Assembly (NCBI RefSeq): GCF_008039615.1
Contig: NZ_VDUZ01000002.1
Span: forward strand, 1-64,000
From: Vineibacter terrae
GTDB taxonomy: Bacteria; Pseudomonadota; Alphaproteobacteria; Reyranellales; Reyranellaceae
DNA: 64,000 nt
Direction of reading: 5' to 3'
Each line of letters opens with the position of its first letter. Positions within the stretch are counted from its first letter, which is position 1. This document shows, in pieces, positions 1-64,000 of the stretch. The notes below the pieces were generated by a model that was not told where the DNA came from, ran no database searches, and saw only the letters and a program-made list of their open reading frames with translations. The position numbers were made by a program, and so were the translations under genes.

Positions 1-222
1 CAAGCGGATGTTCACCCTCGCACACGCCTGACGGGGAAAGTACCACCAAAAATCGCGACCCATGACCTCGGTGCTTTCAAAATCACTCAATCAACTACCC
101 AATAACCTCAGTCCGACAGGCTGCTAGCCGGGCCTGCCGGCGACGACTCATAATGGCGGAACGCCGACGTCCTGTGCTTTATTGGCGGCCATACCCGATC
201 CAACGAACACCGGGACGGCACC
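1..222. other. left-edge non-coding stretch
   Basis: I see no supportable gene before the HerA-like ATPase. Short reading frames here have no family resemblance and overlap the downstream gene. The stretch presumably holds the promoter of the first gene, but I cannot point to a convincing -35/-10 pair. Confidence 0.5.
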
Positions 223-1923
223 ATGAGCGAGGACCTGTCGATTTTCGTCGGCGCGGGCGACACTGACCAGAATCTGCTGCTGAAATACGGCAACCGCCAC
301 GGCCTGATCGCCGGCGCCACCGGCACCGGCAAGACCGTCACCCTGCAGACCCTGGCCGAGGGCTTCGCAGCCTACGGCGTGCCGGTGTTCCTGGCCGACG
401 TCAAAGGCGATCTCTCCGGAATGTCGCAGAAGGGCGGCGACAATCCCAAGGCGGTGGAGCGCGCCAGGCTGCTCAAGATCGACGGCTATGGCGGCCGGGC
501 CTTCCCGACGATGTACTGGGATCTGTTCGGCGAGAAGGGCCAGCCGATCCGCACCACGGTGTCGGAGATGGGACCGCTGCTGCTGTCGCGCCTTCTCGAC
601 CTCAACGCGACCCAGGAAGGCGTGCTGAACATCGTCTTCAAGGTGGCCGACCAGCAGGGCCTGCTGCTGCTCGACTTCAAGGACCTGACGTCGATGCTGC
701 AGTGGTGCGCGGAGAACGCCGCCCAGCTCACCACCGAGTTCGGCAACGTCACCAAGCCCACCATCGGTGCCATCCAGCGCGCATTGCTGGTTCTGGACCA
801 GCAGGGCGGCCAGCAGTTCTTCGGCGAGCCGGCGCTCGACCTGAAGGACATGATCATGCGCGACGCCAACGGCGTCGGCTGCATCAACGTGCTCGCCGCC
901 GACAAGCTGATGCAAAGCCCGCGGCTATACGCGACGTTCCTGCTGTGGCTGCTGTCGGAGCTGTTCGAGACGATGCCCGAGGTCGGCGACACCGACCGGC
1001 CGAAGTTCGTGTTCTTCTTCGATGAGGCACACCTGCTGTTCGACGACGCGCCCAAGGCGCTGATCGACAAGATCGAGCAGGTCGTGCGCCTGATCCGCTC
1101 CAAGGGCGTCGGCGTCTACTTCATCTCGCAGAACCCGCTCGACGTGCCGGAAAGCGTGCTGGGGCAGCTCAGCAACCGGGTCCAGCACGCGCTGCGCGCC
1201 TTCACGCCCAAGGACCAGAAGGCGGTGAAGACCGCGGCGCAGACCTTCCGGCCCAACAAGAAGTTCGACGCCGCCGACGCCATCATCGAGCTCGGCGTGG
1301 GCGAGGCGCTGGTCTCGTTCCTTGACGCCAAGGGTGCCCCGACACCGGTGGAGCGCTGCTTCGTCGCGCCGCCGCAATCGCGCATCGGCCCCGCCACCGA
1401 CGCGGAGCGGCAGGCGGTGATCAAGGCCAGTCCGCTCGCCGGCAAGTATGAACGCGTCGTCGATCGCGATTCGGCCTACGAGGTGCTGATGGGCCGCGCC
1501 GGCGCCGGCCAGCATCAGGATGCGGACATGACGCCGCCGGCGGCGCCCAGCACCCCGCGCCGCCGCGGGCAGTACGGTGCGCCGCCGCTACCGGATACGG
1601 CACCCGGCGGCCCCTGGGGAGCGCCGCCGCAGCAACAGCAACCGCAGCCGCAATGGAATCCGCCGCCGCAACAGCCACCGACCTACGACGCGCCGCCGCC
1701 GCCCCAGGCCCAGCCGCGCCTGCGCCGCTCGCTGCCGCCGGAAGAGGCGCCGCCACCGCGCGCGCCGGCACGCCGCAGCGACAGTGTCATCGATGCGATG
1801 ACCAAAACGGCCGCTCGGACCGTCACTAATGTCGTGGTGCGCGAGGCCACCAAGGCGATCTTCGGCCGCGGCGGTATCGGCTCCTCGATCGTGCGTGGCG
1901 TGCTGGGCGGATTGCTCAAATAG
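223..1923 (+). CDS. HerA-like ATPase, DUF853 (YjgR) family
   Basis: A 566-residue P-loop ATPase of the DUF853/YjgR branch of the HerA-FtsK superfamily. The Walker A motif GATGTGKT lies at about residues 31-38, and the Walker B/DEAH motif (FFFDEAH) has its Asp at about 267. These proteins are predicted hexameric DNA-dependent motors; no substrate is established for this branch. The ATPase core ends near residue 430. It is followed by about 100 residues of low-complexity Pro/Gln/Arg sequence and a short hydrophobic, Gly-rich C-terminus (RGVLGGLLK). The gene is followed after 10 bp by an acetyltransferase, so co-transcription is possible. Family assignment is firm; the cellular role is unknown. 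Confidence 0.9.
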
Positions 1924-1933
1924 GCCGCCCGTC

Positions 1934-2494
1934 ATGACGCCGCGGCTGGAAACACCCCGGCTGCTGCTCCTGCCGCTGGCGCAGGCGGACGCGCCGGCGA
2001 TCCAGCGCCTGTTCCCGCGCTGGGAGATCGTGCGCTACCTCAATCCGCGCGTGCCCTGGCCGTACCCGTCGGACGGCGCCGAGGTCTTCGTGCGCGACAT
2101 CGGGCTGCCCGCGATCGAGCGCGGCGACGAATGGCTGTGGAGCCTGCGGCTGAGGACGGCGCCCGACACGCTGATCGGGCTGATCCATCTGCTGGCGCCG
2201 AAGGACGCCGAGATGGACAACCGCGGCTTCTGGATCGATCCGACGCATCAGGGCCAGGGGCTGATGACCGAGGCCGCCGATGCCGCCACCGATTTCTGGT
2301 TCAACACGCTCGGCTTTGCGTCCCTGCGCACATCCAAGGCGGTGCCGAATGTCGGCTCCAGCCGCATCACGCAGAAGCAGGGCATGCGGTGCGTGGCGCT
2401 GACCGAGCGCGACTATGTCGGTGGCCGCTTCGCCACCGAGATCTGGGAGATCACGCGCGCGGAGTGGAACGCGGCGAAAGCCAGGACAGGCTGA
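1934..2494 (+). CDS. GNAT family N-acetyltransferase (RimJ/RimL type)
   Basis: A 186-residue GNAT of the RimJ/RimL-like subgroup. It opens with the characteristic ETPRLLLLPL and has an acetyl-CoA-binding region around HQGQGLMTEA, a variant of the Q/RxxGxG/A loop, at mid-protein. The frame stays open upstream into the preceding gene, but ATG 1934 matches the normal N-terminus of the family and lies 10 bp after the ATPase stop. The substrate could be a small molecule or a protein N-terminus; the sequence does not tell. A palindromic repeat lies immediately downstream. Confidence 0.85.
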   Translation: MTPRLETPRLLLLPLAQADAPAIQRLFPRWEIVRYLNPRVPWPYPSDGAEVFVRDIGLPAIERGDEWLWSLRLRTAPDTLIGLIHLLAPKDAEMDNRGFWIDPTHQGQGLMTEAADAATDFWFNTLGFASLRTSKAVPNVGSSRITQKQGMRCVALTERDYVGGRFATEIWEITRAEWNAAKARTG

Positions 2495-2514
2495 CGCCAT
2501 AGAGAGGGCAGGAC

Positions 2515-2618
2515 TGTCATCCCGAGCGCCCCTTCGACAGGCTCAGGAGAGGGATCTCCTGCGACAAGACGCACGGTGCGCCATTCGCGGGAGATTCCTT
2601 GCTGTGCTCGGGATGACA
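2515..2618. repeat. palindromic intergenic repeat, copy 1 (long form)
   Basis: A 104-bp near-palindrome with terminal arms TGTCATCCCGAGCG and CGCTCGGGATGACA-like. The left arm carries about 20 extra bases (CCCTTCGACAGGCTCAGG) that are also present in the copies at 21603 and 26503. It fills the gap between two convergent genes. The right arm is partly degraded (GATTCCTTGCTGTGCTCG). Confidence 0.9.
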
Positions 2619-2631
2619 GCTTCAAGGTAGC

Positions 2632-3123
2632 TTACCCCGGCAGCTTCTCGACGCCGTAGCGCAGGCGGTTGCGCTCCATCAGCACCTGGCGCGGCTCGGG
2701 CTCCTCGCCACGCAGCAGCGCGCCCAGCATGTCGAGAAGCGTATGCCAGCCCGTCCGGGTCAGGCCTTCGAAGCCGGCGAGGATGGGGCGGTGCGTCAAC
2801 GTCAGCAGCACGTCATCGCCATGCGGCTTCAACTCGATCATCACGTAGGATTCCGGAAAGGGCGACTCCACATCGTCCGGCCCGAACACGTTCCAGGTGT
2901 AGGCCAGCAGCCGCGGCGGCTTCCATTGCGTGACGATGCCGCGGATATGGCCCTTGCCGATATCGACGGCGCCGCCGGCGCGCGGCTCGATCGTCCCCTC
3001 CCCCAGCCAGCCCGCCAGATGCGCGCTGGTGGTCAGGTATGCCCAGACCCGCTCGATCGGGCCGGGCAGCACACGCTCGAAGCGCACCACCGTGTCGGTG
3101 CCAAGCTGGCCGTCATCGCTCAT
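2632..3123 (-). CDS. SRPBCC (AHSA1-like) domain protein
   Basis: A 163-residue single-domain START/Bet v1-type protein of the AHSA1 group. Typical features are the opening VVRFERVLPGPIERVWAYLT, a GWLGEGTIEPRAGG segment and a C-terminal amphipathic helix region with LTRTGWHTLLDML. Such proteins bind hydrophobic ligands. The gene overlaps the 3' end of an ArsR-type regulator by 11 bp. ArsR-SRPBCC pairs are a recurrent bacterial operon in which the regulator is thought to control its partner. The ligand is unknown. Confidence 0.88.
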   Translation of the reverse strand: MSDDGQLGTDTVVRFERVLPGPIERVWAYLTTSAHLAGWLGEGTIEPRAGGAVDIGKGHIRGIVTQWKPPRLLAYTWNVFGPDDVESPFPESYVMIELKPHGDDVLLTLTHRPILAGFEGLTRTGWHTLLDMLGALLRGEEPEPRQVLMERNRLRYGVEKLPG

Positions 3124-3496
3124 GGCGGGTTCCCTTGTTCCGGCGCGTCGGCGCGGCCACGCGATCCTCGGCGCGCAGCAGCGCCTCGAGGGCGTCCAGA
3201 CGGGTGGTCCAGAGCGCGCGCTGGGTCTCGATCCATGCCGCCGCCTCGTCCAGCGGCTTCGGATTGAAGGACAGCAGGTGCTCCCGCCCCGCCCGCCGGC
3301 GCGTCACCAGCTGCGCACGCTCCAGCACCCGGACGTGCTTCGACACCGCGTTGAGCGACATGGCGAAAGGCTGCGCCAGGTCGGTAACGCGTACCTCGCC
3401 CGCCGAGAGGCGCTGCAGGATGGCGCGCCGTGTCGGATCGGCCAGCGCCGTCAACGTATGGTCGAGACCGGCAGGTGTTGTCATCGTGGATTTCAT
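3113..3496 (-). CDS. ArsR-family winged-helix regulator
   Basis: A 127-residue winged helix-turn-helix protein. The signature LADPTRRAILQRL is followed by a recognition helix in MSLNAVSKHVRVLERAQLV and the wing RRRAGREHLLSF. It has no CxC metal motif, so it is probably one of the non-metal ArsR regulators paired with SRPBCC proteins. The next gene overlaps its end by 11 bp, arguing for translational coupling. The start could be codon 1 (3496) or the internal ATG at 3484, which gives MTTPAGLD; both leave the domain intact. Confidence 0.88.
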   Translation of the reverse strand: MKSTMTTPAGLDHTLTALADPTRRAILQRLSAGEVRVTDLAQPFAMSLNAVSKHVRVLERAQLVTRRRAGREHLLSFNPKPLDEAAAWIETQRALWTTRLDALEALLRAEDRVAAPTRRNKGTRHER

Positions 3497-3749
3497 TCAA
3501 CTCTGAGGTTGAACGATATCCGAACCGCCGGCGGTGTCAAGCCGAGGAACCGCGAGCGTCACGCGATCGTATCGACCACGCCGCCATCGACGCGAACGGC
3601 AGCGCCGACCACCGCCTGCCAACCACATTCTGTCAACTGACATGCCAGCGCCATGCGCCCGGCGCAGGTGGTCCATCGGGCGACGTCGATTTACGCCCGC
3701 GAGGTGATGCCGATAGGCTTCCGCCGCCTGGACGGGAGGCGACGCGACG

Positions 3750-5963
3750 ATGATTGCTCTGACGGGATATACGGATCGGCTGTCGGCGACGGCCGGCGAG
3801 CGCATTGCGTTCAAGATATCGAGCAGTGGCACCGAGCCGTGCCAGGCGCGGCTGGTGCGGATCCGCAGCGGCGATCCCAATCCCGACGGTCCCGGCATGA
3901 AGCTCGAGGACCTGTCGTCGCGCTTCACCCACAGCTTCGCGTCGCGCCTGCAGCGGTCCTATCCCGGCTCCTACGCGGTCGTCGAACGCGCCGCGGCGCT
4001 GTCGCCGCTGGCGACGATCACCGTCGTCGCCACGATCTGGCCGACGCTGCCCGACAGCGGCGATCAATGCATCCTGTCGCGCTGGGATGCCGATGCCGGC
4101 ATCGGCATCGCGCTGCTGGCGACGCCGCGCGGCCTGGCGCTGGAGATCGGCCGGACGGCGGGCGCGCCGCTACGCCTGGAGACCGGCAAGCCGTTGCGCG
4201 TGCGCGCCTGGTACCGTGTCTGGGCGGTGATCGACCCTGCCACCCGGTCGGTGCGGGTGGGCCAGAGGCCGCTGCGGGCCGAAGCGTTGTGCGACGATTC
4301 CGGCGAGGCCTGGGCCCCGTTCGATGCCGGCCTGGCCCCCGACGCCCGCCGCCCGGTCTTCATCGCGGCGCAGCAGGCGGCGCCGGCGCGACGGTATTTC
4401 AACGGCAAGATCGAGGATCCCATGATCCTGAGCGCCGCGCCCGCGAGCCCGGCGGACCTGACGCTCGACCCGGCGAAGCTGCCAGCGGACACGCTGGCGG
4501 CGTGGGACTTCTCGCGCGGCATCGATGGCATCGACATCGAGGATGTCGGCCCGCAGCGCCTGCACGGCGTGCTGGTAAACCTGCCGGCGCGGGCCATGAA
4601 GGCCTCGACCTGGACCGGCCGCGACATGCGCTGGAGCGATACGCCACGGCAGTATGCGGCGATCCACTTCCATGACGACGACCTGCACGATTGCGGCTGG
4701 CAGACCGATTTCAGCTTCACCGTGCCGGCCGACCTGAGGAGCGGCGTCTACGGCATGCAGCTGAGCTGCGGCCCGCACCGGGACACGATCCCGTTCTATG
4801 TGCGCCCGCCGCGCGGCAAGCCGTCGGCCAGGATCGCCTACCTCGCCGCGACCTTCACCTACCAGGTCTACTTCAATTTCGCGCGCGGCAATCTCGACGA
4901 GGCGATGCGGCAGCGGATGACGGCGTGGAACGCGGCGCCGTCCAACCCGCAGGACCATCCCGAGTTCGGCCTGTCGACCTACAACCGGCACAGCGACCTC
5001 AGCGGCGTGTGCTACTCGTCGCGGCTGCGGCCGGCGCTGACCTTCCGGCCCGGCTTCATGACCTTCAACGACCCGCGCGGCTCGGGCCTGCGCCACTTCC
5101 CGGCCGACACGCACCTGCTCGACTGGCTGGAGGCCAAGGGCATCGAGTTCGACGTCATCACCGACGAGGACCTCGACGATCATGGCCTCGAGCTGATCAA
5201 GGGCTACAAGGTCGTCGTCACCGGCTCGCATCCCGAATACCACACCCCGGGCACGCTCGACGCGCTGCAGGCCTATGTCGACGGCGGCGGGCGGCTCGTC
5301 TATCTCGGCGGCAACGGCTTCTACTGGCGCGTGGCGCGCTCGCCCAAGCTGCCCGGCGTGCTGGAGATCCGCCGCGCCGGCGCCGCGATCCGCACCTGGG
5401 CCGCCGAGCCCGGCGAGTATCACCATGCGCTCGACGGCGGCTATGGCGGGCTGTGGCGCCACAACGGCCGGCCGCCGCAGATGCTGGCCGGGATCGGCTT
5501 CTCGGCGCAGGGCCTGTTCGAAGGCTCGTACTATCGCCGTCTTCCGGCGGCGGATGACCCGCGGGTCGCCTGGATCATGGACGGCGTCGGCGACGAGATC
5601 CTGGGCGATTTCGGGCTGAGCGGCGGCGGTGCCGCCGGCTTCGAGCTCGACCGCACCGACCGGCTGCTCGGCACGCCGTACAATGCCGTGGTGATCGCCG
5701 CGTCCGAGAAGCACCAGGACCACTTCGTCGCCGTGCCCGAGGACGTGCTCGGCCTCGCCTCGACTGTGCCGGGCGTGCCGGCGCAGCAGCTCATCCGCGC
5801 CGACATGACCTATTTCGACGCGCCCAACGGCGGCGCCGTCTTCGCCACCGGTTCGATCACGTTCTGCGGCAGCCTTGCGCACAACGGCTACGACAACAAC
5901 ATCTCGCGCATCGTGTTCAACGTGCTCAACCGTTTCGGCGAGCTGGGACTGGCGTGGAAATAA
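3750..5963 (+). CDS. N,N-dimethylformamidase-type large subunit (orphan)
   Basis: A 737-residue protein resembling the catalytic large (beta) subunit of N,N-dimethylformamidase, about 760 residues in characterised enzymes. The N-terminal half (about 1-330) is beta-rich and lectin-like. The C-terminal half has the blocks TYQVYFN, STYNRHSDLSG, GSHPEYHTP and GGGRLVYLGGNGFYWR. In known DMFases a mononuclear iron is held by two Tyr and one Glu; Tyr371, Tyr411 and Glu496 are the likely equivalents by motif and spacing. The small subunit (about 130 residues) that normally accompanies it is not encoded on either side, so the true substrate may differ from dimethylformamide. The ATG at 3750 matches a normal N-terminus. 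Confidence 0.85.
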   Translation: MIALTGYTDRLSATAGERIAFKISSSGTEPCQARLVRIRSGDPNPDGPGMKLEDLSSRFTHSFASRLQRSYPGSYAVVERAAALSPLATITVVATIWPTLPDSGDQCILSRWDADAGIGIALLATPRGLALEIGRTAGAPLRLETGKPLRVRAWYRVWAVIDPATRSVRVGQRPLRAEALCDDSGEAWAPFDAGLAPDARRPVFIAAQQAAPARRYFNGKIEDPMILSAAPASPADLTLDPAKLPADTLAAWDFSRGIDGIDIEDVGPQRLHGVLVNLPARAMKASTWTGRDMRWSDTPRQYAAIHFHDDDLHDCGWQTDFSFTVPADLRSGVYGMQLSCGPHRDTIPFYVRPPRGKPSARIAYLAATFTYQVYFNFARGNLDEAMRQRMTAWNAAPSNPQDHPEFGLSTYNRHSDLSGVCYSSRLRPALTFRPGFMTFNDPRGSGLRHFPADTHLLDWLEAKGIEFDVITDEDLDDHGLELIKGYKVVVTGSHPEYHTPGTLDALQAYVDGGGRLVYLGGNGFYWRVARSPKLPGVLEIRRAGAAIRTWAAEPGEYHHALDGGYGGLWRHNGRPPQMLAGIGFSAQGLFEGSYYRRLPAADDPRVAWIMDGVGDEILGDFGLSGGGAAGFELDRTDRLLGTPYNAVVIAASEKHQDHFVAVPEDVLGLASTVPGVPAQQLIRADMTYFDAPNGGAVFATGSITFCGSLAHNGYDNNISRIVFNVLNRFGELGLAWK

Positions 5964-5986
5964 CGCCGCAAGCACCCTGCTGCCGG

Positions 5987-6499
5987 TCAGTCCGGCAGCA
6001 TGATGCCCTTGAGCTCGAGGCGTGACACCTTCACGCCCCACGCATCGGCGGCCGGCTCGACGCCTTGCAACAGGGCCACATTGACGGCAGCGCGGTCGGT
6101 CGCGAGTTCCGCGATCGTGCGGGTCGCCGTGACATCCCGCATGTGCGTGCCGACCAACTGGATGAGCGCGGGTTGCAGGTCGGCCACCTCGTAGGTGGCT
6201 TTCACGGCATCAACGATCCGGTAGCCCAGGACCGCGCCGGCTTCGACCTCGGCATTGTCTCGGGTGGTCGCGCGCTGCGGCGGCACGTCCAGCGCCGTCT
6301 CCCGCATGTCGAGCCTGGCGCCGATCCGTTCCACGATCGGCACGACGAAATGAAGTCCCGGCGTCAGCACGCGGTTGAACCGGCCCAGGCGCTCGACCGT
6401 CCAGTTTGCTTCCCGTGGCACTTTCGTGAAGCTGGCCCGCAGCAATACGATGGCCAGCACGACGATGACGGCGATGGCGAGGAACCCGGTCAAGTCCAT
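5987..6499 (-). CDS. short SPFH/Band 7 domain protein
   Basis: A 170-residue protein with one N-terminal membrane helix (about residues 5-22) followed by an SPFH domain (FTKVPREANWTVERLGRF to KVSRLELKGIM). Stomatin/QmcA relatives run to about 250-330 residues with a C-terminal coiled coil used for oligomerisation. Here a TGA stop follows LPD immediately after the core domain. A strong Shine-Dalgarno sequence (GGGAGGGAG) precedes the ATG. There is no obvious continuation in another frame downstream, so this is either a genuinely short form or an old truncation. It may act as a membrane-microdomain scaffold, though without the coiled coil assembly would differ. Confidence 0.8.
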   Translation of the reverse strand: MDLTGFLAIAVIVVLAIVLLRASFTKVPREANWTVERLGRFNRVLTPGLHFVVPIVERIGARLDMRETALDVPPQRATTRDNAEVEAGAVLGYRIVDAVKATYEVADLQPALIQLVGTHMRDVTATRTIAELATDRAAVNVALLQGVEPAADAWGVKVSRLELKGIMLPD

Positions 6500-6550
6500 G
6501 ACTCCCTCCCCATCTCCGTCGCGGATACGCCGGAACGCGCCGGCCGGCCG

Positions 6551-7693
6551 TCACACCAGGCGATCCAGCTCCTTCACGATCGCATCACCCATCTCCTGGG
6601 TGCCGACCTTCTTGAGCCCTTTGGCCGCGGCGGCCTTGTCGTCGAGACCGCCCGTCAGCAGGTCGGCGGTACGGTAGCCGGCCGCCAGCACGTTCTCGAC
6701 GGCGCGCTCGACGAGGTCGGCCTCGCTCGACAGGTCGAACGAGTAGCGCAGCATCATGGCGTAGCTCATCGTCTCGGCCAGCGGATTGGCGATGCCTTTG
6801 CCCGCGATGTCGGGCGCGCTGCCGTGGATCGGCTCGTAGAGCGCCTTGCGCCGGCCCGTGGCGTCGGGCGCGCCCAGCGAGGCCGACGGCAGCATGCCCA
6901 GCGATCCGGTCAGCATCGAGGCCTCGTCCGACAGGATGTCGCCGAACAGGTTGTCGGTGACGATGACGTCAAACTGGTGCGGCCAGCGCAGCAGCTGCAT
7001 GGCCAGCGCATCGGCATACATGTGGCTGAGCTGCACGTCGCCGTAGCTCTCCTTGTGCAGCTTCGTGGCCTCATCGCGCCACAGCACGCCGGTGTGCATG
7101 ACGTTGGCCTTCTCGGCCGAGCAGACCTTGTTCTGGCGCTTGCGGGCGAGCTCGAAGGCCACGGCGCAGACGCGGCGGATCTCGCCCGAGGTGTAGCGTT
7201 GCGTGTCGACGCCCTCGCGCTCGCCGTTGGGCAGGGTCTTGATGCCGCGCGGCTCGCCGAAATACACGCCCGACGTGAGCTCGCGGATGATCATGATGTC
7301 GAGGCCCTTGACGATCTCGGGCTTGAGCGTCGAGGCGTCGACCAGGGCATCGAACACCTTCGCCGGCCGCAGGTTGGCGAAGAGGTCCATCTCCTTGCGC
7401 AGGCGCAGCAGGCCGCGCTCCGGCTTCTTCTCGAACGGCAGCGTGTCCCACTTCGGACCGCCGACCGAGCCGAACAGCACGGCATCCGCCTCCAGGGCAG
7501 CCTTGACCGTGTCGTCGCTCACCGGCAGCCCGTGCTTATCGAGCGCGGCGCCGCCGACCGCATCTTCCTTGATGTCGAAGCCGACAGCGCGTTTCTTGCC
7601 CATCCAGGCGATGACCTTGCGCACCTCGTTCATCACCTCGGGCCCGATGCCGTCGCCCGGCAAGACCAGGAGCGTGCGGTTGGAATCGGCCAT
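6551..7693 (-). CDS. leuB: 3-isopropylmalate dehydrogenase
   Basis: A 380-residue cytosolic NAD-dependent enzyme that oxidises and decarboxylates 3-isopropylmalate in leucine biosynthesis. It shows the isocitrate/isopropylmalate dehydrogenase signature ([26 protein letters not shown]) and the substrate-binding region FANLRPAK with [14 protein letters not shown]. The length is normal for the family. GGAGG lies ahead of the ATG. It lies downstream of leuD on the same strand, separated by a hairpin; leuC is further upstream across the RDD/AIM24 cluster. Confidence 0.97.
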
Positions 7694-7725
7694 CGTGTCG
7701 TCCTCCTAACGGATTTCCCGAAACG

Positions 7726-7750
7726 CGAAAGCGCCCGACGCCGGGCGCTC
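7726..7750 (-). terminator. hairpin between leuD and leuB
   Basis: An 8-bp GC-rich stem (AGCGCCCG/CGGGCGCT) with a 4-nt loop lies about 25 nt past the leuD stop. On the minus strand it is followed by TTTCGCGTTT, an interrupted U-tract. It may reduce read-through into leuB rather than fully terminate. Confidence 0.45.
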
Positions 7751-7774
7751 CGCTTCATATGCGAAAGATGTTCT

Positions 7775-8389
7775 TCAGCGGCTCATCGACAGCCAGGGCT
7801 GCGCCGATTTATGCGCCGACTCGTAGGTATCGATCGCCGGCGCCGCCTGCAGCGTCTGGCCGATGTCGTCGAGGCCCTCGAGCAGGCACTGCTTGCGGAA
7901 CGGATCGATGTCGAACTTCACGGTGCCGCCGTCCGGCCCCTTGATCTCCTGGTTCACGAGATCGACGGTGATGATCGCGTTGGCGCCGCGCTCGGCGTCG
8001 TCCATCAGCTTGGCGATGTCTTCCTTGGGCAGCTTGATCGGCAGGATGCCGTTCTTGAAGCAGTTGTTGTAGAAGATGTCGGCGAAGCTCTCGCTGATGA
8101 CGCAGCGGATGCCGAAATCGAGCAGCGCCCAGGGCGCATGCTCGCGGCTGGAGCCGCAGCCGAAATTGGGGCCGGCGACGAGGATCTTGGCGCTCTGATA
8201 GGCCGGGCGGTCGAGCACGAAATCGAGCTTCTTGCCGTCGGCCGAATAGCGCATCTCGTAGAACAGGCCGTCCTTCAGACCGGTACGCTTGATGGTCTTC
8301 AGGAACTGCTTGGGAATGATCATGTCGGTGTCGACGTTGACGATCGGCAGCGGCGCTGCCACGCCTGTCAGTGTCGTGAACTTGTCCAT
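7775..8389 (-). CDS. leuD: 3-isopropylmalate dehydratase small subunit
   Basis: A 204-residue swivelling-domain subunit that pairs with LeuC to isomerise 2- to 3-isopropylmalate. Family signatures are [14 protein letters not shown] near the N-terminus and the motif [14 protein letters not shown], with [18 protein letters not shown] after it. The length is typical. A GGAGCG ribosome site precedes the ATG. It is separated from leuC by four genes of unrelated function but keeps the same direction. Confidence 0.97.
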
Positions 8390-8443
8390 GATCGCTCCTC
8401 CGGTCGGAAACGGCCCGGAATAAACGGGGATTCGCGGCCCAGG

Positions 8444-8965
8444 TCAAGGCGCGGCGACGGGTGGCTCCGATGCCGATTCGGCCGGTGTCGGCTGCGCCGC
8501 GGCCATCGCCACCCGCGCCCCGGCCCACTGGTCGTGCAGCGCCTGGCGCCAGCCCGTGCGCGGCAGCCACAACAGGCAGGCCGGCGCCACCAGCCATGCG
8601 ATCAGGCTGAACAGCGGTGTGCCCAGGACCGGCGTCAGGACGGCGACCAGGGTGGCGCCCCAGAACGGCAAGGTACGCACCACCGCCCGCTCGACCGACA
8701 GGCGCTCGCCGGCCAGCGTGCCGACGGCCAGGCCCAGCCAGCGCTTGCCCAGGGTGGCGCGCCAGCGCGAGGATTCGAGGCCGGCGCGGTAGACCAGGTC
8801 GAGCAGCGCCACCAGCAGCGCCGCGACCGGCGTCAGGCTGCCCTTGTCGCCGGTGAGCCAGATGATCAGCAGCGTCGGCGGGACGAGCAGCAGCGCGTCG
8901 ATCACGCCGGCCGCGAGCCGCCGCCAGACGACGGCAGGAATGGAAAGGGAGCGCCCGCCGGCCAC
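8444..8965 (-). CDS. RDD family membrane protein (RDD-1)
   Basis: A 173-residue protein with an RDD-type arrangement: an N-terminal segment (WRRLAAGVIDALLLVPPTLLII) containing the first membrane helix, a second helix around residues 45-60, the loop TLGKRWLGLAVGTLAGERLS that is diagnostic of the family, and a third hydrophobic stretch (about 115-140). RDD proteins are small integral membrane proteins of mostly unknown role. The GTG start lies 6 nt downstream of the stop of the AIM24 gene, so the two are probably translationally coupled. Unlike its two paralogues nearby it lacks a Pro-rich N-terminal tail; instead its C-terminus is Ala/Pro-rich. Confidence 0.85.
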   Translation of the reverse strand: MAGGRSLSIPAVVWRRLAAGVIDALLLVPPTLLIIWLTGDKGSLTPVAALLVALLDLVYRAGLESSRWRATLGKRWLGLAVGTLAGERLSVERAVVRTLPFWGATLVAVLTPVLGTPLFSLIAWLVAPACLLWLPRTGWRQALHDQWAGARVAMAAAQPTPAESASEPPVAAP

Positions 8966-8971
8966 CTGACC

Positions 8972-9871
8972 CTAGCGGTTGTCGCCGTCGAACAGATTGC
9001 CGAGGCCACCGAGCACGCTGCCCTCCTCGCGGCTGCTGCCGCCCATGCGCTGCGGCGCCGCCGCGAAGACGCGCGATGCCAGGCGCGAGAACGGCAGGCT
9101 CTGCAGCCATACCGTGCCGGGCCCCATGACCCGGGCGAAGAAGATGCCCTCGCCGCCGAACAGCGCCGTCTTGATGTTGCCGACATACTGGATGTCGAAC
9201 TGGATGCTGGGCGTCAGCGCCACCAGGCATCCCGTGTCCACGAACAGCATCTCGCCGGCCGCCAGCTCGCGCCGCATGATGGCGCCGCTGCTGTGGACGA
9301 ACGCCAGCCCGTCGCCCTCCAGCTTCTGCATGATGAAGCCTTCGCCGCCGAAGAAGCCGACGCCGAGCTTCTGCTGGAAGTAGATGCCCAGCTGCACGCC
9401 GCGCGCAGCGCACAGGAAGGCATCCTTCTGGCAGATGAGCATGCCGCCCAGCTGGCGCAGGTCCATCGGGATGATGGTGCCGGGATAGGGCGCGGCGAAG
9501 GCGATGACCCGCTTGTGCGGCGACTGGTTGGTGTAGACGGTCGTGAACAGCGACTCGCCGGTCAGCAGGCGCTTGCCCGCCCCGACCAGCTTGTCGAAGA
9601 AGCCGCCCGACGCGGTCTTGCGGCCGTCGCCGAACACCGCCTCCATGCCGATGCCGGCATCCATGTACATCAGGCTGCCGGCCTCGCCGACCGCAGCCTC
9701 GCCGGGATCGAGCTCGACCTCGACATACTGCATCTCCTGGCCGTGGATGCGGTAGTCGATGACATCCATGCCAGCGCCCGAGCCGGGCGGTGGCGCGCCC
9801 CATTGCGGCGCCGGCGCGCCCGGTGGCGGCGCTGGCGGCTGGCCGCCCGATGGCGGGATCCACGACGGCAT
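8972..9871 (-). CDS. AIM24/TIGR00266 family protein with Pro-rich N-terminus
   Basis: A 299-residue protein. The first 35 residues are Pro/Gly/Ala-rich ([22 protein letters not shown]), then an AIM24 domain runs from about residue 36 ([20 protein letters not shown]) to about 270, ending with a Ser/Gly/Asp-rich tail. AIM24-like domains form a beta-rich fold and occur in bacteria and in a mitochondrial inner-membrane organising factor. The biochemical role is unknown. AGGAGGAG precedes the ATG. It is followed at 6 nt by an RDD gene and preceded by two more RDD genes, suggesting a shared envelope function. Confidence 0.88.
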
Positions 9872-9906
9872 GAAGCTCCTCCTGACCAGATGCCGGCGCC
9901 GGGCGG

Positions 9907-9933
9907 CAAAAGGGCCGACGCTCGGCCGGCCCT
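9907..9933 (-). terminator. Rho-independent terminator after RDD-2
   Basis: On the minus strand a 7-bp stem AGGGCCG/CGGCCCT with a 9-nt loop is followed directly by TTTT. It lies about 28 nt beyond the stop of the 235-residue RDD gene and upstream of the AIM24 gene, dividing the cluster into two transcription units or setting up partial read-through. Confidence 0.55.
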
Positions 9934-9960
9934 CGTGCTACGGCGTCGCGGCGGCCGTAC

Positions 9961-10668
9961 CTATTTCTTGATCACGACGGTGTCGGCGATCATGTCGTGC
10001 AGCGCCCGCTTGCGGTCGGTGAACCCGGCCATCATGAAGCCGATGCCGAACGGGATGATGCCGGTGATGAACGCCTTGGCGAAGAACCGACCGGTGGCGC
10101 GGCCGAACGACAGCCGCGAGCCGTCGGTGCCGCGCACCACCCGCATGCCCATGGCACGCTTGCCGATCGTGCCGCCGGCGGCGGAGCTGGTCATCATCGC
10201 CTCGTAGAGCCAGACGGCCACGAATATCAGCAGATAGACGATGATGAACACGCCGGCGCTGGCCACGGCGGCCGCCGCGATCTCCTGCTCGTCGCCCGAC
10301 GACATCGCGCCCGACAGCGTGGTGGCGAACACGATGCCGATGACGATCACCATCGGGATGCCGATGATGAAGCCGTCGATCAGGTAGGCGGCGACACGGA
10401 CCCAGAAGCCGCAGAAGACGACGCCGGCCGGCGCGCCGGCATAGCCTGGCGGCGCGTAGCCCGGCGGCGGGTAGCCGGGCGGCTGGCCGTAGCCCGGATG
10501 CGGCGGTGCCGGCGGATAGCCCGGCGGCTGGCCATAACCTTGCGGTGGCTGGCCATAGCCCTGCTGCGGCTGACCGTAGCCCGGATGTGGCGGAGCCGGC
10601 GGATAGCCGCCCGGCTGCTGCCCCTGCTGCTGCTGCCATGTCGGCGGCTGCGGTCCCTGGTTGCTCAT
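9961..10668 (-). CDS. RDD family membrane protein with PPGY-rich tail (RDD-2)
   Basis: A 235-residue protein. Residues 1 to about 85 are a low-complexity tail built from repeated GYGQPP / PGYPPAPPHPGYGQ units. Next comes the RDD domain: FCGFWVRVAAYLIDGFIIGI (first helix), a second helix near VFIIVYLLIFVAVWLYEAMM, then GGTIGKRAMGMRVVRG, SFGRATGRFFAKAF and the C-terminal DRKRALHDMIADTVVIKK. The frame is open further upstream, but the ATG at 10668 is preceded by GGGGAGAA and gives a natural MSNQGPQPP start. The C-terminal 20 residues are nearly identical to those of the neighbouring RDD-3, so the two are recent duplicates or under common constraint. Confidence 0.87.
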   Translation of the reverse strand: MSNQGPQPPTWQQQQGQQPGGYPPAPPHPGYGQPQQGYGQPPQGYGQPPGYPPAPPHPGYGQPPGYPPPGYAPPGYAGAPAGVVFCGFWVRVAAYLIDGFIIGIPMVIVIGIVFATTLSGAMSSGDEQEIAAAAVASAGVFIIVYLLIFVAVWLYEAMMTSSAAGGTIGKRAMGMRVVRGTDGSRLSFGRATGRFFAKAFITGIIPFGIGFMMAGFTDRKRALHDMIADTVVIKK

Positions 10669-10711
10669 GTGACTTGTTCTCCCCTTATGGGCCGGCGGCA
10701 TCGCACGGCTG

Positions 10712-11254
10712 TCATCCCTTGATCACCACCGTATCGGCGATCATGTCGTGCAGCGCCCGCTTGCGGTCGGTGAATGCCGCCATGATGTAGCCGATCATGA
10801 GGATGATGCCCGAGATGATCTTGGCGAAGAACCGGCCTGTCGCGCGCCCGAAGCTCAGGCGCGCGCCATCGCTGCACAGCACGCGCAGCCCCAGGGCGCG
10901 CTTGCCGAGCGTGGCCGAAGCCGCCGAGCTCTCCTGCAGCGCGAAGTACAGCCACGCCAGCACGATGCCCAGGATGCCCATGACCAGCTGCATGGCCTGG
11001 GCGTCCCTGCCGCCGCCGAAGCCGATTGCGAGGCCGACGATGAAGCCCAGTATGTATGCTGCGATGTTCACGACGATCGCGTCGATGATGTAGGCAACGA
11101 AGCGCAACCAGAAGCCGGCATAGACGGGCCCCTGCATCGGCGCCTGGCCATACGGACTATAGCCTGGCGGGTTCGGATAGCCGGACGCCGGACCACCGGG
11201 GTAGCCGGGCGGAGGTGGCGGTGGTGGCGGCGGCGAAGGATACTGGTTGGCCAT
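10712..11254 (-). CDS. RDD family membrane protein with polyproline tail (RDD-3)
   Basis: A 180-residue protein. The N-terminus is a run of prolines followed by GYPGGPASGYPNPPGYSPYGQ. The RDD domain follows (YAGFWLRFVAYIIDAIVVNIAAYILGF; ATLGKRALGLRV; SFGRATGRFFAKIISGII; C-terminal DRKRALHDMIADTVVIKG). Start ATG 11254 has GGGGAGAT just upstream. It is 43 bp upstream of RDD-2 on the same strand. Its paralogy with RDD-2 is obvious from the domain and the matching C-termini. Function is unknown; RDD proteins have been proposed to take part in small-molecule or ion transport. Confidence 0.87.
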   Translation of the reverse strand: MANQYPSPPPPPPPPPGYPGGPASGYPNPPGYSPYGQAPMQGPVYAGFWLRFVAYIIDAIVVNIAAYILGFIVGLAIGFGGGRDAQAMQLVMGILGIVLAWLYFALQESSAASATLGKRALGLRVLCSDGARLSFGRATGRFFAKIISGIILMIGYIMAAFTDRKRALHDMIADTVVIKG

Positions 11255-11322
11255 GATCTCCCCCTCTCCCAAGGCGCAGGAGGTTATCATCTGAGCCGGG
11301 CCTCGGCCACCCCAGAAACGAT

Positions 11323-11356
11323 CGGGCGCTCACACCTATCGCGGCGCAAGCGCCCG
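11323..11356 (-). terminator. possible hairpin after leuC
   Basis: Just beyond the leuC stop, CGGGCGCT and AGCGCCCG form an 8-bp stem around an 18-nt loop; on the minus strand ATCGTTTC follows. The loop is long and the U-tract weak, so this is only a candidate terminator separating leuC from the RDD cluster. Confidence 0.35.
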
Positions 11357-11360
11357 TAAT

Positions 11361-12815
11361 TCAGCGAAAATCACGCACGTCCGTGAAAGTACCGGCGATC
11401 GCCGCCGCCGCCGCCATGCCGGGGCTGACCAGATGCGTGCGTCCGCCGCGTCCCTGCCGGCCCTCGAAGTTGCGGTTCGAGGTCGAGGCGCAGCGCTCGC
11501 CGGGCTGCAGCTTGTCGGCGTTCATCGCCAGGCACATCGAGCAGCCCGGCTCGCGCCAGTCGAAGCCGGCCTCGACGAAGACCTTGTCGAGGCCTTCCCG
11601 CTCGGCCTGCTCCTTCACCAAGCCCGAGCCCGGCACGATCATGGCGTGCACGTGGTCGGCCACCTTGCGGCCCTTGGCCAGGGCGGCGCGGGCGATCGCC
11701 GCGACCTCGCGCAGGTCCTCGATGCGGCCGTTGGTGCACGAGCCGATGAAGGCCTTGTCGATGCGGATGTCGGTCATGCGTGTGCCGGGCGTCAGCCCCA
11801 TGTAGTCCAGCGACCGGGCCCAGGCGCTGCGCCGATCATCGTCCGGCGCCTCATCGGGGTTGGGCACGACGCCGGTGATCGGCACCACGTCCTGCGGGCT
11901 GGTGCCCCAGGTGAGCTGCGGCGTGATGTCGGCGGCCGGGATCACGATCTCCTTGTCGTAGACCGCGTCCTTGTCCGACGGCAGCCGGCGCCAGACGCCC
12001 AGCGCCACCTGCCAGGCGCCGCCCTTGGGCGCATAGGGCCGGCCTTCGATGTAGCGGAACGTCTCCTCGTCGGGCGCGATCAGGCCGGCACGGGCACCGC
12101 CCTCAATGGACATGTTGCAGACCGTCATGCGGCCTTCCATCGACAGGTTGCGGATGGCGCGGCCGGCATACTCGATGACATGGCCGGTGCCGCCGGCCGT
12201 GCCGATCGTGCCGATGATGTTGAGGATCAGATCCTTGGCCGTCACGCCCGGCAGCAGATCGCCATCGACCGTGATGCGCATGTTCTTGGCCGGCTGCTGG
12301 ATCAGCGTCTGCGTCGCCAGCACGTGCTCGACCTCGGACGTGCCGATGCCGAAGGCCAGCGCCCCGAAGGCGCCGTGCGTGGAGGTGTGGCTGTCGCCGC
12401 AGACGATGGTCATGCCCGGCAGGGTCAGGCCCTGCTCCGGCCCGATGATGTGCACGATGCCCTGGCGGATGTCGTCCATGGCGAAGTAGGGCACGCCGAA
12501 CTCGCGCACATTGGCTTCCAGCGTCTCGATCTGGATGCGCGACTCCTCGTCGTCGATGCCGGCGGCGCGATTGGTGGTCGGCACGTTGTGGTCGGCGACG
12601 GCGACGGTGAGATCCGGACGGCGCACCCGGCGGCCGTTGGCGCGCAGCCCTTCGAACGCCTGCGGGCTGGTCACCTCGTGCACGAGGTGGCGATCGATGT
12701 AGATCAGGCACGAGCCGTCGTCGCGGCGCTCCACGACGTGGGCATCCCAGATCTTGTCGAACAGCGTGCGCGGCTTTGCCGGCTCGACCGGTGCCGCCGT
12801 CGGCTTCCTCGCCAT
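11361..12815 (-). CDS. leuC: 3-isopropylmalate dehydratase large subunit
   Basis: A 484-residue aconitase-family catalytic subunit that carries a 4Fe-4S cluster and acts with LeuD in leucine biosynthesis. Visible motifs include [35 protein letters not shown] (first cluster Cys) and GCSMCLAMN (the C-x2-C pair of the cluster). The length is close to the bacterial norm (about 470). A GGAGGGA site precedes the ATG. It is the last gene on the strand before an inverted-repeat element that separates it from rplS. Confidence 0.97.
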
Positions 12816-12873
12816 GGTTCTCGTCCCTCCGATACGCGACGTCGGCGCCGCTCCGCTGCGGGCCGGACCAACG

Positions 12874-12999
12874 AACCCTTCCCCCGAAGGGGCGGAAGGG
12901 GGATGTTCGAACGAATTCGGCCGACCTACTGGGATCGAATCCGTTCCGGCATCCCCCGTCCGGCGCTTCGCGCCACCTTCCCCCTCCGGGGGAAGGATT
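12874..12999. repeat. foldback element between rplS and leuC
   Basis: About 125 bp bounded by inverted arms: AACCCTTCCCCCGAAGGGG-type sequence at 12874-12904 and its approximate complement CTTCCCCCTCCGGGGGAAGG at 12977-12996. The interior is non-coding. It ends 2 bp before the rplS stop codon. It may form a hairpin in rplS-leuC read-through transcripts and act as a terminator or processing site. Confidence 0.65.
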
Positions 13000-13001
13000 A
13001 A

Positions 13002-13484
13002 CTACTTCTTGCCGCCCTTGGCGGCGCGCACCGCCCGCTCGGCTTGCGGCCGTTCCTTCTTGAGCTTCTCGCGCCTGGGCTGGCTGGCGGCCAGCGCCGC
13101 CTGCTCGGCGACCAGCTGGCGCTGGGCGTCGACATCCTCGGCGATGCGCGAGGCCTTGCCGCGCAGGCCGCGCAGATAATAGAGCTTGGCGCGACGCACC
13201 ATGCCCTTGCGCGCCACCTCGATCTCCCAGATCGACGGGCTGTGCAGCGGGAAGACGCGCTCGACGCCCTCGCCGTAGGAGATCTTGCGCACGGTGAACG
13301 ACGAGTTCAGGCCGGCGTTGCGGCGCGCGATGCACACGCCCTCGAACACCTGGATGCGCTCGCGGCTGCCTTCCTGCACCTTGACGTGGACCTTCAGCGT
13401 GTCGCCGGGCTCGAACCGCGGCACGGCCCGCTCGGCCACCAGCTTCGCGACCTGCTCGTCCTCGAGCTGCTTGATCAGGTTCAT
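13002..13484 (-). CDS. rplS: 50S ribosomal protein L19
   Basis: 160 residues. The core (about 1-115) is standard bacterial L19: [67 protein letters not shown]. The remaining 45 residues are a Lys/Arg/Ala-rich extension common in alphaproteobacteria. L19 sits at the interface between the 30S and 50S subunits. AAAGGA precedes the ATG. It follows trmD in the conserved rpsP-rimM-trmD-rplS order. Confidence 0.97.
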
Positions 13485-13523
13485 GGTTCTTGTCCTTTCC
13501 TCACGGAAACCCTGTCTTTCGAT

Positions 13524-14237
13524 TCAATCGCCTCGCCGCGCAGCGACGTGCCGTGCCCACAGGTCGGGCCGCCGCTGCCGCGTGATCTCTTCCGCCTTCG
13601 CCCTGCGCCAGGCCGCGATCTTCGCGTGATGGCCCGTCTGCAGGATCTCCGGCACCGCCCGCTCGACGCCGTCCGGCCCCGTCCAAGTCGCCGGCCGAGT
13701 GTAGAGCGGATACTCCAGCAAACCCTCCTCGAAACTCTCCTCCGTCAGCGATGCAGCGGCCCCGACCACGCCCGGCAGGAGCCGGACGCACGCGTCGAGC
13801 GCGACCAGGGCCGCAATCTCGCCGCCGGACAGGACCACGTCGCCGACGCTCACCTCCTCCAGCCCGTGGGCCTCGATGACCCGCTCGTCGATCCCTTCGA
13901 ACCGGCCGCAGACCAGGGTCACCCCGGGGCCTGCCGCCAGCGCCCGCGCGCGGGCCTGATCGAAAGGCCTGCCGCGCGGGCTGAAGTAGATCGTCGGCCG
14001 GCCCGGCGCCTGCACCGCGGCGATGGCATCCGACAGAATGTCGGGACGCATCACCATGCCGGCCCCGCCGCCGAAGGGCGTGTCGTCGACCGTGCCATGA
14101 CGATCCCTGGCGAACCGGCGGATGTCCACCGCCGCCAGCGACCACAGGCCTCTCTCAAGCGCCCGCCCCGCGAGGCTCAGCCCCAGCGGTCCCGGGAACA
14201 TCTCGGGAAAGATGGTCAACGCCGTCGCCTGCCACAC
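13524..14237 (-). CDS. trmD: tRNA (guanine37-N1)-methyltransferase
   Basis: 237 residues; a SPOUT-fold enzyme that methylates G37 of tRNAs with G36, preventing frameshifts. Motifs: [11 protein letters not shown] at the N-terminus, [15 protein letters not shown], the knot region [23 protein letters not shown] and [11 protein letters not shown]. The GTG start ([10 protein letters not shown]) lies 6 nt after the rimM stop, so translation is probably coupled. Its position between rimM and rplS is conserved across proteobacteria. Confidence 0.96.
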
Positions 14238-14243
14238 GCGCTC

Positions 14244-14786
14244 TCAATCCTCTCCTTTCCGCCCATCATCGAGAAGCCCCGCCGGCGGATCGACCGTGAC
14301 CGTGCCGCCGTCGACATCGATCGCGGGGACCGCCGTGGCGTTGAACGGCACCATGAACGACCGTCCATGACCGCCGCCCGACAGCTCCAGGATGGTGCCG
14401 GCCCCGAAATCATGCAGCGCCAGCACCGTGCCCCAGTCCCGACCATCCGGCGCGCGCGCGGCGAGCCCGATCAGGTCGTCCTCGTACCACTCGCCCGGCG
14501 CCGGCGCCGGCAGCGCGGCACGCGGCGCGTAGAGCCGCAAGCCCCGCAAGGCCTCCGCCGCATCGCGATCGGACACGCCGTCGATCCGGGCGAGCACATC
14601 GCCCTTGCCCGACATGCCGGTCGGCCGGACCGTGAAGCGCCGCGTCCCCGTCTCGTCGGACAGCGGACCGTACGATCCGATATCGGCCGGCTCGGCGCAG
14701 AAGCTGCGGATGCGAACCTCGCCCCGCACGCCGTGCGCCGCCTGCACGACGCCCAGCAGCACCTTGCGATCGACGCGTGCCGCCAT
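14244..14786 (-). CDS. rimM: 16S rRNA processing protein RimM
   Basis: 180 residues; a 30S maturation factor that binds S19 and the head of 16S rRNA. The N-terminal RimM domain begins VLLGVVQAAHGVRGEVRIRSF and is followed by a PRC-barrel-like second half (WYEDDLIGL, PFNATAVPAIDV). Size is typical. It lies 19 bp downstream of rpsP and 6 bp upstream of trmD in the same operon. Confidence 0.95.
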   Translation of the reverse strand: MAARVDRKVLLGVVQAAHGVRGEVRIRSFCAEPADIGSYGPLSDETGTRRFTVRPTGMSGKGDVLARIDGVSDRDAAEALRGLRLYAPRAALPAPAPGEWYEDDLIGLAARAPDGRDWGTVLALHDFGAGTILELSGGGHGRSFMVPFNATAVPAIDVDGGTVTVDPPAGLLDDGRKGED

Positions 14787-14805
14787 GGCAGCTCAGCGCG
14801 GCCGG

Positions 14806-15165
14806 TCAGCCGGCCGCCGCTGCCTCGCCGCCTGCGGCTTCCGCCGCCTTGGCCGCGCGCTCCTGCGCCTTGGCCTTGGGCGCCGACTTCTTGGGCTGCT
14901 CACGGCGCTCCGGCGCCTTCATCAGCTCGACGCCGGTCAGGAAGCGGGCCACGCGGTCGCTGGGCCGTGCGCCGACGCCCAGCCAGTACTTGGCGCGCTC
15001 GGCATCGACCTTGATGCGGTCGGCGTGCTCACGCGGCAGCATCGGGTTGTAGGCGCCGATCTTCTCGATGAAGCGCCCGTCGCGCGGGCTGCGCGAGTCG
15101 GCGACCACGATGTGATAGTAGGGGCGCTTCTTGGCGCCGCCACGAGAAAGACGAATAGCCAGCAT
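14806..15165 (-). CDS. rpsP: 30S ribosomal protein S16
   Basis: 119 residues. It starts [20 protein letters not shown], diagnostic for S16, with the GAYNPMLP segment mid-domain. The C-terminal 40 residues are an Ala/Lys/Glu-rich extension seen in many alphaproteobacterial S16 proteins. It is the first gene of the rpsP-rimM-trmD-rplS cluster and is separated from ffh by a palindromic repeat. Confidence 0.97.
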
Positions 15166-15206
15166 TGAGTTGCTTGCTCCTTACCTGAACGCGTGAAGAT
15201 CAAACC

Positions 15207-15285
15207 GTCATCCCGAGCGCAGCGAGGGATCTCCCTGGAGTGGAGTCTCCGTTCGCGGGAGATCCCTCGCTGCGCTCGGGATGAC
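15207..15285. repeat. palindromic intergenic repeat, copy 2 (short form)
   Basis: A 79-bp copy: arms GTCATCCCGAGCGCAGCGAG and CTCGCTGCGCTCGGGATGAC are perfect complements, with a shortened interior. It lies between ffh and rpsP, so a stable hairpin would form in any read-through transcript of the two genes. Confidence 0.92.
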
Positions 15286-15301
15286 GGGAACACATGGTCG
15301 G

Positions 15302-16708
<1,407 letters not shown>

Positions 16709-16875
16709 TGCCGTCCATCAACTCCTGGCTGCCCGGCGGGCCGCCCGAACGCCCATACGACAAGCGCACCGATGCGCGAAACCTCGCGGATCGATGGGGC
16801 CCCTCTGGAGTCGGCCCGCCGCAGCGCGCCTGACCAGTCCGGACCGGGAAATCGCCTTCCCGTGTGAGCGGCGGG

Positions 16876-16905
16876 TGTATACGCGCGGCGAGCGTGCCGA
16901 GTCAA
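16876..16905 (-). promoter_or_regulatory. sigma70-like promoter for ffh
   Basis: On the minus strand TTGACT (16905-16900) and TATACA (16881-16876) are separated by 18 bp, pointing toward ffh, whose ATG is about 170 bp downstream. This is one of the best promoter matches in the window. Confidence 0.6.
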
Positions 16906-17177
16906 ACGGTGCCGCCAACCGGGCGGCACGCCGTCCTGTCCGCAAATACACCCCGAAATACGGGACACCCCGCCGAACGCCGCCTGCGCCAATTGCGCCA
17001 TAAGCGGAGAGACTTTTCCTGTAATGATCACAACAGCTTGCCCAGGCCGCACGCGCCACTGCGCGGATTGCGCCTTTAGCGCGAAGCCCCGACCTGGCAC
17101 GAACCACCCCCGGCCTCAGCATCGGACTTCCTCTCTGCAAGCAATATAGTAGTTTCTCCAAAGAAGAACAATGATAT
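16906..17177. other. intergenic stretch between ffh promoter and methyltransferase
   Basis: Together with 16709-16905 this makes a gap of about 470 bp. I see no coding potential with family resemblance and no tRNA. The last 40 bp before the methyltransferase stop are AT-rich compared with the surroundings. Confidence 0.4.
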
Positions 17178-17960
17178 TCAGTCCGCCGATTTGGCGGCCT
17201 GGAAGAAGGCGACGTCGATCGTGAAGCTGCCGTCGGGCCCGACCTCGAAATGCCGGGTCACGCTCCGCGACGCCGCCGCCAGCAGGGCGCGGATGGCATC
17301 GGCCTGGACCTTCGGCGTCTGCATGCGCTCGATCCAGACCGCGAAGTCGAGCCGCACCCGATATGCCGCCGTGGCGCCCGGGATCAGGCCGGCGCCGGTC
17401 AGCGCCCGCTCCCACTCGGCGCGCGCGTAGTCGCGGACATGGGAGGGATCGCGCAGCACCTCGATCGCCTGGAAGTAGGTGTCGAGCAGCGCCGGCCCCG
17501 GGGAGACCGCGTCGACGAAGCCGGCCGTGCCGCCCGGCTTCAGGACCCGCGCGGCCTCGCGCAGGCCCGCCTCGAAGTCGCGCCAGTGGTGCGCGCTGTA
17601 GCGGCTCAGCACGTAGTCGAAGCTGGCGTCCTCGAACGGCAGCGCTTCCGCCACGCCCTGCGCGGTGGTGACGTTTTTCAGGCCACGCTCGCGTGCCGCA
17701 CGTCCGACCACCTGCAGCATGTCAGGCGACAGGTCATACGCGACGACCTCGCGGACATGGGCGGCGACATTGAAGCTGACATGGCCGCCGCCGCAGCCGA
17801 GATCGAGAACCCGGGCCTGCGATTGTCCGCGAACCATGGCCGCCAGGGCCTGCAGGTCGGCGCCTTGCGCATGCACCGCGCTGGTCAGGTAGGCATCGGC
17901 ACGAGATCCGAACTGCCCCGCCACCAGAGCCTCGTGGGTCTTGCTCGTCATCGGGTTCAT
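17178..17960 (-). CDS. class I SAM-dependent methyltransferase
   Basis: 260 residues with a Rossmann-type methyltransferase domain: motif I VLDLGCGGGHVSFNVA (about residues 50-65), AYDLSPDML, ALPFEDASFDYVLSRYSAHHW and LKPGGTAGFVDAVSPG. The layout resembles the UbiE/YafE-like group, but the substrate cannot be named. It diverges from an XRE/MmyB-type regulator. The short intergenic region contains repeated ACTGGTAT motifs, so control of this gene by that regulator is likely. Confidence 0.86.
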   Translation of the reverse strand: MNPMTSKTHEALVAGQFGSRADAYLTSAVHAQGADLQALAAMVRGQSQARVLDLGCGGGHVSFNVAAHVREVVAYDLSPDMLQVVGRAARERGLKNVTTAQGVAEALPFEDASFDYVLSRYSAHHWRDFEAGLREAARVLKPGGTAGFVDAVSPGPALLDTYFQAIEVLRDPSHVRDYARAEWERALTGAGLIPGATAAYRVRLDFAVWIERMQTPKVQADAIRALLAAASRSVTRHFEVGPDGSFTIDVAFFQAAKSAD

Positions 17961-18010
17961 CGGGGTGCCTCACGACCAGGGGTGCGTGCCACCCGTATCA
18001 GCTTCCGCTA

Positions 18011-18041
18011 ACTGGTATAAGACGGCTATTTATACTGGTAT
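18011..18041. promoter_or_regulatory. operator-like repeats between divergent methyltransferase and XRE regulator
   Basis: Two direct copies of ACTGGTAT (18011-18018 and 18034-18041) overlap a 6-bp dyad GTATAA/TTATAC with a 9-bp spacer (18015-18035). TATAAG and TATAAAT -10-like elements for both directions lie inside it. This is a plausible autoregulatory binding site. Confidence 0.5.
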
Positions 18042-18054
18042 GATTGCCACCACG

Positions 18055-18864
18055 ATGATGATTACCGATATCGAGCAGCGCCGGGAGCTGGGCGATTTCA
18101 TCCGCGCGCAGCGCGAGAGGCTGACGCCGGCGATGGCGGGGCTGCCGGCAGGCGCGCGGCGGCGGACCCCGGGACTGCGGCGCGAAGAGGTGGCGCAGCT
18201 CTGCGGCCTGAGCGTCACCTGGTACACGTGGATCGAGCAGGGCCGGGACGTGTCGGCATCGCCCTCGGCCCTGGCCCGGCTGGCCTCCATCCTGCGGCTG
18301 GGACGCGCCGAGCGCGCCTATCTGTTCGAGCTGGCGGCCAAGCGCGACCCCGATCAGCACGAGGCCGAGACGGTCGATGTGCCTCCCGCCGTGCTGGCCT
18401 GCCTCGAGACGATCGCGACCCCGGCCTATGTCCTGGACCGCAGCTGGACGGCCCGCGCCTGGAACGCGCCGGCGACGCGGCTGTTCGTGGGGTGGCTCGA
18501 CGGCGACGCCGAGCGCAATCTGCTGCGCTATATCTTCCTGTCTGCGGCGGCGCGTTCGTTGATCTGTGAATGGGAGGCACGCGCCCGCCGGGTCGTGGCG
18601 GAGTTCCGGGCAGCCGGCAGCGCCCATCTGGGCGATCCGGGGCTGCGCCGTGTGATCGCCGACCTGCGCCAGCACAGCCCCGCGTTCAGCCACTTCTGGG
18701 ACCAGCACGACGTGGTGGGGCGCGAGGGTGGTGAGCGCACGTTCCACCACCCCAGCGATGGCTTTCTGCGCTATGAGCAGGTGACGTTCGACGTCGCCGC
18801 CCAGCCGGACCTCAAGCTGACGGTGCTGGTCGGCGGCATGGCCGGCACGACCGCCGGCCGTTGA
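18055..18864 (+). CDS. XRE-family regulator with MmyB-like ligand-binding domain
   Basis: About 269 residues. The N-terminal helix-turn-helix includes the family-typical RTPGLRREEVAQLCGLSVTW and YTWIEQGRDVSASPSALARL (about residues 25-75). The C-terminal half is the MmyB-like ligand-binding domain (PAYVLDRSWTARAWNAPA, then FLSAAARSLICEWE). This family often sits next to, and divergent from, a target oxidoreductase or methyltransferase gene, as here. Several ATGs are possible (18040, 18055, 18058) and none has a clear ribosome site; 18055 keeps the operator-like repeats outside the gene. Confidence 0.87.
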   Translation: MMITDIEQRRELGDFIRAQRERLTPAMAGLPAGARRRTPGLRREEVAQLCGLSVTWYTWIEQGRDVSASPSALARLASILRLGRAERAYLFELAAKRDPDQHEAETVDVPPAVLACLETIATPAYVLDRSWTARAWNAPATRLFVGWLDGDAERNLLRYIFLSAAARSLICEWEARARRVVAEFRAAGSAHLGDPGLRRVIADLRQHSPAFSHFWDQHDVVGREGGERTFHHPSDGFLRYEQVTFDVAAQPDLKLTVLVGGMAGTTAGR

Positions 18865-18942
18865 CAGCCGGCGGTGCCGTCCGGATACGACTTGCAGCAC
18901 GATCGACTGACGGACGGAAGCAATGGAGGGCTCCCCACCCAC

Positions 18943-19725
18943 ATGAGTTCGACCACCGGCAGTGAGGCCACCCCATCCGTCCCGCCGCAAACCACCCCGA
19001 CGGACGCCCAATCATCGCCGCCACCGCAGCCGCGGCTGCATTTCCTCGACCTGGTCCTGACCCTGGTGGCCGGCGGCCTGTGCCTGGTCGCAGCGCTGCA
19101 TGGGCTGAAGGTCATGCTGGGGCCGGACCGGCTGACCATGGTGATGAGCAGCAAGGATCCGGCAGGCCTGATCCTGCTGTTCTTCGTCTTCTTCGCGGTG
19201 GTCGTGATCGCCGTCTGGGTGGGCGTGGTGCGCCATGGCCGGGCCGCGCCCGGCCTGCTGGCGCTGCGCCCCTTCAGCGGGCGCTGGTGGTGGCTGGCGC
19301 CGCTCTGCATCCTGCTGCTGTCGGTGGCGCTGGATGAAGGATTCCTGCGGCTGGTGCGCGCCCTGGCCGGCGTCGACCTCACACCGCAGACGTCGCAGGT
19401 CATCGCCGGATTGGCCACGACCCTGCCGCTGGCGCTGGCAGCCACGGCCGCCATCGGCCTGCTGGGCCCGTTCGCCGAGGAGCTCCTGTTCCGCGGCCTG
19501 ATCTATGGCTATGTCGACGGCCGTTTCGGCGCCCGAGCCGCCTGGGCCACGAGCTCGGTCCTGTTCGCCCTGGCGCACGCCGAGCCGGCCCACGTCGCCC
19601 TGGTGTTCCCGATCGGGGTGCTGCTGGGCTGGGTCCGCATGCGCAGCGCCTCGCTCTGGCCCTGCGTGCTGGCGCACATGATCAACAACATCGTCGTCGT
19701 GTGCTGGGCCTATCTGGATTCGTGA
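18943..19725 (+). CDS. CPBP family intramembrane glutamic endopeptidase
   Basis: 260 residues: a Pro/Ser/Thr-rich cytosolic N-terminus (about 30 residues), then about six hydrophobic helices. The catalytic motif EELLFRGLIYG is near residue 180, with a second conserved His region FALAHAEPAH and a third HMINN near the C-terminus, the standard CPBP/Rce1 pattern. The frame extends upstream to a GTG at 18874, but ATG 18943 with GGAGGG about 12 nt upstream is preferred. It is likely a membrane protease for small hydrophobic substrates; the target is unknown. It follows the XRE regulator in the same direction. Confidence 0.87.
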   Translation: MSSTTGSEATPSVPPQTTPTDAQSSPPPQPRLHFLDLVLTLVAGGLCLVAALHGLKVMLGPDRLTMVMSSKDPAGLILLFFVFFAVVVIAVWVGVVRHGRAAPGLLALRPFSGRWWWLAPLCILLLSVALDEGFLRLVRALAGVDLTPQTSQVIAGLATTLPLALAATAAIGLLGPFAEELLFRGLIYGYVDGRFGARAAWATSSVLFALAHAEPAHVALVFPIGVLLGWVRMRSASLWPCVLAHMINNIVVVCWAYLDS

Positions 19726-19773
19726 GCGATCGACCGGTGGACTCCAATGCCGGAATCGCGCCGATGGCTCAGC

Positions 19774-19861
19774 TGTCATCCCGAGCGCAGCGAGGGATCT
19801 CCTGCGGCAAGGCGCACGGTGCGCCATTCGCGGGAGATCCCTCGCTGCGCTCGGGAAGACA
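19774..19861. repeat. palindromic intergenic repeat, copy 3
   Basis: An 88-bp copy with the interior CTGCGGCAAGGCGCACGGTG; the right terminus has AAGACA instead of ATGACA. It lies in the convergent gap between the CPBP protease and the DsbA-like gene, where it could serve both strands as a bidirectional terminator. Confidence 0.92.
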
Positions 19862-19883
19862 GTCTTGACGAACCTTCGTCTTG

Positions 19884-20486
19884 CTACGCAGCGAGCTTGC
19901 GATCGACGAACTCCAACCGGTCCTGGCCCCAGAAGATCTCGCCGTCGATGACGTAGCTGGGCGCGCCGAATACGCCGAGATCGATCGCGTGCCTGGTATC
20001 CGCCTCGCGCCGGCCGGCGATCTCGGGGGATTCGGCCAGCGCCATCACCTGCCTGGGGTCGAGGCCGGCACCGGCGATGATAGCCGCCAGGACGTCAGGC
20101 GCACCGACATCCTTGTCCTCTTCCCAGACCCCGCGCAGCACCGCGTGCGCCAGGGCGATGGCCTTGGCGCCGTCGATCTTCTCGCGCACGGCGATGACGC
20201 TGCGCGCGGCCGGCAGCTCGTTGCCGGGAAAGAATTTCGGCTCCAGGTTGATCGGCACGTCCAGATGCGCCCGCCAGCGCTTCAGCTCCATCATGCGATA
20301 GGCCTGCCGCTGCGGCGCGCGCCTGGCCAGCGGCAGGCCGCCCGATGCCGGAAAGACCTGGCCGAAATCGACCGGCCATATCGTCATGCTGGCGCCATGC
20401 CGCGCGGCCAGGGCCTCGATGCGCGCCGATCCAAGATAGGTCCAGGGCGACATCAGCGAGACATAGTAGTCGATATGCTTGGGCAT
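19884..20486 (-). CDS. DsbA-family 2-hydroxychromene-2-carboxylate isomerase
   Basis: 200 residues; a thioredoxin-fold protein of the GST-kappa/HCCA isomerase group. The N-terminus reads IDYYVSLMSPWTYLGSARIE, where the Ser-Pro position replaces the Cys pair of DsbA, as in HCCA isomerases. The C-terminus carries the family motif GVFGAPSYVIDGEIFWGQDRL. It probably acts with glutathione as cofactor. The frame runs further upstream, but ATG 20486 with AAGGAAG in front gives the normal start. The substrate is not determined; no naphthalene-type pathway genes are nearby. Confidence 0.88.
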   Translation of the reverse strand: MPKHIDYYVSLMSPWTYLGSARIEALAARHGASMTIWPVDFGQVFPASGGLPLARRAPQRQAYRMMELKRWRAHLDVPINLEPKFFPGNELPAARSVIAVREKIDGAKAIALAHAVLRGVWEEDKDVGAPDVLAAIIAGAGLDPRQVMALAESPEIAGRREADTRHAIDLGVFGAPSYVIDGEIFWGQDRLEFVDRKLAA

Positions 20487-20625
20487 TGATCCGGCTTCCT
20501 TCGGCGGGTCAATCCGCATGCTGCGGTATCGGCCGCCGTGGAGCAAGCGGAGTCGGACGCTCGGATGGCGGTCGCCCGATGGATTGTCCTCGACCGGCGT
20601 GCGTCGCAGCCGCCACTATGCCGCA

Positions 20626-21546
20626 ATGACCAGACGCTGGATCGCGATCACCGGCGGCGATGCCGCCTATTTCGACCTCATGCGCGGCTGCGTCGCCTCG
20701 ATCCGCGACAAGCCGGAGGGGCGCGACGTCGCGCTGGGCGTGCTTGATTGCGGCCTGCACGCCGAGCAGCGCGGCTGGCTGAGCCGCCACGGGGCCCAGC
20801 TCGTGGCGCCGCGCTGGGATTTCGAGTTCCCGGGCCGCGCCGGCTGCAGCGAGGCCTTCAAGGCGCTGACGGCGCGGCCGTTCCTGCCGGACTATTTCCC
20901 CGGATATGACACGTATCTCTGGCTCGATGCCGATTGCTGGGTGCAGCACTGGTTCGCCGTCGACCTCTTCCGGCGCGGCGCGGTGCGGCAGGCGATCGCC
21001 GTGGCGCCCGAGATCCACCGCGCCTTCCGGCACTACCGCCACGCCTGGCCCGAGTTCAGCGCCGTCAACGGCGCCGCCTTCCGCGAGGCGTTCGGCGCCG
21101 CGCTGGCCGACAGGCTGGTGCGCTACCCCCTGATCAACGCCGGGGTGTTCGCCATCCGCGCCGGCTCGCCGGCCTGGGGCGCCTGGGCCACGGTGCTGGA
21201 CGAGGCGCTGCAGCGCTCCACCAACATGACAGACCAGATCGCGCTCAACGTCGCGGTCTACGAGCGCGGCCTCGCTGCCGAGGCGCTGCCAAGCACCTGC
21301 AACTGGCCGGTGCACCACGCCCTGCCGGCATGGGACACCGGGCGCGGGCTGTTCGTCGAGCCGTCGCTGCCGCACGACCCCCTCGGGATCCTGCACATGA
21401 CGATCTACACCAAGACCGTGCCCAGCTTCGACATCGTGCAGATCGGCGGCCCCGATGACGGCACGATCCGGCCGATGACGGTGCGCTACGTGCCGCCAGG
21501 CGAGGACCGCAGCCGGCCCCGCACGCCGGAGGCGTTCAGGGTGTAG
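20626..21546 (+). CDS. GT8-like (GT-A fold) glycosyltransferase, putative
   Basis: 306 residues. The N-terminal half has a nucleotide-sugar-transferase layout: WIAITGGDAAYFDLMRGCVAS, then YDTYLWLDADCWVQ with a DxD motif (about residue 105) expected to bind a metal and UDP-sugar. The later block INAGVFAIRAGSPAWGAW and TDQIALNVAVYERGL resembles GT8/GlcNAc-transferase-type enzymes. The assignment rests on motif pattern rather than close family recognition. The frame is open upstream to 20479, but ATG 20626 is the natural start. It diverges from the DsbA-like gene. Confidence 0.68.
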   Translation: MTRRWIAITGGDAAYFDLMRGCVASIRDKPEGRDVALGVLDCGLHAEQRGWLSRHGAQLVAPRWDFEFPGRAGCSEAFKALTARPFLPDYFPGYDTYLWLDADCWVQHWFAVDLFRRGAVRQAIAVAPEIHRAFRHYRHAWPEFSAVNGAAFREAFGAALADRLVRYPLINAGVFAIRAGSPAWGAWATVLDEALQRSTNMTDQIALNVAVYERGLAAEALPSTCNWPVHHALPAWDTGRGLFVEPSLPHDPLGILHMTIYTKTVPSFDIVQIGGPDDGTIRPMTVRYVPPGEDRSRPRTPEAFRV

Positions 21547-21602
21547 TTTCCTTTCCCGGAGGAAAGGGTCTGACCTGTATATGTTCAAGAGGGAGCTGAG
21601 GC

Positions 21603-21707
21603 TGTCATCCCGAGCGCCCCTTTCGACAGGCTCAGGAGAGGGATCTCCTGCGGCAGGGGGCACGGTGCGCCATTCGCGGGAGATCCCTCGCGGCGCTCGG
21701 GATGACA
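21603..21707. repeat. palindromic intergenic repeat, copy 4 (long form)
   Basis: A 105-bp copy with the left-arm insertion (CCCTTTCGACAGGCTCAGGA), as in copy 1. The right arm has GCGGCGCTCGG in place of GCTGCGCTCGG. It lies upstream of dapF. A separate small hairpin (CCTTTCC/GGAAAGG, 21550-21567) lies just past the glycosyltransferase stop. Confidence 0.9.
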
Positions 21708-21777
21708 GCGGGGCGGGCGGCAAGGCCCTCCAGGGACATGGTGGACTCCGGGCCCCCCGCGCGCCATATAGCCGCCC

Positions 21778-22635
21778 ATGACCATGGAACCGGGCGTGCC
21801 GTTTCGCAAGATGCACGGGCTGGGCAACGACTTTGTCGTGCTCGACGCCCGGACGCGGCCGCTCGACCTGACGCCGGCGCGGCGGCGCGCGATCGCCGAC
21901 CGCCGGACCGGGGTGGGCTGCGACCAGCTCATCGTGCTGGAGCCTCCCACCGAACGGACGGCCGATGTCTTCATGCGCATCTACAACCCGGACGGCGGCG
22001 AGGCCGGCGCCTGCGGCAATGCCACACGCTGCGTCGCGCACGTCCTGATGGGCGAGCGTCACAGCGACGCGGTGGTGGTGCAGACGGTATCCGGCCTGCT
22101 CGATTCGGAAAAGGCCGGCACGGGCGCGAACGGCCTGCCGATCGTCAGCGTCGACATGGGCGCAGCGCGGCTGGACTGGCGCGACATCCCGGTCAGCGAG
22201 GCCTGCGACACCCTGCACCTGCCGCTGGCGCTGGGGCCGGTCGCCGACCCCGTCGGCACCTCGATGGGCAACCCGCACGCCACCTTCTTCGTCGACGATC
22301 TCGCGGCGGTCCCCGTGAGCACGCTGGGGCCGCAGCTCGAGACCCACAAGCTGTTCCCCGAACGGGCCAATATCGGCTTCGCCCAGATCACCGGCGAGAA
22401 CCGGATCCGCCTGAAGGTCTGGGAGCGCGGCGCCGGCCTGACGCTGGCCTGCGGCTCGGGTGCCTGTGCCGCCCTGGTCGCCGCGGCGCGGCGTGGGCTG
22501 GCCGGCCGCAAGGCCGACGTGATCGTCGACGGCGGCACGCTCACGATCGAGTGGCAGCGTGATGGCCATGTGATGATGACCGGCGACGTCGCCCAATCCT
22601 TCGCCGGCACGCTCGATCCGTCGCTGCTGGCGTGA
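21778..22635 (+). CDS. dapF: diaminopimelate epimerase
   Basis: 285 residues; it interconverts LL- and meso-diaminopimelate for lysine and peptidoglycan synthesis. The N-terminus is [17 protein letters not shown]. The two catalytic cysteines lie in GACGNATRC (about residue 80) and [11 protein letters not shown] (about residue 225). The length is typical for alphaproteobacteria. Its stop overlaps the mtaB start, the usual dapF-mtaB-ftsY arrangement in this class. Confidence 0.97.
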
Positions 22636-23947
22636 TGTCCGGCGACGCGGGGCGATCGCACATGACGCATGGTGATGCCACCGCGCCGCCGACAGGGAGG
22701 GACCCGGCGCTCGACGTCGTGACCTTCGGCTGCCGCCTCAATGCGGTCGAGTCGCAGCTCATGCAGGCGCGGGCCGCCGCCGCGGGACTCACCGACGCGG
22801 TGCTGATCAACACCTGCGCCGTCACCGTCGAGGCGGAACGGCAGGCGCGGCAGGCGGTGCGGCGCCTGCGGCGCGCGCATCCCGATCGCCGGATCATCGT
22901 CACCGGCTGCGCCGTGCAGATCGACCCGGCCGCCTGGGCCGCCATGCCCGAGGTCGATCGCGTGCTGGGCAACAGCGAGAAGCTGACGACTGACGCCTTC
23001 GCCACGACCGGCCGGGTCCAGGTCGGTGATATCATGGCCGCGCCCGCCGCGGCGCAGCCGTCGGTCGACCTCGCCGGCCACAGCCGGGCCTTCCTGCAGG
23101 TGCAGAACGGTTGCGACCATCGCTGCACGTTCTGCGTCATCCCCTTCGGCCGCGGCCCCAGCCGCTCCGTCCCGGCAGGCGCCGTGGTGTCCCAGGCGCG
23201 CGCGCTGGTCGCCAAGGGCTACACCGAGATCGTGCTGACCGGCGTCGACCTGACGGCCTGGGGCGCAGACCTGCCCGGGCGGCCGGCGCTGGGCGACCTG
23301 TGCCGGCGGCTGCTGACGCTGGTACCCGACCTGCCGCGCCTGCGCCTGTCGTCGCTCGATCCGGTCGAGATCGACGACACCTTGCTGGGGCTGCTGGGCG
23401 ACGCGCCCCGCCTGATGCCGCACCTGCACCTGAGCGTGCAGGCCGGCGACGACATGATCCTCAAGCGCATGAAGCGGCGCCACCTGCGCGACGACGTGCT
23501 GCGGCTGGCCGACCGGGCGCGCGCGCGGCGGCCCGACATCGTCTTCGGCGCCGACCTGATCGCCGGGTTCCCGACCGAGACCGATGCGATGTTCGACAAC
23601 ACGCTGCGGCTGGTCGACGAGGCCGGCCTGACCTGGCTGCACGTGTTCCCCTACTCGGCCCGCCCCGGCACGCCGGCATCCCGCATGCCCGCCGTGCCGG
23701 GCGCGGTACGCCGGGCACGCGCCGCGGCGCTGCGGGCGGCGGGCGACAGGCAGGCCCAGGCGTGGCGCGCGGCGCAGGTCGGCAGGCGGGCGCGCATCGT
23801 GATGGAGCGCGACGGCACCGGCCACAGCGAGCATTTCGGACGGGTGCGGCCGGGCGCGGCATGCGCGCCGGGCACACTGATGGAAGTCGAGATCACCCAT
23901 ATCGAACAGGGCATGCTGGCAGGGCTGCCTGTTCTGCGAGAGGCGGC

Positions 23948-23951
<4 letters not shown>
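22635..23951 (+). CDS. mtaB: tRNA t6A37 methylthiotransferase MtaB
   Basis: 438 residues; a radical-SAM methylthiotransferase that converts t6A37 to ms2t6A37. The N-terminal MTTase domain supplies three Cys (TFGCRLNAVE, INTCAVT, VTGCAVQ). The radical-SAM motif CDHRCTFCVIPFGRG binds the second 4Fe-4S cluster. It ends with a TRAM-like region (RARIVMERDGTGHSEHF). The ATG at 22635 shares its A with the dapF stop, and its own stop overlaps the ftsY start (ATGA), giving tight translational coupling. An alternative start is ATG 22662. Confidence 0.95.
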
Positions 23952-24886
<935 letters not shown>

Positions 24887-24914
24887 TGCACGACCGCGGC
24901 CAATACGGCCTTCC

Positions 24915-25002
24915 GTCATCCCGAGCGCAGCGAGGGATCTCCCGAGGAAGACGCGGCGTGGTGCGCCATTCGCAAAAGATCCCTCGCTACGCTCGGGACG
25001 AC
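24915..25002. repeat. palindromic intergenic repeat, copy 5
   Basis: An 88-bp copy with a more diverged interior (CCGAGGAAGACGCGGCGTGG) and right arm (CTACGCTCGGGACGAC). It is followed by two direct copies of CGACAGTGAAGCGGGA (about 25000-25032), a small tandem repeat between ftsY and ispZ. Confidence 0.85.
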
Positions 25003-25070
25003 AGTGAAGCGGGACGACAGTGAAGCGGGACGACGGTCGCGCCAACAAGGGTTGATCTGAAAGGAGCTGT

Positions 25071-25730
25071 ATGAGCGAGCAGGAACGGTCGGGCGGCAGC
25101 CGCAAGCTGGCGAGCCTGGTCTGCGAACTGGGACCGCTGGTCCTGTTCTTTCTGGTCAACGGCCGCTACGGGCCGCTGGCGGCGCTCGCCGACGCGGTGG
25201 CGGCGCCGCTGGGCGCGGCCGACCTCGACCCGACGCGCCGCGGGCTGTTCGCCGGCACGGCGATCTTCATGATCGCGACCGCGATCGCGCTGCCGGCCTA
25301 TCGTCGCATCGAAGGGCGCTGGCCGATCATGCCCATGGTCGGCGGCTTCTTCATCCTGGTGTTCGGCGGACTCACGCTGTGGCTGCAGGACGAGCTCTTC
25401 ATCAAGATGAAGCCGACGATCGTGAACTGCCTGTTCGGCGTCATCCTGGCCGGCGGCCTGATGGCCGGCCGGCCGCTGCTCAAGCCGCTGTTCGGCGCCG
25501 CCTTCCGGCTGACCGACCAGGGCTGGACGATCCTGACCAGGCGCTGGGCCTTCTTCTTCTTCGTGCTGGCCATCATCAACGAGATCATGTGGCGCTTCTT
25601 CTCGACCGAGACCTGGATCCTGTCGAAGATGGCGCTCAGCATGCCTCTGACCCTGGCCTTCGCCCTGGCGCAGACACCGGTGCTGAAGCGCTACTGGGAC
25701 GGCGAGGACAACCCGTTCAAGGCGGGGTAG
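25071..25730 (+). CDS. ispZ: inner membrane protein of the IspZ/YciB (septation protein A) family
   Basis: 219 residues, about five membrane helices. Diagnostic stretches are LVCELGPLVLFFLVNGRYG near the N-terminus, IEGRWPIMPMVGGFFILVFGG mid-protein and WRFFSTETWILSKM towards the end. The family is linked to cell-envelope integrity and septation. Conserved placement after ftsY supports the call. A GGAG site (AAAGGAGCTGT) precedes the ATG. Confidence 0.93.
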   Translation: MSEQERSGGSRKLASLVCELGPLVLFFLVNGRYGPLAALADAVAAPLGAADLDPTRRGLFAGTAIFMIATAIALPAYRRIEGRWPIMPMVGGFFILVFGGLTLWLQDELFIKMKPTIVNCLFGVILAGGLMAGRPLLKPLFGAAFRLTDQGWTILTRRWAFFFFVLAIINEIMWRFFSTETWILSKMALSMPLTLAFALAQTPVLKRYWDGEDNPFKAG

Positions 25731-25758
25731 CCTCCTGCCGGAGGCATCGCCGACTATC

Positions 25759-25790
25759 TTGCCGGCGTCCACAATTTTCCAATATATTGG
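25759..25790 (+). promoter_or_regulatory. parDE promoter with overlapping palindrome
   Basis: TTGCCG (25759-25764) and TATATT (25783-25788), spaced 18 bp, form a sigma70-type promoter about 25 bp ahead of the antitoxin gene. The perfect 12-bp palindrome CCAATATATTGG (25779-25790) covers the -10 box, exactly where an autorepressing ribbon-helix-helix antitoxin would bind. Confidence 0.62.
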
Positions 25791-25814
25791 GACGGAGCTT
25801 CCGGGAGCAAGGTG

Positions 25815-26093
25815 ATGGCCAAGAGGGCGACCAAGAGCATGACGCTGAATGTGCGCATCCGTGGCTCGCTCGGGGACTTCGTCGCAGCAAACGTCGGCGC
25901 CTCAGGCGCCTATGAGAATGTCAGCGAATATGTTCGCGACCTTATCCGGCGCGACAAGGAGCGTGCCGAGGCCGAAGCCTTCGCTCGGCTCAAGGCGGAA
26001 TTGGCTCATGGGTTCGCGGCGCCTGACAGCACTTATCATCAACTCGATGCAGATACGGTGATCGCGCGCAACGGCCGGCCCGCGAAAAGATGA
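25815..26093 (+). CDS. parD: ParD-like ribbon-helix-helix antitoxin
   Basis: 92 residues. The N-terminal RHH DNA-binding segment is SMTLNVRIRGSLGDFVAANV, then ASGAYENVSEYVRDLIRRDKE, the standard ParD/CopG pattern. The C-terminal 35 residues (ADSTYHQLD-type, ending NGRPAKR) would wrap the toxin. It is preceded by GGAGCAAGG. The ATG at 25815 is chosen over the adjacent GTG at 25812. Its stop overlaps the toxin start (ATGA). The ParD-ParE complex typically represses its own promoter. Confidence 0.9.
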   Translation: MAKRATKSMTLNVRIRGSLGDFVAANVGASGAYENVSEYVRDLIRRDKERAEAEAFARLKAELAHGFAAPDSTYHQLDADTVIARNGRPAKR

Positions 26094-26404
26094 CCTCGTA
26101 CAGGATCCAGGAACGCGCCAGCCACCGGATCGACGAGATTTACACGTATACGCGCGATGTCTGGGGTGAGACTCAGGCGAAGCACTACATTCGAGGCCTG
26201 TTCGATCGCTTTGAAGCCATCGCAGCGAGGCGGTTCCCCTGGCGTCCCGTTCCGGCAGCATTCGAGGTTGACGGCTACTTTTGTCGCTATGAAGAACACT
26301 TCATCTACTGGCGGCTTCTTGCGGACGGTGGTGTCGGCATCGTGACGGTTCTGCACCGTCGAATGCATCAAATCGAACGGTTTCACGAAGATTTCTGGAC
26401 CTGA
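26090..26404 (+). CDS. parE: ParE-like toxin
   Basis: 104 residues of the RelE/ParE fold: YRIQERASHRIDEIYTYTRDVWGE at the N-terminus, the central IRGLFDRFEAIAARRFPWRPVP and the C-terminal beta region FCRYEEHFIYWRLLADGGVGIVTVLHRRMH with a conserved basic end. ParE toxins poison DNA gyrase, whereas RelE relatives cleave mRNA; the catalytic basic set of RelE is not obvious, so ParE is preferred. Start overlaps the antitoxin stop by 4 nt. Confidence 0.9.
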   Translation: MTSYRIQERASHRIDEIYTYTRDVWGETQAKHYIRGLFDRFEAIAARRFPWRPVPAAFEVDGYFCRYEEHFIYWRLLADGGVGIVTVLHRRMHQIERFHEDFWT

Positions 26405-26864
26405 ACAACGGCGAATCAAGAGATCGCCGGATGCGCGCTCTGGCTGAAGCGTCGTGATGACCGAGTACTGGAGATTTCCGACGGGCTTAGCCAGCGCCGG
26501 CACGAGCGCAGCGAGGATCTCCTGCGAGAGATGTACAGTGCGCCATCCGCCGAAGATCCCTCTCCTGAGCTGTCGGAGGGGCGCTCGGGATGACAATTGC
26601 GGGGCGAAAGCTGAAAGAGAAGGTGGTGGCGGTGCTCCCGGCCCCTACGTCGCCGGGCGCCACCACCGGCAAGACTAGGCGGCGATGATGACGGCCGTGT
26701 GAAGCTTCCACGTCAGCGCGATGGCGGCCGGGGGCTGGACATGGCACAAGAAGCGCAACGAAAAGCCCCCTCTGCCGATGAACGCCGCCATGCTGCCGCC
26801 ACATCCTGCACCGCACGCTCGGGGCCCCGCCACCGACCTGCCCTATCGCCTGGCCTGATCCCCG
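26405..26864. other. 460-bp gap between parE and murJ
   Basis: It contains a degraded copy of the palindromic repeat (26503-26594). The rest shows no gene-like reading frame with family resemblance. The promoter of murJ must lie here or in the repeat; I see no strong match. Confidence 0.4.
26503..26594. repeat. palindromic intergenic repeat, copy 6 (long form, inverted and decayed)
   Basis: The right arm carries the long-form insertion in reverse (TCCTGAGCTGTCGGAGGGGC) followed by GCTCGGGATGACA. The left arm begins CGAGCGCAGCGAGGATCTCC and has lost the outer TGTCATCC and one G. This copy is therefore in the opposite orientation to copies 1 and 4 and is partly decayed. Confidence 0.8.
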
Positions 26865-28448
26865 ATGAGCTTCGCCCGTGCCGTCGCCACCGTCGGTGGC
26901 TTCACCATGCTGAGCCGCATCGCCGGCTTCGCGCGCGACATGGTGATGGCCGCGGTGGTCGGCGCCGGTCCGGTCGCGGACGCGTTCTTCATCGCCTTCA
27001 AGCTGCCCAACTTCTTCCGCCGCCTGTTCGCCGAGGGCGCGTTCGCCTCGGCCTTCGTGCCGCTGTTCGCCAAGGAGCTGCAGGCCGGCGGCCGCGCGTC
27101 GGCGGTCGCCTTCGCGCGCGAGGCGCAGGCGGCGCTGCTGGTGGTGCTGCTGCCGTTCACGGCGGCGCTGATCGTGCTGATGCCGTGGGTGATGCGCGCG
27201 CTGGCGCCCGGGCTGGCCGACGATCCGGCGACCTTCGCGCTGGCCGTCGAATTCGGGCGCATCACCTTTCCCTACCTGCTCTTCATCTCGCTGGTGGCGC
27301 TCTATGGCGGCGTGCTCAACAGCATCGAGCATTTCGGCGAGGTCGCCGCCACCCCCATCCTGCTCAACCTGGCGCTGATCGCGGTGGTGCTGGGGCTGAC
27401 GCCCGTCATGCCCAATGGCGGCTATGCCGCCGCCACTGGCGTGTTCATCGCCGGTCTGGTGCAGTTCCTGTGGCTGATCTGGGCCTGCCGGCGCGAGGGG
27501 GTCGGCGTCGGCCTCACCCGGCCGGTGCGCAGCGCCCGGGTGATGCGCCTGCTGATGCTGGCGCTGCCGACCGCGATCGCCGGCGGCGTGCAGCAGATCG
27601 GCACCATGCTCGACGTGGTGTGGGCGTCGTTCCTGCCGGCCGGCGCCATCTCGGCGCTATGGTATGCCGATCGCGTGGCGCAGCTGCCGCTGGGCGTGGT
27701 CGGCGTGGCGATCGGCACGGCCCTGCTGCCGCTGCTGGCGCGCCAGATGCGCGCCGGCGAGGATGCCGCGGCACAGGCCAACCAGAACCGGGCCGTCGAG
27801 TTCGCGCTGCTGCTGACGCTGCCGTCGGCATTGGCGCTGGCCGTGCTCGCCGAGCCGGTGGTGCGCATCCTGTTCGAGCGCGGCAGCTTCGGCGCCGGAG
27901 ACACGCGGCGCGCCGCTGCGGCGCTGGCCGCCTTCGCCGCCGGCCTGCCGGCGTTCGTGCTGGTCAAGGCGTTCATTCCCGCCTTCTACGCCCGCGAGGA
28001 CACGCGCACGCCGCTCTACGCCGCGATCGTGGCGATCGTCGTCAACGTGGCCCTGAACGTGAGCTTCCTGCTGGGCACCCGGCTGGAGCATGTCGGCATC
28101 GCGCTGGCCACATCGCTGTCGGGGTGGGTCAACGCAGCGTTCCTCGGGCTGTCGCTGCGGGCACGCCGCCAGTTCGCCAGCGACGCCCGCCTGCGCCGCA
28201 ATGCCCCCCGGATCGTCATCGCCACCGCGGCGATGACGGCGGCGCTGTGGCTGGCCGTCGGCTGGCTCGCGGGCCCGCTGCATGGCGGCACCCTGGTGGG
28301 CGGGCTCACGCTGGCCGGCGTGTGCCTGGCGGGCGGGCTGATCTACGGCGCTGCCAGCATGCTGCTGGGCGTGCTGCGCCTGGCCGAGCTGCGTTCCCTG
28401 CTGCGCCGCCAGCCGGGTGCGAAACGAGAGTCCACCGACGTCGATTGA
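26865..28448 (+). CDS. murJ: lipid II flippase MurJ (MviN)
   Basis: 527 residues, about 14 membrane helices. It translocates lipid II across the inner membrane for peptidoglycan synthesis. Signatures are ATVGGFTMLSRIAGFARDMVMA at the N-terminus, VADAFFIAFKLPNFFRRLFAEGAF with the conserved Arg pair in the central cavity, and VKAFIPAFYAREDTRTPLY. It lies away from other murein genes and is followed by a 150-bp foldback element. Confidence 0.96.
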   Translation: MSFARAVATVGGFTMLSRIAGFARDMVMAAVVGAGPVADAFFIAFKLPNFFRRLFAEGAFASAFVPLFAKELQAGGRASAVAFAREAQAALLVVLLPFTAALIVLMPWVMRALAPGLADDPATFALAVEFGRITFPYLLFISLVALYGGVLNSIEHFGEVAATPILLNLALIAVVLGLTPVMPNGGYAAATGVFIAGLVQFLWLIWACRREGVGVGLTRPVRSARVMRLLMLALPTAIAGGVQQIGTMLDVVWASFLPAGAISALWYADRVAQLPLGVVGVAIGTALLPLLARQMRAGEDAAAQANQNRAVEFALLLTLPSALALAVLAEPVVRILFERGSFGAGDTRRAAAALAAFAAGLPAFVLVKAFIPAFYAREDTRTPLYAAIVAIVVNVALNVSFLLGTRLEHVGIALATSLSGWVNAAFLGLSLRARRQFASDARLRRNAPRIVIATAAMTAALWLAVGWLAGPLHGGTLVGGLTLAGVCLAGGLIYGAASMLLGVLRLAELRSLLRRQPGAKRESTDVD

Positions 28449-28483
28449 GCCTTCTTCGCCGTCCTGGGCGAAGCGAAGGATAC

Positions 28484-28633
28484 TGCGGTGTTGGCGCGGG
28501 CACTGACGGCGATGATGACGGGTCGGACCGCGTCGCTCCAGCGACGCTCATGACGGATCGTGCACAAGAGCGCCGCTGGAGCGGCGCGGTCCCGGCCGTC
28601 ACCAGGCCCGTCGGTGCCCGCGCCAACACCGCA
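28484..28633. repeat. 150-bp foldback element
   Basis: Terminal arms TGCGGTGTTGGCGCGGGCAC (28484-) and GTGCCCGCGCCAACACCGCA (to 28633) match as inverted repeats at 25 of 26 positions. The similarity continues inward (GGTCGGACCGCG.. against ..CGCGGTCCCGGCC; CTCCAGCGACGCTC against GAGCGCCGCTGGAG), leaving only a short central loop near 28550-28568. The whole unit can fold into one long hairpin between murJ and the convergent AstE-like gene. Confidence 0.85.
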
Positions 28634-28664
28634 ATGCACAGGACGACAGAAACGCCATAGGCGG

Positions 28665-29606
28665 TCAGACGACGCGGCCCATGCGCACGATCGTGACGCC
28701 GGCCCGCACGCGGTGGTTCGACGGCATCACGAGCACGCAATTGTCATAGGGCGTGACGATCGGCGTGTCGTCGTCATGGCCCAGCACCGTGCCGGCCTCG
28801 GCGACGATGTCCTGGCCGTTGTGCCGCTTCACGAACGTGAAGTTGCCCTGCCGGGTGGCGACGGCATGAGTCACCTCGACGACGCGCTGCGCCGGCGGCA
28901 GCTTCTGCTGCCAATCCACCGGCAGGTCGGCGGGCTCGGCTGCGCCCGTCAGCACCAGGAAGCGCGCCGTCACGTCCTTGGCCACGGCGACGGAGGCGGC
29001 ACGCCAGTGCTGGCCGGTCTCGATCAGCAGCGCGACCTTCGGGCTGTCCGGGTCGCCGAAGCCACCATGGTCCCGCATGCGCCGGCCGGACGGGTGACCC
29101 TTGTCGCGGATGATGTCGATGGGCGTGCCGACGCGGCGCGCCAGGTCGACGCCCTTCTGCAGCGGCCCTGCCAGCATCAGCGGCACGCAGTCGTCGTGCA
29201 TGGAGTGCAGGTCCAGCAGCAGGTCGGCGCGCTCGACGAACGGCCGCAGCTGGCGGGCACGCCGCAGCTCGACGCTGTCGCCCGGCTGGTCCAGGCGCGA
29301 CCAGACCCGGTTGAAGTCCTCGTCGACCATGCGCGACTTGAAGGGACGGTCCTTGTCGAAGGAGACATACGCCGCGACATTGGCGAAGCTCAGGATCAGC
29401 GTGCCGCGCCGCGGCTTCAGGCCGTGCCGCAGGAGCGCGTCGACCACGATCGCGCCCGACACCTCGTTGCCATGCGTCAGCGCGTTGACCATCACGACCG
29501 GCCCCGGCTCGGTGCTTTCAAGCACATGCACGAACTCGGTGCCGGCATTGCCGGCGCGCCAGGGCGTGATGTCGGGGAACTCGAACTCGATGGGATGCTC
29601 CGTCAC
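28665..29606 (-). CDS. succinylglutamate desuccinylase/aspartoacylase family protein
   Basis: 313 residues; an M14-type zinc deacylase. Zinc ligands are expected in NALTHGNEVSG (His and Glu, about residue 45) and in LLLDLHSMHDD (His); LIETGQHW carries the catalytic Glu. A C-terminal beta region (VVEVTHAV to GVTIVRMGRVV) is typical of AstE/AspA relatives. The start is GTG with AAGGAGAG ahead. There are no arginine-catabolism neighbours, so the N-acyl substrate is open. Confidence 0.87.
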   Translation of the reverse strand: MTEHPIEFEFPDITPWRAGNAGTEFVHVLESTEPGPVVMVNALTHGNEVSGAIVVDALLRHGLKPRRGTLILSFANVAAYVSFDKDRPFKSRMVDEDFNRVWSRLDQPGDSVELRRARQLRPFVERADLLLDLHSMHDDCVPLMLAGPLQKGVDLARRVGTPIDIIRDKGHPSGRRMRDHGGFGDPDSPKVALLIETGQHWRAASVAVAKDVTARFLVLTGAAEPADLPVDWQQKLPPAQRVVEVTHAVATRQGNFTFVKRHNGQDIVAEAGTVLGHDDDTPIVTPYDNCVLVMPSNHRVRAGVTIVRMGRVV

Positions 29607-29674
29607 GACGCTCTCCTTGTGCTGCCCCAGCTTAGCGGCCGGGGCGCGCGAGTAAACCCGGGCCGGGACGCAGG

Positions 29675-29901
29675 GGATTCACATATGGAGCACCGACGCC
29701 GTCTCCTCGCCCCGCGGCAGCGGGGAGAGGAAGGGGCCCATGCCGAAGGCATGGGAAGGTGAGGGGTAGGAACGATCGAGCCATGCGGCAAAAATGGGGA
29801 CTGATCGCTCGTACCCCTCACCTTCCCATCGCTTCGCGATGGGCCCCTCCCTCTCCCCGCTGCCGCGGGGCGAGGGGTAAACGGCTCCATATGCGAATGC
29901 C
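29675..29901. repeat. about 225-bp foldback element
   Basis: Long imperfect inverted repeat. The left half runs ATATGGAGC... CTCGCCCCGCGGCAGCGGGG... GGGCCCATGCC and the right half mirrors it: GATGGGCCCCTCC, CCCCGCTGCCGCGGGGCGAG, GGCTCCATATGCG. Each half also contains its own small hairpins (CATGCCGAAGGCATG; CATCGCTTCGCGATG). The centre (about 29770-29810) is the only non-paired portion. It fills most of the 426-bp gap between the AstE-like gene and trpS; nothing else is evident in that gap. Confidence 0.85.
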
Positions 29902-30032
29902 CTGGGCCGGGACGGGAGGCGCTTGACCGGCAGGGCGTCTTCGGCGATATCGCGCCGCCGCCCGCTCCACCAGGGCGGCGCGCGGGCGTCCACAGCGCCG
30001 CGCCACCCCTGTGTTGACGGGAGTCCATATCC

Positions 30033-31097
30033 ATGCCCGACGCCAGCAGCGCGGCACCCAATCCGCATCTTGCCGCCTACACGGCGCGCAGCCTGAAGGG
30101 CCGCATCTTCTCCGGCGTGCAGCCGACCGGCAACCTCCACCTCGGCAACTACCTGGGCGCGATCCGCAACTTCGTGCGCCTGCAGGGCCAGTACGACTGC
30201 CTGTTCTGCGTCGTCGACCAGCACGCCATCACCGTGTGGCAGGACCCCAAGGAGCTGACGCAGCAGACGCGAGAGATCGCCGCAGCGTTCCTGGCCGCCG
30301 GGCTGGATGCGAGGAACAACATCATCTTCAACCAGTCCTCGGTGCCCGGCCATGCCCAGCTGGCCTGGATCTTCAACTGCGTGGCGCGCATCGGCTGGAT
30401 GAACCGCATGACGCAGTTCAAGGAGAAGAGCGGCAAGGACCGCGAGAACGCCTCGCTGGGCCTGCTCGCCTATCCCTCGCTGATGGCGGCCGACATCCTG
30501 CTCTACAAGGCAACGCACGTGCCGGTGGGCGAGGACCAGAAGCAGCATCTCGAGCTGACACGCGACATCGCGATGAAGTTCAACAACGACTTCAATGCGC
30601 CGGACTTCTTCCCGATCACCGAGCCGCTGATCTTCGGCGCCGCCACCCGCGTGATGAGCCTGCGCGACGGTACCAAGAAGATGAGCAAGTCGGATCCCTC
30701 CGACTATTCGCGCATCAACCTCACCGACGATGCCGACGCCATCACCCAGAAGATCCGCAAGGCCAAGACCGACCCGCTGCCGATGCCCGAGACCGAGGCC
30801 GACGCCGAGAAGCGGCCGGAGGCCGACAACCTGCTGGGCATCTACGCCGCCATCGCCGACCAGGAGAAGGCCGACGTGGTGCGCGCGTTCGCCGGCCAGC
30901 AGTTCTCGGCCTTCAAGAACGCGCTCACCGACCTGGCCGTCGCCAGGATCGGACCGGTCGGCAGCGAGATGCAGCGGCTGGTGAAGGACCCCGGCTACGT
31001 CGATTCGGTGCTGCGCGACGGCGCCGAGCGCGCCAACGCCCTCGCGAAGCCGATCCTCGACGAGGTCTACCGCATCGTCGGCTTCCTGAGGCCGTAG
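30033..31097 (+). CDS. trpS: tryptophanyl-tRNA synthetase
   Basis: 354 residues; a class I aminoacyl-tRNA synthetase. The HIGH-equivalent is in [17 protein letters not shown] and the KMSKS loop is exact ([14 protein letters not shown]). A short extension of about 20 residues precedes the catalytic core. It is transcribed alone between two repeat-bearing gaps. Confidence 0.97.
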
Positions 31098-31145
31098 GGT
31101 CACTTCCTCTCCCGCAAGCGGGCTACGGCATTCACACATCTTCAC

Positions 31146-31232
31146 TGTCATCCCGAGCGCCAGCGAGGGATCTCCTGCGAAAGACGCACGGTGCGCCACT
31201 CGCAGGAGATCCCTCGCTGCGCTCGGGATGAC
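31146..31232. repeat. palindromic intergenic repeat, copy 7
   Basis: An 87-bp copy with full arms (TGTCATCCCGAGCGCCAGCGAG and CTCGCTGCGCTCGGGATGAC); the left arm has one additional C. It lies between trpS and the WYL regulator. Confidence 0.92.
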
Positions 31233-31325
31233 GGTCCTATTTTTGGGGACGAAAGCTCTCTCTTAGGCGCGCGCGGCGCGGTTCGGGTGGTACTATCGCA
31301 ATCCACCTTCATCCCGGCGGATGCC

Positions 31326-32015
31326 GTGTCCCGGTCCACGCGCCTCTTCGATCTGCTCCAGGCCCTGCGCCGTCGCCGGCGGCCGGTGACTGCTGCGGCC
31401 CTGGCGGTCGAGCTGGATGTCTCGGAGCGCACCATCTATCGCGATATCGCCACGCTGATCGGCCAGGGCGCGCCGATCGACGGCGAAGCCGGCCTGGGCT
31501 ACGTCCTGCGGCCGGGATTCATGCTGCCGCCGCTGATGTTCAGCGACGACGAGATCGAGGCGCTGGTGCTGGGATTGCGGCTGGTGGCGCAGCGCGCCGA
31601 TGCGCCGCTGACGACGGCCGCCGCCGACGTGCTGGCCAAGGTCGCGGCCGTGCTGCCGCCGGCGCTGCGCGACACGGCGGAAAACGCCAGCCTGGTCGCG
31701 GGTGCCAGCCGCGCGCCGCAGGTGACGACCGACGTTGCGATGCTCCGGCGCATCATCCGCGCCGAGTGCAAGCTGCGGATCTCCTACGCCGACGCCGAAG
31801 GCAAGGGCACGGAGCGCACGATCTGGCCCATCGCGATCGCCTTCTTCGACAGGGCCCAGGTCGTTGCCGCCTGGTGCGAGACGCGCCAGGACTTCCGCCA
31901 CTTCCGCACCGACCGGATCCTTCACGCCCAGCCCACGGACGAGCGCTATCCGCGGCGGCGCATGGCGCTGGTCTCGGAGTGGCGCAAGCGCGAGAGCATT
32001 CCCGAGCAGATCTGA
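31326..32015 (+). CDS. HTH/WYL-domain transcriptional regulator (YafY type)
   Basis: About 229 residues. The N-terminal DeoR-like winged helix (STRLFDLLQALRRRRRPVTA, then LDVSERTIYRDIATLIGQG) is followed by a WYL domain (residues about 130-215; CKLRISYADAEGKGTERTIWPIAI, then VVAAWCETRQDFRHFRTDRI). WYL domains sense ligands, often nucleic-acid derived. The open frame runs back into the upstream repeat, but the GTG at 31326 (giving M-SRSTRLF) matches the usual start. There is no obvious dedicated target adjacent. Confidence 0.87.
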   Translation: MSRSTRLFDLLQALRRRRRPVTAAALAVELDVSERTIYRDIATLIGQGAPIDGEAGLGYVLRPGFMLPPLMFSDDEIEALVLGLRLVAQRADAPLTTAAADVLAKVAAVLPPALRDTAENASLVAGASRAPQVTTDVAMLRRIIRAECKLRISYADAEGKGTERTIWPIAIAFFDRAQVVAAWCETRQDFRHFRTDRILHAQPTDERYPRRRMALVSEWRKRESIPEQI

Positions 32016-32128
32016 CCCGGCGACATCTCGCATTCGCCAGCACATTCCTGCCGCTCGGCAGCGATCGCTCCTGACGGAAACTGACAGCCTGTCCGGCCAT
32101 TCTCCTCGCCCTGGCGAAGGAGATCACC

Positions 32129-32503
32129 ATGGCTATCGTGCAACGACTGGAAGTCACCGATTCAGCCCTCTCGCGCGCCGACACGACCGACGCCTGCGCA
32201 TATCGCGCGGTGCCGCAGCCAGCGCCGCGGCGACGCACCATCCTGCAGACGATCGGCGCGATGTGGCGCATCTGGCGCGAGCGCCGCGCAGCGCGGCAGG
32301 CCCTGGCGGGGCTCGACGCGCGCACCTTGCGCGATATCGGCATCGCGCCCGAGCAGGTCGAGTACGAGCTGTGGCGGTCGTCGTGGCGGCCGCTGCTCGA
32401 CTGGCACGCCGCGCGGTACGTCCATGGCGCGGAGATGAAGGAGCAAGCGCAGCGTCACGCCGGCTCACGTCGCGTTGACGCGCATCGGACCACCAGCGCG
32501 TAA
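32129..32503 (+). CDS. DUF1127 domain protein
   Basis: 124 residues. A central DUF1127 (YjiS-like) segment at about 48-75, RERRAARQALAGLDARTLRDIGI, is typical of small alphaproteobacterial Arg-rich proteins, some of which influence RNA turnover and phosphate or carbon stress responses. This one has longer N- and C-terminal flanks than the usual 45-70 residues. GGAGAT lies just ahead of the ATG. Confidence 0.82.
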   Translation: MAIVQRLEVTDSALSRADTTDACAYRAVPQPAPRRRTILQTIGAMWRIWRERRAARQALAGLDARTLRDIGIAPEQVEYELWRSSWRPLLDWHAARYVHGAEMKEQAQRHAGSRRVDAHRTTSA

Positions 32504-32519
32504 GCGGGAGGACAGCACC

Positions 32520-32888
32520 GTGGCCGATCCCAGCATCATCATCCTCTATGTCGAGAGCCCGTCCGTCAGCGCCGGCTTCTACATCGGGCTCCTGGGCAGG
32601 GCGCCGGTCGAAGCCTCATCGACCTTCGCCATGTTCGCGCTCGAAAGCGGCGTGATGCTGGGATTGTGGTCCCGCCATACCGTGGCGCCGGCAGCGACGC
32701 CGGCCGGGGGCGGCGAGATCGCATTCACCGTGGCGGATACCGACGCGCTTCTCGACACATACACCGACTGGCGCCTGCGGGGACTGCCGATCGCGCAGGC
32801 CCCCACGAAGATGGATTTCGGGCACACATTCGTCGCGCTCGATCCCGACGGCCACCGGCTGCGGGTCTTCGCGGCGGTGTCGCCATGA
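32520..32888 (+). CDS. VOC family (glyoxalase/bleomycin-resistance fold) protein
   Basis: 122 residues with a two-module beta-alpha-beta-beta-beta fold: ILYVESPSVSAGFYIGLLGRAPVE at the start, FTVADTDALLDTYTDW centrally and FVALDPDGHRLRVF at the end. VOC proteins can be metal-dependent lyases/dioxygenases or ligand-binding resistance proteins; the metal-ligand set here is incomplete. The GTG start is chosen because GGGAGGA lies 7 nt upstream. Its stop overlaps the ATG of a broken EVE-domain gene. Confidence 0.85.
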   Translation: MADPSIIILYVESPSVSAGFYIGLLGRAPVEASSTFAMFALESGVMLGLWSRHTVAPAATPAGGGEIAFTVADTDALLDTYTDWRLRGLPIAQAPTKMDFGHTFVALDPDGHRLRVFAAVSP

Positions 32889-33025
32889 GCCGCAGCCGGA
32901 TCGCCGTGGCGTGCGCCGAGCATGTCCGCCACTGCGTCACCGGCGGCTTCATGCAGGAGCCACGGCAAGGCTGTCCCGCTGCGCCCCATCGCACCCGGCG
33001 ACCGCGTCGCTCGGCTCTATGACGC
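32885..33025 (+). pseudogene. EVE-domain protein remnant (frameshifted and truncated)
   Basis: From ATG 32885 the frame reads SRSRIAVACAEHVRHCVTGGFMQ, matching the N-terminus of EVE-domain proteins (modified-base readers, often start-of-protein WIAVAS..GGFMQVCHGK). After GGFMQ the expected continuation CHGKAxPLRxIxPGDRV is found in the next frame (SHGKAVPLRPIAPGDRV), consistent with a 2-nt deletion near 32955. Similarity stops at about 33020, where the convergent MetE-like gene ends. The remaining two-thirds of the domain is absent. Confidence 0.7.
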
Positions 33026-34066
33026 CAGCGCCTCTGCCGCGCGCCGATGGGCGGCGATCAGGCCGGGCACGCGCGCCGGGTCGGTGCGGCCCCAGCCGCA
33101 CTCGGACGAGAAGCCGAAGCGTGGGACCACCTTCGACGCCGCCGCTATGCGCGCCCGGTCCCCGGCCTCGTCGTCGTGGTGGATGAGGCCGAGATAGAGC
33201 GTGGCGTCATCCGGCAGGGTCATGCCGCGCAGCGGCGCGAGGTAGGCGTCGTCGGCGCGGTCCCTGGGCACCGGCAGATGCAGGAAGTCGAGACGGCGCG
33301 GCAGGCCGCGCACGAGGCCGTTCGCCATCTCGACCAGGATCGCGGCGTCCCTGGGCATCACGAGATGCTCGTCGCGCGGCGAGCCGTAGCAGAGATGGTA
33401 GCCCAGCTCGACGTCATCCGGCACATGCGCCGCCAGCCGTGCGAGCTCGGCGAAGATGCGCTGCTTGTAGTCGGCCGGCCGGTGCTCGAAGTAGTTCTCG
33501 AACACCAGCACCTCCTGGCAGATGTCCCATTGGATGGCGAGATCGGCGTGCGGGATGGCGGCCAGGATGTCGTCCAGCGCCGCAAGCAGCGCGCGCTCGT
33601 AGACCGGCAGATAATCGTCCAGCGCCTTGGGGCTGACATACATGAAGCCGGATGCCATCGCCGTCGGCAGCGCCACCTGAAAGCGCACGCCTGGCGGGAT
33701 CACGCCGGCATCGCGCAGGCGCCTGAACACGGCATATGACCCGATCGCGGCCGGCGCATAGCCGGTCTCGAACACGACCTTGGCGGGATCGACTCCGGGC
33801 TTGAAGCGCACCTGCTCGATGTGGCGGATCACGACGCCGTCCCACTGGGGCAGCGGCATCGGCGCGATCGTGGGATCGATCTCCATGTCGGGATGCCGGG
33901 CCAGCATCTCGTATTGCCAGTAGATCCAGCGATGGCGCGCGCCGGTCTCGCCGTCGGGGATGCGCCGCAGCCATGGCCCCAGCTCGCCCGCCACCACGCG
34001 GAACACCGACTCGGCATCCGGCATGGCGACGCTGCCGATCAGATGGACACCGGGATGCTGGGACAT
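33017..34066 (-). CDS. MetE-like (cobalamin-independent methionine synthase C-domain) protein
   Basis: 349 residues, about the size of a single catalytic TIM barrel rather than the 750-residue full MetE. It starts HLIGSVAMPDAESVFRVVAGE and ends with FSSECGWGR, the Cys of the C-terminal zinc site. An HLCYG block supplies a further candidate ligand and DLAIQWDICQEV the central substrate region. Related short proteins act on non-standard methyl donors or thiols; the substrate here is unknown. GGGAGGAAG precedes the ATG. It lies just downstream of two tandem esterase genes. Confidence 0.8.
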   Translation of the reverse strand: MSQHPGVHLIGSVAMPDAESVFRVVAGELGPWLRRIPDGETGARHRWIYWQYEMLARHPDMEIDPTIAPMPLPQWDGVVIRHIEQVRFKPGVDPAKVVFETGYAPAAIGSYAVFRRLRDAGVIPPGVRFQVALPTAMASGFMYVSPKALDDYLPVYERALLAALDDILAAIPHADLAIQWDICQEVLVFENYFEHRPADYKQRIFAELARLAAHVPDDVELGYHLCYGSPRDEHLVMPRDAAILVEMANGLVRGLPRRLDFLHLPVPRDRADDAYLAPLRGMTLPDDATLYLGLIHHDDEAGDRARIAAASKVVPRFGFSSECGWGRTDPARVPGLIAAHRRAAEALAS

Positions 34067-34115
34067 GGCGGCTTCCTCCCCAGACAGGCGCCGCTGAGCG
34101 GCGCGGCCCGACCCG

Positions 34116-35069
34116 CTACTCGGCGCGATCGATGAGCGCCTCGTTCAATGCCAGGGCCGCGGTGGCGATGGCACGGCGGCCGCCATGCAGCAGCGCCGAC
34201 ATGCCGAAGAAGCCGTGGATCATGCCGCCGAACTCGACCAGGTCGCAGCCGCCGCCTTCGTCGCGCAGGCGCCGGGCATAGGCACGGCCTTCGTCACGCA
34301 GCGGATCGAAGCCGGCCGTGATCAGCATCGCTGGACAGGCGCCGGCGACGCTCGCCGCCCGCAGCGGCGCCGCTCGCCAGTCGCTGCGGTCGGACGCGCG
34401 GGGGGTGTACTGATCGAGGAACCACTGCATGGAGTCGCGCGTCAGCCCGAACCCGTCGGCGAAGCGCGCGTACGACGCCGTGCCCGTCGCGCAATCCGTC
34501 ACCGGATAGACCAGGAGCTGGAAGCGCAGGTTGTTCATGGCGCGATCGCGCGCCCACAGCGCCGCGGCCGCCGCCAGGTTGCCGCCGGCGCTGTCGCCGC
34601 CGAGCGCCAGCAGATGCGGGTCGATGCCGATCGAATCACCTTCGTGGCTGGCCCAGTCGAGCGCCGCCACCATGTCATCGAAGGCCGCCGGAAACGGCGC
34701 TTCCGGCGCCAGCCGGTAGTCGACCGACAGCACCGCGACATCGGCCTGCGCCGCGAGCTGGCCGCAGGTGCCGTCATGCGTGTCGATGTCGCCCACGACC
34801 CAGCCGCCGCCATGGGCCCAGATCACGGTCGGCAGCAGCGCCTTGGGCGAGGCCGCGGCCGGACGATAGAGCCGGACCGCAAGGTCGCGGCCGTCACGCC
34901 GGATCACGTGGTCGCTGGCGCGCACCGTATCGGGACGGACGCCGCCGGAGGCGGTGCGGGTCTCGGCAAATTGCTGGCGGGCGGCGACCGGACCGATCGA
35001 CGACCATGCGGGCCGGCCGGAAGCGGCCTGCAGCTCCAGCACCTCTTGCGCTTCGGGATCGAGCGGCAC
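34116..35069 (-). CDS. alpha/beta hydrolase, HSL-type esterase (copy A)
   Basis: 317 residues; a hormone-sensitive-lipase-type carboxylesterase. The oxyanion motif HGGGWVVGDIDTHDG is followed by VDYRLAPEAPFPAAFDDM, the nucleophile in GGDSAGGNLAAA (Ser), an acid in TAGFDPLRDEG and His in GGMIHGFFGM. It starts at GTG with GAGGAGGAA ahead. The 11-bp gap to the paralogous upstream gene and identical length argue for tandem duplication. It presumably hydrolyses short acyl esters in the cytosol. Confidence 0.9.
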   Translation of the reverse strand: MPLDPEAQEVLELQAASGRPAWSSIGPVAARQQFAETRTASGGVRPDTVRASDHVIRRDGRDLAVRLYRPAAASPKALLPTVIWAHGGGWVVGDIDTHDGTCGQLAAQADVAVLSVDYRLAPEAPFPAAFDDMVAALDWASHEGDSIGIDPHLLALGGDSAGGNLAAAAALWARDRAMNNLRFQLLVYPVTDCATGTASYARFADGFGLTRDSMQWFLDQYTPRASDRSDWRAAPLRAASVAGACPAMLITAGFDPLRDEGRAYARRLRDEGGGCDLVEFGGMIHGFFGMSALLHGGRRAIATAALALNEALIDRAE

Positions 35070-35080
35070 GTCGTTCCTCC

Positions 35081-36034
35081 TCAGCCGGCGCTGCCGGCCA
35101 GTGCTTCGCGCACGGTCTGTCCGGCCATCGCCAGCGCGCGGCGCGCCTGCGGCAGCACGCCGGGCATGCCGAGGAAGCCATGGATCAGGCTGCCGAACGC
35201 GACATACTCGACCGTCACGCCGTCATGCGCCAGCCGCTCGGCGTAGGCGCGGCCTTCGTCGAGCAGCGGATCGAAGCCGGCGGTGATCACCATCGCCGGC
35301 GGCAGGCCCGCGAGGCTACGGGCCCGCAGCGGCGAGGCGCGCCAGTCGCTGCGGTCGGCCGCGTCGGGAACGTAGTGGTCGTAGAACCACACCATGGCTT
35401 CGCGCGTCAGCAGATAACCGTCGGCGTTCATCGCCATGGAGCCGGTGTTGGCGAGCGCATCGACGGCCGGATAGAGCAGGAGCTGGAAGCCGACCTGCAC
35501 GCCGCCGCGGTCGCGCGCCATCAGCGCCATCACGGCAGCGAGGTTGCCGCCGGCGCTGTCGCCGCCGACCGCGACCTTCGATCCCTCGGCGCCGATCGCG
35601 GCCGCGTTCGCCGCCGCCCACACCGTGGCCGCCCAGCAATCGTCGACGGCGGCGGGGAAGCGATGCTCCGGCGCGAGGCGATAGTCGACCGAGACGACGA
35701 CCAGGCTGCCGGCCTCGCACAGCCGCTGGCACATGGTGTGATGCGTCTCGATGTCGCCGATCACCCAGCCACCGCCGTGGAAGTAGACCAGCAGCGGCAG
35801 CTTGCTGCCCGCCGCCGCCGATTTCGGGCGATAGATGCGCACGGGGATCTCGCCGGCCGGGCCGGGAATGCGGCGATCGTCCGTCACCACGCTATCAAGG
35901 ATCGGACCCTGCACCGGCGGGCGCGTCTCGCGCATCATCTGGCGCGCCGCGGGCGGCGGCAGGCTGTTGATCGCCGGACGGCCCGACGCGGCGGCCATGT
36001 CGAGCAGCGTGCGGATGGTTGGATCGAGCGCCAT
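35081..36034 (-). CDS. alpha/beta hydrolase, HSL-type esterase (copy B)
   Basis: 317 residues, the same length as its downstream paralogue and sharing its opening (ALDPTIRTLLDMAAASGRPA against PLDPEAQEVLELQAASGRPA). The active-site motifs are intact: YFHGGGWVIGDIETHH, VGGDSAGGNLAAVMAL, TAGFDPLLDEGRAYAERL and FGSLIHGFLGMPG. ATG 36034 with GGGGAA upstream is preferred over the longer frame to 36112. It is the first gene of an apparent three-gene run B-A-MetE-like on the minus strand. Confidence 0.9.
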   Translation of the reverse strand: MALDPTIRTLLDMAAASGRPAINSLPPPAARQMMRETRPPVQGPILDSVVTDDRRIPGPAGEIPVRIYRPKSAAAGSKLPLLVYFHGGGWVIGDIETHHTMCQRLCEAGSLVVVSVDYRLAPEHRFPAAVDDCWAATVWAAANAAAIGAEGSKVAVGGDSAGGNLAAVMALMARDRGGVQVGFQLLLYPAVDALANTGSMAMNADGYLLTREAMVWFYDHYVPDAADRSDWRASPLRARSLAGLPPAMVITAGFDPLLDEGRAYAERLAHDGVTVEYVAFGSLIHGFLGMPGVLPQARRALAMAGQTVREALAGSAG

Positions 36035-36186
36035 ATTCGTGTTCCCCACCATGGTTGTGGCACGATCATGGCCGCGCGGCGCGGCATGGCGCAACGGTTG
36101 GACACACCCCATATCGGCATAGCCGTGCTAAGCTGCGCGCACGCCATCCGGCGCCACACTGCCACCGCAACCGCCGCTGAGGATGC

Positions 36187-37209
36187 ATGACGTTCGAGCC
36201 CGACGCCCCTTTGTCCCGCCCGACGCAACCCTGGTGGCGCCGTGCGCTCGGGTGGCGGCCGAAGCTGTCGTGGTCCGGCACCGCCGCGGTGCTGGTGCCC
36301 AAGGGCCGCTGGAAGCGCGTGGCGGCGGTGCTGATCCTGATCCCGATCGTCTACTATGTCGGCGGCGGCCTGTGGCTGCACCGGATCGACGACCGGCCCG
36401 ACTTCGAGCCGCAGAACGTGCAGCCCGGCGAGAGCCGGGCGGTGGCCGTGGCCGCCGCGCTGATCACGCGCGAGGTCGATGACCATCACTGGACGCCGAT
36501 GGATCCCTTCTTCCTGCCCGGCGCCTGGCTCGACAACATGCCCAACTACCAGGCCGGGATCATGAAGGCGCTGGCGCGCTTCGGTGTCGAGATGCGCGAC
36601 CAGCTGGCGCGCTCGCGCGGCTCCAGCCCGCAGGACCCCGACCTCGACCGCGCCGCGGCGCGGCTCAACGCCGATCCGCGCCAATGGGTGTGGACGCCAT
36701 CGATGTCGATCTGGCCCAGCGTGACGGCGACATCGCAGTATCGCGACGGCCGTGCGGCGCTGATCGCCTACAACAAGCGGCTGGCCGCCGGCCAGGCCAG
36801 CTTCGAGCGCCGCGCCGACAACCTGCAGGCGTTCCTCGAGCGCGTCGCCAGCGACATCGGCTCGACCTCGGCGCAGATCGACCGCCACATCCATGACCAT
36901 GGCGGCGACCTGCTCGACTTCTACGCCGACAACCTGTTCTATGCCAACAAGGGACAGCTCTACGCCTACTACATGCTGCTCAAGGAGCTGGGCAACGACT
37001 ACCAGAGCGTGCTGCGCGAGCGCGACATGGCCGGCCCGTGGGCTCAGATGATGGACACGTTCCGGACCGCCGCCACCCTGCAGCCCTGGGTGGTGGTCAA
37101 CGGCGCCGCCGACTCGCAGTTCCTGCCCAGCCATCTGGTGGCGCAGGGCTTCTACCTGCTGCGCGCCCGCACCCAGCTGCGCGAGGTGGCGGACATCCTG
37201 CGGAAGTGA
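36187..37209 (+). CDS. DUF2333 family membrane-anchored protein
   Basis: 340 residues with one N-terminal membrane helix (about 45-62, VAAVLILIPIVYYVGGGLWL) preceded by a basic cytosolic segment. The rest is soluble, presumably periplasmic, with conserved blocks WTPMDPFFLPGAWLDNMPNYQ, IWPSVTATSQYRDGR and DNLFYANKGQLYAYYMLLKEL. This is the layout of DUF2333, a family of unknown function. It diverges from the esterase pair. Confidence 0.88.
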   Translation: MTFEPDAPLSRPTQPWWRRALGWRPKLSWSGTAAVLVPKGRWKRVAAVLILIPIVYYVGGGLWLHRIDDRPDFEPQNVQPGESRAVAVAAALITREVDDHHWTPMDPFFLPGAWLDNMPNYQAGIMKALARFGVEMRDQLARSRGSSPQDPDLDRAAARLNADPRQWVWTPSMSIWPSVTATSQYRDGRAALIAYNKRLAAGQASFERRADNLQAFLERVASDIGSTSAQIDRHIHDHGGDLLDFYADNLFYANKGQLYAYYMLLKELGNDYQSVLRERDMAGPWAQMMDTFRTAATLQPWVVVNGAADSQFLPSHLVAQGFYLLRARTQLREVADILRK

Positions 37210-37251
37210 TCGTGCCGAAGGCGATCGCCATTGCGCGCAGGAGGACGCCCT

Positions 37252-37821
37252 TCACCGCAGCGCCAGGCGCACGCGCTGCTTGCCGCGCTCCCGCCGTGCA
37301 GCACTGGTGAACCCGGCCTTGGCGAACATCGGCTCGAGCCCGGTGTAGACGAAGGCCGCGGGCGCCTTCTTGCCGCCGTCGGTCTTCACCGGATAGCCCT
37401 CGACGATCTCGGCGCCGTGACGCTTCATGGTCTTCATGGCGAAGGCCAGCAGCGCATCGGCAACGCCCTTGCCGCGCCAGCCCGATTTCACGAAGAAGCA
37501 CGGCACCGACCAGACGCGCTCGGCATCGCTGCACGCCAGGCTCGGCGCCCGGTCGAGCTTGGCGAAGTCGACGCGGCGGTCGAACGACACCCAGCCGACC
37601 GGCTCGTCGCCGGCGTAGGCCAGGGCGCCATGCACCTTGCCGTCATGCACCAGCTTGCGGAAGCGGCGCTTGTTGGGCGCGCCCTGGACGTCGGGCCATT
37701 TCTCGCCCTTCTCCAGCCGCCAGAACATGCACCAGCAGCCGGCGGATGCGCCACGCGGCCCGAACAAGCGTTCCAGGTCGGGCCATAGTCCGGGGGTCAG
37801 CTCGCGGCAGGCGATCTTCAT
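37252..37821 (-). CDS. GNAT family N-acetyltransferase
   Basis: About 189 residues. The N-terminal region contains GCWCMFWR, typical of a GNAT subgroup of unknown substrate. The acetyl-CoA loop follows as FFVKSGWRGKGVADALLAFAM (about residues 110-130), with a C-terminal AFVYTGLEPMFAKAGFTS. ATG 37821 gives MKIACREL with GAGACGGG ahead; an in-frame ATG at 37836 is the alternative. It diverges from the dehydratase gene. Confidence 0.84.
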   Translation of the reverse strand: MKIACRELTPGLWPDLERLFGPRGASAGCWCMFWRLEKGEKWPDVQGAPNKRRFRKLVHDGKVHGALAYAGDEPVGWVSFDRRVDFAKLDRAPSLACSDAERVWSVPCFFVKSGWRGKGVADALLAFAMKTMKRHGAEIVEGYPVKTDGGKKAPAAFVYTGLEPMFAKAGFTSAARRERGKQRVRLALR

Positions 37822-37910
37822 GGCCCGTCTCGCCATTTGAACTGGGATGCAGGCTCATCCTACGATGGCCACAACCTTCCGGACAAACACGGCATCGCAG
37901 AGGAAGCCCC

Positions 37911-39647
37911 ATGACCATGCGCCGCAAGACCGCCGAGACCCTGCGCAGCTACCGCTGGTATGGCGTGCAGGACCTGCGCGCCTTCGGCCATCGCTCGCGC
38001 ACCAAGCAGATGGGCTTCGCGCGCCAGGACTGGGCGGGCAAGCCGGTGATCGGCGTGATCAACACCTGGTCGGAGGCCAACCCCTGCCACGTGCATCTGC
38101 GCCAGCGCGCCGAGGAGGTGAAGCGCGGCATCTGGCAGGCCGGCGGCTTCCCGCTGGAGATGCCGGCGATGTCGCTGGGCGAGCCGATGATGAAGCCCAC
38201 GACCATGATGTACCGCAACCTGCTGGCGATGGAGACGGAGGAGCTGCTGCGCGCCAACCCGATCGACGGCGCCGTGCTGCTGGGCGGCTGCGACAAGAAC
38301 ATCCCCGGGCTGCTGATGGGCGCGATCAGCATGAACCTGCCGGCGATCGTGGTGCCGGCCGGGCCGATGCTGCGCGGCAACTGGCGCGGCAAGACCCTGG
38401 GCTCGGGCAGCGACGTATGGAAGTACTGGGCCGAGATGAAAGCCGGCGGCATCAGCGAGGCCGACTGGGACGAGATGGAGGACGGCATCGCCCGCAGCTT
38501 CGGCACCTGCATGGTGATGGGCACGGCCGCCACCATGATGTCGGTGACCGAGGCGCTGGGCTTCACGCTGCCGGGCGCGTCGTCGATCCCGGCCGCCGAT
38601 TCGGGGCACGCGCGCATGGCCACAGAGTCCGGACGGCGCATCGTCGACATGGTGTGGGAGGACCTGAAGCCATCCGACATCCTGTCGCCGGCCGCCTTCG
38701 ACAACGCGATCCGCGCGCTGATGGGACTGGGCGGCTCGACCAACGGCATCGTGCACCTGCTGGCCTGGGCCGGCCGCGCCGGCGTGCCGCTCGACCTCGA
38801 GCGCTTCGACCGGCTGGCGCGCGACACGCCGCTGATCGCCAACATCCGGCCTGCCGGCCAGCACCTGATGGAGGACTTCTTCTACGCCGGCGGCATGCGC
38901 GCCTTCCTCGCCAAGCTGGCGCCGCTGCTGACGCTGAGCGCGCCGACGGTGAGCGGCAAGACGCTGGGCGACGACATCGCCGGCGCCGAGACCTTCCTGC
39001 CCGAGATCATCCTCGATGCCGACAAGGCGCTGAAGGCCGACGGTTCGCTTGCCGTGCTGAAGGGCAACCTGGCGCCCGACGGGGCGGTGATCAAGCCGGC
39101 CGCGGCCGATCCGCGCCTGCACCGGCATGTCGGCCCTGCCCTGGTGTTCGATGACTACAACGACATGGCCGCGCGCATCGACGATCCGGCCCTCGACGTC
39201 ACCGCCGACACCGTGCTGGTGCTGAAGCAGGCCGGCCCGCTGGGCGGACCAGGCATGCCGGAATGGGGCATGCTGCCGATCCCGCAGAAGCTCCTCAAGC
39301 AGGGCGTGCGCGACATGGTGCGCATATCGGATGGCCGCATGAGCGGCACCAGCTACGGCGCCTGCGTGCTGCACGTGACCCCGGAAAGCCATGTCGGCGG
39401 TCCCTTGGCGCTGGTGCGCACCGGCGACCTCATCGCGCTCGACGTCGAGAAGCGGTCGCTGGACATGCAGGTGAGCGACGCCGAGCTGGCCCGCCGCCGC
39501 GCCGCATGGAAGGCCAGGCCTGTGATCTACGAACGCGGCTATGGCTGGCTGTTCGCGCGCCATGTGCAGCAGGCCGACAAGGGCTGCGACTTCGACTTCC
39601 TGCGCCGCGACGCCGGCGCCCCGGTGCCGGAGCCTGAAATCCATTGA
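37911..39647 (+). CDS. IlvD/Edd family dehydratase, L-arabinonate dehydratase-like
   Basis: 578 residues. The 2Fe-2S ligands expected for sugar-acid dehydratases are Cys59 (WSEANPCHVH), Cys127 (GGCDKN) and Cys200 (SFGTC). Lys129 fits the carbamylated metal-binding Lys, and RISDGRMSGTSYG near 475 carries the catalytic Ser. These positions agree with characterised L-arabinonate dehydratase of rhizobia, whose overall sequence it resembles more than that of true IlvD. No other pentose-pathway genes are nearby, so the sugar acid is unproven. AGAGGAAG precedes the ATG; the frame opens further upstream but without need. Confidence 0.88.
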   Translation: MTMRRKTAETLRSYRWYGVQDLRAFGHRSRTKQMGFARQDWAGKPVIGVINTWSEANPCHVHLRQRAEEVKRGIWQAGGFPLEMPAMSLGEPMMKPTTMMYRNLLAMETEELLRANPIDGAVLLGGCDKNIPGLLMGAISMNLPAIVVPAGPMLRGNWRGKTLGSGSDVWKYWAEMKAGGISEADWDEMEDGIARSFGTCMVMGTAATMMSVTEALGFTLPGASSIPAADSGHARMATESGRRIVDMVWEDLKPSDILSPAAFDNAIRALMGLGGSTNGIVHLLAWAGRAGVPLDLERFDRLARDTPLIANIRPAGQHLMEDFFYAGGMRAFLAKLAPLLTLSAPTVSGKTLGDDIAGAETFLPEIILDADKALKADGSLAVLKGNLAPDGAVIKPAAADPRLHRHVGPALVFDDYNDMAARIDDPALDVTADTVLVLKQAGPLGGPGMPEWGMLPIPQKLLKQGVRDMVRISDGRMSGTSYGACVLHVTPESHVGGPLALVRTGDLIALDVEKRSLDMQVSDAELARRRAAWKARPVIYERGYGWLFARHVQQADKGCDFDFLRRDAGAPVPEPEIH

Positions 39648-39770
39648 GATCGCCACCGCTGTCTTGAAGCTGACGCATACCATCGCCATATAGGAGCGGT
39701 GGCGAGCCGGCGATGTGATGGCCGGCCGGGACCGACGATGTGATGGTCGGGGACAGTCGCCCGAAGACGG

Positions 39771-39800
39771 ACCGCGCCTTACCGGCGCGGTTTTGTTTTT
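39771..39800. terminator. Rho-independent terminator after the dehydratase
   Basis: The stem ACCGCGCC/GGCGCGGT (8 bp, 5-nt loop) is followed by TTTTGTTTTT on the plus strand. It lies about 125 bp beyond the dehydratase stop and serves that strand best. On the minus strand the phosphotransferase gene ends 30 bp away. Upstream are two direct copies of CGATGTGATGG (about 39711 and 39736). Confidence 0.75.
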
Positions 39801-39828
39801 GGCGATATAGAACAGGACGCAGTGGAGG

Positions 39829-40908
39829 TCAGGGCGCGACGGACACCGTGATGCCGCTCAGGGCCCGGATGCGCGCGATCAGCAGCCGCCGCGCTGCCGG
39901 CAGCTGGTGCGTGCCCGCCGGCGCGCCGCCGACGTGCTGGCTGCGCAGCGCGCCCGCCAGATGGCTCACGTGCCGGAACACCTGGTAGTAGCGGACCGCG
40001 CCCTCGTCGACCACGCGCTGCCGGCCATAGGCGCGCCGGTATCGCCACAGCAGGTAGCGCAGCAGCCCGCGCACCAGCGGCAGCGCCGATGCCGGCAGGT
40101 CGAGCGGCGTCGTGCGGAGCGCAGCAATGGTCGACCCGACATCGAAGGCGGGATCGGCGATCGTGGTGTTGCCCCAGTCGATGACGCCTGTCATCGCACC
40201 GTCCTGCGCCAGGATGTTCAACGGGTGCAGGTCGCCATGGCAGACCGCGGGCGCCGCCGCCGCGGACGGCCGGTTCGCCTGCAGCCAGGCATGGGCGCGC
40301 GCCAGGCTGTCGTTGCAGAGGCTGTCGACGACCTGGCCCAGGGCGGCCAGCCTGCCCTCGTAGGTATAGGCCTCGGGCGCCAATCCCGCCTCTTCCAACC
40401 GCTGGATCACGGGCGCCGGCGGCAGCGCGTGCAGGCGCAGCTGCGCTTCGGCCCACACCACCGTCATCCGCTCGAGCACGCGCGAGACGCCGCCCAGGAG
40501 GCGCAGCACCCGCCCGACACCGGCACCGGTGACGATGGCCTCCATGCCCTCGGCCAGCGGCCGGCCGGGCAGGCGCTGCATCACCATGAAGGCGCCGCCA
40601 AGGACCGTGGGATCGGTGCAGACAAGCATCGCGCGCGGCGCCGGATAGCCCAGCGCCGACAGCGCGGTCTGGATCGCCGCTTCGGCCTGGGCCTGGCTTG
40701 GATCGTAGTGCGCACGCAGGATGCGCACGATCAGCGGGCCGGCCAGCCACGCCGGCGGCGCGGCCAGCGCGAAGCGGAAGATCGTGGTCTCGAAGCCGCC
40801 GGCCACGCGCTGCGGCGCTTCGGCATAGTCCAGGCGCGGCGCTTGGGCCTCGGCCCGCAGATGAGCCAGCAGAAGCTGCGCAACAGATGCGTCAGGCACC
40901 GGGGCCAT
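39829..40908 (-). CDS. APH-family phosphotransferase (kinase-like)
   Basis: 359 residues of the aminoglycoside phosphotransferase/choline kinase fold. It has FETTIFRFAL near the ATP loop, the catalytic Brenner motif CHGDLHPLNIL (about 223-233) and the metal-binding GVIDWGNTTIADPAFDVG. It most resembles phosphotransferases of unknown substrate, including acyl-CoA-linked and macrolide-type kinases, rather than any defined resistance enzyme. Confidence 0.85.
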   Translation of the reverse strand: MAPVPDASVAQLLLAHLRAEAQAPRLDYAEAPQRVAGGFETTIFRFALAAPPAWLAGPLIVRILRAHYDPSQAQAEAAIQTALSALGYPAPRAMLVCTDPTVLGGAFMVMQRLPGRPLAEGMEAIVTGAGVGRVLRLLGGVSRVLERMTVVWAEAQLRLHALPPAPVIQRLEEAGLAPEAYTYEGRLAALGQVVDSLCNDSLARAHAWLQANRPSAAAAPAVCHGDLHPLNILAQDGAMTGVIDWGNTTIADPAFDVGSTIAALRTTPLDLPASALPLVRGLLRYLLWRYRRAYGRQRVVDEGAVRYYQVFRHVSHLAGALRSQHVGGAPAGTHQLPAARRLLIARIRALSGITVSVAP

Positions 40909-40991
40909 GGCCGCACGCTAGCGACCGGGCGCCCGGCCGGCAACCCGGGATCGGCTTTGACACGCCGCGCCGTCCTCCTCTAACTCGACTC

Positions 40992-41594
40992 ATGACCAGC
41001 ACATGGCTCGACGTCGCGCCGGGCAAGATCGCCAGCGTCGTGACGGCCCTGGAGATGACCGCCAGGCCGGCGCGCCGGCCGGTTCCCGCCACGGACCGTT
41101 TTGCCGTACGCCGCGTCGCGCGGCCGGCGCTCGACTGGTACCGCGACCTGTTCCGGCGCATCGGCACCCATTGGCTATGGTTCAGCCGGTTGCGCCTGGA
41201 CGATGCGCGCCTGGGCGCGATCCTGCACGACCCCGCCGTCGAGGTGTCGGCCCTGACGGTCGAGGGCCGCGACGAAGGCCTGCTGGAGCTGGATTTCCGC
41301 GTGCCCGGCGAGGTCGAGCTGGCCTTCTTCGGCGTCGCTCCCGAGCAGGTCGGACGCGGCGCCGGCCGCCTGCTGATGGACGTCGCGCTCGAGCGGGCCT
41401 GGGCCGCGCAGCCGCGGCGGGTCTGGGTGCATACCTGCACCCTCGATCATCCCGACGCGCTGGCGTTCTATCAGCGCTCGGGCTTCGTGCCCTATCGGCG
41501 GCAGGTCGAGATCGAGGACGATCCGCGCCTGGACGGCACCTTGCCAACGGATGCCGCGCCGCAAGTGCCGATGATCCGGCCGATTTCTGACTAG
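40992..41594 (+). CDS. GNAT family N-acetyltransferase
   Basis: 200 residues. A GNAT domain occupies roughly 35-180: LELDFRVPGEVELAFFGVAPEQVGRG is the strand leading to the acetyl-CoA loop QVGRGAGRLLMDVAL, and HPDALAFYQRSGFVPYRRQ is the typical C-terminal block. The substrate is unknown. It diverges from the phosphotransferase gene. Confidence 0.88.
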   Translation: MTSTWLDVAPGKIASVVTALEMTARPARRPVPATDRFAVRRVARPALDWYRDLFRRIGTHWLWFSRLRLDDARLGAILHDPAVEVSALTVEGRDEGLLELDFRVPGEVELAFFGVAPEQVGRGAGRLLMDVALERAWAAQPRRVWVHTCTLDHPDALAFYQRSGFVPYRRQVEIEDDPRLDGTLPTDAAPQVPMIRPISD

Positions 41595-41740
41595 CGGCAC
41601 CCTGGCGAGGAAAAGCCGGGGCTGGCGACACCTGTCCTTGCATCGCGCCGTGGCCGGGCGCAATAAGTCGAGAGCGGGTCGTAGCGGCGTTGCAAGGCAA
41701 CCGGAGCGGACATCTGGCCCGTCGGAGGATCGGGCCCGCC

Positions 41741-42664
41741 GTGGATGTCTACCTGCCCATCGCCGAGCTGTCGCTGAACGTGTTCCTGTTGCTCGGGCTG
41801 GGCGGCGTGGCGGGCGTGCTGGCCGGCATGTTCGGCGTCGGCGGCGGCTTCCTGCTCACACCCCTGCTCATCTTCGTCGGCGTGCCGCCGGCCGTGGCCG
41901 TCGCCAGCCAGGCGAACCAGGTGATCGCCACCTCGGTCACCGGCCTGCTGAACCACTGGCAGCGCGGTAATGTCGATGTGCGCATGGGGCTGGTGCTGCT
42001 GGCCGGCGGCCTGGTGGGCTCGACCGCGGGCGTGCAGCTCTTCGCCGTGCTGAAGCGCTTCGGCCAGATCGATTTCGTCATCAACATCGGCTACGTGCTG
42101 CTGCTGACCTCCATCGGCAGCATGATGGTGGTCGAGTCGTGGCGCGCCTGGCGGCGACGGCGGGCCAACGTGCCGGCGCGGCGCAAGCTGCATCAGCATT
42201 TCCTGGTCCATCGCCTGCCGCTGAAGGTCCGCTTCTATAAATCCAAGCTGTACATCAGCGCCCTGCTGCCGGCCGGCATGGGCTTCGCCATCGGCGTGCT
42301 GTCGGCGATCCTGGGCATCGGCGGCGGCTTCGTGCTGGTGCCCGCCATGATCTACCTGCTGGGCATGCCCACGGTGGTGGTGGTCGGCACCTCGCTCTTC
42401 CAGATCCTGTTCGTGGCCATCAACGTCACGTTCCTGCAGGCGGCGCAGAACCAGACCGTCGATATCGTCCTGGCCCTGGTCCTGATCCTGGGCGGCGCCA
42501 TCGGCGCTCCGATCGGCTCGCGCGTGGCCGCCAACCTGCCGGGCTTCCAGCTCCGCGGCCTGCTGGCGCTGCTGATCCTGGCCATGGCGCTGGAGCTGAT
42601 GTTCGAGCTGGTCGCGCCGCCGACGGCGATCCACACGCTGGGCGACATGGTGCGCATGCCATGA
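41741..42664 (+). CDS. TSUP family (TauE/SafE) membrane exporter
   Basis: About 307 residues with eight predicted helices. The two TSUP repeats each carry the GxGGG signature: LAGMFGVGGGFLLTPLLIF and LSAILGIGGGFVLVPAMIY. The family transports sulfite, sulfonates or related organosulfur anions. GTG 41741 (M-DVYLPIAELSLN) with GGAGGA about 11 nt upstream is chosen, although the frame continues to a TTG at 41690. It is followed by a TIGR02186 gene and a universal stress protein, a recurrent alphaproteobacterial trio. Confidence 0.9.
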   Translation: MDVYLPIAELSLNVFLLLGLGGVAGVLAGMFGVGGGFLLTPLLIFVGVPPAVAVASQANQVIATSVTGLLNHWQRGNVDVRMGLVLLAGGLVGSTAGVQLFAVLKRFGQIDFVINIGYVLLLTSIGSMMVVESWRAWRRRRANVPARRKLHQHFLVHRLPLKVRFYKSKLYISALLPAGMGFAIGVLSAILGIGGGFVLVPAMIYLLGMPTVVVVGTSLFQILFVAINVTFLQAAQNQTVDIVLALVLILGGAIGAPIGSRVAANLPGFQLRGLLALLILAMALELMFELVAPPTAIHTLGDMVRMP

Positions 42665-42726
42665 CGCGCGCTCCACGACAGCCCAAGGCAGTCGCGTCCG
42701 GCGCAACGCCACGCCGGCAAATTTCC

Positions 42727-42814
42727 TGTCATCCCGGGCGCAGCGAGGGATCTCCCGCGAATGGCGCATCGTGCGCCCTGCCGCAGGAGATCCCTCGCTA
42801 CGCTCGGGATGACA
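42727..42814. repeat. palindromic intergenic repeat, copy 8 (inverted interior)
   Basis: An 88-bp copy whose interior (CCCGCGAATGGCGCATCGTG) is the reverse complement of that in most other copies, so the asymmetric core lies in the opposite orientation. Its last base is the first base of the likely start codon of the following gene. Confidence 0.9.
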
Positions 42815-43593
42815 TGAGGGCAATATGCGACCACCCCGCCCGGCGGCCGGCCTGCCTCGCCCTGCTGATCGCGCTGCTGATGACGTTGGCAGCCCCCGCG
42901 CTGGCGCAGCCGCTGCTGGTCGACCTGTCCCGTCCACGGGTGTCGATCACATCGGCCTTCCGCGGCGCCGACGTTCTGGTCTTCGGCGCCATCGACGGGC
43001 CCGGCGACGTGGTCATCACCGTGAGCGGCGCCTCCACACGCCAGACGGTGCTGCGCAAGGAGCGGGTGTTCGGCCTCTGGGTCAATGCCGGCAGGCAGGC
43101 CTTCGACGACGTGCCCGCCTACTACGCCATCGCCGCCACCCGGCCGCTGGAAGAGATCCTGCCGCCCGGCGGCGTGCCGGGCACGCCGGTCACCCTCGAG
43201 GAGCGCCTCGAGTCGGTACGCGCGGTCGATGCCCAGCGACGGCGCCCGCTCGACCTCACCGACTTCCGCCAGGGCCTGGTGGCCGCCAAGCGCCGTGAAG
43301 GCCTCTTCCCCGACACGGTCAATACCATCACTTTGGTCGGCTCCCGCCTGTTCCGGGTCGAGCTGCGGTTTCCGTCACGCCTGCCAGTGGGCGATTATGA
43401 GGTGCGCGCCTATGTCTTCCGGGACGGCCAGGCGGTGGCGGCCGTGTCGCGCCCGCTGGTCGTCAGCAAGGCGGGGTTCAGCGCCCGGGTATCGGAGGCG
43501 GCGCACGAGGCCGCGCCCGTCTACGGCGCCACCGCCATCGCCCTGGCGCTGGCCATCGGGTGGCTGGCCGGCGTGGCGGCGAGACGATTGTAG
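42814..43593 (+). CDS. TIGR02186 family exported/membrane protein
   Basis: About 259 residues. There is a signal peptide-like start (CLALLIALLMTLAAPALAQP), then a beta-rich body with FRGADVLVFGAIDGPGDVVI, RKERVFGLWVNAGR and GDYEVRAYVFRDGQ, and a C-terminal membrane helix (about 235-255). This matches the TIGR02186 family, usually encoded beside TauE/SafE exporters, with no assigned function. ATG 42814 starts on the last base of a palindromic repeat. An open frame extends to 42661, overlapping the exporter stop (ATGA), so the original start may have been displaced by the repeat. Confidence 0.82.
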   Translation: MRAICDHPARRPACLALLIALLMTLAAPALAQPLLVDLSRPRVSITSAFRGADVLVFGAIDGPGDVVITVSGASTRQTVLRKERVFGLWVNAGRQAFDDVPAYYAIAATRPLEEILPPGGVPGTPVTLEERLESVRAVDAQRRRPLDLTDFRQGLVAAKRREGLFPDTVNTITLVGSRLFRVELRFPSRLPVGDYEVRAYVFRDGQAVAAVSRPLVVSKAGFSARVSEAAHEAAPVYGATAIALALAIGWLAGVAARRL

Positions 43594-43605
43594 CGGAGGC
43601 TCACG

Positions 43606-44082
43606 ATGAGCGATGCACCTGTCGACCGGGTCTTCCTGGTCGTCGTCGACGAGACCCCGGAGCTGCGCGTGGCGCTGCGCTACGCGTGCCGCCGCGCCAA
43701 GCGCACCGGTGGACGTGTGGCGCTGCTCTACGTGATGGAGCCGCCCGAACCACAGCAGTGGGAATCCATCGGCGACCTCATGCGCGAGGAGGCGCGCGAG
43801 AAGGCGGAGGCAATCGTCTCGCGCCACGCCGACCAGGTCGTGGCGGCGACCGGCCTGCCGCCGATCCTGCATTTCCGCGAAGGCGGACGGCGCGAGCAGC
43901 TCCTGAAGCTGCTGACGGAGGACCCGTCGATCTCCGTCCTGGTGCTGGCGGCCGGCACCGGCAGCGAAGGTCCAGGGCCTCTCGTTTCATCCATCGTCAG
44001 CAAGTACGCCGGCACGCTCAGGGTGCCGCTCACCATCGTGCCCGGCAGCCTTACGGATGCCCAAATCGAAGCAATCAGCTGA
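43606..44082 (+). CDS. universal stress protein (UspA family)
   Basis: 158 residues with the Usp fold: VDRVFLVVVDETPELRVALRYA at the start, GRVALLYVMEPPE after strand 2, and the nucleotide-binding end LVLAAGTGSEGPGPLVSSIV, corresponding to the G-x2-G-x9-G(S/T) motif. It lies 12 bp after the TIGR02186 gene, with GGAGG ahead of the start, so all three genes of the exporter cluster probably form one operon. Confidence 0.9.
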   Translation: MSDAPVDRVFLVVVDETPELRVALRYACRRAKRTGGRVALLYVMEPPEPQQWESIGDLMREEAREKAEAIVSRHADQVVAATGLPPILHFREGGRREQLLKLLTEDPSISVLVLAAGTGSEGPGPLVSSIVSKYAGTLRVPLTIVPGSLTDAQIEAIS

Positions 44083-44364
44083 TGGATATGCGGCACAATG
44101 CCTCATTTCGAGCACCCGAAGAAGATTGACTCTCAAGCAGTTTAGATTTTTCGCGGGTTGCTCATCCAAGTTTTTTGGATAGATAATTCTGGGGGTTACC
44201 TGTTTTTTACATAATAAATGAACGCATGATCATTTTTTTTGTCTTGAAGGCGCATTGAATGCCGCCTAACTCAGAAGGGTTCCAAGTGATCCGACATAGT
44301 CGGATCACGCGGCGCCCACCCGATCGGGTCGGAGATTGCGGATCCACCTGACCCGGAGCCAGGC
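44083..44364. other. AT-rich gap upstream of the nfu-like gene
   Basis: About 280 bp. The part at 44130-44250 is strikingly AT-rich for this genome (runs of T at 44171, 44203 and 44233), with a small ATCCAA/TTGGAT hairpin. No gene is evident. It probably holds the promoter for the nfu-like gene, but I cannot assign a clear -35/-10 pair. Confidence 0.45.
44286..44308. promoter_or_regulatory. perfect 10-bp dyad in the nfu leader
   Basis: GTGATCCGAC-ATA-GTCGGATCAC is a perfect inverted repeat with a 3-nt loop, about 57 bp ahead of the nfu-like start codon. No T-tract follows, so it is more likely an operator or an mRNA hairpin than a terminator. Confidence 0.5.
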
Positions 44365-44919
44365 ATGTTCATCCAGACCGAACAGACCCCAAATCCTTCG
44401 ACCCTGAAGTTTCTGCCCGGGCGCGTGGTGCTCGAGCAAGGCACGGCTGATTTCGCCACTGTCGACGCCGCAACGCGCTCGCCGCTGGCGCGCCGGCTGT
44501 TCGAGGTCGAGGGCGTCGAGCGGGTGTTTCTTGGTTCGGACTTCGTCACCGTCACCAAGGCCGTGACGCAAGACTGGCAGATCATGAAGCCCGCCGTGCT
44601 GGGCGGGATCATGGAGCACTTCACCTCGGGCGAGCCTGTCCTACAGCCCGACGAGACATCGGACGCGACGGTGTCCGCCGAGGAGGATGACGAAATTGTA
44701 GCGCAGATCAAGGAATTGCTCGACACGCGTATCCGTCCAGCCGTTGCCCAGGACGGCGGTGATATCGTGTTCCATTCGTACGAGGACGGCGTTGTCTACC
44801 TGCATATGCAGGGCTCTTGCTCGGGATGTCCCAGCTCAACGGCGACGCTGAAGATGGGGATCGAGAACCTTCTCAGGCACTACGTGCCGGAAGTGATCGA
44901 GGTCCGGCCAGTCGCGTAG
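44365..44919 (+). CDS. NfuA-like Fe-S cluster scaffold/carrier
   Basis: 184 residues: an N-terminal Nfu_N domain (MFIQTEQTPNPSTLKFLPGR onward, about 1-90), an acidic linker, and a C-terminal NifU-like domain with the cluster-binding pair in GSCSGCPSST (Cys152 and Cys155). Such proteins carry 4Fe-4S clusters to target apo-enzymes; MiaB, MtaB and LeuC in this window need such clusters. The protein is also like mitochondrial NFU1. Confidence 0.95.
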   Translation: MFIQTEQTPNPSTLKFLPGRVVLEQGTADFATVDAATRSPLARRLFEVEGVERVFLGSDFVTVTKAVTQDWQIMKPAVLGGIMEHFTSGEPVLQPDETSDATVSAEEDDEIVAQIKELLDTRIRPAVAQDGGDIVFHSYEDGVVYLHMQGSCSGCPSSTATLKMGIENLLRHYVPEVIEVRPVA

Positions 44920-44943
44920 TCCACTAGGTTTCAGCGTTCAGTA

Positions 44944-44986
44944 CCGGCGGCTGTGCCGCCGGCGGTCTCGTGCGTGAGACCGCCGG
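44944..44986. terminator. tandem hairpins after the nfu-like gene
   Basis: Two adjacent hairpins, CCGGCGG/CCGCCGG (44944-44962) and GCGGCGGTCTC-type stem CGGCGGTCTC/GAGACCGCCG (44960-44985, loop GTGCGT), lie 25-65 bp past the stop codon. They overlap by three bases and so are mutually exclusive. There is no U-tract; they could protect the transcript 3' end or act as a Rho-dependent pause. Confidence 0.5.
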
Positions 44987-45034
44987 ACGAGGGCGCTTGT
45001 CGGAATTCCAACTTATTTCAGCAGGTCACCCTTC

Positions 45035-46204
45035 ATGAACGAGCGCATCGCCCGTGCGGCAGATTTTGGCCGCAACTATGCCCTCATCGGTGCGTTCGGC
45101 ACATGTCTACTGGGCGCCTGGGCGATGCCATCGGGAATGACGTATGTCGGCGTCGCTGCCGCCCACGAAGCGGTCAACACCCATCCCGCGGCCCAGGATG
45201 CCCCGCTCTCCATGCTTGCCAGCACCGTCTCGTGGGAGCGAGGCGAGATCGATCTGCCTCTGCCCGAGGAGGCGCCCTACGTCGACTTCCAGGTGCCGAC
45301 GCTCGAGCTTGCCGTCGCCGACCTGCCCATGGCGGACTACGCGCCGCTCGATCCGGCTGAGCTGCAGCTATGGGCGACACCCGTCAACGGCACCGTGGTC
45401 AGCGACGAGCCCCGGCCGCTGCACGGCCGCCTGTCGCACGCGGCGGGGCCGACCCGCCGGCAGGTCACCGCGATGCGGGTGGCCAGCAGCGATGAGCTGA
45501 CACGCCTCTTCGAGGCGCATGACTACACGCTCGACCAGGCCCGCCGCGGCGAGCCGGTCCCGGCCTTGCAGATCCATCGTGTACCCAGCGACCTCGCCAA
45601 CATCAGGGACGGCAACGAGCGCAAGGCGCTGTTCATCAGGGCTTTGCTTCCCATCGTGCTCGAAGCCAACGAGCGCATTCTCGCCGACCGCGACCACCTG
45701 CTGCGCCTGTACGACCGCCATGCCGCGGGACGCAGCCTCAGCGTGATCGAGCGCATGTGGCTGGCGGAAGTCGCAGACCGCTACGGCGCGGACTCCACCG
45801 ACTTCGACGAGCTGCTCAACCGTGTCGACGCGGTGCCGCCATCGATGGCCATCGCCCAAGCCGGCGTGGAAAGCGGCTGGGGCACGTCCTATGCCGCGCG
45901 CGTCGGCAATTCGCTGTTCGGACAGATCCGGGCCGGCAGCCGGCAGATACCGGCTTCGTTCGCCAATGTCGCCGAATCGGTCGACGCCTATTTCCTCAAT
46001 CTCAACACGCACTTTGCCTACGCCAGCTTCCGCGCCGAGCGCACCCGGCTGCGTGCCGGTGGCAAGGGCCCCGATGGCTATCACCTGATCGGTCAGCTCC
46101 TGCGCTACTCCGAGCTCGGCCGGACCTACATCAGCTTCGTGCGCGGCGTGATCCGCGAGAACCGGCTGTCCGACTTCGACCGCGCCAAGCTGCCGCCCAT
46201 CTGA
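45035..46204 (+). CDS. Bax-like glucosaminidase domain protein
   Basis: 389 residues. A hydrophobic N-terminal segment (about 16-40) suggests export or membrane anchoring. A variable region rich in acidic residues and prolines extends to about 180. The C-terminal half (about 220-385) is a glucosaminidase domain with MAIAQAGVESGWGTSYAARVGN, whose Glu is the expected catalytic acid, and YASFRAERTRLRA, close to E. coli Bax. It would cleave peptidoglycan glycan strands in the periplasm. A dipeptidase for peptidoglycan stem fragments is encoded just downstream on the other strand. Confidence 0.87.
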   Translation: MNERIARAADFGRNYALIGAFGTCLLGAWAMPSGMTYVGVAAAHEAVNTHPAAQDAPLSMLASTVSWERGEIDLPLPEEAPYVDFQVPTLELAVADLPMADYAPLDPAELQLWATPVNGTVVSDEPRPLHGRLSHAAGPTRRQVTAMRVASSDELTRLFEAHDYTLDQARRGEPVPALQIHRVPSDLANIRDGNERKALFIRALLPIVLEANERILADRDHLLRLYDRHAAGRSLSVIERMWLAEVADRYGADSTDFDELLNRVDAVPPSMAIAQAGVESGWGTSYAARVGNSLFGQIRAGSRQIPASFANVAESVDAYFLNLNTHFAYASFRAERTRLRAGGKGPDGYHLIGQLLRYSELGRTYISFVRGVIRENRLSDFDRAKLPPI

Positions 46205-46254
46205 AGCATCGCCGGGAGCGCGCGCCCAGAACGGTTGCATTTGGCCTTTCTGCC

Positions 46255-46337
46255 GTCCCGAGCGCAGCGAGGGATCTCCTGCGGCAAGACGCACGGCGCG
46301 CCATTCGCGGGAGATCCCTCGCTGCGCTCGGGATGAT
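46255..46337. repeat. palindromic intergenic repeat, copy 9
   Basis: An 83-bp copy: the left terminus is GTCCCGAGCG (an AT pair lost from GTCATCCCGAGCG) and the right terminus is GGATGAT. It lies in the convergent gap between the Bax-like gene and the dipeptidase. Confidence 0.9.
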
Positions 46338-46344
46338 AGAAAGA

Positions 46345-46896
46345 TCACATCATGCCCTGCGGCAGGTCGGCATCGGCGATCAGCGGAAAGCGGCGGGCGT
46401 CAAAGAGCTGATAGTGCCACCATTCATTGCGGTAGAAGTCCCAGCCCGCTGCCGTCATCACACCCAGCAGCAGCAGGCGGTTGCGTTGCGCCTGGATGCC
46501 GACATCCGTGTTGGCGTGGTGCGCCAGGGGCGTGAAATCGTCGAATGGTGTGCCCATGTCCAGCTCGTGCCCCGCGTCGTCGACGAGCGTGAGGTCGACA
46601 GCGACACCGCGCGAATGCGGCGAGCCGCGCCGCGGATCGGCGAGAAAATCCGGATTCGGATCGGCGTCCCACAGCTTCCATTGCGCCTCCGTCGGGCGCA
46701 ACGCATCGAAGATCCGCAGGCGCAGCCCCAGCGGCGCGGCCAGCGCAATCGCCCGCTGCAGATGCTGCGCTGCCGTGCAGTGCAGCCAGCAGCGGGGATT
46801 CCGGTAGATCGGTAGTCCGGTTATGTTGGCCGCCGTCGCGTAGGCCAACGCGATCTCCACGTCGAAGCCTGGTGGCGCAATTTCAACGATATCCAT
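46345..46896 (-). CDS. ddpX: D-alanyl-D-alanine dipeptidase (VanX/DdpX family)
   Basis: 183 residues; a zinc peptidase that hydrolyses D-Ala-D-Ala. The zinc ligands fall in SPHSRGVAVDL (His94, Asp101) and EWWHY (His161), with Glu158 as catalytic base and Arg67 (FDALRPTEAQ) as the transition-state Arg. The small size and cytosolic character match DdpX-type recycling enzymes more than a vancomycin-resistance operon, of which there is no sign. The start codon overlaps that of divergent tsaB. Confidence 0.93.
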   Translation of the reverse strand: MDIVEIAPPGFDVEIALAYATAANITGLPIYRNPRCWLHCTAAQHLQRAIALAAPLGLRLRIFDALRPTEAQWKLWDADPNPDFLADPRRGSPHSRGVAVDLTLVDDAGHELDMGTPFDDFTPLAHHANTDVGIQAQRNRLLLLGVMTAAGWDFYRNEWWHYQLFDARRFPLIADADLPQGMM

Positions 46897-47656
46897 GGAA
46901 CGCACCATGCCCACATCGCCGACGCGACGCCAGCAACCCGTGACCGCACCGACCGTCCTCGCCTTCGACTGCTCAGGCGCGGCCTGCTCGGTTGCCGTTG
47001 CGACGAGAAGCGACGTCGACGAATTGATCGTGCTGGCGCACCGCGAGCAGGTCATGCAGCGCGGCCATGCGGCCGCGTTGGCGCCCATGATCGCAACGAC
47101 GTTGACGGCGGCCGATGTCCGTGCCGCCGACCTCGATCTGATCGCCGTCACCATCGGGCCCGGCAGCTTCACGGGCGCGCGCATCGGCCTGGCCACCGCA
47201 CGCGGCCTTGCCCTGGCGCTCGACGTGCCGGTGGCCGGATTGACGACGATCGACGCGCTTCTCGCCGGCGCGACAGCGATGAGCCAAGAACAATCACAGC
47301 CGCGCCATCGGCGCGTTCTGGCCGCGATCGACACGCATCGCGGCGACTACTATGTCGGCTTCGATGGCGCGTCAGAACTTCTCGTTGCTGACGTGACGCT
47401 GATCGCAATCCGTGCCGCAACGGAATCGGTGCTGGTCGTCGGCGACGGCGCCACGTCGCTGTGTCCTGCCCTGATGCAGCGCGGCGTCGATGCGCTCCCC
47501 GTCCCGGGACCGACGGCACCCGATGCGCGTGTTCTGGCCCGGCTGGCCCTGCGTCACGACGTCGAGCATTGGCGCGTGGCCAACCGCAGGGACGGCATGC
47601 CGCGGCCGCTCTATTTGCGGCCAGCCGACGTCACCTTGCCCAAGGCTGCAGGATGA
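46895..47656 (+). CDS. tsaB: tRNA t6A biosynthesis protein TsaB
   Basis: 253 residues; the inactive Kae1/TsaD-like partner that scaffolds TsaD-TsaE in t6A37 formation. The ASKHA fold is seen in VLAFDCSGAACSVAVA, then MQRGHAAALAPMI and VTIGPGSFTGARIGLATARGLAL. ATG 46895 or 46907 are both possible; the first shares bases with the ddpX start on the other strand. The stop overlaps the rimI start. Confidence 0.95.
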   Translation: MERTMPTSPTRRQQPVTAPTVLAFDCSGAACSVAVATRSDVDELIVLAHREQVMQRGHAAALAPMIATTLTAADVRAADLDLIAVTIGPGSFTGARIGLATARGLALALDVPVAGLTTIDALLAGATAMSQEQSQPRHRRVLAAIDTHRGDYYVGFDGASELLVADVTLIAIRAATESVLVVGDGATSLCPALMQRGVDALPVPGPTAPDARVLARLALRHDVEHWRVANRRDGMPRPLYLRPADVTLPKAAG

Positions 47657-48132
47657 TGATGTCGAGCGTCGTCCGAGCATTGCGCCCGCACGACTGCGCG
47701 ACAGCGGCGGCTCTCCATGCCCGCTGCTTCGATGCCCCTTGGGAACGTCCGTGGAGCGCCGATGCCTTCGGCCGGCTCCTGGCAACACCGGGCTGCTTCG
47801 GGCTAATGCTGATCCTCGACGGTCAGGCAATGGGCATGGCGCTCGCCAGGGTCGCTGCCGACGAAGCCGAGCTGCTCACCATCGGTGTCGCGCCTGATGC
47901 ACGCCGCCGCGGTGGCGCCTCGCAATTGCTGTCGGCGATCGGCCGACGCTGCCGCCGACGTGGGGCGCAAAACATCTTCCTCGAAGTAGCCGAGGACAAT
48001 CCGACAGCGCAGCGTCTTTACCAAAGACATCACTTTGTCGTGGTCGGCCGGCGCAATGCTTATTTCGATCGCGGCCAGCAGGCGCGCGTTGCAGCGCTGA
48101 TCATGCGGCTCGATCTTCAAGGCAAGAATTGA
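47653..48132 (+). CDS. rimI: ribosomal protein S18-alanine N-acetyltransferase RimI
   Basis: 159 residues; a GNAT enzyme that acetylates S18 (and related) N-termini. It starts SSVVRALRPHDCATAAALH and carries ELLTIGVAPDARRRGGASQLLSAI as the acetyl-CoA loop (RRRGGA), then FLEVAEDNPTAQRLYQRHHF. The start overlaps the tsaB stop (ATGA), the usual tsaB-rimI coupling. Confidence 0.92.
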   Translation: MMMSSVVRALRPHDCATAAALHARCFDAPWERPWSADAFGRLLATPGCFGLMLILDGQAMGMALARVAADEAELLTIGVAPDARRRGGASQLLSAIGRRCRRRGAQNIFLEVAEDNPTAQRLYQRHHFVVVGRRNAYFDRGQQARVAALIMRLDLQGKN

Positions 48133-48169
48133 GCGCAAAAAGAAGCTGGACAACTGTCAGATTTCTATC

Positions 48170-48406
48170 TCATGACCGGCGAAGCATCAGCCGATGTATG
48201 CTTGATCCTTCCGCTTCCGGAACAAGTTCCAGGATTTCATGACCTTCGGCACGCGCCGAGCGCGGCACGTTGCGCAGCGGTTCTCCTGCGTTGAGCCGCA
48301 CTCTCAATACTGCGCCGGAAGGCAGCTTCTCGAGCGCCAATTTGACACGCACGAATGTCATGGGACATACGTCGCCGGTGATATCGATGCTGGCTTCCGG
48401 ACTCAT
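48170..48406 (-). CDS. TusA-family sulfurtransferase
   Basis: 78 residues with the single-domain SirA/TusA fold. The conserved Cys lies in DITGDVCPMTFVRVKLALEKL (about residue 14) and carries a persulfide in the family. Such proteins shuttle sulfur for tRNA thiolation, molybdenum cofactor synthesis or oxidation pathways. It is convergent with rimI and diverges from mucR. Confidence 0.93.
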   Translation of the reverse strand: MSPEASIDITGDVCPMTFVRVKLALEKLPSGAVLRVRLNAGEPLRNVPRSARAEGHEILELVPEAEGSSIHRLMLRRS

Positions 48407-48445
48407 TGCATCTACACACTTATTTCTTGATGGCCAAAGTCAAGG

Positions 48446-48474
48446 TTGATCGCTCATCGTGACAGTACTATATG
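48446..48474 (+). promoter_or_regulatory. sigma70-like promoter for mucR
   Basis: TTGATC (48446-48451) and TATATG (48469-48474) are spaced by 17 bp, about 40 bp ahead of the mucR ATG, with an AAGGAAA ribosome site following. MucR/Ros proteins usually repress their own transcription. Confidence 0.58.
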
Positions 48475-48515
48475 CGAACTGTTCAGTAATTTCTGCCGGC
48501 ATATGAAGGAAAAAC

Positions 48516-48944
48516 ATGAGCGAACAAAACAAACCTGACGCGGATCTTCTTACCCTTACGACCCAGATCGTCACCGCGCACGTATCGAACAACACAGTTT
48601 CGGTCGCCGACGTGCAAAAACTCATCGAGCAGGTGCATGCCTCGCTCAGCTCGGTCGGCAACGGCCGCGCCGCGGCCAAGCCTGAGCCTGCGGTTCCGGT
48701 CAGCAAATCCATCAAGCGCGACTATATCGTCTGCCTGGAAGACGGCACCGAGCACAAGATGCTGAAGCGGCACCTGATGAGCGCTTTCGGCATGACGCCG
48801 GAGCAGTATCGCGAGAAGTGGGGCCTGCCGGCCGACTATCCGATGGTCGCGCCGAACTATTCCAAGGTCCGCAGCGCGCTTGCAAAGAAGGTCGGACTGG
48901 GCACAAAGCGCATGCGCGCCCGCGTCGCGCGCGCCAAGCCCTGA
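48516..48944 (+). CDS. mucR: MucR/Ros-family transcriptional regulator
   Basis: 142 residues. The N-terminal region is for oligomerisation (DLLTLTTQIVTAHVSNNTVS). The DNA-binding domain reads YIVCLEDGTEHKMLKRHL, then GMTPEQYREKWGLPADYPMVAPNY, diagnostic for Ros/MucR. The usual zinc ligands are Cys73, Asp76 and His86; the fourth position is Phe91 rather than His, so the zinc site is atypical. Members of this family silence AT-rich DNA and control cell-cycle, exopolysaccharide and virulence genes. Its promoter lies just upstream. Confidence 0.95.
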   Translation: MSEQNKPDADLLTLTTQIVTAHVSNNTVSVADVQKLIEQVHASLSSVGNGRAAAKPEPAVPVSKSIKRDYIVCLEDGTEHKMLKRHLMSAFGMTPEQYREKWGLPADYPMVAPNYSKVRSALAKKVGLGTKRMRARVARAKP

Positions 48945-49108
48945 GGCCCGCCTCAGGCTGTGGAAGCTGTTCGGGACCTGACAGTCAGGACCACTGACCT
49001 GTCCACGACCAGAGGGTTCCGACCACCACCGGAAGGGCTGGCTGGCCCTGTCGCAAACGCTGTATAACGACCGCCATAAGAAGGAAAACAGTCTTGGAGG
49101 CTTTACCG

Positions 49109-49561
49109 GTGCCGGATCAATCGCGCCTCGAGGCGCGCTGCATCGAGAAGGGACTGAAGATGACCGGCCAGCGCCGGGTGATTGCGCGCGTCCTGTCGGA
49201 AGCAACCGATCATCCCGACGTCGAGGCCGTGTATCGTCGCGCCGTCGAGCTTGATCCGAAGATATCCATTGCCACCGTCTATCGCACCGTGCGCCTCTTC
49301 GAGGAGGCCAGCATCATCGAGCGGCACGATTTCCGCGACGGCCGTTCGCGCTACGAAGAACATACCGAGATGCACCACGACCACCTGATCGACATCCAGT
49401 CGGGCCGGGTGATCGAGTTCCAGAATGAGGAAATCGAGCAGCTGCAGCAGGCCATGGCCGAAAAGCTCGGCTACCGCCTGGTCGACCATCGGCTGGAGCT
49501 GTACGCCGTACCGCTCCAGGGAGCCGATTCGGCCAGCCGGCGGAAAAGTCGAAACAAATAG
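49109..49561 (+). CDS. fur: Fur-family metal-responsive regulator
   Basis: About 150 residues. The winged helix is RCIEKGLKMTGQRRVIARVL to ISIATVYRTVRLFEEASIIERHDF. Metal ligands are in RYEEHTEMHHDHLIDIQSGRVIEF and the C-terminal dimerisation strand follows. The C-terminal CxxC structural zinc site is absent, as is usual in alphaproteobacterial Fur, which may sense Mn or Fe (Mur or Fur). GTG 49109 with GGAGG 8 nt upstream is preferred; an alternative TTG is at 49094. Confidence 0.93.
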   Translation: MPDQSRLEARCIEKGLKMTGQRRVIARVLSEATDHPDVEAVYRRAVELDPKISIATVYRTVRLFEEASIIERHDFRDGRSRYEEHTEMHHDHLIDIQSGRVIEFQNEEIEQLQQAMAEKLGYRLVDHRLELYAVPLQGADSASRRKSRNK

Positions 49562-49597
49562 TTGGCCGCGAACCCTAATCCAGTTGATAATGGAGTA

Positions 49598-50437
49598 ATG
49601 ACCAGCGTCGCACTTCGCGCTGCCGCGCTACGTCCGGGCGCAGATGCGTTGCCACCGATCGTGGCTGGCGATTTCGAGGTGCGTTTGGCGCGCAACGACG
49701 CCGAGGTCGAAGCCGCGCAGGAGCTGCGCTACCGGGTGTTTTACGAAGAGATGACCGCCAAGCCGACCCCGGAAATGGCGGCCATGCGGCGTGACTACGA
49801 CGATTTCGACCCCCTGTGCGACCACCTGCTGTTCATCGACAGGCGGCGGCCCGGCCTGTCCGGCATCACGGGGACCTACCGGCTGATCCGCAGGTCCGCC
49901 GCCGCCAAGCGCGGCAGCTTCTATTCCGTGTCCGAATATGACGTCCAGGCCCTGATCGACTGGCCGGGTGAGATCCTGGAGCTGGGCCGCTCGTGCGTCG
50001 ATGCCTCGGCGCGCAGCATGCCGGCGATGCAGCTGATGTGGCGCGGCATCGCCACCTACGTCTTCCACTACGACATCGAGATCATGTTCGGCTGCGCCAG
50101 CCTGCCGGGAACCGACCTGAATCGCCTGGCACTGCCCCTTTCCTACCTGGCGCAGAACCATCTGGCGCCGTCGGAGCTGCGGGCCCGCGCCCTGCCGTCC
50201 CGCTACGTCGACATGAGCATCCTGCCGCCCGGCTCCTATGACCTGCGGGCCGCCGAACGGCTGGTGCCGCCTCTCATCAAAGGCTATCTGCGGCTGGGCG
50301 GCTTCGTCGGCGACGGCGCCGTGATCGACCAGCAGTTCGATACGACCGATGTCTGCATCGTGGTCAAGACCGACCTGATCACCGAGAAATACTATCGCCA
50401 CTACGAGCGCGTTGCGCGCGAGACGGGAGCCATATAG
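49598..50437 (+). CDS. olsB: ornithine-acyl-ACP N-acyltransferase (OlsB-like)
   Basis: About 279 residues; a GNAT-related acyltransferase that forms lyso-ornithine lipid from ornithine and 3-hydroxyacyl-ACP. Family blocks are VRLARNDAEVEAAQELRYRVF, then DYDDFDPLCDHLLFID and ILELGRSCVDASAR, plus a C-terminal GDGAVIDQQFDTTDVCIVV. It is followed by an olsA-like gene, forming the olsBA pair. ATG 49598 is chosen; TTG 49562 directly after the fur stop is also open. Confidence 0.9.
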   Translation: MTSVALRAAALRPGADALPPIVAGDFEVRLARNDAEVEAAQELRYRVFYEEMTAKPTPEMAAMRRDYDDFDPLCDHLLFIDRRRPGLSGITGTYRLIRRSAAAKRGSFYSVSEYDVQALIDWPGEILELGRSCVDASARSMPAMQLMWRGIATYVFHYDIEIMFGCASLPGTDLNRLALPLSYLAQNHLAPSELRARALPSRYVDMSILPPGSYDLRAAERLVPPLIKGYLRLGGFVGDGAVIDQQFDTTDVCIVVKTDLITEKYYRHYERVARETGAI

Positions 50438-50478
50438 TCGACGTGCTCGACGTTTTGCCGGTTCATCGCCCCTGATCC

Positions 50479-51294
50479 ATGTCCATCGGTTCCCCTACCC
50501 GCGGCTTCATCCGCCTGTTTCTGTACGCTCTGTGGACCTTGCCGATAATGCCGCTCCAGTTCGTGGCGGTGTTGCTGCGCATCCGTCCGCTCTATCGCTG
50601 GCTGCCGGTGATCTATCATCGGGTCGTCTGCTATATCCTCGGCATCCGGATCGAGGTCTACGGCCAGCCGTCACACGCCACGCCGACCTTGTTTGTCGGC
50701 AATCACGTCTCATACCTCGACGTCGAGGTCCTGTCGTCCATCCTGCCCGTGTCGTTCATCGCCAAGTCGGAGGTCGCGAGCTGGCCGTTCTTCGGCTGGC
50801 TGGCCCGGCTGCAGCGCACCGTCTTCATCGAGCGGCGCCAGCGGGCCACCGGCAAAGGCCGCGATGGCATCCAGCGGCGGCTCGATGCCGGCGACGACCT
50901 GGTGCTGTTCGCGGAAGGCACCAGCGGCGACGGCACACGCGTGCTGCCGTTCCGCAGCGCGCTGCTGGGCGCCACGCAGATGCGGCACGGCCGCGAGCCG
51001 GTGCCGGTGCAGCCGTTCACCATTGCCTATGCCCGGCTCGATGGCATCCCCGTCGGCCGGTTGTGCCGGCCTTTCTTCGCCTGGTTCGGCGACATGGAGC
51101 TGGCACCGCACCTGTGGAACATGATGGCGATGGGGGAAGTGGCCGCGATCGTCGTGTTCCACGACTCCGTGGACATCGATCGGCTGGGCGACCGCAAGAA
51201 GCTGAGCGAGCATTGCTTCCGTACCGTTTCCCGGTCGATGCAGTCGATCAACCGCGGGCGCTACGACGAACTGCCGCCGCCGGCCGCCGCATAG
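50479..51294 (+). CDS. olsA: 1-acyl-sn-glycerol-3-phosphate / lyso-ornithine lipid acyltransferase
   Basis: 271 residues; a PlsC-type membrane acyltransferase. The catalytic motif is NHVSYLD (NHx4D form, about residue 75), followed by FIERRQRATGKGRDG and LFAEGTSGDGTRVLPF. A hydrophobic segment near the N-terminus anchors it. Neighbouring olsB suggests O-acylation of lyso-ornithine lipid, but general lysophosphatidate acylation is also possible. Confidence 0.9.
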   Translation: MSIGSPTRGFIRLFLYALWTLPIMPLQFVAVLLRIRPLYRWLPVIYHRVVCYILGIRIEVYGQPSHATPTLFVGNHVSYLDVEVLSSILPVSFIAKSEVASWPFFGWLARLQRTVFIERRQRATGKGRDGIQRRLDAGDDLVLFAEGTSGDGTRVLPFRSALLGATQMRHGREPVPVQPFTIAYARLDGIPVGRLCRPFFAWFGDMELAPHLWNMMAMGEVAAIVVFHDSVDIDRLGDRKKLSEHCFRTVSRSMQSINRGRYDELPPPAAA

Positions 51295-51393
51295 GCAGGC
51301 CGCCGGCGGCGACTCGACCGGCCACGGGGCTGGTGATAGAAAGCGCGCGGATTTGGGCGAATCCGTCGCCCTGACAGCAACTTGAAAAGCTCG

Positions 51394-52833
51394 ATGACCG
51401 AGGCGCCGACGGCACGCAAGAAAGGACTATTCATCCGCACCTATGGCTGCCAGATGAATGTCTACGATTCGGAGCGCATGGCTGACGTCCTGAGGCCATT
51501 GGGCTACGCGCCGGCATCGACGCCCGACGATGCCGACATGGTGATCGTCAACACCTGCCACATCCGGGAAAAGGCTTCCGAGAAGGTGTTCTCGGAGCTC
51601 GGGCGCCTGCGCGACCTCAAGACGCAGAAGCGGCAGGCCGGCGACGACCTGGTGATCGCCGTGGCCGGCTGCGTCGCCCAGGCCGAAGGTGCCGAGATCA
51701 TGCGCCGCCAGCCGGCAGTCGATATCGTGGTTGGCCCGCAGGCCTATCACCGCCTTCCCGAGATGGTCGCGCGCGCGGCGCGGGCTGCCGCCAGCCGGCG
51801 GCCCGGCACCATGAAAGGCGCCGGTGTGCTCGACACCGAGTTCCCGATCGAGCCCAAGTTCGATCATCTGCCGGCCCCGACGACGGTGAGCGGCGGCAGC
51901 GCCTTCGTGTCGGCGCAGGAGGGATGCGACAAATTCTGCACGTTCTGCGTCGTGCCCTACACGCGCGGTGCCGAGTATTCGCGTCCTGCCGCCGCAGTCA
52001 TCGCCGAAGCGCGCGGGCTCGTCGCGGCCGGCGCCCGCGAGATCACGCTGCTGGGGCAGAACGTCAACGCCTGGCACGGCGCTGCCCCCGACGGCTCGAC
52101 CTGGACGCTGGCCCGCCTGATCGCCGCGCTGGCCGAAATCGAGGGGCTGGCCCGCATCCGGTACACCACCTCGCACCCGCGCGACATGGACGCGGCTCTG
52201 ATCGCGGCGCACCGCGACGTGCCGGCCCTGATGCCCTATCTCCACCTGCCGGTGCAGTCGGGCGCCGATCGGGTGCTCGAAGCCATGAACCGCGGTCACG
52301 GCCGCGACCACTACCTGCGGCTCGTCGATCAGCTGCGCGCGGCGCGGCCGGACATGGCGCTGTCGACTGATATCATCGTCGGCTTCCCGGGCGAGACCGA
52401 CAGCGATTTCGACGACACGATGCGCCTGGTGCGCGAGGTCGGCTTCGCTGCCGCCTTCTCCTTCAAGTACAGCGCCCGCCCCGGCACGCCGGCCGCGATG
52501 ATGGCGCGGCAGGTGCCCGAAGCGGTTCGCGACGCGCGCCTGCAGGCGCTGCAGGCGCTGCTGGGCGAGCAGCAGCGCCGCTTCAACGCGACGTTGGTGG
52601 GACATACGGTGCCGGTGCTGTTCCAGGAGTCCGGCCGCAAGCCCGGACAATTGCTGGGCAAGTCGCCGTGGCTGCAATCGGTGCATGCCGACGGCGACGC
52701 CCGGCTGCTGGGCCAGATCGTCGATGTCCGCATTGTCGCGGCGCACGCCGTGAGCCTGTCGGGCGAGATTGTCGTCGGCGACTTCGCCTCGACGCGCACC
52801 GCCGCTGCCAAGCCGATCGAGGTAGCGGCATGA
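51394..52833 (+). CDS. miaB: tRNA i6A37 methylthiotransferase MiaB
   Basis: About 479 residues; a radical-SAM enzyme converting i6A37 to ms2i6A37. MTTase-domain Cys lie in [24 protein letters not shown] and [10 protein letters not shown]. The radical-SAM motif is [22 protein letters not shown] domain completes the protein ([19 protein letters not shown]). ATG 51394 is preferred over TTG 51382. The phoH start overlaps its stop (ATGA). With MtaB (22635) the cell encodes both methylthiotransferases. Confidence 0.97.
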
Positions 52834-53834
52834 GCGACGTCAGCGGCGTGAGCAGCGGCGCGCGCGCCGCCGATGTGCGGCGGCTCACCTTCGATGACAA
52901 CGCGTTGCTGCCGGCGCTCTATGGCCAGCACGATCGGCATCTCGTGCGCATCGAGCAGCTTCTGGGCGTGCAGCTGAGCTCGCGCGGCAACCAGATCGCC
53001 ATTTCGGGCGGAGCCGACGAGACGGCGCTGGCACGGGCGGCCTTGCTGGCCCTGTACGAGCGGCTCAAGCGCGGCCAGCTCGTCGACCAGGCCGAGGTCG
53101 ATGCTGCCGTCCGCTTCGCCCGTGTCGGCGCCGATTCCCGGCCCGCCGACGCGCATGCCATCCGCACGCGCAAGCGCGTGATCCAGCCGCGCTCGCCAAC
53201 CCAGCGCGAATATGTCGAGGCCATCCGCGAACGCGATCTGGTGTTCGGCCTCGGCCCGGCCGGCACCGGCAAGACCTATCTTGCCGTGACCATGGCGGTG
53301 TCGATGCTGCTGGCCGGCACGGTCGAGCGCATCGTGCTGTCGCGGCCGGCGGTGGAAGCCGGCGAGCGCCTCGGCTTCCTGCCCGGCGACATGAAGGAGA
53401 AGGTCGACCCCTATCTGCGGCCGCTCTACGACGCCTTGCACGACATGCTGCCGGCCGACCAGATCGCCAACCGCCTGGCCGCCGGCGACATCGAGGTGGC
53501 GCCGCTGGCGTTCATGCGCGGCCGCACGCTGGCCCATGCCTTCGTGATCCTCGACGAGGCCCAGAACACCTCGGCGATGCAGATGAAGATGTTCCTGACC
53601 CGGCTCGGCGAAGGCGCACGCATGGTCGTCACGGGTGACCTGACGCAGGTCGATCTGCCGTCCGGCGTGCCGTCAGGCCTGCGCGACGCGATCGAGACGC
53701 TGAGCGGCGTCGAGGGTATTCGCTTCGTACATTTCACCGATCGTGACGTCGTGCGCCATGATCTGGTTGCGCGCATCGTGAGGGCTTACGACGCTCGCGA
53801 TGGCCGCGAGGCACAACGCAAGCCCAGGCTGTGA
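52830..53834 (+). CDS. PhoH-like ATPase (YbeZ)
   Basis: 334 residues: an N-terminal domain that may bind RNA (about 15-100), then a P-loop ATPase with [15 protein letters not shown] (Walker A), [20 protein letters not shown] and [21 protein letters not shown] (Walker B). YbeZ partners YbeY, the ribosome-associated RNase encoded immediately downstream. Start overlaps the miaB stop by 4 nt. Confidence 0.95.
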
Positions 53835-53887
53835 CAACGGCGAAGGGGCAGAGGCACGCGACGCGGCTGACGGCGCCCAAGGCCGTC

Positions 53888-54364
53888 ATGTCCGCAACGA
53901 TCGATATCGATATCCAGGACCGGCTTTGGCTGGCGCAGCTGCGCACGGCGCGCGCCATCTGCCGCCGCGCCGCGCAAGCCGCTCTTCATGAGGCGCCGCG
54001 GCGCCCGAAGACCGCCGCCGTGCTGGTGATCGCGCTGGCCGGCGACGCTGCGGTCCGCGCGCTGAACCGCGACTTCCGCCACAAGGACAAGCCCACCAAC
54101 GTGCTGTCGTTCCCGGCCGATGCGCGCGCCACCCTGCCCGGCCAGCCACGCTTCCTCGGCGACATCGTGCTGGCCCGGCAGACCGTCGCCCGCGAAGCCA
54201 GGGCGCAGCGCAAACGGTTCGCCGATCACCTGACGCATCTCGTGGTGCACGGCACCTTGCATCTGCTGGACTATGATCACGAGGTCGAAGCCCAGGCCCA
54301 GCGCATGGAGGCGCTGGAGGTCCGCATCCTCGCCGGCCTGGGCGTGGCCGATCCGTATGCGTAG
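53888..54364 (+). CDS. ybeY: endoribonuclease YbeY
   Basis: About 158 residues; a zinc-dependent RNase for 16S rRNA 3'-end processing and ribosome quality control. The metal-binding motif reads HGTLHLLDYDH (His121, His125 and His131). The conserved Gly of HGxLHLxGYDH is Asp here (position 128), a small departure. FRHKDKPTNVLSFPAD is the other family block. ATG 53888 is chosen; a GTG at 53831 overlapping the phoH stop is an in-frame alternative. It ends this conserved operon; the corC and lnt genes that often follow are absent. Confidence 0.93.
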   Translation: MSATIDIDIQDRLWLAQLRTARAICRRAAQAALHEAPRRPKTAAVLVIALAGDAAVRALNRDFRHKDKPTNVLSFPADARATLPGQPRFLGDIVLARQTVAREARAQRKRFADHLTHLVVHGTLHLLDYDHEVEAQAQRMEALEVRILAGLGVADPYA

Positions 54365-54418
54365 GCGCCATCACCATTCATCGCTGGCGATTTGATCCTC
54401 GGAAGACAAGACGTTGCC

Positions 54419-54506
54419 TGTCATCCCGAGCGCAGCGAGGGATCTCCTGCGGCAAGGCGCACGGTGCGCCATTCGCGGGAGATCCCTCGCTGCGCTCGGG
54501 ATGACA
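54419..54506. repeat. palindromic intergenic repeat, copy 10 (near consensus)
   Basis: An 88-bp copy very close to the consensus: TGTCATCCCGAGCGCAGCGA, interior CTGCGGCAAGGCGCACGGTG, then CTCGCTGCGCTCGGGATGACA. It lies between convergent ybeY and the aldo/keto reductase gene, at the point where alphaproteobacterial gene order breaks. Confidence 0.93.
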
Positions 54507-54540
54507 TGTAACCCCGTCGATGGTCGCTTGGCGCAGCGGC

Positions 54541-55377
54541 TCAAACGATCGGCAGCGAGCGCTTGTTGCGCGGCGGCGGAAAGGCGCGGTCGAGCTCGGC
54601 AAGATCAGCGTCCGTGAGCTTCACCTTCAGCGCCGCGAAATTCTCGCTCAGGCGCCCCTTGTCGGCCGATTTCGGGATCGCCACCACGCCGGGCAGCTGC
54701 AGCAGCCAGGCCAACGCGATCTGCGCCGGCGTGGCGCCATGACGATCGGCAATCGCCTTCAGCGTCCGGTCGCGCGCCAGCGGTCCCTGGTCGAACGGCG
54801 AGTAGGCCATCAGCGGCATCCTGCGCTGCCGCATCCAGGGCAGCAGATCGAACTCCACGCCGCGGCGCGCCAGGTTGAACATCACCTGATTGGCGGCGCA
54901 GCGGCCGCCATCCTTCTCGTCCCAGGACTGCAGATCGTCGACGTCGAAGTTGCTGACGCCCCAGTCGCCGATCTTGCCGTCGTCCTTCAGCTTCTGGAAC
55001 GCAGCGATCGTCTCCTCGAACGGCACGCTGCCGATCCAATGCAGCAGGTAGAGGTCGATGCGCTCGATGCGGAGCCGCTTCAGGCTGCGCTCGCAGGCCG
55101 CCACCGCGCCGCGCCGCGAGGCGTTGTGCGGGTAGACCTTGCTGACGATGAAGAGGCCGTCGCGGCGGCCGGCAATCGCATCCGCGATCGCCTCCTCGGC
55201 GCCGCCGTCGCCGTACATCTCCGCGGTGTCGATCAGGGTGAACCCCAGATCCACACCGTGGCGAATGGCGTCGGTCTCGTCCTTGCGCCGGCGCCGATCC
55301 TCGCCCATGCGCCACGTGCCGATCCCGAAGGTCGGCATGCGTGCGCCGGATGGCAGCTCCACGGTCGGAATCGTCAT
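54541..55377 (-). CDS. aldo/keto reductase
   Basis: About 278 residues; a TIM-barrel NADPH oxidoreductase. The catalytic tetrad is visible as Asp and Tyr in TLIDTAEMYGDGGAEE, Lys in IVSKVYPHNA and His in LYLLHWIGS. C-terminal AIPKSADKGRLSENF is the NADPH-binding loop. The substrate is unknown. The ATG at 55377 is preferred over a GTG three codons earlier. It lies 11 bp after the Rrf2 gene and may be in its operon. Confidence 0.92.
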   Translation of the reverse strand: MTIPTVELPSGARMPTFGIGTWRMGEDRRRRKDETDAIRHGVDLGFTLIDTAEMYGDGGAEEAIADAIAGRRDGLFIVSKVYPHNASRRGAVAACERSLKRLRIERIDLYLLHWIGSVPFEETIAAFQKLKDDGKIGDWGVSNFDVDDLQSWDEKDGGRCAANQVMFNLARRGVEFDLLPWMRQRRMPLMAYSPFDQGPLARDRTLKAIADRHGATPAQIALAWLLQLPGVVAIPKSADKGRLSENFAALKVKLTDADLAELDRAFPPPRNKRSLPIV

Positions 55378-55388
55378 GGCAGGCACCG

Positions 55389-55844
55389 TCAGATATGGAA
55401 TTCCAGGCGCTGCGCCGCCTCGGTCTGCACGCCGCGCTCGCGGGCATCTCGCACCATGTCCTCGACGGTGATGCCGTCCATGCGCGCCATCATCTCGTCA
55501 CGCAACCGGTTCCAGGTCGGCCACACCACCATATGGGCAAGCGCCGAGCCCACGGTCTCGTCCTGCGGCTCGGTCTCAACCTCGAGCTGGCGCACGACAC
55601 GGATGATGTCACCCAGGCTGATGCGCCGCCGCTCGCGGCCGAGCATGTAGCCGCCGCGCGGGCCGCGCTTGCCGGCCAGGACACCTTCGCGCACCAGATG
55701 CTGCAGGACCTGCTCGAGATAGCGCTTCGGGATGTTCTGGCGGCGCGTGATGTCGCCGCTGCGGACGGGTGCATCGCCGCCGTTCATCGCGATGTCGAGC
55801 ACGGCTTCGATGGCGAACATCGTCTTCTTGCTCAACCGCGGCAT
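55389..55844 (-). CDS. Rrf2-family transcriptional regulator
   Basis: 151 residues with an N-terminal winged HTH: RLSKKTMFAIEAVLDIAMNG, ITRRQNIPKRYLEQVLQHL, then the wing GKRGPRGGYMLGRERRRISL. The C-terminal part has no cysteines, so it cannot hold an Fe-S cluster as IscR or NsrR do; the signal is unknown. It lies 15 bp after dut and 11 bp before the aldo/keto reductase, on the same strand as both. Confidence 0.92.
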   Translation of the reverse strand: MPRLSKKTMFAIEAVLDIAMNGGDAPVRSGDITRRQNIPKRYLEQVLQHLVREGVLAGKRGPRGGYMLGRERRRISLGDIIRVVRQLEVETEPQDETVGSALAHMVVWPTWNRLRDEMMARMDGITVEDMVRDARERGVQTEAAQRLEFHI

Positions 55845-55859
55845 CGCCTGGCTCCCGCC

Positions 55860-56318
55860 TCACCCCTGTGTGCCGGTGGAGCCGAAACCGCCAGCCCCAC
55901 GGACCGTTGCCGACAGCGTCTCCACTTCCAGCCACCGCGCCTGCTCGCAACGCGCAATGACCATCTGTGCGATGCGCATGCCACGTGTCACCGTGAACGG
56001 CTCGTTGCTGAGATTGACCAGGATCACCCCGACCTCGCCGCGATAATCGGCATCGATCGTTCCCGGTGCGTTGGCGACCGTGACGCCATTCTTGGCCGCC
56101 AGCCCCGATCGCGGCCGCACCTGCGCTTCGAATCCCGGCGGCAACGCAATCTGCAGCCCTGTCGGCACGATCGCCCGCCCCAGCGGCGGCAGCACGACGT
56201 CGGCGCCAACGGCAGCCAGCAGGTCCATCCCCGCCGCAAGCGTGGTGGCGTACGCAGGCAACGGCAGGTCGCCAGCGTGGGCCAGGCGTTTGACTTCGAT
56301 GGTTACGGGCGTCGACAT
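55860..56318 (-). CDS. dut: dUTP diphosphatase
   Basis: About 152 residues; a homotrimeric enzyme that hydrolyses dUTP to dUMP, limiting uracil in DNA. The five family motifs are present: AGMDLLA (1), [12 protein letters not shown] (2), [17 protein letters not shown] (3), RIAQMVIA (4) and [10 protein letters not shown] (5). ATG 56318 is used; the frame also opens from 56336. It lies downstream of coaBC, a conserved order. Confidence 0.96.
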
Positions 56319-56410
56319 GGTGGGCCGAAATTTCACATATCGGCCACGTGGATCGCAACTATCTTCAAGCGGATGGCATGCATAACTTAACTCGGACGAT
56401 CGCGGCGACG

Positions 56411-57679
56411 TCAGATTGCCGTCAGATGCTGGGCAATACGGGCGGCGAGACGGGCGGCGACAGCGTCCTTCGACTGCGTCGGCCAGTCCTCGACCCCATC
56501 GGCGGTCACCAGGTGTATGGTGTTATTCTCGCCGCCGAAGGTGCCGCTGGCCGGCGACACATCGTTAGCCAGGATCCAGTCACAGCCCTTGCGCGCGCGC
56601 TTGGCGACCGCGTTGGCCACCACCTCCTCGGTCTCGGCGGCAAACCCGACCACAAGACGCGGCCGGCTGTTCCCGGCTGCGGACAGGGTGGCCAGGATGT
56701 CGGGATTGGGCACCAGCTCGAGCGACGGCGGCGGCGCGCCCGGGCTCTTCTTGAGCTTGGAGCCCGCGAGCCTGGCGAGCTTCCAATCGGCGACCGCGGC
56801 GGCGCAGATCGCCACATCGACCGGCAGCGCCGCCTGGCACGCGCTCAGCATCTGATCGGCGGACTCGACCTTGACGACCCGCACCCCGGCCGGGTCGAGC
56901 TGCGACACCGGACCGGAGACCAGCGTGACGTCGGCACCAAGCCGGGCCAGCGCCGCAGCAATGGCGTGGCCCTGACGGCCCGAGGAATGGTTCGATATGT
57001 AGCGGACCGGATCGATCGCCTCGCGAGTCGGGCCGCTGGTGACCAGCGCGCGACGTCCCAGCAGCGGCTGATGCGGCAGCGAGATCGCTTCGGGCGGCAG
57101 CGGCAGCGCGGCGTGCACATCCGGGGCCGGCAGCAGGCCGGTGAAGAAAGCCTCGATGGCGGCGACGATCTCCAGCGGTTCCGACATGCGGCCCGGCCCG
57201 AATTCATTGCAGGCCATCGGGCCTTCATTGGGGCCCACGAACAGCACGCCGCGGCTGCGCAAGGTCACGACATTGGCCTGCGTGGCAGCATGCAGCCACA
57301 TGCGGACATTCATCGCCGGCGCCGCCAGCACCGCCTTGTCGGTGGCCAGCAGCACCGTCGAGGCCAGATCGTCGGCCAGCCCTGCGGCCATCTTTGCCAG
57401 GATATCGGCCGTGGCCGGCGCCACCACCAGAAGATCGGCTTCGCGAGACAGCTCGATATGCCCCATCTCGCTCTCGTCGGTGAGCGAGAACATGTCGGCA
57501 TAGACCTTGTCCTCGGACAGGGCCTGCAGCGAGAGCGGCGTGACGAATCGCGTCGCCGCCTCGGTCATGACGCAGCGCACAAAGGCGCCCCTCTGACGCA
57601 GCCGCCGGACGAGGTCATGACACTTGAAGGCAGCAATGCCCCCGGTGATGATCAGCAGAATACGCTTGCCGGTCAGCAT
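56411..57679 (-). CDS. coaBC: bifunctional phosphopantothenoylcysteine decarboxylase / phosphopantothenate-cysteine ligase
   Basis: 422 residues; two sequential steps of coenzyme A synthesis. The N-terminal FMN-binding CoaC half ([35 protein letters not shown]) is followed by the CoaB half ([42 protein letters not shown]). ATG 57679 has GGGGGAG 5 nt upstream and gives the usual start. Both halves are complete. Confidence 0.96.
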
Positions 57680-57817
57680 GACTCCCCCGTGACGCTTGAC
57701 GGTGCCCTGCGAGCGTAGCGAGACATCACGCCGAATTGGAGTCTCCATTCGACAGCAAGCCGTGCTTCGCACGCACGCATGCCGACGCGGCGCGCGCCAG
57801 GCATTCCCTCGCGGCGC

Positions 57818-58528
57818 TCAAGCCAGCACATCCCAGCCAAAGCGCATCAGAGGCATCGCTGCGGCAGCGAAGCCGACGCAGGCGGTGGTCAGAACAGCCG
57901 GATCGACGATGTCGGCCGTGGCAAGGTTGCGCAGGACAAAAAAGGATTTCAGCCGTATGGCGGCCTCGATCCGCGGGTCCGGCTCGGCAAACCCCGACGG
58001 GCGGCGTGTCAGCTGCTCCTCCGGGTCGAGGGCGAGGCCGCCGCGCTTCAGCGCCGTCTGCATCGCCAGGAAGCGAGCCGGCCGCGCCGCTATGGCGCGC
58101 CGCAGCTTCAGCAGGTCAGCCGGCGCGGGACGATAGAAGCCGGCGGCGACGAACGACCCTTTGGGATCAATCTGCAGGTAGAATTTGCCTTCCGACTCGC
58201 GCCTGCCGGTGCGTGTCAGCATCATGGCGGCATAGGCATTGAACGGCCGCTTGTCCTTCGTGAAGCGGACATCGCGATGAATGCGCAGGATGGCGGTCCT
58301 GGGATCGCCCAGGAACGGCAGCTTGCGCCGGCGCATGACCGCGGTCACGGCGTCGACGGTGGCGACCATCGGCGAGCGCACGGTCTGCTCGTACATCTCG
58401 CGATTGGCCTGGAACCAGGCCCGGTCCTGGTGAAAGTCCAGCGCCTTGAGGAAACGGAACGTGTCGGCGCTGAAGGCCATCGCTGCCGTCGTCTGATCAC
58501 CCGCTGCCCGCGATCGTCGTGCCGCCAT
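57818..58528 (-). CDS. DUF2461 family protein
   Basis: 236 residues with the DUF2461 pattern: FSADTFRFLKALDFHQDRAW and FQANREMYE near the N-terminus, RIHRDVRFTKDKRPFNAYAA and FYLQIDPKGSFVAAGFY in the middle. Its function is unknown. The ATG lies 3 nt after the ubiB stop; an internal ATG at 58480 would start at the domain itself. Confidence 0.88.
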   Translation of the reverse strand: MAARRSRAAGDQTTAAMAFSADTFRFLKALDFHQDRAWFQANREMYEQTVRSPMVATVDAVTAVMRRRKLPFLGDPRTAILRIHRDVRFTKDKRPFNAYAAMMLTRTGRRESEGKFYLQIDPKGSFVAAGFYRPAPADLLKLRRAIAARPARFLAMQTALKRGGLALDPEEQLTRRPSGFAEPDPRIEAAIRLKSFFVLRNLATADIVDPAVLTTACVGFAAAAMPLMRFGWDVLA

Positions 58529-58531
58529 GAT

Positions 58532-60067
58532 TCAGTCCAGCCACGCCAGGATAGCGATCGCCAGCGCGGCGATGGCCACCAGCATCACCCAATCGACTCG
58601 CGGCCAGCGGCCGGGGGCCGCTTCCGGAAGCGACATGGCCAGCTCGCGTTCGGCACGACGACGCTCACGCTCGGCGATCTGCTCGACGGTGTCCACCAGG
58701 CGCGGCAGCTTGCGCACGGCATCGACCGTCTCGCCCAGTGTCCGCTCCAGGCGGGCGCGCGGTCCGAAATGCGTGCGCATCCAGTCTTCGATCAGCGGCC
58801 GCGCCAGCTCCCAGATATTGACGCCGGGATTGAGCTTGGTGCCCATGCCTTCGGCCATCAGCATGGTCTTCTGCAGCAGCAGGAGCTGCGGCTGCGCGTG
58901 CATCTCGAACTGCTCCGTGACACGCAGCAGCTGCGCCAGCAGGCGCGCGATGGAGATCTGGCTCGATGGCTTGCCGAAGATCGGCTCGCCGATCGAGCGG
59001 CAGGCCTGCGCGAACACCTCCACCGACTTGTCCGGGGACACGTAGCCGGCCCGGAACTGGACCTCGGCCACGGTGCGGTAGTCGCGACGCAGGAAGGCGA
59101 TCAGAAGCTCGGCCAGGTAGCCGCGGGTGTCGGCGTCGACCCGGCCCATGATGCCGAAATCGACCGGCACGACGCATCCCGACTCCTCGACGAACGCGTT
59201 GCCGCCATGCATGTCGCCATGGAAGAAGCCGTCGCGGAAGACCTGGAAGAAGAATGCCTCGGCGCTCTTCTTGAGCACGGCGTTGAGGTCATGGCCGGCT
59301 GCCAGCAGCTTCTCGCGGTCGCCGATCGGGATGCCGCGCACGCGTTCCATGGTCATCACGCGCCGCGCCGTGCGATCCCAGTCGACGGTCGGCGTGCGAT
59401 AGCCCAGGTCACCCGCGAAGTTGGCGCCCAGCTCCTCGGCCGCGGCCGCCTCCATGCGCAGGTCCATCTCGACCCGCACGACGTCGGCAAAGGCGCGCAC
59501 CGAGGCCGACGGCCGCAGGCGGCGGAAGCGAGGCTGGGTGCGCTCGACCAGCTCGGCCAGCCAGTAGAACAAGTCGAGATCGCGCGCGAACGCGTCCTCG
59601 ATCCCCGGCCGCAGAACCTTGACCGCAACCTCGCGGCCGTCCGCGGTCACCGCGTAGTGCACCTGGGCGATCGAAGCAGCGGCGATGGCGATGTCATCGA
59701 AGCTGGAGAAGAGCTCCCCGACAGGCCGGCCCAGCTCCTGCTCGATCGTGCGGCGGGCCGCATCGCCGGAGAACGGCGCGAGATGGTCGGCAAGCTGCCC
59801 GAGGTCGAGCGCGACCTCCTCGCTCAGCAGATCGGCGCGCGTCGAGAGAGCCTGGCCAAACTTGATGAAGCTCGGCCCCATGTCGGTGAACGCCTCGGCC
59901 AGCCGCTGCCCCGGGCGACGCGTGTCGCCACGGCGGCGCACCAGCCGCGCCAACGCCACGATGCCGGGCGCGATGCGCAGGGTCTCGAGCGGGAACAAGG
60001 CGTCGTGCCGCGCCAGCGTGTAAGCGAGCTGCATGAGCCGCAGGACATTGCGCACGAACCGGAGCAT
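58532..60067 (-). CDS. ubiB: ubiquinone biosynthesis regulatory kinase-like protein UbiB
   Basis: 511 residues; an atypical ABC1/ADCK kinase-like membrane protein needed for coenzyme Q synthesis. The ABC1-specific KxGQ motif is in SFIKFGQALSTRADLL; kinase-like elements are VAVKVLRPG (Lys), HGDMHGGNAFV and VPVDFGIMGRVD (metal-binding DFG). Two C-terminal hydrophobic segments are present (WVMLVAIAALAIAILAWL). It lies 52 bp after ubiE. Confidence 0.95.
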   Translation of the reverse strand: MLRFVRNVLRLMQLAYTLARHDALFPLETLRIAPGIVALARLVRRRGDTRRPGQRLAEAFTDMGPSFIKFGQALSTRADLLSEEVALDLGQLADHLAPFSGDAARRTIEQELGRPVGELFSSFDDIAIAAASIAQVHYAVTADGREVAVKVLRPGIEDAFARDLDLFYWLAELVERTQPRFRRLRPSASVRAFADVVRVEMDLRMEAAAAEELGANFAGDLGYRTPTVDWDRTARRVMTMERVRGIPIGDREKLLAAGHDLNAVLKKSAEAFFFQVFRDGFFHGDMHGGNAFVEESGCVVPVDFGIMGRVDADTRGYLAELLIAFLRRDYRTVAEVQFRAGYVSPDKSVEVFAQACRSIGEPIFGKPSSQISIARLLAQLLRVTEQFEMHAQPQLLLLQKTMLMAEGMGTKLNPGVNIWELARPLIEDWMRTHFGPRARLERTLGETVDAVRKLPRLVDTVEQIAERERRRAERELAMSLPEAAPGRWPRVDWVMLVAIAALAIAILAWLD

Positions 60068-60119
60068 CGCGACCGCTAGCTCCTTTCCCGCTGCATCATG
60101 TCGGCGGCACGTTTCATCG

Positions 60120-60893
60120 TCAGATCCGCCAGCCGCCGTGCAACGCCACGATGCCGCCGGACATGTCGCGCCACGTGACGCGCGCCAGGCCGGCCTCGGC
60201 CATCATGGCAGCGAGCTTCTCCTGCGGCGGGTGACGCCGAATGCTCTCATGCAAATAGCGATAGGACTGGCGATCGCCGGCGACGATGCCGCCCAGGGTG
60301 GGCAGCATCGTCGCGGAGTAGGTGTCGTAGATGCGGCCCAGCAGCGGCAAGGTGACCTTGGAGAATTCCAGGCACAGGAAACGTCCTCCCGGCTTCAGCA
60401 CGCGGCGCACCTCGGCCAGGGCTCGCTCGATATGCGTGACGTTGCGCAGTCCGAAGGCGATGGTGTAGGCGTCGAAGGTCCGGTCCGCGAACGGCAGCGC
60501 CTCGGCATCGCCCGCCACCAGCGCCAGCCCGCGCAGGATGCCGCGGTCGATGGCGCGGTCCTGGCCGACGGCCAGCATTGTCGGGTTGATGTCGCAGACG
60601 GCGATGCGAGCCTCGCCCCTGGTCCGGGCGTGGATGCGGAACGCAATGTCGCCGGTGCCACCGGCGACATCGACGATCGACATGCCGGCGCGCGGCGCCA
60701 GCGCGTCCACCATCGCGTCCTTCCACAAACGGTGCACGCCCAGCGACATCAGGTCGTTCATCAGGTCGTAGCGGGCAGCGACATTGTCGAAGACGCGGCG
60801 CACCAGGCTCGCCTTCTCGGCGGCCGGCACTTCGCGATAGCCAAACGGCGCCGTGGCTGCGGCAGTGGCGGGATCGTCGACGGGGTCGGTCAT
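60120..60893 (-). CDS. ubiE: demethylmenaquinol/2-methoxy-6-polyprenylbenzoquinol C-methyltransferase UbiE
   Basis: About 257 residues; a SAM enzyme for a C-methylation step in ubiquinone (and menaquinone) synthesis. Signatures are VFDNVAARYDLMNDLMSLGVHRLWK, then motif I VDVAGGTGDIAFR, and DAYTIAFGLRNVTH with FLCLEFSKV. ATG 60893 fits the family; ATG 60905 and a longer frame are alternatives. ubiE-ubiB-coaBC-dut in this order is common in alphaproteobacteria. Confidence 0.96.
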   Translation of the reverse strand: MTDPVDDPATAAATAPFGYREVPAAEKASLVRRVFDNVAARYDLMNDLMSLGVHRLWKDAMVDALAPRAGMSIVDVAGGTGDIAFRIHARTRGEARIAVCDINPTMLAVGQDRAIDRGILRGLALVAGDAEALPFADRTFDAYTIAFGLRNVTHIERALAEVRRVLKPGGRFLCLEFSKVTLPLLGRIYDTYSATMLPTLGGIVAGDRQSYRYLHESIRRHPPQEKLAAMMAEAGLARVTWRDMSGGIVALHGGWRI

Positions 60894-60966
60894 GCTGCCA
60901 TGCATATAGTCCGGGCCGGGCCTCGACGCCACGGGCGTTGCAGCCTCGGACGGTCGCGCCGGCAGC

Positions 60967-61998
60967 TCACGGTCCCTCGACGAGACGGACATGCAGCACC
61001 AGCGGCCGGTGATCCGAGCCGATGCCGGGCCCGACGCGGCGCTCGACGATGCGCACACCCGGGCTCACCAGCGCATTGTCGATCGGCAAGCCGACACCGG
61101 GCCAGGACGAGAACCAGGTCGGTTGCGGACGTCGCGGCCGCTCGGCCGCGGCGACGGCGCTGTCGGCCAAGCCGCTGGCGGCGAGCATCGCGCGAAAGGC
61201 GCTCGAGTAGGGCGTGGCGTTGAAATCGCCGACCAGCAGCACATGATCCTGGGCATCCAGCCGGCGCCGCGCGATCGCAGCCGCCAGCATGAGCTGGCCA
61301 TCGCGCTGCGTGGCAGGCAAGCCACGCGCGCCTCCGGGCAGCGGCGGATGCGCCGCGTGCAGAGCAACGACCGCCAGGCAGCCGCTGGAACCGCCGATGC
61401 CGCAGAACCGCGCCAGCATCACCGGATAGCCGACACCATAGGTGTAGTCGAACTGTATGTCCGTCGGACGGATGCGGCTCATCAGCATCACGTCGAAGGC
61501 GCTGCCGGCCGGAAAGCTGGTGCGAAAAGTATAGGCCGTGGCCGCCCTGACAGCCGCGCGGTGCCGCGCCGACAGCTCGGTCAAGACCGCGAATGCCGGC
61601 GTCTCGCTGTCCAACAACCGCGCAAGCGCCACGCTGCTGGTGGTCCAGTTCTGCAGATTGGCCCAGACGATGCGCAGAGGCGGCCCGGCGCCAGGGGCCG
61701 GGTCGCCCCGGGGCGGCAGCGTCCAATAGGGCATCAGGCTCCAGCCCAGCGCCACCGTGCAGCCGACGCTGCATGCAGATGGCCACCACAGCCGCAGGGA
61801 AATTGCTGCCAGGCCGGCAGCCGCCGTCGAAACCAGCGCCTGGGCCTGGAGCTGGCCGTAGAAGTCAAGCAGCGGCCACCAGCCGCCCAGCAGCGCCAGC
61901 ATGGCGAAGGCGCAGACGAACAGCACCACCGGGGCGAACGCGTCGGCCGGTCGAAGCCAGCGCGTCACCCCCCGGGCTCGCCCGACACGCGCCACCAC
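60967..61998 (-). CDS. membrane-anchored endonuclease/exonuclease/phosphatase family protein
   Basis: About 343 residues: three hydrophobic segments in the first 100 residues, then an EEP domain with IVWANLQNW, TELSARHRAAV, the LLVGDFNATPYSSAF metal motif (Asp and Asn) and the closing GSDHRPLVLHV (Asp-His). The family includes lipid phosphodiesterases and nucleases; the membrane helices suggest an envelope substrate. GTG 61998 with AAGGGGG upstream leaves 90 bp before divergent fpg; the frame opens from 62073. Confidence 0.85.
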   Translation of the reverse strand: MVARVGRARGVTRWLRPADAFAPVVLFVCAFAMLALLGGWWPLLDFYGQLQAQALVSTAAAGLAAISLRLWWPSACSVGCTVALGWSLMPYWTLPPRGDPAPGAGPPLRIVWANLQNWTTSSVALARLLDSETPAFAVLTELSARHRAAVRAATAYTFRTSFPAGSAFDVMLMSRIRPTDIQFDYTYGVGYPVMLARFCGIGGSSGCLAVVALHAAHPPLPGGARGLPATQRDGQLMLAAAIARRRLDAQDHVLLVGDFNATPYSSAFRAMLAASGLADSAVAAAERPRRPQPTWFSSWPGVGLPIDNALVSPGVRIVERRVGPGIGSDHRPLVLHVRLVEGP

Positions 61999-62088
61999 GA
62001 CAGCCCCCTTTCGCTCGCTGCCGCCGCGCGGCCGCTGGCCGGCATGTATAAGGTAGGATCCGATCCGGAACACGTGCTACGAGGAAGC

Positions 62089-62925
62089 ATGCCTGAACTG
62101 CCTGAAGTCGAGACCGTCCGCCTCGGCCTCATGCCCCGGCTGGCCGGACGCCGGATCGTGCGCCTCACGCAGCGACGCAAGGACCTGCGGCTGCCGCTGC
62201 CGGACCGCTTCGCGGCCCGCGTCGAGGGCCGCGCCGTCACCACGATCGACCGGCGGGCCAAGTACATGCTGTGGCGGCTCGAGGACGGCCACACGCTGGT
62301 CGTGCATCTGGGCATGTCGGGACGCCTGCTGCTGCTCAACGGCGAGGCCAACCACAAGCCGTTCGACAATCATGACCATGTCGTGTTCGACATGGAGGAC
62401 AGCTGGCAGATCCGCTTCAACGATGCACGGCGCTTCGGGCTGATGCTGCTGCTGCGCGACGATGATGTCGAGACCCACAAGCTGTTCAAGCCGCTGGGAC
62501 CGGAGCCGTTGGATGACGCGTTCGACGGACCGGCGCTGGCGGCGCGGTTGAAGGGCAAGCGCACGCCGATCAAGAGCGCGCTGCTGGATCAGCGCGTGCT
62601 GGTCGGCGTCGGCAATATCTATGCCTGCGAGGCGCTGCACCTGGCGGGCATTTCGCCGCGCCGGTCGGCGCACAGCGTGTCCGGCGAGCGCGCCGACCGG
62701 CTGGCCGCCAGCATCAAGGACGTGCTGCAGCGTTCGATCGCGGACGGCGGCTCGAGCCTGCGTGACCACAAGCAGCCCGACGGTGAACTGGGCTATTTCC
62801 AGACGCGCTTCGTCGTCTACGATCGCGAAGGCCAGCCATGCCCAGGCTGCACCTGCGGCAAGGGCGTGCGGCGCATCGTCCAGGCGGGGCGCTCGACATT
62901 CTTCTGTCCGGTGCGGCAGCGCTGA
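62089..62925 (+). CDS. mutM: formamidopyrimidine-DNA glycosylase (atypical zinc finger)
   Basis: 278 residues; a bifunctional glycosylase/lyase removing 8-oxoguanine and FapyG. The catalytic N-terminus PELPEVETVR (Pro2, Glu3) and Lys58 (RRAKYML) are intact, as is VGVGNIYACEALHLAGISP. The C-terminal zinc finger normally is CxxC..CxxC: here Cys251 and Cys254, an extra Cys256 and Cys273 are present, but the last ligand is Arg276 (CPVRQR). Zinc binding may be changed or use Cys256. GAGGAAG precedes the ATG. Confidence 0.95.
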   Translation: MPELPEVETVRLGLMPRLAGRRIVRLTQRRKDLRLPLPDRFAARVEGRAVTTIDRRAKYMLWRLEDGHTLVVHLGMSGRLLLLNGEANHKPFDNHDHVVFDMEDSWQIRFNDARRFGLMLLLRDDDVETHKLFKPLGPEPLDDAFDGPALAARLKGKRTPIKSALLDQRVLVGVGNIYACEALHLAGISPRRSAHSVSGERADRLAASIKDVLQRSIADGGSSLRDHKQPDGELGYFQTRFVVYDREGQPCPGCTCGKGVRRIVQAGRSTFFCPVRQR

Positions 62926-63026
62926 CGCCTGCCGTCGGACGCCGGCGTGCAACGGCACGGTGGGCAATTGCCGCCGCCACGGATTCTCGATAGGAACCGG
63001 CCGACGCCATTTTGCGGGAGGATGAG

Positions 63027-63806
63027 ATGACGACCTACGAGAACATCCAGGTCGAGACGAAAGGCCGGGTCGGCATCGTGCGCTTGAACCGGCCGAAGGC
63101 GCTGAACGCGTTGTGCGCGGCGCTGATCGTCGACCTCGGCCATGCGCTCGACGCCTTCGAGGCGGACCCAGGCGTCGGCTGCATCGTGCTGACCGGCAGC
63201 GACAAGGCTTTCGCCGCCGGCGCCGACATCAAGGAGATGAAGGAGAAATCCTACCAGGACGTTTTCCTGCAGGACTTCATCACGGTCGGCTGGGAAAAGG
63301 TGTCGCAGGTGCGCAAGCCCATCGTCGCCGCGGTCGCAGGATACGCCTTGGGCGGCGGCTGCGAGATGGCCATGATGTGCGACTTCATCATTGCGGCCGA
63401 CAATGCGCGCTTCGGACAGCCCGAGATCACGCTGGGCACCATCCCCGGCGCCGGCGGCACACAGCGCTTGCCGCGCTTCATCGGCAAGGCCAAGGCGATG
63501 GACCTGGTGCTGACCGGGCGCATGATGGATGCCGCCGAAGCCGAGCGATGCGGCCTGGTCAGCCGCATCGTGCCGCTGGACAAGCTGATGGACGAGGCGA
63601 TCGCAGCGGCCGAAAAGATCGCGTCGATGTCGCTGCCCGCCACCATGGTCGCCAAGGAAGCGGTCAACCAGGCGTTCGAGACGCCGCTGGCCACCGGCAT
63701 CCGGTTCGAGCGTCGCACCTTCCATGCGACATTCGCCTTCGACGACCGCGTCGAGGGCATGAATGCCTTCGCCGACAAGCGAAAAGCTGCCTGGAAACAC
63801 CGCTGA
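63027..63806 (+). CDS. enoyl-CoA hydratase
   Basis: 259 residues; a crotonase-fold hydratase of fatty-acid beta-oxidation. The oxyanion-hole and catalytic regions are FAAGADIKEM, ALGGGCEMAMMCDFIIAA (Glu) and QPEITLGTIPGAGGTQRLPR (second Glu). GGGAGG lies 5 nt ahead of ATG 63027. It lies between fpg and rpsT, a common alphaproteobacterial order. Confidence 0.95.
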   Translation: MTTYENIQVETKGRVGIVRLNRPKALNALCAALIVDLGHALDAFEADPGVGCIVLTGSDKAFAAGADIKEMKEKSYQDVFLQDFITVGWEKVSQVRKPIVAAVAGYALGGGCEMAMMCDFIIAADNARFGQPEITLGTIPGAGGTQRLPRFIGKAKAMDLVLTGRMMDAAEAERCGLVSRIVPLDKLMDEAIAAAEKIASMSLPATMVAKEAVNQAFETPLATGIRFERRTFHATFAFDDRVEGMNAFADKRKAAWKHR

Positions 63807-63867
63807 ACGATCATTCAGGGCCCGGAAATGTGCTGATTCAACGCGTTAAGGAGGCATGGCCACAGCC

Positions 63868-63896
63868 TTGACGCCTCCCGGCGCCACCGGTATAAG
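63868..63896 (+). promoter_or_regulatory. sigma70 promoter for rpsT
   Basis: TTGACG (63868-63873) and TATAAG (63891-63896) with an ideal 17-bp spacer lie about 58 bp ahead of the rpsT ATG. This is a strong promoter match for a ribosomal protein gene. Confidence 0.72.
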
Positions 63897-63954
63897 CCGC
63901 GCCTTCACGAGATCAGCAATTTCCTGGGTCCCTGGGCCCGCCGGATGGAACGAC

Positions 63955-64000
63955 ATGGCTAACCACAAATCCGCCGAAAAGCGCGCCCGCCAGACCGAGC
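63955..64000 (+). CDS. rpsT: 30S ribosomal protein S20 (5' fragment)
   Basis: The first 15 codons read MANHKSAEKRARQTE, diagnostic of S20, a primary binder of 16S rRNA; the gene runs off the window. In alphaproteobacteria rpsT commonly lies next to dnaA, so the replication initiator gene is the expected next feature. Confidence 0.93.
   Translation, partial: MANHKSAEKRARQTE

Follow-up and report, generated by a model that had tools for sequence, protein, structure and literature searches.

What has brought three RDD genes and one AIM24 gene together between leuC and leuD of Vineibacter terrae, and could the Pro-rich N-terminal tails of three of their products mark these as parts of one membrane assembly? 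We analyzed a window of 64,000 nucleotides (the whole stretch at positions 1 to 64,000 of contig NZ_VDUZ01000002.1), in which a Pfam scan placed four minus-strand genes, RDD1, RDD2, AIM24, and RDD3, in the leuC-leuD interval (Table 1). The first-pass annotation of this DNA had described four same-strand genes here: two RDD genes encoding long PPGY/polyproline N-termini, an AIM24 gene encoding a Pro/Gly-rich N-terminus and a third RDD gene 6 nt from AIM24. Each of these features was borne out, the gene identities by PF06271 scores of 94.3, 93.3, and 70.9 bits for the three RDD genes (curated cut-off 24.1) and a PF01987 score of 237.1 bits for AIM24 (curated cut-off 25.7). The near-identical C-termini it had noted in RDD1 and RDD2 are likewise confirmed, with 19 residues and 56 of 63 nt alike, and we attribute this likeness to the conservation of the domain end across RDD proteins of the bacterial family. 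The intergenic gaps are 106 nt (leuC-RDD1), 43 nt (RDD1-RDD2), 89 nt (RDD2-AIM24), 6 nt (AIM24-RDD3), and 54 nt (RDD3-leuD). By eye, purine-rich stretches resembling ribosome-binding sites lie upstream of RDD1, RDD2, and AIM24 in the window, and such a stretch also precedes AIM24 in two other genomes of the genus (G001 and G002). A search of the V. terrae genome (8.76 Mb, 135 contigs) at E ≤ 0.001 found three RDD genes and one AIM24 gene, all of them in the leu cluster.

Table 1. Coordinates of the genes and the AIM24 tail in the leu cluster of the window.
Feature	Coordinates	Strand	Evidence and remarks
leuC, upstream neighbor	11361-12815	-	PF00330 1.9e-184
RDD1	10712-11254	-	PF06271 1e-26; ATG with GGGAG-type stretch upstream; 44-residue poly-Pro/PGY N-terminal tail; membrane protein
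RDD2	9961-10668	-	PF06271 2e-26; ATG start; ~84-residue Pro/Gly/Gln/Tyr tail; membrane protein
AIM24, whole gene (299 aa)	8972-9871	-	PF01987 2e-70; TIGR00266 4.3e-29
AIM24 N-terminal Pro/Gly-rich tail (residues 1-34)	9770-9871	-	AGGAGG before ATG
RDD3, no N-terminal tail	8444-8965	-	PF06271 1.7e-19; GTG start 6 nt after AIM24
leuD, downstream neighbor	7775-8389	-	PF00694 1.9e-40
leuB	6551-7693	-	PF00180 9.7e-135

RDD has a long history in the leu cluster of the bacterial family. An RDD match was present in 32 of the 33 other family genomes, and leuC and leuD flank one or more RDD genes in 26 of the 27 neighborhoods fetched from these RDD-positive genomes, the exception (L016, genome G004) being an RDD3-like gene that adjoins leuD close to the contig start. 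RDD1 orthologs occupy the same position in the three other genus genomes. Of the four genus genomes searched, G000 and G002 have RDD3, which was not found in G001 or G003; G002 also has additional RDD matches at other places.

RDD1, RDD2, and RDD3 match PF06271 across almost the whole domain length, and in an alignment of 17 rows that includes RDD1 and RDD3 three residues are invariant (numbered as in the RDD2 protein plus one): R92 and D99, the conserved Arg and Asp of the first membrane helix, and D226, a later Asp. A 2025 analysis states that the role of RDD proteins is unknown and infers a cytoplasm-facing binding site within the membrane (PMC12419801). Another study reports Na+(Li+,K+)/H+ antiport by one family member, from Halobacillus andaensis, an activity that needs R124, R129, D154, and D158 (PMC5996927). 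The three proteins of the window have the same domain as that protein, but RDD1 and RDD2 differ from it in their long charge-free Pro-rich tails, and their genes are located in the leu cluster. By analogy, the RDD proteins might be small cation/proton antiporters to which AIM24 is unrelated, and RDD1 and RDD2 do retain the LHDxxxD end and the RxxxxR stretch, which would correspond to the residues needed in the Halobacillus protein. However, the antiporter report is a single one from a single species (PMC5996927), RDD3 has no second Asp in LHDxxxD, and the AIM24 tail would be left unexplained, so that we consider this explanation very improbable. The RDD2 structure model gave no fold match at E up to 0.001, and a sequence search with E up to 1 found no solved relative of RDD2.

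The history of AIM24 is a different one. The gene is present in all four genus genomes and in none of the 33 other genomes of the bacterial family, and its closest relatives outside the genus, among the best 80 listed, belong to Burkholderiales and other Betaproteobacteria with up to 80% identity, as against 40-63% identity to 29 other alphaproteobacterial proteins. When 112 proteins were placed in a tree, the genus AIM24 sequences fell inside a set of 37 rows, most of them betaproteobacterial (SH-aLRT 97). A second tree, of 54 of the 112 rows picked after seeing the first and with alphaproteobacterial L005 and L060 counted as "other," joins them to 19 betaproteobacterial rows (97/96) and rejects (AU p 0.00115) their union in a single clade with 15 alphaproteobacterial rows. 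Because AIM24 is restricted to the genus within the bacterial family and groups with Betaproteobacteria, these calculations suggest that it was probably acquired from the latter. A profile built from the window AIM24 domain, which forms its first row, and its relatives matched the solved structures 1yox (6.3e-112) and 1pg6 (4.2e-29). The window protein thus has a full-length domain match in common with the AIM24 family (PF01987; PA3696, structure 1yox; yeast Aim24), and differs from it in being a bacterial protein encoded beside RDD genes and in carrying a Pro-rich tail missing from all of its clade relatives. Yeast Aim24 is reported to interact with MICOS, and cardiolipin composition is altered when an aim24 deletion is combined with certain tagged MICOS subunits (PMC3975624). 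It is this yeast protein on which the inner-membrane role of AIM24 is based.

None of the 33 clade relatives that make up the rest of the 37-row set has a Pro-rich tail; all 33 have the motif (M/V)xMDV(V/I)D(Y/F) at window AIM24 residues 33-40 and a start at the position equivalent to residues 33-35. One of them has eight residues with four Pro and no Met upstream ahead of the motif, and no long Pro-rich stretch occurs in any. Among the 78 non-genus AIM24 proteins with the domain motif, a single one (L124) reaches 0.25 Pro in the 34 residues ahead of the domain, and its Pro-rich stretch is a linker following a GYF_2 domain. The tails themselves are exceptional in composition. There is not a single K, R, D, or E in those of RDD1 (44 aa), RDD2 (84 aa), and AIM24 (34 aa), and that of RDD2 has PPGY repeats and a PPTW close to its start. 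We compared the Pro fraction of the first 35 residues across 388 called genes from 464 kb of the genome (20 stretches of 20 kb on contigs C1 and C3-C21, plus the window), each gene being assigned its most Pro-rich ATG start, and RDD1 (0.46), AIM24 (0.37), and RDD2 (0.29) are the top three, the next gene having 0.26. When starts were called that trim the AIM24 and RDD1 tails, RDD2 alone exceeded 0.25 Pro. High G+C is an unlikely source of the tails, as the remaining 385 sampled genes reach a maximum of 0.26 Pro. Since RDD1 and RDD2 are paralogs, the three tails represent at most two independent events, with AIM24 the independent one.

Comparison of the four genus genomes gave tail dN/dS values of 0.22 for AIM24, 0.11 for RDD2, and 0.17 for RDD1, against 0.12, 0.27, and 0.30, respectively, outside the tails. 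The tails therefore appear to be under constraint, with these values counting as support only, because alignment of low-complexity sequence favors low values. Structure models were obtained for RDD2 (17 sequences, mean pLDDT 74, with block means of 42-57 in the tail and 70-95 in the domain) and for AIM24 (seven sequences, one of them a 70-residue piece, mean pLDDT 68), and in both the tail is low-confidence and nearly structureless. Loop 1 of RDD2 has no basic and three acidic residues and loop 2 has five basic and one acidic. Under the positive-inside rule the charge bias of loops indicates the cytosolic side, and by this rule the loop charges favor a cytosolic tail. The RDD tails are thus probably cytosolic and disordered. 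A possibility to be weighed here is that the tails are generic disordered linkers of separate origin, each of use to its own protein only, for instance in spacing or solubility, with no mutual contact. This would suit the variation in tail length from species to species and a tail similarity that does not go clearly beyond composition. It fits poorly with the occurrence of the three most extreme tails of the genome sample in consecutive genes, and with residues 1-17 of the AIM24 tail, which are almost fixed across the four genus genomes, and we regard it as improbable.

Short Pro-Trp motifs recur in these tails. At least two Pro followed by any one residue and Trp, or else PP(S/T)W, occur ahead of the domain in 34 of 43 leu-locus RDD proteins, rising to 38 of 43 with P.P.W allowed, one of which (L024) is probably spurious and lies in an unlikely upstream extension. 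The 43 proteins come from 30 loci, three of them from the genus, with the window, two fragments of less than 120 aa and, as lying outside the leu locus, the L050 and L051 proteins left out of the count. The AIM24 tail retains P-x-P-Q-W in all four genus genomes, as judged by eye. In such Pro-rich sequence the sharing of Pro-Trp motifs is weak evidence by itself. The possibility that the AIM24 tail was copied from an RDD gene is unsupported, its similarity being not reliably above that of shuffled tails. Between 16 and 250 of 500 shuffled AIM24 tails reached the real score against RDD2, and between 59 and 221 of 500 did so against RDD1; because shuffles match the score this often, a common origin of the AIM24 and RDD tails is not established. 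GYF domains bind Pro-rich ligands, and a GYF_2 protein was considered as a possible reader of the tails in Vineibacter. This idea is unsupported, as none was found in the four genus genomes (G000-G003); 14 control genomes also had none, and the same search matched 13 of 22 genomes.

The first-pass annotation had described the set as a membrane module whose shared low-complexity tails may mediate assembly into one envelope complex, an idea that confinement of the cluster to one strain, or random placement of the two genes in relatives, was to count against. The cluster extends beyond this strain, as AIM24 adjoins tailed RDD genes in the leuC-leuD interval of all four genus genomes. Beyond the genus the two genes were not close neighbors in any of three surveys, which goes a long way against a module by the annotation's own reckoning. 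In the first, AIM24 was found in 42 of 385 genomes drawn from Alphaproteobacteria, which together with G001 and G002 makes 44, of which 40 lie outside the genus. RDD was present in 26 of the 44 (22 outside the genus, G039 below the curated cut-off), yet within 20 kb of AIM24 in none of the 40, many of these assemblies being fragmented and the nearest RDD lying at ~24 kb (G127). In the second, the flanks of AIM24 (up to 8 kb, some contigs being shorter) contained no RDD gene at any of the 79 non-genus loci among the best 80 listed, and a whole-genome search for 25 of these 79 found RDD somewhere in 21. The RDD profile recovered the known gene at six of six control loci; L016, L050, and L051 had contributed to the profile, and L043, L047, and L052 were independent (weakest 3.4e-7). 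In the third, which covered 148 genomes of another phylum centered on G442, AIM24 was found in 41 and RDD in 34 of those, with RDD within 5 kb of AIM24 in none of the 41 and one at ~8 kb (G560). On adjacency in these surveys, a general RDD-AIM24 module is therefore not supported and was rejected. G441 has an RDD match ~8 kb from AIM24, just beyond the flank, provided that L147's record is contig C2. Our literature search returned nothing that treats AIM24 together with RDD.

How, then, should the genus-wide linkage be read? Our preferred, and still tentative, explanation is that an acquired AIM24 gained a tail similar to those of its neighbors and thereby joined a resident RDD membrane assembly, an assembly that we infer. 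The RDD gene family had long been resident between leuC and leuD, with most of its proteins carrying Pro-rich tails, when a betaproteobacterial-type AIM24 would have entered the same interval in the genus ancestor and acquired its own Pro-rich, charge-free tail. The tails may then bring AIM24 to the RDD proteins on the cytosolic side of the cytoplasmic membrane. They could do so by binding one another through weak multivalent contacts, or a partner common to them could recognize Pro-Trp or PPGY motifs, and the outcome could be a small assembly that organizes the membrane or handles lipids or ions. In favor of such recruitment, the N-terminus of AIM24 looks like an adaptor position, because other add-ons occur there elsewhere: a scan of 81 AIM24 proteins (the 80 best-listed loci and the window) found GYF_2 on 16 and a zinc ribbon on one. 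Counting against such recruitment are RDD3, the nearest gene to AIM24, which is tailless and missing in two of the four genus genomes, the non-adjacency outside the genus, the want of a GYF_2 reader within it, and G003, where by eye no clear ribosome-binding site precedes the tailed AIM24 start.

The chief competing explanation treats the leuC-leuD gap as no more than a permissive site, such that RDD persists there and AIM24 and other genes land by chance, sharing co-transcription at most. The interval may just tolerate insertions, because in six relatives with long gaps other open frames occur between leuC and leuD (by eye TM2-like, exonuclease-III-like, host-attachment-like, and nitroreductase-like); the separation of AIM24 and RDD in the other genomes surveyed and the probable acquisition of AIM24 are also what chance arrival would give. 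Chance arrival accounts less well for the maintenance of AIM24 in place in all four genus genomes and for a tail that resembles those of its neighbors in composition, given how few genes of the genome sample encode one of this kind. We hold this rival to be possible but doubtful. A transferred AIM24 with an RDD-like tail provides a concrete, testable link between two widespread families for which functional knowledge is thin, and the case bears on the ability of disordered Pro-rich tails to target a soluble protein to a bacterial membrane assembly.

A broader reading, which we think unlikely, is that a low-complexity tail serves as a code by which a protein is admitted to a membrane assembly, with other lineages using GYF_2 at the same AIM24 and RDD positions. 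As deduced from neighboring match positions, GYF_2 lies ahead of AIM24 in 11 of the 44 AIM24-bearing alphaproteobacterial genomes (G039, G068, G087, G109, G160, G211, G225, G282, G306, G319, and G361, the last below the cut-off) and ahead of RDD in three of the 44 (G211 twice, G253, and G306, the last below the cut-off). Both AIM24 and RDD bear GYF_2 in G211 and G306, which belong to one family, and the AIM24 of G253 has a weak GYF_2 match only (E 0.0026). The overlap between these GYF_2-AIM24 and GYF_2-RDD genomes is too small for an association to be claimed. These fusions have an N-terminal add-on in common with the Vineibacter proteins, but theirs is a GYF_2 domain on non-adjacent genes, whereas the genus has a Pro-rich tail and no GYF_2 that we could find.

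The interval between leuC and leuD looks like a site of gene gain, because further open frames are present in the gap in four other family members (L019, L023, L026, and L040). By eye, some of these frames resemble exonuclease III, a host-attachment-type protein, and a nitroreductase. The gaps of two family members, L031 and L033, hold small TM2-like membrane proteins, which by eye also carry a short Pro-rich N-terminus.

Coordinates of the individual features described in this section
Feature	Sequence	Positions	Strand	Remarks
Short SPFH/Band 7 protein, 170 aa	window	5987-6499	-	directly after leuB
RDD3	window	8444-8965	-	
Small TM2-like membrane protein	L031	7548-7970		by eye
Small TM2-like membrane protein	L033	7905-8279		by eye
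AIM24 protein with zinc-ribbon-like N-terminal stretch	L146	4891-5814		by eye

Within the window, RDD1 and RDD2 retain the C-terminal LHDxxxD end, and RDD3 is without its second Asp. The SPFH/Band 7 gene has the same distribution as RDD3 among the four genus genomes compared, both being present in the window's own genome and in G002 and neither being found in G001 or G003.

Among AIM24 loci outside the genus, L101, from a record titled as a Klebsiella pneumoniae MAG, encodes an AIM24 of betaproteobacterial type, which may reflect a binning or labelling error. By eye, the AIM24 protein of L146 has a zinc-ribbon-like N-terminal stretch, and the domain scan of 81 AIM24 proteins (80 loci and the window) gave a single zinc-ribbon member.
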